A DNA stretch of 23,707 bases. Source: a virus. Where the stretch lies: IMG/VR virus record IMGVR_UViG_3300032676_000590, positions 1 to 23,707 of that record. One strand, 5' to 3'. Each line of letters starts with the position of its first letter. Positions within the stretch are counted from its first letter, which is position 1. The notes under the pieces are model-generated. The model was not told where the DNA came from, did no database searches, and saw only the letters and a program-made list of their open reading frames with translations. This document shows, in pieces, positions 1-23,707 of this stretch. A program made the position numbers and the translations under genes.

Positions 1-126
1 ATAGCCAGATATACCACTATAGCCAGATATACCACTATAGCCAGATATACCACTATAGCCAGATATACCACTATAGCCAGATATACCACTATAGCCAGAT
101 ATACCACTATAGCCAGATACACCACT
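1..126 (-). repeat. 18-bp tandem repeat in the collagen-like gene
   Basis: Six identical copies of ATAGCCAGATATACCACT occupy positions 1-108, and a seventh copy with one change occupies 109-126. Diverged units continue to about 500. Each unit encodes six residues (GYSGIS on the minus strand). Near-identity at synonymous positions indicates recent expansion or slippage. The array probably continues left of the window. Confidence 0.95.
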
Positions 127-729
127 ATAGCCTGAGATACCACTATATCCCGAAATACCGCTGTAACCAGATATACCTAAACCACTATACCCCGAATACC
201 CAGAAATACCCGAACCGCTATACCCAGATATACCTGAACCACTATAGCCTGATATACCACTATAGCCTGATATACCACTATAGCCACTAAAGCTAGAGTA
301 ACCACTGTAACCAGATATACCGCTGTAGCCTGATGCTCCGCTGTAACCGGAAATGCCTGAACCACTATAACCAGATATGCCGGAGCCACTGTAACCGCTG
401 TAGCCGCTAAATCCTGATTTGCCACTGTAGCCACTGATACCACTATAGCCGCTAAATCCGCTAAAGCCACTATATCCAGAAAAACCACTATATCCAGACC
501 AGCCGGATACTGGACCAACAACTTCGGTCGAGCCGTCGCTGTAGTAGATAATTAAATCGCCGTTTGACGGGTTGTAAACAATGTTGGTAATCAGTTTACC
601 AGGCGAAGCTGCGTTGGCAATCTGGGATACAGAAGCCTGCTTGGTAACACCTCGTTGTACTACAGGTACCTGTTCGTCACCAGTTAACGTGGTGGCTATG
701 GGTAGCTGGGTTATCGACTGATCGGCCAT
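1..729 (-). CDS. Collagen-like tail fibre or appendage protein (C-terminus beyond window)
   Basis: The minus-strand frame is open from an ATG at 729 to the window edge (243 codons, no stop), so the gene is partial at its C-terminus. Residues 1 to about 75 are non-repetitive and begin MADQSITQLPIATTLTGDEQ, a type of N-terminus seen on phage tail and appendage proteins. From about residue 75 the protein is an uninterrupted array of G-x-S triplets built on SGYSG(I/F/K)SG units. This is collagen-like with Ser in place of Pro, and such arrays form extended trimeric stalks in phage fibres. It is the last gene of the appendage operon that starts near 2.88 kb, and its ATG lies 3 bp beyond the stop of the preceding gene. 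A virion stalk is inferred from composition and position; receptor binding would lie in the unseen C-terminus. Confidence 0.82.
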   Translation of the reverse strand, partial: MADQSITQLPIATTLTGDEQVPVVQRGVTKQASVSQIANAASPGKLITNIVYNPSNGDLIIYYSDGSTEVVGPVSGWSGYSGFSGYSGFSGFSGYSGISGYSGKSGFSGYSGYSGSGISGYSGSGISGYSGASGYSGISGYSGYSSFSGYSGISGYSGISGYSGSGISGYSGSGISGYSGYSGLGISGYSGISGYSGISGYSGVSGYSGISGYSGISGYSGISGYSGISGYSGISGYSGISGY

Positions 730-732
730 TTA

Positions 733-1359
733 TTATGTTGTATATGTGAAAGCACCGTGAGAGGTGCCAGTGCCAAATGGAGAAATTACAGCAACGTCCA
801 CCAAACCGGTAATTGGGTATGCTGGTGTCATTGCGTTTATTTGAGTAGAGTTAATTAATTCAAATGGTGTTATTACACCACCGAATGTAACCGTGTTTAC
901 ATCTGTGAAGTTTGCGCCGGTGATAATTACGAATGTATTTCCAGCTTTTGGACCTGTGTTTGGTGAAACACCGTACACGTATGGGTTTAATACCATTGGT
1001 GATGGTACAACGTTACTTGCTTTGTTTAAGTCGCCGGTACCATTTGCGTAAGTACCGTCAGTGCCTTCAATAAAGATGTCGTTCTGAGCTGTAAAGCCTG
1101 TCTCTGTTAAGAGATTGTTACCACCAATTGGGCCAGTGGCAATGTCCACGTCTGGGCGCGGAAAACGTAACGCAATGTTTTCAGTTTGACGTGCTGGCAA
1201 ACGCCATGGGTCAAAGTTATCCAGGTCGTCCTTGCACACCCGCATGCCAGGGAAGTTTGGATCTGGCATGAGGTCAACATAGGCGAACTTCCTATTGCAG
1301 CGGTCACAGACCGCTACAGATAGGACAGAATTACCTCTTGTATCAATGTAGACAGGCAT
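733..1359 (-). CDS. Structural protein with CxxC motif and C-terminal IPT/TIG domain
   Basis: 208 aa. The N-terminal part has C18-x2-C21 and a further C42, which may bind a metal, followed by a linker. Residues ~125-208 form an Ig-like IPT/TIG domain: it opens with NPYVYGVSPNTGPKAG, continues ITGANF and VTFGG, and ends with FGTGTSHGAFTYTT. TIG domains are common in phage surface and tail proteins, where they mediate weak carbohydrate contacts. The gene sits between the 265-aa structural gene and the collagen-like gene, with a TAAGG ribosome-binding site before the ATG. A virion appendage role is inferred; the combination of a Cys-rich N-terminus with TIG is not one I can name. Confidence 0.75.
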   Translation of the reverse strand: MPVYIDTRGNSVLSVAVCDRCNRKFAYVDLMPDPNFPGMRVCKDDLDNFDPWRLPARQTENIALRFPRPDVDIATGPIGGNNLLTETGFTAQNDIFIEGTDGTYANGTGDLNKASNVVPSPMVLNPYVYGVSPNTGPKAGNTFVIITGANFTDVNTVTFGGVITPFELINSTQINAMTPAYPITGLVDVAVISPFGTGTSHGAFTYTT

Positions 1360-1368
1360 TTAAGCGCC

Positions 1369-2166
1369 TTAGATTGCTGATGCTAACGCTTGACCGTCGT
1401 TTTGAACCAAAAATCCTTCAATATATGCTGCAACGTGCTGAGAAGAACTATCACTCGTTGAAAAAGCAAAAGTCAAATCGGCTTTTTGTTGAAACACATT
1501 TGGCGCATAACGGTGCACATCCATAAACAATGTGAAGCTAATTTGTGCGGTAGAAAGATTGATGCCATTTGTGGTATTAGTCAGATTGTAAAAAATGTAT
1601 ACGTTGCTAGACAAGCTACTACCAGACCAAGCATTAATGCGATTAAGGTAAAATGTGTATCCATTTGGGACAGTGTACACTGTCATTTGGCTACGACCTA
1701 AACCGGGGTTAATTTGTGCATAAGTTGTGCTTCCATTTTTTACGGTAATTGTGCCTGCATTGCTGGTTTGACCGGAAGCTACTGCAGTCATAACAATGCT
1801 GTTAATGCGTAAAAATTGGTTAACTGTGGTTACACCGGTTGTACCGTTTAGAGATACTACTTCAGTTAATTGGTTGTAGTTTGCGTCAAGACCGTTGATA
1901 GTTACTTTTGCGGGGCTTACATCACTTGTAGATGAGCTTACAACAGTCATAGTTAAAGCAGTGCTAGGGAAAGTATACGCTGTTGCATTTTCCCACAATG
2001 GGATTGATGTGCCTGCCACTGCTGCATTGTAACCATTAATGTTGACCAAAGAGTGGCCCATGATTTGGCCACGAGAAACTTGTAAATCAAATGGTTCTGT
2101 ACGACCGACTTTGGTAACAGATTCAACTGCTGCTGGGATATTTTGTAGATTTGTTACGAGTGCCAT
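1369..2166 (-). CDS. Putative virion structural protein, 265 aa
   Basis: I recognise this as a type of protein found downstream of capsid genes in environmental phage genomes, but know no function. It is rich in Ser, Thr, Asn and Val with alternating hydrophobic residues, which suggests a beta-sandwich fold. There are no transmembrane segments and no signal peptide. AAAGGAAATTATT precedes the ATG at 2166. It lies in the appendage operon between the 188-aa protein and the TIG protein, so a head-fibre, decoration or tail role is likely. Confidence 0.7.
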   Translation of the reverse strand: MALVTNLQNIPAAVESVTKVGRTEPFDLQVSRGQIMGHSLVNINGYNAAVAGTSIPLWENATAYTFPSTALTMTVVSSSTSDVSPAKVTINGLDANYNQLTEVVSLNGTTGVTTVNQFLRINSIVMTAVASGQTSNAGTITVKNGSTTYAQINPGLGRSQMTVYTVPNGYTFYLNRINAWSGSSLSSNVYIFYNLTNTTNGINLSTAQISFTLFMDVHRYAPNVFQQKADLTFAFSTSDSSSQHVAAYIEGFLVQNDGQALASAI

Positions 2167-2190
2167 AATAATTTCCTTTAAAAGTTAGTA

Positions 2191-2209
2191 CGGGGGCGGT
2201 TAGCCCCCG
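2191..2209 (-). other. GC-rich intercistronic hairpin
   Basis: CGGGGGC (2191-2197) and GCCCCCG (2203-2209) form a perfect 7-bp stem with a 5-nt loop between the 188-aa and 265-aa genes. No U-tract follows on the minus strand, so it is more likely an mRNA stability or processing element, or a weak attenuator, than a full terminator. Confidence 0.5.
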
Positions 2210-2218
2210 AGGCAATTA

Positions 2219-2785
2219 TTATTGGTTTGTGTAACCTTGGCCAACGTTGATGATCGAACCAGTGTAGTTACGTGGTGTATATTCTACGTTGAATGTACCA
2301 GCCAATGTACCAGTAATTGCACTGATAGCAGCTTGGTTAAATACAATAGTTGCGTCCAATGTACCGATGTTTGCCAACAAAGCTGTAGCTGCGTCAGTAG
2401 CTGCAAAGCTGATTGTGTCGATACCAGGAGTGGTAGAAGGAGTAATTGTACCGATTGTTGTGTTGGTTACCGCACCAGTTGTTGGGTTTGTAACAGCCAA
2501 TTGAACTGTGTAAGCACCACCAGTTAAAGCTGAAGGTGTAGTTGTTTGGTAGAACTTAATGTTCTCAATAATTGCGCCAGCTGGTAATACTAATGGGGTT
2601 GCTGTAGTTTGGCCAACTGCAAAAGTAGGTACGTTAGTAGCTGCACTAGCTGTTGCGGTAATTGGGGTAATTACAGCTTGCTGAGTTGTGCGGGCTGCGC
2701 CAGTGTTATCTGGAGCGATTACGCCGTTGTTTGTTGGGTTGTTGTATTTGTAGATTCGGACTGGGCCGGTGTATGATACTGACAT
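2219..2785 (-). CDS. Putative virion structural protein, 188 aa
   Basis: A low-complexity protein dominated by Thr, Ala, Val, Ile and Asn, with a predicted all-beta pattern and no membrane segment. It begins MSVSYTGPVRIYKYNN. It is the first gene after the capsid terminator and the candidate promoter at 2882-2911, and TAGGAAATCAAAA precedes the ATG. Its place right after the major capsid protein and its composition fit a head decoration or head-fibre protein. I do not recognise a named family. Confidence 0.68.
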   Translation of the reverse strand: MSVSYTGPVRIYKYNNPTNNGVIAPDNTGAARTTQQAVITPITATASAATNVPTFAVGQTTATPLVLPAGAIIENIKFYQTTTPSALTGGAYTVQLAVTNPTTGAVTNTTIGTITPSTTPGIDTISFAATDAATALLANIGTLDATIVFNQAAISAITGTLAGTFNVEYTPRNYTGSIINVGQGYTNQ

Positions 2786-2881
2786 TTTTGATTTCCTATC
2801 AAGAGGGCATCCACACTAGATACTTGACTATCTCACCGGGTAGATTACGGGAGCTATATGTGGACTATTCTACCTATATTT

Positions 2882-2911
2882 ACTAATACGCTAAATTCTT
2901 ATAAAACGCCC
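2882..2911 (-). promoter_or_regulatory. Candidate phage sigma promoter for the appendage operon
   Basis: Read on the minus strand, GGGCG (2911-2907) is followed after 15 bp by GCGTATTAGT (2891-2882). The same arrangement occurs at 6821-6850 and 10061-10090, and with a weaker upstream box at 12796-12825. It sits just after the terminator at 2920-2948 and about 97 bp before the ATG at 2785, as expected for a new transcription unit. Confidence 0.65.
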
Positions 2912-2919
2912 TAAATAGC

Positions 2920-2948
2920 AAAAAAGCCACCTTGTGGGTGGCTTTTTT
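2920..2948 (-). terminator. Rho-independent terminator after the major capsid gene
   Basis: Arms 2920-2931 and 2937-2948 are perfectly complementary over 12 bp, with GCCACC/GGTGGC flanked by six A and six T, and a 5-nt loop. On the minus strand this gives a stem plus U-run starting about 20 nt after the capsid stop codon. The A/T symmetry would let it work in both directions. Confidence 0.9.
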
Positions 2949-2968
2949 GACTTACTGCGAGGTTTTGA

Positions 2969-3886
2969 TTACAAACCAGCTGTACCGTAGATGTTACGGG
3001 CATCATGCCAACCTGTAGCATAACGCTCAGTGGCCTTGTAGCGCATAGAATCAGTCTCGAAGTCACCTTCCATGGATTTCTCCATTGGACGACGCATAAC
3101 GAGCATGAGACCATTCTCAGCATCGGTCTGAACCCACCAGGCTTTGCTAGAGGACAAACGTGTAACCACGTGTGTACCTTTAGGCAACATACCTGTTGAT
3201 TTGATTGGGTTCAAATCGTTGTCAGCTGTACCAGAACGGAGAACAGACTTCAGAATTACTTCTGATTGGAACTCGAGTGCTGGAGGAACAACTAACTGTT
3301 CTGCTTTCAAGCGGATACGCTTACCGTTGTTGTCAACAGCAGAGCGAATTTGAATTAACATCTGTTCAACAGAAGTTTGGCTCAAAGAAGCAGCTGTAGA
3401 TAACTGGTTAGAGTATGAAGCACCGTTAGCGATTGGGTGAGCTGTGTTGATCAAAGTAACGCCGTCGCCACCAACATAACCGCTTGTGAAAGCAAAGTTA
3501 AGGATGTTAGCGCAAAGAGTTTCTTTGGTTTCAATCATAGACTGAGCCAAGTGCTTAGCGAAAGTGCTACCGATACGGATGTGATCGCCGTCTTCCATCA
3601 AAACTTTGGTCAAGGCGTATGCCAAGCCATAGATTTGGTAGATGAAACGGGTGATGTACAGTGTACCACCTTGATCGTAGCTAACTGGAGTGCCGTCAGG
3701 CATTGCAGGAGCGGCGTTCATACCATAAAGCATTACTTCTTCATGGTAGTTACGTGGAATACCTTGGATCTGTTCTACAAATCCCTTCCACTCGTCAGAG
3801 CGTTGTTCATAAACGCCATCAAAGACTTCGTTGATAATCGGCTCGACTACCGCACGAAAGTCAGTACTGCGCATTGGGGTTGCCAT
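2969..3886 (-). CDS. Major capsid protein
   Basis: 305 aa, a usual length for an HK97-fold capsid subunit without a long delta domain. It has the N-terminal MRSTDFRAVVEPIINEVFDG, the segment LINTAHPIANGASYSNQ, and RLKAEQLVVPPALEFQ, a type of strand typical of this capsid family. C-terminal stretches WWVQTDAENGLMLVMRR and YGTAGL fit the A-domain and P-domain strands. AAAGGATAAGC precedes the ATG. A separate scaffold gene lies upstream and a strong terminator downstream, as expected for the most expressed virion gene. I infer that folding may use the GroES-like protein of the same operon. Confidence 0.88.
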   Translation of the reverse strand: MATPMRSTDFRAVVEPIINEVFDGVYEQRSDEWKGFVEQIQGIPRNYHEEVMLYGMNAAPAMPDGTPVSYDQGGTLYITRFIYQIYGLAYALTKVLMEDGDHIRIGSTFAKHLAQSMIETKETLCANILNFAFTSGYVGGDGVTLINTAHPIANGASYSNQLSTAASLSQTSVEQMLIQIRSAVDNNGKRIRLKAEQLVVPPALEFQSEVILKSVLRSGTADNDLNPIKSTGMLPKGTHVVTRLSSSKAWWVQTDAENGLMLVMRRPMEKSMEGDFETDSMRYKATERYATGWHDARNIYGTAGL

Positions 3887-3903
3887 TGCTTATCCTTTCG
3901 TTA

Positions 3904-4566
3904 TTAGACCGAGACCGATGGGGCCGCGAACTGGTTATTAGACAACTGAACTTGAACGATTGTGTAAGCGTCGCCCCACTGGTTTGTGTTACCAGCTGGG
4001 TAGGCTACTTCACGTCCAAGACCAACTACACGAACTTGACCTTGGTTACCAGAACCAACAGCAGTTGCAAGCAATGCTGTGGTAGAGAAACCTGCACCAC
4101 CGTTACCGATAGCATAGCCGTCAGATACAGTAGAACCAGAAGTTGTGTCAAAGTTGTATTCGGTACCGATAGCTGCAGAAGTTACTGAGCCATTGCACTG
4201 GATTTCATATACGAGTGCTGGGTCTGTGAAGATCCAGAAAACGATGTTTGTATATGAATTCAATGATGTCAAAGAAGCATACTTAGCTAAAGAGCGACGA
4301 CCGTCAGAGTTTGTATACTCAAGACCGTCAAATACACCGTAAACCTTACCGCTTGATGCAGTTTGGTTAGCGATTGTTAATTGGCCAGAAGAGTTGATCG
4401 CTACAGGCTGAAACTGCCAGAAAGACTGGCCAGAAGTCAACGAGTAAGGAGCACTGTATGATGTACCTGGGACAAAACTGTTAGTACCAACGAATGGTAC
4501 TGCACGGTCTAATCCGCTTGGGTGATATACAGGCTTCAGACCAAAGGGTTGAAATGTTGCGGACAT
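3904..4566 (-). CDS. Capsid-associated (decoration or minor head) protein, 220 aa
   Basis: It begins MSATFQPFGLKPVYHPSGLD, a start type I associate with small structural proteins next to capsid genes in environmental phages. The rest is rich in Ser, Thr, Gly, Asn and Tyr with a beta-type pattern. It has no membrane segment and no catalytic motif. It lies immediately upstream of the major capsid gene in transcription order (17-bp gap), with an AAAGGAAAATAA ribosome-binding site. Decoration or capsid stabilisation is the most likely role. A head-completion protein is possible but less likely given the composition. Confidence 0.65.
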   Translation of the reverse strand: MSATFQPFGLKPVYHPSGLDRAVPFVGTNSFVPGTSYSAPYSLTSGQSFWQFQPVAINSSGQLTIANQTASSGKVYGVFDGLEYTNSDGRRSLAKYASLTSLNSYTNIVFWIFTDPALVYEIQCNGSVTSAAIGTEYNFDTTSGSTVSDGYAIGNGGAGFSTTALLATAVGSGNQGQVRVVGLGREVAYPAGNTNQWGDAYTIVQVQLSNNQFAAPSVSV

Positions 4567-4595
4567 TTATTTTCCTTTGTTATTTTTGAAGAATG

Positions 4596-5150
4596 TTATG
4601 AAAAGCGAATATTACTATTTGCTTTGGAGGCCTCTTTTTCCATTTCCAGAATTCCACCTTCAAGAATTGAACGACCACCTTTGCCTTCTTGGGCTTGGCC
4701 CCGAACAGCAGCGGTGATATTACGTTGGTGCTCGAGAGGATCCTCAAGGTGCAACATCTTCATCACTTCTTGGTAGATTTCTTCTGGTAACTTGAAGAGA
4801 ACCATTTCGTTACAGCTAACACAGCCTTCAAACTTGCCCGAGTTCATCTTGCCTAAGTTTTCAAAACCTCTTCCTAACTCCGAAGTTTTAACTGGCTCAT
4901 AGCCCAACGCTAATCGTTTGTCGATACTGTCATAATTGTTTGTGGTGGATAACCAACACAGGTGAAACCCAGGGATAACCCCGTTTGGCAAGTCCGGCAA
5001 TGCCGAATTTTGCCATTTATCGCGGAACGCAGCTACACGCTCCTTTTTTGCTATTGCGTCTGGATCGTCGTTAGAGATCCGTTCTTTTGTTTCAGCAACT
5101 CGATCGGCTAAGCGATCATCTAAGTCACGTTTAATTCTGTTGTTTGCCAT
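4596..5150 (-). CDS. Conserved phage protein between scaffold and capsid genes, 184 aa
   Basis: The charged N-terminal helix (residues ~1-50) is rich in Arg, Lys, Asp and Glu. The middle contains GFHLCWLSTTNNYDSIDKR and a C-V-S-C pair, followed by a helical segment and a Gly/Glu-rich tail. I recognise it only as a type of protein that accompanies podovirus-like head modules. A role in head assembly is inferred from position. AAAGGTTAATTATC precedes the ATG. Confidence 0.62.
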   Translation of the reverse strand: MANNRIKRDLDDRLADRVAETKERISNDDPDAIAKKERVAAFRDKWQNSALPDLPNGVIPGFHLCWLSTTNNYDSIDKRLALGYEPVKTSELGRGFENLGKMNSGKFEGCVSCNEMVLFKLPEEIYQEVMKMLHLEDPLEHQRNITAAVRGQAQEGKGGRSILEGGILEMEKEASKANSNIRFS

Positions 5151-5155
5151 GATAA

Positions 5156-6136
5156 TTAACCTTTATTTGCACGATCATACTGCGCATAAGCGCGGATCAT
5201 TTTGTTTCGTTTTTCTACGTCATCCCAAGCACCTGCGTCCTTAATTGCTTGGACACGATCACGACTTAGCGTAATAGTTCCGGGTTTTGCACTGTTTACT
5301 GCAGCTGTGCGTCCGGATGTCGATGCGTTTGCTCGTTTCACAGAGCCTCCCTTTGAAGTATATCTGTGTGGTAAGCGGGATTGTAGACGACTGTCTAGCT
5401 CTTCCCAATACTCAGGATCAGCTGGATCCCAACCATCGGCGGCTAGTTCTTGGTCAATTACTTTGGCAATTCTACTATCGGTATCTCGAGCTTGTGGGTC
5501 ATACCAAGAGTTCTTTTTAAGCCATTTTGTTGCATTGGCTTGAACCTCTGTTGTTACTGGGTTCGGAACGTTTTCTTTTGGTGCCTTAGCTTGCTCGACT
5601 TGTTGTTTTTTATAGTGTTCGGCTTGTTTTAAACGCTGCTTAGCGTCTGTCAACTGTTCCAAATACTCCATCTGAGCTGCTGCGTCGCCAGATTGTGCTG
5701 CTTGGATCATTTTCATCTTTGCGTACTCGACACGAGTGGCTTCGTCTTCGATAGCCTTGTCGATTTGTGCAAATTGATACGATACTGCAGTGTTTTCTAC
5801 CTTAGCTAAGCGTTCTGCTAGCTCGGCATTGCGGCGCTCAAGTGCTGTAATCTTGTTTTTTGCTGATATTTCGCGCTGTTTCTTTAAATCTTTCTTAAGT
5901 CTGCGCTCTTCACGACGTGCTTCACGGATTTTCTCACGCTCTTCGTCTGAAATATCACTGTCTTCGTCATTTTCGTCTTCTTCGCGCTCATCTTCTGTGC
6001 GCTCGTCTTCTACTTCTGACTTTACTTCTTCTTGGTCTTCAATTTCTTCTGGAAAATCCAATTTGGCGACCAAAGTGCCATCTTCCATTTCCTTCATCGG
6101 GACGTGGTCGTCCTGATCCTTGTCTTTCTTTGCCAT
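5156..6136 (-). CDS. Capsid scaffolding protein
   Basis: 326 aa. Residues ~25-75 are extremely acidic, with runs of Glu and Asp, and are followed by a strongly charged coiled coil (residues ~65-190, EEREKIREARREERRLKKD onward). The C-terminal third contains NSWYDPQARDTDS and GWDPADPEYWEELDSRLQSR, a pattern I associate with podovirus scaffold or assembly proteins, and then a basic tail suited to binding the capsid inner surface. Order portal - scaffold - capsid is standard. There is no protease motif here or in the neighbouring genes, so exit of scaffold without cleavage is the simpler assumption. Confidence 0.8.
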   Translation of the reverse strand: MAKKDKDQDDHVPMKEMEDGTLVAKLDFPEEIEDQEEVKSEVEDERTEDEREEDENDEDSDISDEEREKIREARREERRLKKDLKKQREISAKNKITALERRNAELAERLAKVENTAVSYQFAQIDKAIEDEATRVEYAKMKMIQAAQSGDAAAQMEYLEQLTDAKQRLKQAEHYKKQQVEQAKAPKENVPNPVTTEVQANATKWLKKNSWYDPQARDTDSRIAKVIDQELAADGWDPADPEYWEELDSRLQSRLPHRYTSKGGSVKRANASTSGRTAAVNSAKPGTITLSRDRVQAIKDAGAWDDVEKRNKMIRAYAQYDRANKG

Positions 6137-6157
6137 TCTCTACTTTCTACAAAGTTA

Positions 6158-6598
6158 TTAGTCTACAAACGCTTTCATTTTCTGTGCAGCCTCAAACGAT
6201 TTGATCTTGGAGATCACTTCACGTGCTTGCAGCGTAATAAATACCACTGCGGCACCACCGTCGTTAGGATCCACAACAAAACGATCACCGCCGTACTTAA
6301 TTGTGCGAACTAAATCGCCAACATTACACCAATTGCCTTCTGGCCATGGGGTTAAGTCGTCTGGGCTCTTGTATGCCAAGGGTCCAATGCCACGTACTTT
6401 GGCTACAGTTTCATTAAACTTCAACGTCTGCCTGGTTTCATCCACCAGGATGATTCCGCCTTTACTTGTTACCTTTTCACGGCGCAGTTGCACCAATACT
6501 CGGTCACCAAGAATTTCTACACCTGGGTCAATGTCAGGAAAGCACTCTTCTTCAGTGCGCAAATCCGGGTCATCGCCCTCCTTAAAATCAATCGCCAT
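6158..6598 (-). CDS. GroES-like co-chaperonin
   Basis: 146 aa. Residues ~25-133 follow the GroES fold: VEILGDRVLVQLRREKV corresponds to the first strands, and SKGGIILVDETRQTLKF to the mobile loop, with GGIIL (47-51) at the place of the GGIVL motif that docks on GroEL. VGDLVRTIKYGGDRF and VVFITLQAREVISKI match the closing strands. Compared with bacterial GroES (about 97 aa) it carries an acidic N-terminal extension of ~24 residues and a longer roof-region insert around 72-90 (PLAYKSPDDLTPWPEGNW). It lies in the head operon just before the scaffold. By analogy with T4 gp31 it probably replaces or modifies host GroES so that the capsid protein can fold in GroEL; this role is inferred. Confidence 0.85.
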   Translation of the reverse strand: MAIDFKEGDDPDLRTEEECFPDIDPGVEILGDRVLVQLRREKVTSKGGIILVDETRQTLKFNETVAKVRGIGPLAYKSPDDLTPWPEGNWCNVGDLVRTIKYGGDRFVVDPNDGGAAVVFITLQAREVISKIKSFEAAQKMKAFVD

Positions 6599-6619
6599 CC
6601 GGCAATCCTTTCCTGAATC

Positions 6620-6814
6620 TTACGATTCGTCTTCTTCGTCTTCCGTCAAAATTTCATTGACAATATCCAAAGTTAACTGCAAACCTTGGATAACGCCAAT
6701 GTGTTGCTTGTAATCATCAAACGTGTTGATGTTTGTACCCGCAGTGACGGCTTCTGCATGGTCCTTTATTTCAGTCCTTACGCGACCGATAATTTCACTG
6801 ATAAAGTCCTTCAT
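6620..6814 (-). CDS. Small acidic phage protein, 64 aa
   Basis: It begins MKDFISEIIGRVRTEIKDHAE and ends with an acidic TEDEEDES tail; mostly helical. I chose the ATG at 6814 over a longer form starting with TTG at 6853, because the candidate promoter box (6821-6830) lies inside that extension and ends 6 nt before this ATG. No clear Shine-Dalgarno precedes the ATG. It is the first gene of the head operon. Function unknown. Confidence 0.65.
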   Translation of the reverse strand: MKDFISEIIGRVRTEIKDHAEAVTAGTNINTFDDYKQHIGVIQGLQLTLDIVNEILTEDEEDES

Positions 6815-6820
6815 ACTTTT

Positions 6821-6850
6821 ACTAATACGCTGACGGAAGTAAATCCGCCC
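6821..6850 (-). promoter_or_regulatory. Candidate phage sigma promoter for the head operon
   Basis: On the minus strand GGGCGGATT begins at 6850, and GCGTATTAGT lies at 6830-6821 with 15 bp between the GGGCG and the second box. The GGGCGGATT is identical to that at 10061-10090. The motif ends 6 nt before the ATG at 6814, so a start at normal sigma spacing would give an almost leaderless mRNA. Confidence 0.68.
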
Positions 6851-6856
6851 CAAATA

Positions 6857-7084
6857 TTAATAAAAGTTACCGCCGCCAATGTCTTTGAGGTTCTTACCTG
6901 GACCAACTTTGCTGTCTTTAGCCATTTTGTTTTGGTTAAGTACTGCGTTGTTAGCACGCTTAGAGCCAGAATTACCCTTGTCGATTGTTGTCTCGCCAGG
7001 GCCGCCAGCATAGCCTTGAGCTCCGGTTTGTTTGTATGTGTGGCGGAAACCTAATTCGTCGCCACCAGTTTTCTTAGTTGCCAT
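6857..7084 (-). CDS. Small Gly/Lys/Asn-rich phage protein, 75 aa
   Basis: It begins MATKKTGGDELGFRHTYKQT and is basic, low in hydrophobic residues and probably disordered. It follows the portal gene directly: the portal stop and this ATG are 2 bp apart, and GAAGGATAATA serves as ribosome-binding site. Co-expression with the portal suggests a structural or packaging accessory, but no family is recognised. Confidence 0.62.
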   Translation of the reverse strand: MATKKTGGDELGFRHTYKQTGAQGYAGGPGETTIDKGNSGSKRANNAVLNQNKMAKDSKVGPGKNLKDIGGGNFY

Positions 7085-7086
7085 TA

Positions 7087-10011
7087 TTATCCTTCAGGGG
7101 GTTGTTGTGGTTGTGCTGCTTGTTGTTCTTGCATCTGTTGCATTTGTTGCTCGTGCATTTGCTGGGCTTGTGCTAAGCCTTGCTGGTGTTGTTGAGCGTT
7201 TTGTGCAATTTCCATCTGGTGCTGCTGGTCTGCCTGAGCTAAGCCTTGTTGGTGTTGCTGGGCTTCCATAGCAGCTTGTTGCTGTGCCTTTTGGGCTTCA
7301 ATTTGTTGCTGAACCTGCTGAGCTTTTTGCTCGAATGCTTGTTGCTGAATTGCTAATCCGTGCTGACGAATGTCTTGTTCAGCGGTTTGGATTGCTTCTC
7401 TAGCAGACTGATCCTGGTCAGCTTCTAACTGAGCTTGAATTTGGCTCATCTGTGCTCCAGCCGTAATCATAGCAACACGCTCTTTAGCAGAGTTGTTGAT
7501 GTTAGCCATTGCAATGTCTGTAGCGTTGCGTTGGTTATCAATGTTAGTCTGCGTGCTGTACTTAGCTTGGAGTTCTTGAACCTTAGCCTGTAACTCTGCA
7601 ACTTTAATCTGATAGTTTTGTTGAATCTCTTGAGTATCAAGTTGCATCTTAGCTTGAGCTTCTTGCAGTTTGCGCTGTGTCTCTGCAGTCTGAGTCTTAA
7701 CAATTGCAGCTGCAGTTGGATCAGACATGAGCGCAGACTGTTGCTGCTGCTGTTGAGCCTGTGATACTTTCTGAGCCAAGCCAGTGATTTGCTGTAGGAA
7801 TGGTCCAAGTGTTTGTTGTGAGTCTTGACCAACCAATTGTGAGGCAAGGGCCAAGGCTTGCTGGGCTTCTTGATCCAATGGTAGCTCTTGGTGCAGTTTG
7901 AGTACGTCTTCTCCGCCCGAGGCTTTGGCAACATAGCTGCGCATAGACTGCAAGTAGTGCAGTGTTAAGTGTTGCTTAATGTGCTCTAGTGCATGCGGCG
8001 CAAATACTGGGCCAATGATAGGGTTACCACCGTACGCAGGATTTGTTGCGTACTCTAAGTGAATCTTAAGGTGCGCAATGTGGTCTTGGTCGGGGTAGGC
8101 GGCAGCGGGTCGTCCCATCGTCATAGAAACGTTCTCTAAGGCCGGATTGGATTCGTTGGCGCCTTGTGGGTTTGGCAGCACTTCTTCGAGCTCAGGAACT
8201 TTTAATTGCTGTAACACACGCTTGTATACTGCACGCATGTCAAACATTCCTGGAGGCGCGGTGCCAGCCATTTGTAACAGTGCTTGATTCTGAGCAACAC
8301 GTTGTGCTTCAGAAAAAATGTTAGGATCAGATACCGGACGAACGTCTGAGTTGTACGCAAAGTCACGTACCTCAATCTCTTCGCCGGATTGGTTGTCCAT
8401 CTCTTGCAAATACCAATGATTGATACGCGAGATGATTTGTAAAGATTTTTCTTGGCTGCGATGCAGGCGAGCGTGAATGCTTGAGAATACTTTAGCACCT
8501 TGCTCAATCAAAGCCTGGGTTGTACCCACTGGCATCTGGCTGTTTGCGTCAGCAATCTTCTCTTCAGCTGTAGTAACCACACCTTTAGCTGCGTTGGTTA
8601 ACCAGCCTAGCAAGTCGTATAAAACTGAAGAGGGTGGATTGAACGGCATTGGCATTGCAATCTGACGGATGTCAGTTACACCAGCACCGGCTTCTACTTC
8701 GATTACTTGAGTAGGTTCAATTCGATCAGATTGTCCAGATACGCGCCCAGTTTTGAGCTTAAGCATGGTCTGGCTATTATTGATATGGGCAGCGTCAAGC
8801 AGAGCGCGCAAAACACCAGTAAGAGCAGCGGAGAGGCCGCCAATAAGATGAGGCAATCCAATCGCGTAAGCGCCACGCCAAGGAATGAACTTGAATTCAA
8901 CCATCCAGTCGAGTTTTGTTCGTTTTTCATCATTAGCATCCCAGTTGCGGTACAGTGCCAGCACTCTGCCGCTTGTTTCGTCAATAGTCAGGATGTATGG
9001 GGCACGCTTGCCTTCTGTTTCTGGATCTTCGTCCAAACGCATGTAGCAAGAAATCTCATAAATTCTGCGTAGCTCGTCGATATTTTTAGAAGGCATGTCA
9101 ATGCCCTCGATCTTATCGTTTGCTGCCTTACTACGGGTTTGGTCGTTTAATGGAGAGTCAGAGGTATAAATCTCGTTGTCGTAGTCTCGGTATAGACCAG
9201 AGTCAATACGCTTGATGTACTCGTCGCCAGTAATGTCTTGTTGCTCTGTAACACGCTGTGCTGTGTAGAAGTTTGTTGAGGCGTACGGTAGGATAACGTT
9301 GTCAATTGGTACCCACTCGCACGCTGGACGAGCTTGCTCTTCGTCGTACATCCATTTAAGGTACTGAGATCCGCCCAAGGGTAGTTGTGTGAACAACTGT
9401 TCCATCTCGTCGCGGAACTCAGGTACTTGTTGTGTTAACTGCCAGTTAAGGAAGTTTACTTTTCTGTTTGCTGTTTCTTGTTTGGTTTTGTCGTCGTCGC
9501 CTTTGATGTCGGACTTAACAATACCGTCTGCTGGTAATAACTCTTTGGCTGCGGAAGCGGCGAAGTCGACGCAAGCCTCAGCCATGACGGGATGAACAAC
9601 TTTAGAAGCGCCGTCGAAAGTAGCACCACCAGGAGCGTCCTTGCCAAGGCCGGTCCTGCGAAGTCCGTCTTCATATTGCTTGTCTCTTTGTTTGCGAGCC
9701 TCTTTGTCTACGTCAATGTAGTCAAGGTACTCAATCGCTAATGATTGGAGTGTCTGCTCATCAAACTCTTCTGCAAGGTTTGCATAAAACTCTGGGTTCT
9801 TTGCGGGACTCGATCTTTCGACGTAATTAACCACAACTGAACCATCGTCCAGTTCAATTACTTCTTGCTCTACTTCGTCGGAGTCTAATCCCAGTACGTC
9901 TTCATACTCTTCCATGTCAGCGTCTTGCTGTTTTGCGTCCTTAATCTCGTCCTCTCGGTCGAGACTGGGCAAATTGCCGCCTGCTTGCATAGGTAATGAT
10001 GGTTGTGCCAT
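7087..10011 (-). CDS. Portal protein with long Gln-rich C-terminal extension
   Basis: 974 aa. After an acidic N-terminus, residues ~80-620 carry portal features of the P22-like podovirus type: YEDGLRRTGLGKDAPGGATF, VHPVMAEACVDFAASAAKELLP, then LPLGGSQYLKWMYDEEQARP, FKFIPWRGAYAIGLPHLIGG and the helix around LDAAHINNSQTMLKLKTGR. From about residue 700 to the end it is a Gln/Ala-rich helical region (HQQGLAQADQQHQMEIAQN and similar), predicted coiled coil, ending QPQQPPEG. P22 gp1 (725 aa) also ends in a long helical barrel that projects into the head, so this tail may form an enlarged barrel. In the dodecamer it would form the DNA entry channel and dock the terminase encoded upstream. Confidence 0.88.
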   Translation of the reverse strand: MAQPSLPMQAGGNLPSLDREDEIKDAKQQDADMEEYEDVLGLDSDEVEQEVIELDDGSVVVNYVERSSPAKNPEFYANLAEEFDEQTLQSLAIEYLDYIDVDKEARKQRDKQYEDGLRRTGLGKDAPGGATFDGASKVVHPVMAEACVDFAASAAKELLPADGIVKSDIKGDDDKTKQETANRKVNFLNWQLTQQVPEFRDEMEQLFTQLPLGGSQYLKWMYDEEQARPACEWVPIDNVILPYASTNFYTAQRVTEQQDITGDEYIKRIDSGLYRDYDNEIYTSDSPLNDQTRSKAANDKIEGIDMPSKNIDELRRIYEISCYMRLDEDPETEGKRAPYILTIDETSGRVLALYRNWDANDEKRTKLDWMVEFKFIPWRGAYAIGLPHLIGGLSAALTGVLRALLDAAHINNSQTMLKLKTGRVSGQSDRIEPTQVIEVEAGAGVTDIRQIAMPMPFNPPSSVLYDLLGWLTNAAKGVVTTAEEKIADANSQMPVGTTQALIEQGAKVFSSIHARLHRSQEKSLQIISRINHWYLQEMDNQSGEEIEVRDFAYNSDVRPVSDPNIFSEAQRVAQNQALLQMAGTAPPGMFDMRAVYKRVLQQLKVPELEEVLPNPQGANESNPALENVSMTMGRPAAAYPDQDHIAHLKIHLEYATNPAYGGNPIIGPVFAPHALEHIKQHLTLHYLQSMRSYVAKASGGEDVLKLHQELPLDQEAQQALALASQLVGQDSQQTLGPFLQQITGLAQKVSQAQQQQQQSALMSDPTAAAIVKTQTAETQRKLQEAQAKMQLDTQEIQQNYQIKVAELQAKVQELQAKYSTQTNIDNQRNATDIAMANINNSAKERVAMITAGAQMSQIQAQLEADQDQSAREAIQTAEQDIRQHGLAIQQQAFEQKAQQVQQQIEAQKAQQQAAMEAQQHQQGLAQADQQHQMEIAQNAQQHQQGLAQAQQMHEQQMQQMQEQQAAQPQQPPEG

Positions 10012-10060
10012 AGATTATTTGATTTGGAATTTGGTGGGCGGAAAGTGTGCCCTTATTTTA

Positions 10061-10090
10061 ACTAATACGCTATTTTGGACCAATCCGCCC
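10061..10090 (-). promoter_or_regulatory. Candidate phage sigma promoter for the portal operon
   Basis: On the minus strand GGGCGGATT starts at 10090 and GCGTATTAGT occupies 10070-10061, with 15 bp between GGGCG and the second box. It lies between the terminase stop and the portal ATG, which is 50 bp further on. The upstream box overlaps an inverted repeat (CCAATCC 10080-10086 / GGATTGG 10103-10109, with inner GCCC/GGGC) that spans the terminase stop codon. Confidence 0.68.
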
Positions 10091-11535
10091 TACTGGGCGT
10101 AAGGATTGGCAAATCGCTTACGTACATCGTCGTCTGCGTAGTCATAATCGCGCGGTGGTAGGTAGTCTAGCTGCAGCCAACCATCATCCCTCAGAATACG
10201 AAGCGCTTGGGATAGTGAGTCTACGTAGTCGTCATGCCCCTGCATTTCAGGGAACGAGCAGACTTGGCGAATAAACCGTTTGGTCCAGTCAGCAAACTCA
10301 CCCTTTTGTTTTGGATCTTCGGGGATAAATATCTTTCCCTTAGCTACCAAAGGGGCTACAATGTTCAGTCGCTGGACTTTGTCGGCTCGCCCAGGGTTGT
10401 ACCCTTGCACTGGCACTCCGGCGCCTCTGAGCTCTTGTATGAGGCTAATACCGGCTGATTTATCCTCCATGAGGATGAGGTCTGCTTTTTTGCCTTTGGC
10501 AAAGGTGTTGTCTGCGCCGTAAACTACTTCCTTAAAGTCGTTGATTACTTTACGGCGAAGTTCTGGGTAAGAGAGGTGGTTGTCCCAAGCGTCCAACAAT
10601 ATCGCACTGGTACCGCCGTCTTGTTGCTGGAAGATACCCCACACCGTACAAGCTGTTGGGTCGTTGTGTGTTTTTTCTGAGGTAGCTGGATCGTAGCTGG
10701 CCAGAACGTATTCCAGCTCTGGTGTGGGCTTATCGGCTGGCCACATCTTGAACTGCTTGCGTTTGATAATACCAGCGGACTCTGGGTCTAGGATCTCTCC
10801 ATAAATCTCCTGTCTACCAATATCTGTTCCGTCATAAGTCTCAAGCTGTTTGAAGAATGTTTCAGACAGGTTCTCTCGGTTGTCAAACGACGAGGCGTTG
10901 ACCATGTACACGTCGCCGCCGATTTTACCTTCGGCAAGGTCTACAATCAATTCCCTAGGCTTAGGGGTTGTAGTAATGATTTGCTGGACTCGAGGTATTC
11001 TTGGGTCTTTAAGACGCAGAGTAAACTGCACGCCGTCGTAGGCATCGTCGAGGTAGTCAAAGGCACACAGCTCATCGAACCAAGCTCCATGGTATTGTTT
11101 ACCACGGTATCGTTCAGGCTCTGAGGCTGGAATGCCTTGAATGATCGAGCCGTTGACGAGTGTGATTTCAAAGAGGGACTTGTTGTAGTCTCGGATAAGG
11201 GACTTTGGTATGATGTTAAGCAGACCGGAATCTCCCTCAAAACAAGTTGCTCGTATGTCGTTAGAGGTAGGGGCTGTGACAAGCCAGCGTGTGCCTGGGT
11301 AACGCCAAGCACGTATGCCAAGCCAGTGGCTAGCAGTGTGCGTCTTACCAGATCCACGACCGGCAAGCATAAGGAAGGTATCGTACTCACCATCTGGTGG
11401 CTCCTTTTGATGCGCTAGTGCAGACTTGGCCCAGGTCATTCTCCAGACCGCTGCGTCTAGTTCCGGTTTAGGCCAGTGCTTACGCGCCTTGATAAATTCG
11501 GATATTTCTTTTTGTTCTTCTTTACTTAAAGACAT
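10090..11535 (-). CDS. terL: Terminase large subunit
   Basis: 481 aa. The N-terminal ATPase has Walker A LAGRGSGKTHT (AGRGSGKT at 58-65) and Walker B GAWFDE (150-155), with the coupling segment IITTTPKP (186-193). The C-terminal RNase H-like nuclease shows SYDPATSE (D282), LILMEDKSAG (E357/D358) and GHDDYVDSLSQAL (D435/D436, D439), the acidic residues expected to bind metals. It packages DNA by docking on the portal encoded just downstream. No small-terminase gene is recognisable nearby. Its ATG lies inside the end of the Hint gene (10-bp overlap in another frame), so translation is probably coupled. Confidence 0.95.
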   Translation of the reverse strand: MSLSKEEQKEISEFIKARKHWPKPELDAAVWRMTWAKSALAHQKEPPDGEYDTFLMLAGRGSGKTHTASHWLGIRAWRYPGTRWLVTAPTSNDIRATCFEGDSGLLNIIPKSLIRDYNKSLFEITLVNGSIIQGIPASEPERYRGKQYHGAWFDELCAFDYLDDAYDGVQFTLRLKDPRIPRVQQIITTTPKPRELIVDLAEGKIGGDVYMVNASSFDNRENLSETFFKQLETYDGTDIGRQEIYGEILDPESAGIIKRKQFKMWPADKPTPELEYVLASYDPATSEKTHNDPTACTVWGIFQQQDGGTSAILLDAWDNHLSYPELRRKVINDFKEVVYGADNTFAKGKKADLILMEDKSAGISLIQELRGAGVPVQGYNPGRADKVQRLNIVAPLVAKGKIFIPEDPKQKGEFADWTKRFIRQVCSFPEMQGHDDYVDSLSQALRILRDDGWLQLDYLPPRDYDYADDDVRKRFANPYAQ

Positions 11536-12518
11536 GCAATAAATCCTTCTTCGACCAACATGCTGTTATCCTCTCCATCTATTTCGATGTGAACACAGGC
11601 TTGCGGTGTTATCTCTTCAACTTTAGTAATCAGTCTCCAGTTTTGCCGCACCTTAGCAGGCTTTGGCGTTTGCTGTGGTAAAAGTTTTAGCTTGGTTTTA
11701 ATAAAAACAGTGTATCCGTTTATTTTGTCCGGACCTTCGAGCACTGTCTTACATCCCAACGATTCGGCAAGCCCTTGAACTCGCTTGACGGTTGGTAAAT
11801 GCTTTGATGTAAACCGAAACGTATCTAACTTTTGGTTATATTGATTTGGTTTTGCGTGCATAATCCCACTAAGCAGCTCGATTCGTTGTTCAGAACTCGC
11901 CAGTAGGTAGTTGTTTGGTATTTTGTACGGTATGTTTGGTGCCAAGTGTGACATAACCGTAGGCTTTGTGCTGTAAACTCTGTACCGCTTGGCTGGATCA
12001 CGCCAGTAAGTTTGCAAGTAGCCATAATCTTTAAGCCGTTCCATAACTTCGTCCATGTATTGCGCTGGAATTTTCATGGTTCCGTCTTTTCTACGGCAGA
12101 AAAACCATAGGCCAAACACAAACGGCGGGACTGGCAGGTCCATAATGGGGAATTCTAGCATGCCGGCTGTCGGTACGCTGTACACTAAACGGTTTCGTTT
12201 GTCTAAAAGCTCCAGGTTAATCAGTTCGGACAGGGGTTTTAGTACCAAGGGCCTCTTAAACTTCTTAACGCCTTTGTATTCAAAGATTCTTTTGCGGTAC
12301 TTTGGTGTTTCTACTGGTAGCTTTAGGTTCCCGTCCCCGCAAACTGACGTGCCGTCTTTAAACCATACACGATAGCATGGCCGTTTGTCTAGGTGTTGGA
12401 CGAGTTTTATCCGGACCTTGCGGCCAAGTCTGTCAAATACAATGTCACCCTGCTTTAAGTCTTGCGCTATTTTCCAATAGTCAAGGGTTAACACCTTTTG
12501 TGTTGCTAGTATCGCCAT
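11526..12518 (-). CDS. Stand-alone Hint (intein-like) domain protein
   Basis: 330 aa. Residues ~10-70 resemble intein blocks A and B: LTLDYWKIAQDLKQGDIVFD, then CYRVWFKDGTSVCGDGNLKL, where the usual His of block B is replaced. The end, ACVHIEIDGEDNSMLVEEGF followed by IACL, matches blocks F and G, but the terminal His-Asn needed for splicing is absent and there is no N-terminal Cys/Ser nucleophile. The middle (~90-290) is where inteins carry a LAGLIDADG homing domain. SEQRIELLSGIMHAKPNQYN (~209-228) resembles the second such helix, so a decayed or repurposed endonuclease is likely. It overlaps the preceding gene by 38 bp and terL by 10 bp. I recognise this type from environmental phage genomes next to terL, but know no function. 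Confidence 0.72.
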   Translation of the reverse strand: MAILATQKVLTLDYWKIAQDLKQGDIVFDRLGRKVRIKLVQHLDKRPCYRVWFKDGTSVCGDGNLKLPVETPKYRKRIFEYKGVKKFKRPLVLKPLSELINLELLDKRNRLVYSVPTAGMLEFPIMDLPVPPFVFGLWFFCRRKDGTMKIPAQYMDEVMERLKDYGYLQTYWRDPAKRYRVYSTKPTVMSHLAPNIPYKIPNNYLLASSEQRIELLSGIMHAKPNQYNQKLDTFRFTSKHLPTVKRVQGLAESLGCKTVLEGPDKINGYTVFIKTKLKLLPQQTPKPAKVRQNWRLITKVEEITPQACVHIEIDGEDNSMLVEEGFIACL

Positions 12519-12789
12519 AAAAGTTTTCCAATACCCATTTGTCTAGGTATTTTCCCAACAGCAGCCTAATCTTGTTAATGACGCCGTTGGGTAGTTTTTG
12601 GATTACCAAGGCGCCGTCTGTTAGCTTTAGACGGAAAGCTAAGTACTTAGCTGTCTCTTTGTCTAAAATTCCAATCGGTACGTCAACGGAGTCAAAATTA
12701 TACAGGTCGCACACTAGTACACGCAAACCAACGAGTTTTTGGTTTTTGTCTTCTAGTGCGCCTTGAATTTGGTAAACGTACTTGTTCAT
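12481..12789 (-). CDS. Unknown protein opening the terminase operon, 102 aa
   Basis: It begins MNKYVYQIQGALEDKNQKLV and has a beta-rich first half and a helical second half (ETAKYLAFRLKL, NKIRLLLGKYLDKWVLENF). It is the first leftward gene after the non-coding region and occupies the place where a small terminase often lies, but I see no helix-turn-helix that would support that. GCGTATTAGT ends 6 nt before the ATG, and no clear Shine-Dalgarno is visible. It overlaps the Hint gene by 38 bp. Confidence 0.65.
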   Translation of the reverse strand: MNKYVYQIQGALEDKNQKLVGLRVLVCDLYNFDSVDVPIGILDKETAKYLAFRLKLTDGALVIQKLPNGVINKIRLLLGKYLDKWVLENFYGDTSNTKGVNP

Positions 12790-12795
12790 ACACCC

Positions 12796-12825
12796 ACTAA
12801 TACGCAGATTGCATTAAAGCAGCCT
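12796..12825 (-). promoter_or_regulatory. Candidate phage sigma promoter for the terminase operon
   Basis: GCGTATTAGT occupies 12805-12796 on the minus strand; 15 bp further upstream is AGGCT (12825-12821), a degenerate form of the GGGCG box. The motif ends 6 nt before the ATG at 12789, the same distance as at 6814. Confidence 0.6.
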
Positions 12826-12874
12826 TTATTACAAAAAGTTATATTAAAAGATTTTTATATAACTAAAAGTAATC

Positions 12875-13079
12875 ACTATCCACAGTATCCATAGTATCCA
12901 GGGTCTAAACGACATTTACCCTATATCTTTATTTTATTTTTAAAAAAAAAAAAAAAAAAATCAAAATTACTGTGGATACTGTGGATCGTAACTAAAATGT
13001 TCTTTTAAATCAACGAGTTACCGTGCCACCATAGGGTTTACCCCAGTGGATTATAATCCAGGATGCAGTGCAGCATTTT
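12875..13079. other. Candidate replication origin module, copy A
   Basis: Three 9-bp direct repeats TATCCACAG, TATCCATAG and TATCCAGGG lie at 12877-12903. After an A/T-rich core with 19 consecutive A (12942-12960), the same unit appears inverted twice: TACTGTGGATACTGTGGATC at 12968-12987. CTATCCACA (12876-12884) and TGTGGATAC (12971-12979) each differ at one base from the DnaA box TTATCCACA/TGTGGATAA. A 27-bp block follows at 13007-13033 and a 24-bp block at 13056-13079; both recur in copy B (25/27 and 24/24 identical). DnaA-like sites around an easily melted core are typical of origins. Direct evidence of replication start is lacking. Confidence 0.6.
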
Positions 13080-13213
13080 ATGTGTTTACTAAAAAAAAAT
13101 AAAAAATTTGCAAAAACTTGAGGTCTGGCCTGGGGCCACCGCCGGGGGGTGGAGGGTACCTGTCAAGGGTGGTCGCCGTATTGGAAAAGGGACCCTCAGC
13201 CACAAAGGAGGGT

Positions 13214-13252
13214 CGTTCCACATTATGAGATGCCATCTCACTATGTGGAACG
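13214..13252. other. Long near-perfect hairpin
   Basis: CGTTCCACAT (13214-13223) pairs with ATGTGGAACG (13243-13252). Inside, GAGAT (13227-13231) pairs with ATCTC (13235-13239) around a 3-nt loop, with a 3 x 3 internal bulge between the two stems. This gives 15 base pairs in 39 nt. No T-tract follows in either direction, so it is not a standard terminator. Confidence 0.75.
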
Positions 13253-13345
13253 CTAGCACTCAGCCACCCTGCCTGCTAGTAATGGGGACAGAGTGGGGCG
13301 AGATACCCACACTGCCAGCATGGTTACTAGCTGGCGCTGGCACTG

Positions 13346-13354
13346 TGGTATACT
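13346..13354 (+). promoter_or_regulatory. Possible extended -10 promoter element
   Basis: TGGTATACT fits a TGn extended -10 with hexamer TATACT. No good -35 is visible 16-18 bp upstream. The perfect palindrome 13379-13394 would lie about 18-33 bp after the start, where a repressor could block it. Weak evidence. Confidence 0.3.
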
Positions 13355-13378
13355 GGAAGATTGCCTGCGTGCTACTAT

Positions 13379-13394
13379 GTTAGTGCGCACTAAC
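13379..13394. promoter_or_regulatory. 16-bp perfect palindrome (operator candidate)
   Basis: GTTAGTGCGCACTAAC is self-complementary over all 16 bases, the form expected for a dimeric repressor site. It lies between two possible rightward promoters (13346 and 13671). No second copy was found by eye. Confidence 0.45.
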
Positions 13395-13630
13395 TTAGGC
13401 TCGGCGCTAGCAATCTAGGGGTAATTCCTGATTGACGGATTGGAGGCGTTTTAAGGGGGCATAGAGGCGTTTTGTTCTGCCAGGCTACTTGGGTATCAAC
13501 CACTGTGCGATCTCTAGTCTTCCAGTAACCACGGGGCTTAGCGGGTTGATGCGCACGCGAGGTGGTGAGCTGGAGGGTGGGCGTAATATGGCAGGTTAAA
13601 AGACTGACAGCATCCCCAAACTATTTTCTG

Positions 13631-13676
13631 TTTTCTTGATCTAGGTCAAGAAAATTGTTGAGAATGTGATTACAAT
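13631..13676 (+). promoter_or_regulatory. Early rightward promoter with FNR/CRP-type palindrome
   Basis: TACAAT at 13671-13676 is a good -10. No TTGACA-like -35 lies at 16-18 bp. Instead a palindrome with 9-bp arms, TTTTCTTGA (13631-13639) and TCAAGAAAA (13646-13654), is centred at 13642.5. Its core TTGAT-CTAG-GTCAA differs at one base from the FNR/Anr consensus TTGAT-N4-ATCAA. With a start near 13683-13684 the centre is at about -41, the place where class II activators of this family replace a -35. The transcript would lead about 275 nt into the small-gene arm. A phage repressor operator is the alternative. Confidence 0.5.
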
Positions 13677-13957
13677 AGAGCCATGAAGTAAGGTAGTTCT
13701 AGTCGCAGTGCAGAGTTATCGGGATGATAACGACACGCAGACCAATTACCACGGGATGGCGCCACGATACGGTGCCCTAGGTGACTAAGTACCAGCCTAG
13801 TAAAACGTGTGGCAGACCTCATGACAGGATGCGTGAGAGAAGAAGTACCAGCGGGGTAGGATGTCCCAACAGCTGGCAGATAGTAATACTCAGAGCCCAT
13901 TGTCATGCAGTGAGCTCGAGGGATTACTAACCACACAACACACAGGAGAATCACACC

Positions 13958-14227
13958 ATGATGACCGACAAGCAATTACAAGAATTAGTGGACGAGCGCC
14001 ACGCTGACTACTTGGCTGAGGAGCGCGCAGAGCTCCAAGCAATGCAACTCAAAGACCTACCCAAGGGTGAGTACTTCAAACGCAAGCCTGACGCCCACAA
14101 GGTATTTACTCGCAACGAGTACTATCGCGACACCAAGAAATACCAGTGCGACGACCACGACGACATTTGGGGCAACGGTATCCAGCTCAAGGGCACAACA
14201 ATCGTATACATCGGCTTTACTTACTAA
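13958..14227 (+). CDS. Hypothetical early protein, 89 aa
   Basis: First gene of the rightward early arm. The acidic helical N-terminus (MMTDKQLQELVDERHADYLA) is followed by a charged region and a short beta-type end, GIQLKGTTIVYIGFTY. AGGAGA (13944-13949) precedes tandem ATG codons at 13958 and 13961; either may be used. No domain is recognised. First genes of phage early arms often act against host functions, but nothing in the sequence shows this here. Confidence 0.65.
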   Translation: MMTDKQLQELVDERHADYLAEERAELQAMQLKDLPKGEYFKRKPDAHKVFTRNEYYRDTKKYQCDDHDDIWGNGIQLKGTTIVYIGFTY

Positions 14228-14241
14228 GAGGACTAACCACC

Positions 14242-14445
14242 ATGAACAACACACTCAAAATCCAAACAATCCTACGCAACGACCTAGCAATGTGGAAGAC
14301 CATGAGCAGGGATCAGCTCTACGAAATGATGCTTGAGGATCGCAGATTTTTTCTCGAGACTGAAGTAGAGCAGGGCAACGAAGAATACCTCGACGAGCTA
14401 CTCGAAGAGATCGACATCCCAGCAGTGTGGGCAACCACACCATGA
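14242..14445 (+). CDS. Hypothetical acidic early protein, 67 aa
   Basis: It begins MNNTLKIQTILRNDLAMWKT and is helical and acidic (MLEDRRFFLETEVEQGNEEY), with no membrane segment. I placed the start at the ATG at 14242, 14 bp after the previous gene, rather than at a longer upstream frame that would overlap that gene. The stop overlaps the next ATG (ATGA). Confidence 0.6.
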   Translation: MNNTLKIQTILRNDLAMWKTMSRDQLYEMMLEDRRFFLETEVEQGNEEYLDELLEEIDIPAVWATTP

Positions 14446-14621
14446 CACGCGTGCAGACCAAGGTCATGGGTGACAAGCTGGCATTCACCCAACGCGACGG
14501 TGCCACCGCCCTGCACGCCCCTGAGTTTAACCACCAAGGGGTTGACTACTATTTTCTAGGCGGCGTATACTACGACCTCGAGCCAGTTTTAATTGACTAC
14601 ATATTCAAGGAGCTAACATGA
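14442..14621 (+). CDS. Hypothetical early protein, 59 aa
   Basis: It begins MTRVQTKVMGDKLAFTQRDG and has a beta-type pattern with aromatic YYFLGGVYYDL. The ATG at 14442 forms an ATGA overlap with the preceding stop, and its own stop overlaps the next start in the same way, which supports this start over an upstream GTG at 14427. Confidence 0.58.
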   Translation: MTRVQTKVMGDKLAFTQRDGATALHAPEFNHQGVDYYFLGGVYYDLEPVLIDYIFKELT

Positions 14622-14743
14622 CTAAAGACCTACCACTAAGCGAAGTACTCGAAGAGCTCGAGCGCAGGTATGGCGTTGACGATCAGACCGACGACGAGGT
14701 AGAATATCTCAACTTAATTAACGAAATGGAGCACAACCAATGA
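14618..14743 (+). CDS. Hypothetical acidic early peptide, 41 aa
   Basis: It begins MTKDLPLSEVLEELERRYGV and ends INEMEHNQ, and is strongly acidic and helical. It fills the gap between two neighbours with ATGA overlaps on both sides. AAGGAGCTAAC before the ATG is a good ribosome-binding site. Confidence 0.6.
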   Translation: MTKDLPLSEVLEELERRYGVDDQTDDEVEYLNLINEMEHNQ

Positions 14744-15009
14744 AACGCAACCACAGACTAGCATTTAACGCGCTCAAGAAAATCGGGTGCCCAGTGTACG
14801 AGCGCAGTGACATCGAGAACTTTCAAATCAGTGCCGAGGGTATTTATGGTGACTATGACCGCGACACATGCTGGGCGGACTACTACGACGGGCGTAACAT
14901 TCCCGACTGGGAGTTCGGCATCAACCCATTGATTACCAACACCCTGCGCAAGTACAACCTGCACGCAGAGTGGATTAACGCAGGTGAAATTGGCGTATAC
15001 GAGGACTAA
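14740..15009 (+). CDS. Hypothetical early protein, 89 aa
   Basis: The basic N-terminus MKRNHRLAFNALKKIGCPVY is followed by an acidic, Tyr/Trp-rich middle (YGDYDRDTCWADYYDGRNIP, WEFGINP) and a short amphipathic end. No catalytic motif or family is recognised. It overlaps the preceding stop by ATGA. Confidence 0.62.
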   Translation: MKRNHRLAFNALKKIGCPVYERSDIENFQISAEGIYGDYDRDTCWADYYDGRNIPDWEFGINPLITNTLRKYNLHAEWINAGEIGVYED

Positions 15010-15013
15010 TAAA

Positions 15014-15424
15014 ATGGCATACATGAACCAAGACAAAAAGAAGATCATCAAGGCTAACCTAGACAAGGTGCTCAAACCACTGGGCATCAAGTACAGCCTG
15101 CGCGTTGATAACCACATGGCAATCAACTGCACCATTAGATCGGGCTCAGTTGACTTTATCCAAAACATGCGTGACATGCTCAAGGGTGACCAGTTTAAAC
15201 TGACCACGGATCATGGATACGTGCAGGTCAACCCATATTGGTACAATGAGCACTTCACCGGCCAACCGCGTGAGATCATCAACCAAGTCATTGACGCCCT
15301 CAAGAGCGCAGACTATTACGACAAGTCAGACGCGATGGTTGACTACTTTGATACAGCGTATTACATGCACTTAAACATCGGCGACTGGGACAAACCTTAT
15401 CAACTTACAGGAGCATCAAAATGA
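15014..15424 (+). CDS. LPD29-like small early protein, 136 aa
   Basis: It begins MAYMNQDKKKIIKANLDKVL. The pattern GIKYSLRVDNHMAINCTIRS, then WYNEHFTG and AYYMHLNIGDWDKPYQL, resembles the LPD29-type domain that occurs alone in phages or inside large polyvalent proteins of mobile elements; the molecular function of that domain is unknown. The assignment is from memory of the pattern and not from a search. I chose the ATG at 15014, with GAGG at 15001-15004, over a GTG at 14984 that would overlap the previous gene. Confidence 0.55.
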   Translation: MAYMNQDKKKIIKANLDKVLKPLGIKYSLRVDNHMAINCTIRSGSVDFIQNMRDMLKGDQFKLTTDHGYVQVNPYWYNEHFTGQPREIINQVIDALKSADYYDKSDAMVDYFDTAYYMHLNIGDWDKPYQLTGASK

Positions 15425-15579
15425 GCGAATTAGAGTACCAATACATGGAGTACATTGAACAGCATGCCTTTATTGGTAATGGAGACATGTTGATTGTGGC
15501 GGCAGAAAGTGGCCGCTACTTGAAGGACTTTTGTGATACCATTGGCATCACTGTTGAACAATTTGAGGAGATGGTATGA
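15421..15579 (+). CDS. Hypothetical early peptide, 52 aa
   Basis: It begins MSELEYQYMEYIEQHAFIGN. The end, YLKDFCDTIGITVEQFEEMV, has the look of a short helix-turn-helix (helix, GIT turn, helix), but is too short to assign. ATGA overlaps on both sides. Confidence 0.55.
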   Translation: MSELEYQYMEYIEQHAFIGNGDMLIVAAESGRYLKDFCDTIGITVEQFEEMV

Positions 15580-15812
15580 GCACATACAACGAAGAGTGCG
15601 CGGCAATTTGGAACCAGCAACGGGCTGAAAAGCCAACGTACTTTATCAAAGAGGACGCTATGTACCTCAAGTACGACTTCGAGGCTCGTGCAAAGAGATA
15701 CCTTTACACCTTTCAAGTGATGGAAGATCACAAGGGCTGGAAAATAGAAGTCAGCCCTATATTTAAAACAAGGCAAGAGGCAGAACAGTTTCTTGAAAAG
15801 GTGTGCAGATGA
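15576..15812 (+). CDS. Hypothetical early protein, 78 aa
   Basis: It begins MSTYNEECAAIWNQQRAEKP. The second half, TFQVMEDHKGWKIEVSPIFK and then TRQEAEQFLEKVC, shows a beta-beta-helix pattern like small alpha/beta domains. No family is recognised. It starts in an ATGA overlap and ends in another. Confidence 0.6.
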   Translation: MSTYNEECAAIWNQQRAEKPTYFIKEDAMYLKYDFEARAKRYLYTFQVMEDHKGWKIEVSPIFKTRQEAEQFLEKVCR

Positions 15813-15973
15813 CAGACATCTTTATTGCCGACCCTGACGCCCAGTTTACCTGCCCTTATGACGGGGCAAGGACTGAGCCAGTCAGCTCGAATGGCTGGCT
15901 ATACGTTGAGAAGTGCACACAGTGCAACCGACTAATTAACTTTGAGTTTGACGACGAGGACTATGATGACTAA
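15809..15973 (+). CDS. Small zinc-ribbon-like protein, 54 aa
   Basis: FTCPYDGARTEP (C15) and EKCTQCNRLINFEF (C36, C39) resemble the two knuckles of a zinc ribbon, except that the first knuckle is C-x2-D and not C-x2-C. The tail is acidic (DDEDYDD). ATGA overlap with the preceding gene and an 11-bp overlap with the next. Metal binding is uncertain because one ligand is missing. Confidence 0.55.
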   Translation: MTDIFIADPDAQFTCPYDGARTEPVSSNGWLYVEKCTQCNRLINFEFDDEDYDD

Positions 15974-16157
15974 ATTTAAACCCGTAACCAGCAATGACCG
16001 TGACAGCCAATTTGGACTGATTTGGCGTGCCTTAGAGGCGTATCGTGAGGACTGCATACCTGAGGGTCAAGATCCCCAATACGACGCAGAGTGGAGCGAT
16101 ATATGCACCGTGATGGCGTGGTGGGAAGAAGACTTGGAGCAAACGGACAATGCGTGA
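15963..16157 (+). CDS. Hypothetical early protein, 64 aa
   Basis: It begins MMTKFKPVTSNDRDSQFGLI and is helical and acidic, with several Trp residues (DAEWSDICTVMAWWEEDLEQ). Tandem ATG codons lie at 15963 and 15966; GAGG at about 15956 suits the second better. No family is recognised. Confidence 0.55.
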   Translation: MMTKFKPVTSNDRDSQFGLIWRALEAYREDCIPEGQDPQYDAEWSDICTVMAWWEEDLEQTDNA

Positions 16158-16221
16158 TACAATCTATTGGTGGTACAATCATCTTGAGCAAGACCGTATA
16201 ACATTAAACGAGGAGCAATAA
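16150..16221 (+). CDS. Possible micro-ORF, 23 aa
   Basis: The frame MRDTIYWWYNHLEQDRITLN plus three residues starts inside the end of the previous gene and stops 1 bp before the ATG of the next. It fills an otherwise empty 65-bp gap in a very dense gene chain. With no recognisable homology and a weak ribosome-binding site it may be fortuitous. Confidence 0.35.
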   Translation: MRDTIYWWYNHLEQDRITLNEEQ

Positions 16222-16222
16222 C

Positions 16223-16528
16223 ATGAGCGAATTATTTCCAGTGATCAACATCAACTACGCAAACCGCAAGCCATCCAAGGCAGTCATCATGCGCACAATA
16301 GCTGAGTACCTCAAGCAGGGTTGCAAGGCCTTTGAGATAAGCTGGGGCGAGAACGTCATCGACATCAACTGGCACCCACGCTATAAAGAATGGTTTGGCA
16401 CTGGCTGGATCAAGGACATTGGCGGCGACGACATTGCCAAAGAGTTAAACAGTGCTTACAAGGAGGCAGTCGCCCAGCACACTAAATTTATGGAAGACCA
16501 CTTTCAATTTATTCACGTAGGAGGCTAA
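16223..16528 (+). CDS. Hypothetical early protein, 101 aa
   Basis: It begins MSELFPVININYANRKPSKA. It has a helix (AVIMRTIAEYLKQGCKAFEI), then strand-type segments with Trp (SWGENVIDINWHPRYKEWFG), then a helix. GAGGAG precedes the ATG. No family is recognised. Confidence 0.62.
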   Translation: MSELFPVININYANRKPSKAVIMRTIAEYLKQGCKAFEISWGENVIDINWHPRYKEWFGTGWIKDIGGDDIAKELNSAYKEAVAQHTKFMEDHFQFIHVGG

Positions 16529-16529
16529 C

Positions 16530-16757
16530 ATGACAACGTACTACTATGGCATCATTGAGTTCGGTGAGTTTAACGTAGACAGCCGCGATCCCAGCCCCAT
16601 GGCTATCATCCATCGGGTGGACGAGGTCAAGGAGTTTGACCGGCCAGCCGAGGCGTGGGCTCACTGGGAGCAGAGTAGCAGTGACGCGTACATAAGTGTT
16701 GACGCCAAGGACGAGTTTGACGTACAATACGAACTAGTATTCAAACACCACGTATAG
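16530..16757 (+). CDS. Hypothetical early protein, 75 aa
   Basis: It begins MTTYYYGIIEFGEFNVDSRD. The central PAEAWAHWEQSSSDAYISVD resembles short loop-helix elements of small alpha/beta proteins. A strong ribosome-binding site AGGAGG (16519-16524) lies before the ATG. Function unknown. Confidence 0.6.
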   Translation: MTTYYYGIIEFGEFNVDSRDPSPMAIIHRVDEVKEFDRPAEAWAHWEQSSSDAYISVDAKDEFDVQYELVFKHHV

Positions 16758-16767
16758 GAGCATTAAA

Positions 16768-17037
16768 ATGATTACAGACAACATGATTGACGACTTAGGC
16801 ATTATCAACCAGCAGATCCAAGAGCTCGAGGCTACAGCTCGTAAGCTCAAGCAGGCACTCATTGCCCGTGGCGTTGGTAAGTACGAGGGCATGGACTTCA
16901 TTGCCGAGGTGCAACACTACGACCGTGCAACCATCGACCCAACGCTGGTACGCAAGCTGGCTAATGAAGACTTTGTGTCCAGCGTGACATCTATCAAGGC
17001 AGTGGACGCAGTGGTAGTGCGCCGGGTGCAAGCATGA
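16768..17037 (+). CDS. Coiled-coil early protein, 89 aa
   Basis: The first ~35 residues (NQQIQELEATARKLKQALIA) form a short coiled coil. They are followed by GVGKYEGMDFIAEVQHYDRA, TIDPTLVRKL and a beta-type end, VDAVVVRRVQA. I have seen this layout (coiled coil, then a small domain with a D-R-A-T-I-D segment) in phage early regions but cannot name it. AGGAG precedes the ATG, and the stop overlaps the next ATG. Confidence 0.6.
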   Translation: MITDNMIDDLGIINQQIQELEATARKLKQALIARGVGKYEGMDFIAEVQHYDRATIDPTLVRKLANEDFVSSVTSIKAVDAVVVRRVQA

Positions 17038-17228
17038 ACACCAACCGATTTGAGGTAAACCTAGACGCTGAGGAATTCTTAGCCATCATGCGTGCCCTGC
17101 ACTGGTACGCCGATAAGATTACCAACCAAGAGCGTTCGCGTGGGCGTGACAACGGCGAGTGGGACGTAGTAATGTACCTACAACACAAGCTGGGCAGTCA
17201 GCTCAAGAAAGAAACGTACATACCATGA
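17034..17228 (+). CDS. Hypothetical early protein, 64 aa
   Basis: It begins MNTNRFEVNLDAEEFLAIMR and is helical, with a basic stretch NQERSRGRDNGEWDVVMY. ATGA overlaps at both ends place it firmly in the same polycistron as its neighbours. No family is recognised. Confidence 0.58.
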   Translation: MNTNRFEVNLDAEEFLAIMRALHWYADKITNQERSRGRDNGEWDVVMYLQHKLGSQLKKETYIP

Positions 17229-17404
17229 GCCAGTACAGATACGTACTCATTGACGAGTTTGGCGGGGCTTGCAGGAAGTTTGTCAGCAAGGTGGAGGCAA
17301 CCCCTTACATGACTGAGGGCATGCGCCTAGTCACCCTGCCACGTGAGCCTAAGCTCAACCTTTACTTTGTCGCGGCATCAACCCTATTAGGGGCGCCATT
17401 TTGA
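17225..17404 (+). CDS. Hypothetical early protein, 59 aa
   Basis: It begins MSQYRYVLIDEFGGACRKFV and shows beta-alpha-beta alternation with a hydrophobic end, NLYFVAASTLLGAPF. The ATG at 17225 overlaps the preceding stop, which favours it over a longer frame starting at 17159. Confidence 0.55.
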   Translation: MSQYRYVLIDEFGGACRKFVSKVEATPYMTEGMRLVTLPREPKLNLYFVAASTLLGAPF

Positions 17405-17442
17405 GCGGGCACCATGGTAGTAGACCATCGAGGGGGCATAAA

Positions 17443-17655
17443 GTGCAATTCTTAGTCGGAGCGGCAATCTTAATCTCATTGGCGCAAATGCTTTATGTAC
17501 TATGCATGAGTGCGCCAGTGCTGTATTCTAAAATAGGCTGGCGCGGTTTTATTGGAATTGGCTTGCTTATATTACTATGCATTATATTTCCAGTCCTGTG
17601 GCGATTTGTGCTAGTCATTGGGTTTCTTTTAATGTTTATATGGATAAATTCATAA
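17443..17655 (+). CDS. Small membrane protein, 70 aa
   Basis: A GTG at 17443 with AGGGGG (17431-17436) upstream is the best start; a TTG at 17401 is the alternative. Residues 1-22 form one membrane segment (VQFLVGAAILISLAQMLYVL), and residues ~33-68 are almost wholly hydrophobic and could form two more. The DNA is AT-richer than its neighbours. Its size and topology would allow a holin or an exclusion protein, but nothing beyond hydrophobicity supports either. The stop overlaps the sigma-factor ATG (TAATG), so the two are probably co-translated. Confidence 0.6.
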   Translation: MQFLVGAAILISLAQMLYVLCMSAPVLYSKIGWRGFIGIGLLILLCIIFPVLWRFVLVIGFLLMFIWINS

Positions 17656-18221
17656 TGGCAAACGACTTTTTAACTGACTACCTCAAGTCACTGTATGGCA
17701 TACCAGTGCTCGAAAGTGCTGAGGAGTACGAGCTCGCAACCAAGATACAGAAGGGAGACGAGCTGGCACTCGAAAAGCTGGTGAGGCATAACCTGCGCTT
17801 TGTGGTGTACACCGTGCGCAAGCTCACCGCGTGGAACCACTCACGCACGCCTCAGGAGGACTTGATTGGCATGGGCAACGAGGCACTACTCAAGGCCGCG
17901 CGCCAGTGGGTGCCAAAGAATGGCGCCAAGTTTGCGACGTACGCCAAGCGGTTTATACTGCGTGGCATCGAGCGTGGTCAGGACGACGAGGAAAACCTAG
18001 TACGCATTCCCATCAAGGTGCGTGAGGAAATACGCAAGATGACATACACAGAGCGTGCACTGACTCAGACGCTAGGACGCAACCCCACGGTGTACGAGCT
18101 GGCAAGCGTACTGGGAAAGCCAACCCGCCGCATTAACCAGTTAAAGTTTTACATGATGCAAGAACCATCTTCACTAGACTCACTCAACATCGACAAAATG
18201 GAGGACGAAAACGATGATTAA
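17655..18221 (+). CDS. Sigma-70-family factor lacking region 4
   Basis: 188 aa. Region 1.2 is at residues ~4-35. Region 2 (~44-110) reads NLRFVVYTVRKLTAW, DLIGMGNEALLKAARQW and then GAKFATYAKRFILRGIER, matching NLRLVVSIAKKYT...KFSTYATWWIRQAITR of RpoD. Region 3 (~117-170) starts VRIPIKVREEIRKMTY and holds GRNPTVYELASVLGKP. The protein ends SSLDSLNIDKMEDENDD, the acidic region 3.2, so the -35-binding region 4 is missing. Positions equivalent to RpoD W433, W434, Q437 and T440, involved in -10 recognition, are R99, F100, R103 and E106. It should redirect host core polymerase to a non-standard -10, and the five GCGTATTAGT sites are the obvious candidates (inference). Confidence 0.88.
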   Translation: MANDFLTDYLKSLYGIPVLESAEEYELATKIQKGDELALEKLVRHNLRFVVYTVRKLTAWNHSRTPQEDLIGMGNEALLKAARQWVPKNGAKFATYAKRFILRGIERGQDDEENLVRIPIKVREEIRKMTYTERALTQTLGRNPTVYELASVLGKPTRRINQLKFYMMQEPSSLDSLNIDKMEDENDD

Positions 18222-18537
18222 CCTAAGCAAAGAGCAGCAGGCGGCATACCAACGCTACATCAAGGCACGCAACAACGTATCGCTGGGACAATACCGCAAG
18301 TACAACAAGTCTTGGCAACCTACCTCAGACGTGGTTTGCACCGTGGACGTGGCTGGGCTAAACCACCCCATGTTTATTGAAAACGACGAGTGGCTGGAGT
18401 ACAAGGAGGCCTCACTGGCATGGTGGGCAGTCGAGCCTGACTTTAGGAAGGCAGAGCGGATGAGCATGATCCGCGGCGACTATGGCGACGCAGATTCGTG
18501 GCGCGAGAAAAACAGTCCAGTAAAGGAGATAGCATGA
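18214..18537 (+). CDS. Hypothetical protein downstream of the sigma factor, 107 aa
   Basis: It begins MINLSKEQQAAYQRYIKARN. It is mixed helical, with SDVVCTVDVAGLNHPMFIEN and a Trp-rich acidic middle (EWLEYKEASLAWWAVEPDF). GGAGG lies before the ATG and it overlaps the sigma gene by 8 bp. Because the sigma factor lacks region 4, a co-translated partner is conceivable, but there is no sequence evidence for that. Confidence 0.6.
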   Translation: MINLSKEQQAAYQRYIKARNNVSLGQYRKYNKSWQPTSDVVCTVDVAGLNHPMFIENDEWLEYKEASLAWWAVEPDFRKAERMSMIRGDYGDADSWREKNSPVKEIA

Positions 18538-18731
18538 CTCAAATTATTCCAACCGACGTGTACGACAAAGACGGTAACCTGCTCAGGGTGGAGTACCACA
18601 ACTTAGAGGGTGAGTTCGAGATTCAGGCAGAGTGGGACGAACGGGACGAGCAGAACAGCGAGAACCGTGAGCGGTTTAGGAAGTGGGCAACCACCATGGT
18701 CAAACGATTAGGATTCGAGGTGAAGACATGA
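18534..18731 (+). CDS. Hypothetical acidic early protein, 65 aa
   Basis: It begins MTQIIPTDVYDKDGNLLRVE, which looks like a beta hairpin, followed by a highly charged helix (EWDERDEQNSENRERFRKWA). AAAGGAGATAGC precedes the ATG, and the ATG overlaps the previous stop. No family is recognised. Confidence 0.58.
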   Translation: MTQIIPTDVYDKDGNLLRVEYHNLEGEFEIQAEWDERDEQNSENRERFRKWATTMVKRLGFEVKT

Positions 18732-18805
18732 ACTGGACTGGAAGGCTGTTAGTTTTAGTAGCACTAGGGTATATTGCGTATCACCTCATTAGAGCCGCAT
18801 TATAG
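18728..18805 (+). CDS. Single-span membrane micropeptide, 25 aa
   Basis: The frame starts in an ATGA overlap and reads MNWTGRLLVLVALGYIAYHL followed by IRAAL. Almost the whole peptide is one hydrophobic helix. It is the last gene of the early arm before the second non-coding region. Overlap and composition support it despite its size. Confidence 0.5.
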   Translation: MNWTGRLLVLVALGYIAYHLIRAAL

Positions 18806-18809
18806 CCCC

Positions 18810-18873
18810 GTAGAGGCGTTTTCTAGGACTAGGTGAGGCTACCCCCTTACCCAGTTGTTTTAAACGCCGCTAC
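18810..18873. repeat. Inverted repeat after the early operon
   Basis: GTAGAGGCGTTT (18810-18821) and AAACGCCGCTAC (18862-18873) are complementary at 11 of 12 positions, with a 40-nt loop. TAGAGGCGTTTT also occurs at 13462-13473. It may weakly terminate or process the early mRNA; there is no clear U-tract right after it. Confidence 0.4.
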
Positions 18874-18900
18874 GAGCCTGTTTTAAAAAGTGGCAGGATC

Positions 18901-18930
18901 GTGCCACCATACGATTTTGTATGGTGGCAC
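18901..18930. repeat. 12-bp-stem hairpin, first copy
   Basis: GTGCCACCATAC (18901-18912) and GTATGGTGGCAC (18919-18930) are perfectly complementary with loop GATTTT. The same hairpin recurs at 19104-19132, and its left arm alone at 13023-13033. The CGGTAA that follows completes an inverted copy of the TTACCGTGCCACC found at 19099. Confidence 0.85.
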
Positions 18931-18965
18931 GGTAAGTGACTGATTCCAAAGGATATTTTAGTTAC

Positions 18966-19159
18966 GATCCATAGTATCCACAGTAGTTTTCACTTTTACT
19001 CTAGATTTATTTATTTTATTTTTTTAAAAAAAAGAAAAAAGTAGAATATACTGTGGATACTGTGGATCGAGTACAAAATAGCTATACAAATCAATGGGTT
19101 ACCGTGCCACCATACGATTTTGTATGGTGGCAAATATCCAGGATGCAGTGCAGCATTTT
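18966..19159. other. Candidate replication origin module, copy B
   Basis: GATCCATAGTATCCACAGTA (18966-18985) and TACTGTGGATACTGTGGATC (19049-19068) are inverted repeats matching at 19 of 20 positions around a 63-bp core of almost pure A/T. The right arm is identical to that of copy A at 12968-12987. DnaA-box-like nonamers lie at 18974-18982, 19052-19060 and 19061-19069. The 27-bp block follows at 19088-19114 and the 24-bp block at 19136-19159, in the same order as in copy A. It lies just before the primase-helicase gene, a usual place for a phage origin. Confidence 0.65.
19104..19132. repeat. Hairpin, second copy
   Basis: A 29-nt stretch identical to 18901-18929 forms an 11-bp stem with loop GATTTT. 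It lies inside origin module B, between the 27-bp and 24-bp shared blocks. Origin copy A keeps only the left arm followed by an unrelated GGGTTTACCC hairpin. Confidence 0.85.
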
Positions 19160-19191
19160 TTATAGTGCCTTTAAAATCAAGGGGTTACAAT

Positions 19192-19257
19192 TATCTGTAG
19201 TTAACTTCTGTGGATCCTATACCTAATTGTCGCTAACTTCGGTTAACTTCACAGATA
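19192..19257. promoter_or_regulatory. Operator-like repeats before the primase-helicase gene
   Basis: TATCTGT-AGTTAAC (19192-19205) is mirrored by GTTAACTTCACAGATA (19242-19257), the second having 2 extra bases. TAACTTC occurs three times in direct orientation (19202-19208, 19234-19240, 19244-19250). TGTGGATCC at 19209-19217 is a further DnaA-box-like site. Repeats this close to a replication gene suggest a regulator or origin-protein binding array. Confidence 0.45.
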
Positions 19258-19278
19258 GTATTTTGGCGCCCACATTTA

Positions 19279-19295
19279 ATTTCACATGGTGAAAT
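19279..19295. promoter_or_regulatory. Palindromic operator candidate
   Basis: ATTTCAC (19279-19285) and GTGAAAT (19289-19295) form perfect 7-bp arms around ATG. The site ends 17 bp before the GCGTATTAGT box and would overlap the -35 region of that promoter, so a bound protein could repress it or act as its activator. Confidence 0.5.
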
Positions 19296-19311
19296 GTTGG
19301 GGTGATATTTT

Positions 19312-19321
19312 GCGTATTAGT
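19312..19321 (+). promoter_or_regulatory. Candidate phage sigma promoter for the primase-helicase
   Basis: GCGTATTAGT occurs here on the plus strand, the only copy facing right, 23 bp before the ATG of the rightward gene it precedes. No GGGCG box lies 15 bp upstream; GGGGTGAT occurs only 7 bp away. The leader after it carries GAGGAG. Confidence 0.6.
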
Positions 19322-19344
19322 AAGGGCAAGAAACGAGGAGAGTC

Positions 19345-21651
19345 ATGTTACAAAAACCACCCGCATTAGCAGTAGATTTTAATGCGATACCGTCCGACTT
19401 GAAGCGCATTCCACGGTTTTGCCTGTGGAAGTACACGCTCGTCGGTGACGGTGAGTCACAAAAATGGAGCAAGCTACCAGTTCAGAGCACTGGGAAGTTT
19501 GCGTCTTCAACCAATCCCGACACTTGGACGGATTTTTTCACAGCTCAGAAGGCATACGAGAATGGCACCTTTGACGGAATTGGATTTGTTTTTACTGGGG
19601 ATGACAACATCATTGGCATTGATATTGATGACTGTCGTGATCCTGATAGCGGCGAGTTAAACGAGCTAGCCCAGTCCATCATGGACAAGGTGGCTGGCTA
19701 CGCCGAGGTGTCACCCAGCGGGACTGGCATCAAGATATTCACCCGTGCAGACATCCACTCAGCCCACGTTGACCACTCTATCGGCTTGGAGGTGTATCCA
19801 AAGAGCCGCTACTTTACGATGACGGGGCACAAGATTGCTGGCGACGTGCCGAGCGAGCCGCAAGACCTCACCGCTCACGTACCACCACGGGCGATGAGGA
19901 AGTCGGACGACGACTTTGCGAACTACACGCCGCCAGTCGAGGGCTGGGACTTGCTCCGCGTTGAAACGGAGCTACTGTCCGAGCTCGACCCATCGTGCGG
20001 GTACGACGACTGGAAGAATACGGGCATGGCACTGCACCACCAGTTCAGCGGCGACGTTGAGGCCTTGGAGGCATGGGAGCGCTGGAGTGCGCAGTCCGAC
20101 AAGTACACCGTGACTGGCATGAATTCATGCACGACAAAGTGGAACAGCTTTAAGGGTCAGGGCATCACGTTGCGCTCACTGATATTTAAGGTGAACCAAA
20201 AAAAGCTGCAAGCGGCTCTAGCAAACGGCGAGATCGTGCTGGAGATTTCCAACCCGCTAGACCACGCAAGGAAGTTTTTGTCCTCGATGTACACGGTGGA
20301 AGATGGCTATAAGCTGGTGCACTACGCTGACGAGTTTTTCACGTACACTGGCACGCACTACACCAACATTGAGGAAGCCACGGTGCGCTCCCAGCTGTAT
20401 AAGTTCTTGGACAAGTGTCAGAAGGTGGACAAGAAGGGCGCGCTGGTACCGTTCAACGCCAACCCTGCCGTGGTGAACGCGTGCTTGGACGCGATCAAGT
20501 CGATCGTGCACTTAGCCAACGATCCTAACACCAAGCCGCCGGTATGGCTGGACGGGTATGCCCAATCCAACCCGCCTGCTGAGAAGTTAATCAGCATGGT
20601 CAACGGACTGTTTCAGATGGATCAGCTGGTGCTCTTCCCGCACTCGTTGGGCTTCTTTACGTACAACTCACTGCCGTTCGAGTACGACCCTGCTAAGGAC
20701 TGCCCTGAGTGGATGAAGTTTTTGAACGACGTGTGGGGTGAGGACGAGGAGAGCAAGCAGTTACTGCAGGAGTACTTCGGGTACATCTTGAGCGGTGACA
20801 CTACGCAGCAGAAGTTTTTAAACATCATCGGTCCGCGCCGTAGCGGTAAGGGTACGATTAACAAGGTGCTCGTTGACCTGTTAGGCCAACACAATACAGT
20901 GGCACCACAACTGGAGGAACTCTGTGACACGTTCGGGCTACAACCATGGCTGGGAAAACTCTTGGCATCTTTTACTGACGCACGTGCACCAGAACGGAAT
21001 AAAAGTGCTGTGGTGTCTCAGCTTCTTAGGATTGTGGGTGGTGATACTGTCACCGTTAACCGTAAGAACAAAGAGTCTTGGAACGGCTATCTACCTACTA
21101 GGATCATTGTTTATTCTAACGAGGTACTACAACTAACTGAAAACTCTAACGCGTTGACAGGCCGCATGCTGGTGCTCAAGATGTCAAAGTCTTTTATGCA
21201 CAAGGAGGACACCCTGCTGTCAGTCAAGCTCAAGCAAGAGCTCTCAGGTATTTTTAACTGGGTGATCGAGGGTCAGCGCAGAAGACTGTCACGCGGCGGT
21301 TACTTCTTGCAGCCTAAGTCCGGCGTAGAGTACTTAGAGTTGATGGCTGAGCTGGGCAATCCAATCGGTGCGTTCATTGAGGACGTCTTGGAAATTGGAG
21401 CAGGCTACTCGGTCAACAAGGACGACATCTTTGCCTGCTACAAACGCTGGGCGCTGCACAAGAGCATCACCCCAGGAAACGAGCTGTCGTTTAAGCGTAG
21501 ATTCTTGGCGGCGATTCAGGAGCACCACGTTGAGTCAGACAGCACCCGAGTAGGCGGTCAGAGGCAGCACTTCTACAAGGGCATCCGTTTGAATCAAAAG
21601 GCTCAGAAGTATGTAGACGGCTTGGAGAGTTTAGACAGTGAAGCATTTTAA
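19345..21651 (+). CDS. Primase(-polymerase)/SF3 helicase
   Basis: 768 aa. Residues ~15-180 form an archaeo-eukaryotic-type primase-polymerase domain: FTGDDNIIGIDIDDC with the D93-x-D95 metal pair, VSPSGTGIKIF (122-132) and EVYPKSRYFTMTG (149-161). Residues ~200-282 match a PriCT-2-type helical domain (YDDWKNTGMALHHQF). From ~450 a D5-type superfamily 3 helicase follows, with Walker A GPRRSGKGT (496-504), Walker B in LLASFTDAR (538-546), sensor RIIVYSNEVLQL and an arginine finger near GRMLVL. The architecture and size resemble the phage NrS-1 primase-polymerase. It should start and unwind replication forks, and may polymerise DNA itself, since no separate DNA polymerase gene is in the window. 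GAGGAG precedes the ATG. Origin-like DNA lies just upstream. Confidence 0.9.
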   Translation: MLQKPPALAVDFNAIPSDLKRIPRFCLWKYTLVGDGESQKWSKLPVQSTGKFASSTNPDTWTDFFTAQKAYENGTFDGIGFVFTGDDNIIGIDIDDCRDPDSGELNELAQSIMDKVAGYAEVSPSGTGIKIFTRADIHSAHVDHSIGLEVYPKSRYFTMTGHKIAGDVPSEPQDLTAHVPPRAMRKSDDDFANYTPPVEGWDLLRVETELLSELDPSCGYDDWKNTGMALHHQFSGDVEALEAWERWSAQSDKYTVTGMNSCTTKWNSFKGQGITLRSLIFKVNQKKLQAALANGEIVLEISNPLDHARKFLSSMYTVEDGYKLVHYADEFFTYTGTHYTNIEEATVRSQLYKFLDKCQKVDKKGALVPFNANPAVVNACLDAIKSIVHLANDPNTKPPVWLDGYAQSNPPAEKLISMVNGLFQMDQLVLFPHSLGFFTYNSLPFEYDPAKDCPEWMKFLNDVWGEDEESKQLLQEYFGYILSGDTTQQKFLNIIGPRRSGKGTINKVLVDLLGQHNTVAPQLEELCDTFGLQPWLGKLLASFTDARAPERNKSAVVSQLLRIVGGDTVTVNRKNKESWNGYLPTRIIVYSNEVLQLTENSNALTGRMLVLKMSKSFMHKEDTLLSVKLKQELSGIFNWVIEGQRRRLSRGGYFLQPKSGVEYLELMAELGNPIGAFIEDVLEIGAGYSVNKDDIFACYKRWALHKSITPGNELSFKRRFLAAIQEHHVESDSTRVGGQRQHFYKGIRLNQKAQKYVDGLESLDSEAF

Positions 21652-21883
21652 CTTCCGCCGCACCGTCATGCGTAACGACTTCACCACCGTCTTCGGTGGT
21701 ATTGGTCGGCGCAGGACTGTGTTTACTAGAAAAACTAAACATCGTCCAGTAACACGCACCAAGATGCAAATGACCCGCCGCGCCCATCAAGGATGGCGCA
21801 ACAAAGTATTTGGCAGCATACAGGCGTTAAAGATTCGGTTACAATACGGCAGACGTAAGCCAACACCACAGTTTAGGAGGTAG
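21638..21883 (+). CDS. Small very basic protein, 81 aa
   Basis: It begins at a GTG inside the last codons of the helicase gene with GGAG about 10 nt upstream, and reads MKHFNFRRTVMRNDFTTVFG. About a third of the residues are Arg, Lys or His (TRKTKHRPVTRTKMQMTRRA), and it ends KPTPQFRR. Nucleic-acid binding is likely from charge alone. Overlap with the helicase suggests co-translation. Confidence 0.5.
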   Translation: MKHFNFRRTVMRNDFTTVFGGIGRRRTVFTRKTKHRPVTRTKMQMTRRAHQGWRNKVFGSIQALKIRLQYGRRKPTPQFRR

Positions 21884-21884
21884 T

Positions 21885-22016
21885 ATGGACATCCGTTTAT
21901 ATAGGGCGCCGTGGTTTAAAGGCACACCCCTACAGTGGAACTCTGTACGTTTTAACGGTGGTGACATATACTACGTGTACCGGTTTTTTCCAATACTTAT
22001 ACAGGTTAGAAAATGA
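21885..22016 (+). CDS. Hypothetical peptide, 43 aa
   Basis: It begins MDIRLYRAPWFKGTPLQWNS and is rich in Arg and aromatic residues (IYYVYRFFPILIQVRK). A perfect ribosome-binding site AGGAGG (21875-21880) precedes the ATG and its stop overlaps the next ATG, so it is probably translated. Function unknown. Confidence 0.55.
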   Translation: MDIRLYRAPWFKGTPLQWNSVRFNGGDIYYVYRFFPILIQVRK

Positions 22017-22318
22017 ACGCAAATGAACTAGCTGATGCTTTAGAAAATATGACTACTGGATGGTTTGATGATTTAACTTTAACGCAAGCAGCCACCATGC
22101 TACGCCAGCAACAAGCTGAAATAGAAAGATTGAACCAGCGCATTGAGTTCATGGTTGAAAACCAAAGCCATCACGAAGGCATCGCCCACGCCGGTGGCTT
22201 TGAGGCTGGCTGGCAATCTGCCCAAGCCGAACTGGACTCATTGAGAAGCGTAGTGTACTGGCTTAAAGAAAACCGCCCAGAGGTCTGGGATGACATTAAG
22301 AAATGGAGCAAAATGTGA
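22013..22318 (+). CDS. Coiled-coil accessory protein, 101 aa (MNANELAD family)
   Basis: It begins MNANELADALENMTTGWFDD. Then comes the segment ATMLRQQQAEIERLNQR, a coiled coil shared with the genes at 22315 and 23123, and a variable C-terminal part (HAGGFEAGWQSAQAELDSLR). The family has a short N-terminal helix plus a heptad segment. I know this type from environmental phages without a function. Confidence 0.62.
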   Translation: MNANELADALENMTTGWFDDLTLTQAATMLRQQQAEIERLNQRIEFMVENQSHHEGIAHAGGFEAGWQSAQAELDSLRSVVYWLKENRPEVWDDIKKWSKM

Positions 22319-22503
22319 ACGCACTAGAACTAGCTGACGATTTGGAATCACACCTATTTGCCATTGGCAAGGAGCGACCATTTTATGAACACGCAACCAT
22401 GCTACGCCAACAACAAGCTGAAATAGAGGCGTTGAAAGCTGAATGCAAAAGGCTATCAGAATGGCTTTTGAAAGTTGGGGAAAAAGATGATGCACATCCG
22501 TAA
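22315..22503 (+). CDS. Coiled-coil accessory protein, 62 aa (MNANELAD family)
   Basis: The GTG at 22315 lines up with the start of its relatives (VNALELADDLESH against MNANELADALEN) and overlaps the preceding stop as GTGA. An ATG at 22303 would add four residues. It contains ATMLRQQQAEIEALK and ends soon after, a shortened family member. Confidence 0.55.
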   Translation: MNALELADDLESHLFAIGKERPFYEHATMLRQQQAEIEALKAECKRLSEWLLKVGEKDDAHP

Positions 22504-22642
22504 AGAGTGTGAGGTGGTTAAGAATGGATTTAACTTCTACCCACTGTCCGATAAAGGTAGCTTTGGCTTTGTGTTTAATCTAAAAGGTTATCAGTTTATG
22601 TGTCGATACAGCAAGATTACTAATAAATGGATACTACAATGA
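22487..22642 (+). CDS. Hypothetical peptide, 51 aa
   Basis: Tandem ATG codons lie at 22487 and 22490; the frame begins MMHIRKECEVVKNGFNFYPL and is beta-rich and basic-aromatic (GFVFNLKGYQFMCRYSKITN). It overlaps the preceding gene by 17 bp and the next ATG by ATGA. Function unknown. Confidence 0.5.
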   Translation: MMHIRKECEVVKNGFNFYPLSDKGSFGFVFNLKGYQFMCRYSKITNKWILQ

Positions 22643-22854
22643 ATAAACCAATACTAGAGAAATGTGATTCAGGTCATAGCTTTTATAAACTACCTGACCA
22701 CCCAAAAAATTCAATAGGTCATTCCAGTTGCCCATATTGCTTGGCTATTGGTGAAGAAGTTTTGAAAGCTGAAATAGAGGCATTGAAAGAAGCATTACGC
22801 ATGAAGGTAATACTGAACACACATGTTGAAAAAGCAATGAGGGAAACTAAATGA
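22639..22854 (+). CDS. Small protein with zinc-knuckle-like N-terminus and coiled coil, 71 aa
   Basis: It begins MNKPILEKCDSGHSFYKLPD and has C9, H13 and then SSCPYCLAIGEEVLKAEIEA, a possible C-H-C-C metal site followed by the KAEIEALKEAL coiled-coil segment shared with its neighbours. The ATG at 22639 overlaps the previous stop; an ATG at 22627 is the alternative. Confidence 0.55.
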   Translation: MNKPILEKCDSGHSFYKLPDHPKNSIGHSSCPYCLAIGEEVLKAEIEALKEALRMKVILNTHVEKAMRETK

Positions 22855-23126
22855 ACGCAACAACTCACTATAACATTGAAGAGATATTGCAGCACCTTGA
22901 AAACTGCAATTACATTGGAGCCAAAGAGGCCATTAAGTTGATCCATAAACTAAACCAGCGTAGAATGGCGTTGCAACAACGCGTGGCTGATCTTGAAGAC
23001 CAAGTCAGTAACTTGCGGCAATGGGAAAAGCGTTACCTTGACGTCATTGAGTCACTGAGCCAAGACAGCAAGCAGGCACTAAACCCCGAATTAAGAACGC
23101 ATGATGGAAAGGCACAAGAGAAATGA
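22851..23126 (+). CDS. Coiled-coil protein, 91 aa
   Basis: It begins MNATTHYNIEEILQHLENCN and continues as a long amphipathic helix (RRMALQQRVADLEDQVSNLR). It shares the MNA start and helical design with the neighbouring family but lacks the MLRQQQAEIE cassette. ATGA overlaps on both sides. Confidence 0.58.
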   Translation: MNATTHYNIEEILQHLENCNYIGAKEAIKLIHKLNQRRMALQQRVADLEDQVSNLRQWEKRYLDVIESLSQDSKQALNPELRTHDGKAQEK

Positions 23127-23647
23127 ACGCAAATGAACTAGCTGATTTAAAGGAGTTTGAAAAGATGCTTTCTGTTGGGTATTTACCAGCAGTTAAACAA
23201 GTTATCGCCATGCTACGCCAACAACAAGCTGAAATAGAGGCGTTGAAAGAAAAATTAATAATGGAAGAAGAAAGTTATATTCTTTTGGATGAAGAATGTC
23301 TTTTTGCAAAAGAAGCAATAAAACTACATCAAGCTGAAATAGAGGCGTTGAAAAAAGAAGCCGCACTACAAAGGTTATCTGACTTTACGCAAGAAGCTGA
23401 CAATGAACCAGTAGCGTGGATGCAAGTTCACTATGAAGATGGCAAACCTACAAAATTTAGTAAGGTACAAACATGGGAAGATGATGTGCCACTATACACC
23501 CATCCAGCAAAGACACTAACAGATGAGGAAATAGACAAACTTTGGCATAGCGATGAGTTTTATGAAGAATGGACTGATGGAAGCATAAGCGCAATTCATT
23601 ACAACAAGTTTGCTAGAGCAATACTAAGAAAGGCTAATGAGAAATGA
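23123..23647 (+). CDS. Coiled-coil accessory protein with PVAWM-type C-terminal domain, 174 aa
   Basis: It begins MNANELADLKEFEKMLSVGY, then MLRQQQAEIEALKEK, and a second copy of the coiled-coil cassette (HQAEIEALKKEAAL, about residues 69-82). The C-terminal half starts EPVAWMQVHYEDGKP and contains VPLYTHPAKTLTDEEIDKLW, a module I know from many phage hypothetical proteins. It is the largest of the family here and probably a fusion of the repeated coil with that module. Function unknown. Confidence 0.62.
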   Translation: MNANELADLKEFEKMLSVGYLPAVKQVIAMLRQQQAEIEALKEKLIMEEESYILLDEECLFAKEAIKLHQAEIEALKKEAALQRLSDFTQEADNEPVAWMQVHYEDGKPTKFSKVQTWEDDVPLYTHPAKTLTDEEIDKLWHSDEFYEEWTDGSISAIHYNKFARAILRKANEK

Positions 23648-23707
23648 GTGAAAATAAAATGTGGGACAAACTATTTAATCAAAAACTTAAAGAAGTAATG
23701 CTCCCAT
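23644..23707 (+). CDS. Start of a further small protein (partial)
   Basis: The frame opens with an ATGA overlap and begins MSENKMWDKLFNQKLKEVML; it runs off the right edge after 21 codons. Charged and helical; nothing more can be said. Confidence 0.5.
   Translation, partial: MSENKMWDKLFNQKLKEVMLP

Follow-up and report, generated by a model that had tools for sequence, protein, structure and literature searches.

An intein-derived stand-alone protein encoded next to the large terminase gene in a clade of uncultured phages

Inteins are selfish elements. Those of class 3 normally lack the N-terminal nucleophile, and in LAGLIDADG homing endonucleases every LAGLIDADG helix bears a catalytic Asp. 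Among phages, class 3 inteins that include a LAGLIDADG domain occur in a DnaB-like helicase (Brevibacterium phage Rousseau) and in the large terminase subunit (TerL; mycobacteriophages Constella and LittleE); for mycobacteriophages the TerL inteins have been described, as has the WCT motif of class 3 (PMC5050341). The repurposed inteins reviewed in PMC8987985 still splice and act as switches, and in yeasts the intein-like genes HO and WHO stand alone and retain the nuclease (PMC7282813). WhiA (DUF199) has a degenerate LAGLIDADG domain without catalytic residues that was recruited by its host (PMC3781837). HO and WhiA are thus domesticated, yet neither is a dead full-length intein. Homing-type proteins can also join the packaging module (PMC10448857): as cited there and in PMC9611059, Kala et al. 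(2014) dealt with HNH proteins of HK97 type, which are encoded beside the terminase and are thought to be part of that module. We found no report in the open-access literature of the protein family described here, although an earlier one is possible.

The window, by which we mean the whole stretch of 23,707 nucleotides analyzed (IMG/VR virus record IMGVR_UViG_3300032676_000590), contains such an intein-like gene, PI, as the second gene of the late operon, beside a divergent control region. The features of this locus are:

11526-12518, minus strand: PI, stand-alone and apparently dead intein (Hint plus LAGLIDADG), 330 aa plus stop, ATG start
12312-12518, minus strand: PI Hint N-terminal half, residues 1-69, placed by the phage-intein alignment; Met plus intein residue 1 (Ala), block B without Trp
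12144-12311, minus strand: PI basic linker, residues 70-125, mean net charge +7.7 (n=96 homologues)
11667-12143, minus strand: PI degenerate LAGLIDADG domain, residues 126-284 (approximate), both catalytic Asp lost
11529-11666, minus strand: PI Hint C-terminal half, residues 285-330, F:4 Cys replaced by His, stop in place of the terminal Asn
11526-11535, minus strand: overlap of the PI stop region with the TerL start, 10 bp
11544-11551, minus strand: Shine-Dalgarno-like sequence 5' of the TerL start, within the PI coding sequence, as read from the sequence
10090-11535, minus strand: TerL, 481 aa, Walker A GRGSGKT uninterrupted
12481-12789, minus strand: P3, conserved 102-aa ORF, first in the operon, overlapping the PI start by 38 nt

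The initial annotation had recognized intein-type blocks at both ends of this 330-aa gene, and database comparisons bear this out. Based on tblastn searches of phage records, residues 1-326 of PI align to phage inteins (best E 2e-13, about 25% identity) whose host proteins are TerL, DnaB-like helicase, Cas4/RecB-like nucleases and other phage proteins. By profile, the inteins compared gave their best match with one of class 3 residing in a DnaB-like helicase, and with that of phage Rousseau the PI family aligned over 315 columns (hhalign, E 1.7e-26). In an AlphaFold2 model of modest confidence (pLDDT 69.8, pTM 0.46), which predicts Hint plus LAGLIDADG, the best fold match was PI-SceI over the full length (Z 15.8, 313 aligned, rmsd 6.5 A); in the same predicted model the Hint part matches mini-inteins, with Z 11.7 for the class 3 DnaB intein, and residues about 125-285 match both I-DmoI (Z 10.2 over 149 residues) and WhiA (Z 10.2). 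A sequence search of the PDB agrees with the other evidence in placing the class 3 DnaB intein second (E 0.1); the top match, to an IGF-II entry (E 0.004), we take to be spurious. The limits of the ORF are those of an intein, since PI has its own start and stop without exteins, begins with Met plus intein residue 1 (M-AILATQKVLT, against ALIISELVLT or ALALDTPIAT in inteins) and ends at the position of the intein terminal Asn (GFIACL-stop, against GFVVTHN). The central 160 aa or so are a LAGLIDADG domain, and PI is thus a complete intein, more than a Hint domain on its own; the earlier description as a stand-alone Hint protein was right about the separate gene and had overlooked this middle part. 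The identity of PI as an intein-derived protein is well supported. An origin from a TerL intein was considered and set aside, as an intein tree with long branches and poor resolution does not group PI with the TerL inteins. The top viral structural match, A0A6J7WN65 from an uncultured Caudovirales phage, carries only the name 'DOD-type homing endonuclease domain-containing protein', so relatives have already been met by automatic annotation.

PI shares with the class 3 phage inteins the full-length two-domain architecture and its order, as well as a first residue, Ala or other, that is no nucleophile, but differs from them in being a separate gene without exteins and in lacking the splicing Trp, Cys and His-Asn and both nuclease Asp. 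These losses are general among 96 distinct PI homologues, including the missing N-terminal nucleophile and C-terminal His-Asn that had been seen in the window. Position A:1 is Ala and F:4 is His or Tyr, not Cys, in all 96; the Trp two residues after the block-B His and the terminal His-Asn are found in none. The block-B His itself, counted with a family motif because the alignment leaves its column uncertain by one residue, is kept in just 37 of the 96. The class 3 WCT triplet (B:12 Trp, F:4 Cys and G:5 Thr) with a terminal Asn is therefore not present. As the nearest sequence relatives found for PI are class 3 inteins, the missing N-terminal nucleophile alone is no proof of splicing loss; beyond it, however, PI also lacks the class 3 Trp and Cys. 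An invariant Cys308 was examined as a possible retained class 3 nucleophile and rejected, because in the ungapped alignment it sits two residues before F:4, which is His or Tyr. Together with Cys48 and Cys329, which are likewise conserved, Cys308 might make up a new kind of site. The LAGLIDADG fold is there without a catalytic Asp in either helix: both are absent from all 96 homologues, and the second is replaced by Lys or Arg in 94.

Yet the gene is conserved. Median dN/dS was 0.067 for the whole of PI, 0.067 for Hint and 0.058 for LAGLIDADG, computed pairwise (Nei-Gojobori, own script) over the 38 pairs with 0.05<dS<1, most others being saturated and left out; one further homologue, L166, carries an in-frame stop. 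Judged from its sequence, PI is dead in both splicing and cutting and is kept by purifying selection. It thus shows what characterizes domesticated LAGLIDADG proteins: it stands alone, has lost the selfish activity, is under purifying selection and is fixed in its lineage. HO and WHO resemble it as stand-alone intein-like genes without exteins or block G; HO is domesticated, as we propose for PI, but has an active nuclease and a zinc finger, and PI neither (PMC7282813). WhiA resembles it in the degenerate, recruited LAGLIDADG domain, but has a DNA-binding HTH and no Hint, whereas PI has Hint and no recognized HTH (PMC3781837).

Concerning the neighbourhood, TerL (Pfam Terminase_6N, E 6e-17; Terminase_6C, E 1e-8) lies in the -1 frame relative to PI, and its ATG is indeed 10 bp inside the end of PI, as first noted. 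The suggestion of an intein-related element turned into a separate gene linked to terL passed both checks that had been proposed as able to refute it, as the predicted fold includes Hint and relatives retain the linkage. With PI as query, TerL immediately followed PI in 101 of 102 loci, the exception being L102, where it begins about 390 nt further downstream; with TerL as query, PI was upstream in all 63 tabulated loci, among them L168 with an intervening HNH-like ORF. The overlap of the PI stop with the TerL start was 10, 7 or 4 nt in 91 of the 92 distinct loci scored. A -1 frameshift joining the two proteins had been envisaged, but only five slippery heptamers occur near the 96 PI ends, none of them general, and a Shine-Dalgarno sequence precedes the TerL start in 96/96. 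For these two reasons TerL has its own start, probably translationally coupled to PI, and a fusion of the two is not supported. Two HNH-like small ORFs were observed at the borders of the gene, one between PI and TerL (L168:1039-1426) and one, in a single relative, at the P3/PI border (L003:5529-6038).

The PI clade forms one side of a branch of the TerL tree with support 98, so the PI/TerS state changed once; outgroup branches are long, and the polarity, by which PI was gained once, rests on Caulobacter phage RLK having a small terminase subunit (TerS). The bacterial genomes searched yielded no more than three contigs, all of phage and all from a single beta-proteobacterial MAG, and we therefore assign no host.

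What does such a protein do? PI is basic, with a pI between 9.1 and 10.0 across the 96 homologues, and is the second most basic of the 42 predicted proteins of at least 150 aa on contig G001. In comparison with four inteins the charge is added in the linker (+7.7 versus +2 to +3) and in the LAGLIDADG domain (+10.7 versus +2 to +8), with none added in the Hint part. Basic charge and coupling to TerL together favour a DNA-binding packaging partner over a regulator or a TerS. We therefore put at about even chances the reading that PI is a domesticated, catalytically dead class 3-like intein, basic and binding DNA, that works alongside the terminase in packaging. On this view a class 3-like intein of a phage, in which LAGLIDADG is inserted into Hint, would have broken free as a separate ORF heading the late operon, would have lost both splicing and DNA cutting before the radiation of the present phage clade, and would have been retained afterwards by purifying selection. 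Made in step with TerL through translational coupling, PI could hold phage DNA by the LAGLIDADG saddle and the basic linker while the Hint body probably touches TerL or P3, and so might help the terminase to locate, or keep hold of, the site where packaging starts or ends. DNA binding, the contact with TerL or P3 and the packaging role are what we infer from these features. The role would be akin to that of the HK97-type terminase-linked HNH proteins minus cutting; in the sources citing them, those are likewise homing-type proteins encoded beside the terminase, but of a different fold and with a working nuclease. It is more tentative, and to us somewhat short of even, that the whole dead intein has become an obligatory extra component of the packaging motor, a DNA-recognition subunit made in step with TerL. 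Strong conservation, basic charge and coupling to a packaging-motor gene suggest that, in a large group of uncultured phages, a selfish element now does work for the phage. If true, a dead, freed full-length intein would be a core phage gene, and it would be the fold itself, not its chemistry, that lends itself to recruitment; the role can be tested directly, given a family that is large and clean and is strictly coupled to terL.

Linkage and coupling to terL might equally be those of a regulator encoded where the late operon begins, which weighs against the packaging role. PI would then control late genes or TerL translation, as a WhiA-like factor or as an RNA binder on the P3-PI-terL mRNA. 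Its place as second gene near the divergent control region, its basic charge and the precedent of WhiA, which is also a structural match (Z 10.2), speak for this. The degenerate LAGLIDADG domain of WhiA is not its main DNA binder (PMC3781837), and no HTH domain was recognized in PI, both of which count against the packaging-partner reading. Against a regulator, the coupling is specifically to terL, and the phage encodes a sigma factor of its own. Repeats of TATCCACAG, some in one orientation and some in the other, lie on either side of an A-rich run ahead of the late operon (12877-12986) and recur upstream of the primase gene (18967-19067); from their sequence they may be DnaA-box-like or operator sites. 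As targets of PI they were rejected because they are present only in close relatives, which also argues against the regulator. On balance we regard regulation as unlikely, though the most serious competitor of a packaging partner. The sigma-70 family factor lies in the early gene block (17577-18221, plus strand) and has Pfam regions 1.2, 2 and 3.

That PI is a functional TerS which displaced an Sf6-type TerS from its slot seems to us improbable. The idea was favoured early because the two exclude each other in a common position. The closest TerLs outside the PI clade, those of MW202545 (52%) and RLK (42%), have an Sf6-type TerS (PF20901) upstream; walking out from MW202545 gave 78 loci with TerS before TerL and without PI, against 176 loci with PI and without Sf6-type TerS and none with both, and seven long PI contigs gave no PF20901 match while both controls were positive. 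Thus PI does share with the Sf6-type TerS the slot directly before TerL. That TerS is, however, an unrelated HTH protein: TerS is defined by an N-terminal HTH and a helical oligomerization core, although one TerS without a canonical HTH has been noted (PMC9611059), and PI has neither, its predicted fold being Hint plus LAGLIDADG. Moreover, the PI clade has a TerS-like gene elsewhere, P0006, an HTH protein of about 115-135 aa seen in the early region in the ORF calls of two long PI-clade contigs and matching the PHROG 'terminase small subunit' (E 2e-7):

L278:9180-9524 and L275:12603-13007: TerS-like HTH protein (P0006 family), far from terL in PI-clade phages

P0006 was found in 9 of the 15 PI-clade contigs searched, the seven longest included (all are fragments, and absence from the shorter ones weighs little), and in none of 10 sister-clade records; its presence in the same phages is what weakened the replacement hypothesis. 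In addition, P3 entered the slot together with PI, being upstream of it in 151/151 loci and absent from sister-clade loci. P3 itself was rejected as an HTH-type TerS: it is predicted as beta-beta-beta-alpha-alpha, its best VIA match reached only Z 5.0, and it gave no Foldseek match at E<=0.001, no relative in phage records and no recognized fold or family. Among the sister-clade loci L186-L265, at least two TerS groups (about 250-295 versus about 40-65 bits with one profile) precede closely related TerLs, so the slot has seemingly been exchanged often. One sister-clade phage carries two TerL-like ORFs in tandem (L197:540-2719).

We hold it very doubtful that PI is a decaying selfish homing gene hitch-hiking beside terL with no service to the phage. 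Terminase-adjacent regions are homing endonuclease hot spots (PMC10448857), and HNH-like ORFs do occur at these borders in L003 and L168, but the dN/dS of PI stays low with both Asp gone from every homologue, and no member of the clade among the tabulated TerL loci is without PI. That PI still cleaves, splices onto TerL or joins it by -1 frameshift, for which adjacency and the -1 frame relation speak, is scarcely credible, since blocks A, F and G have lost the splicing residues examined in every homologue, both nuclease residues are gone, and TerL keeps its Shine-Dalgarno sequence throughout with no general slippery site. Rfam and tRNA scans of the window were empty. At positions 1-498 an 18-bp unit is repeated in tandem about 16 times.
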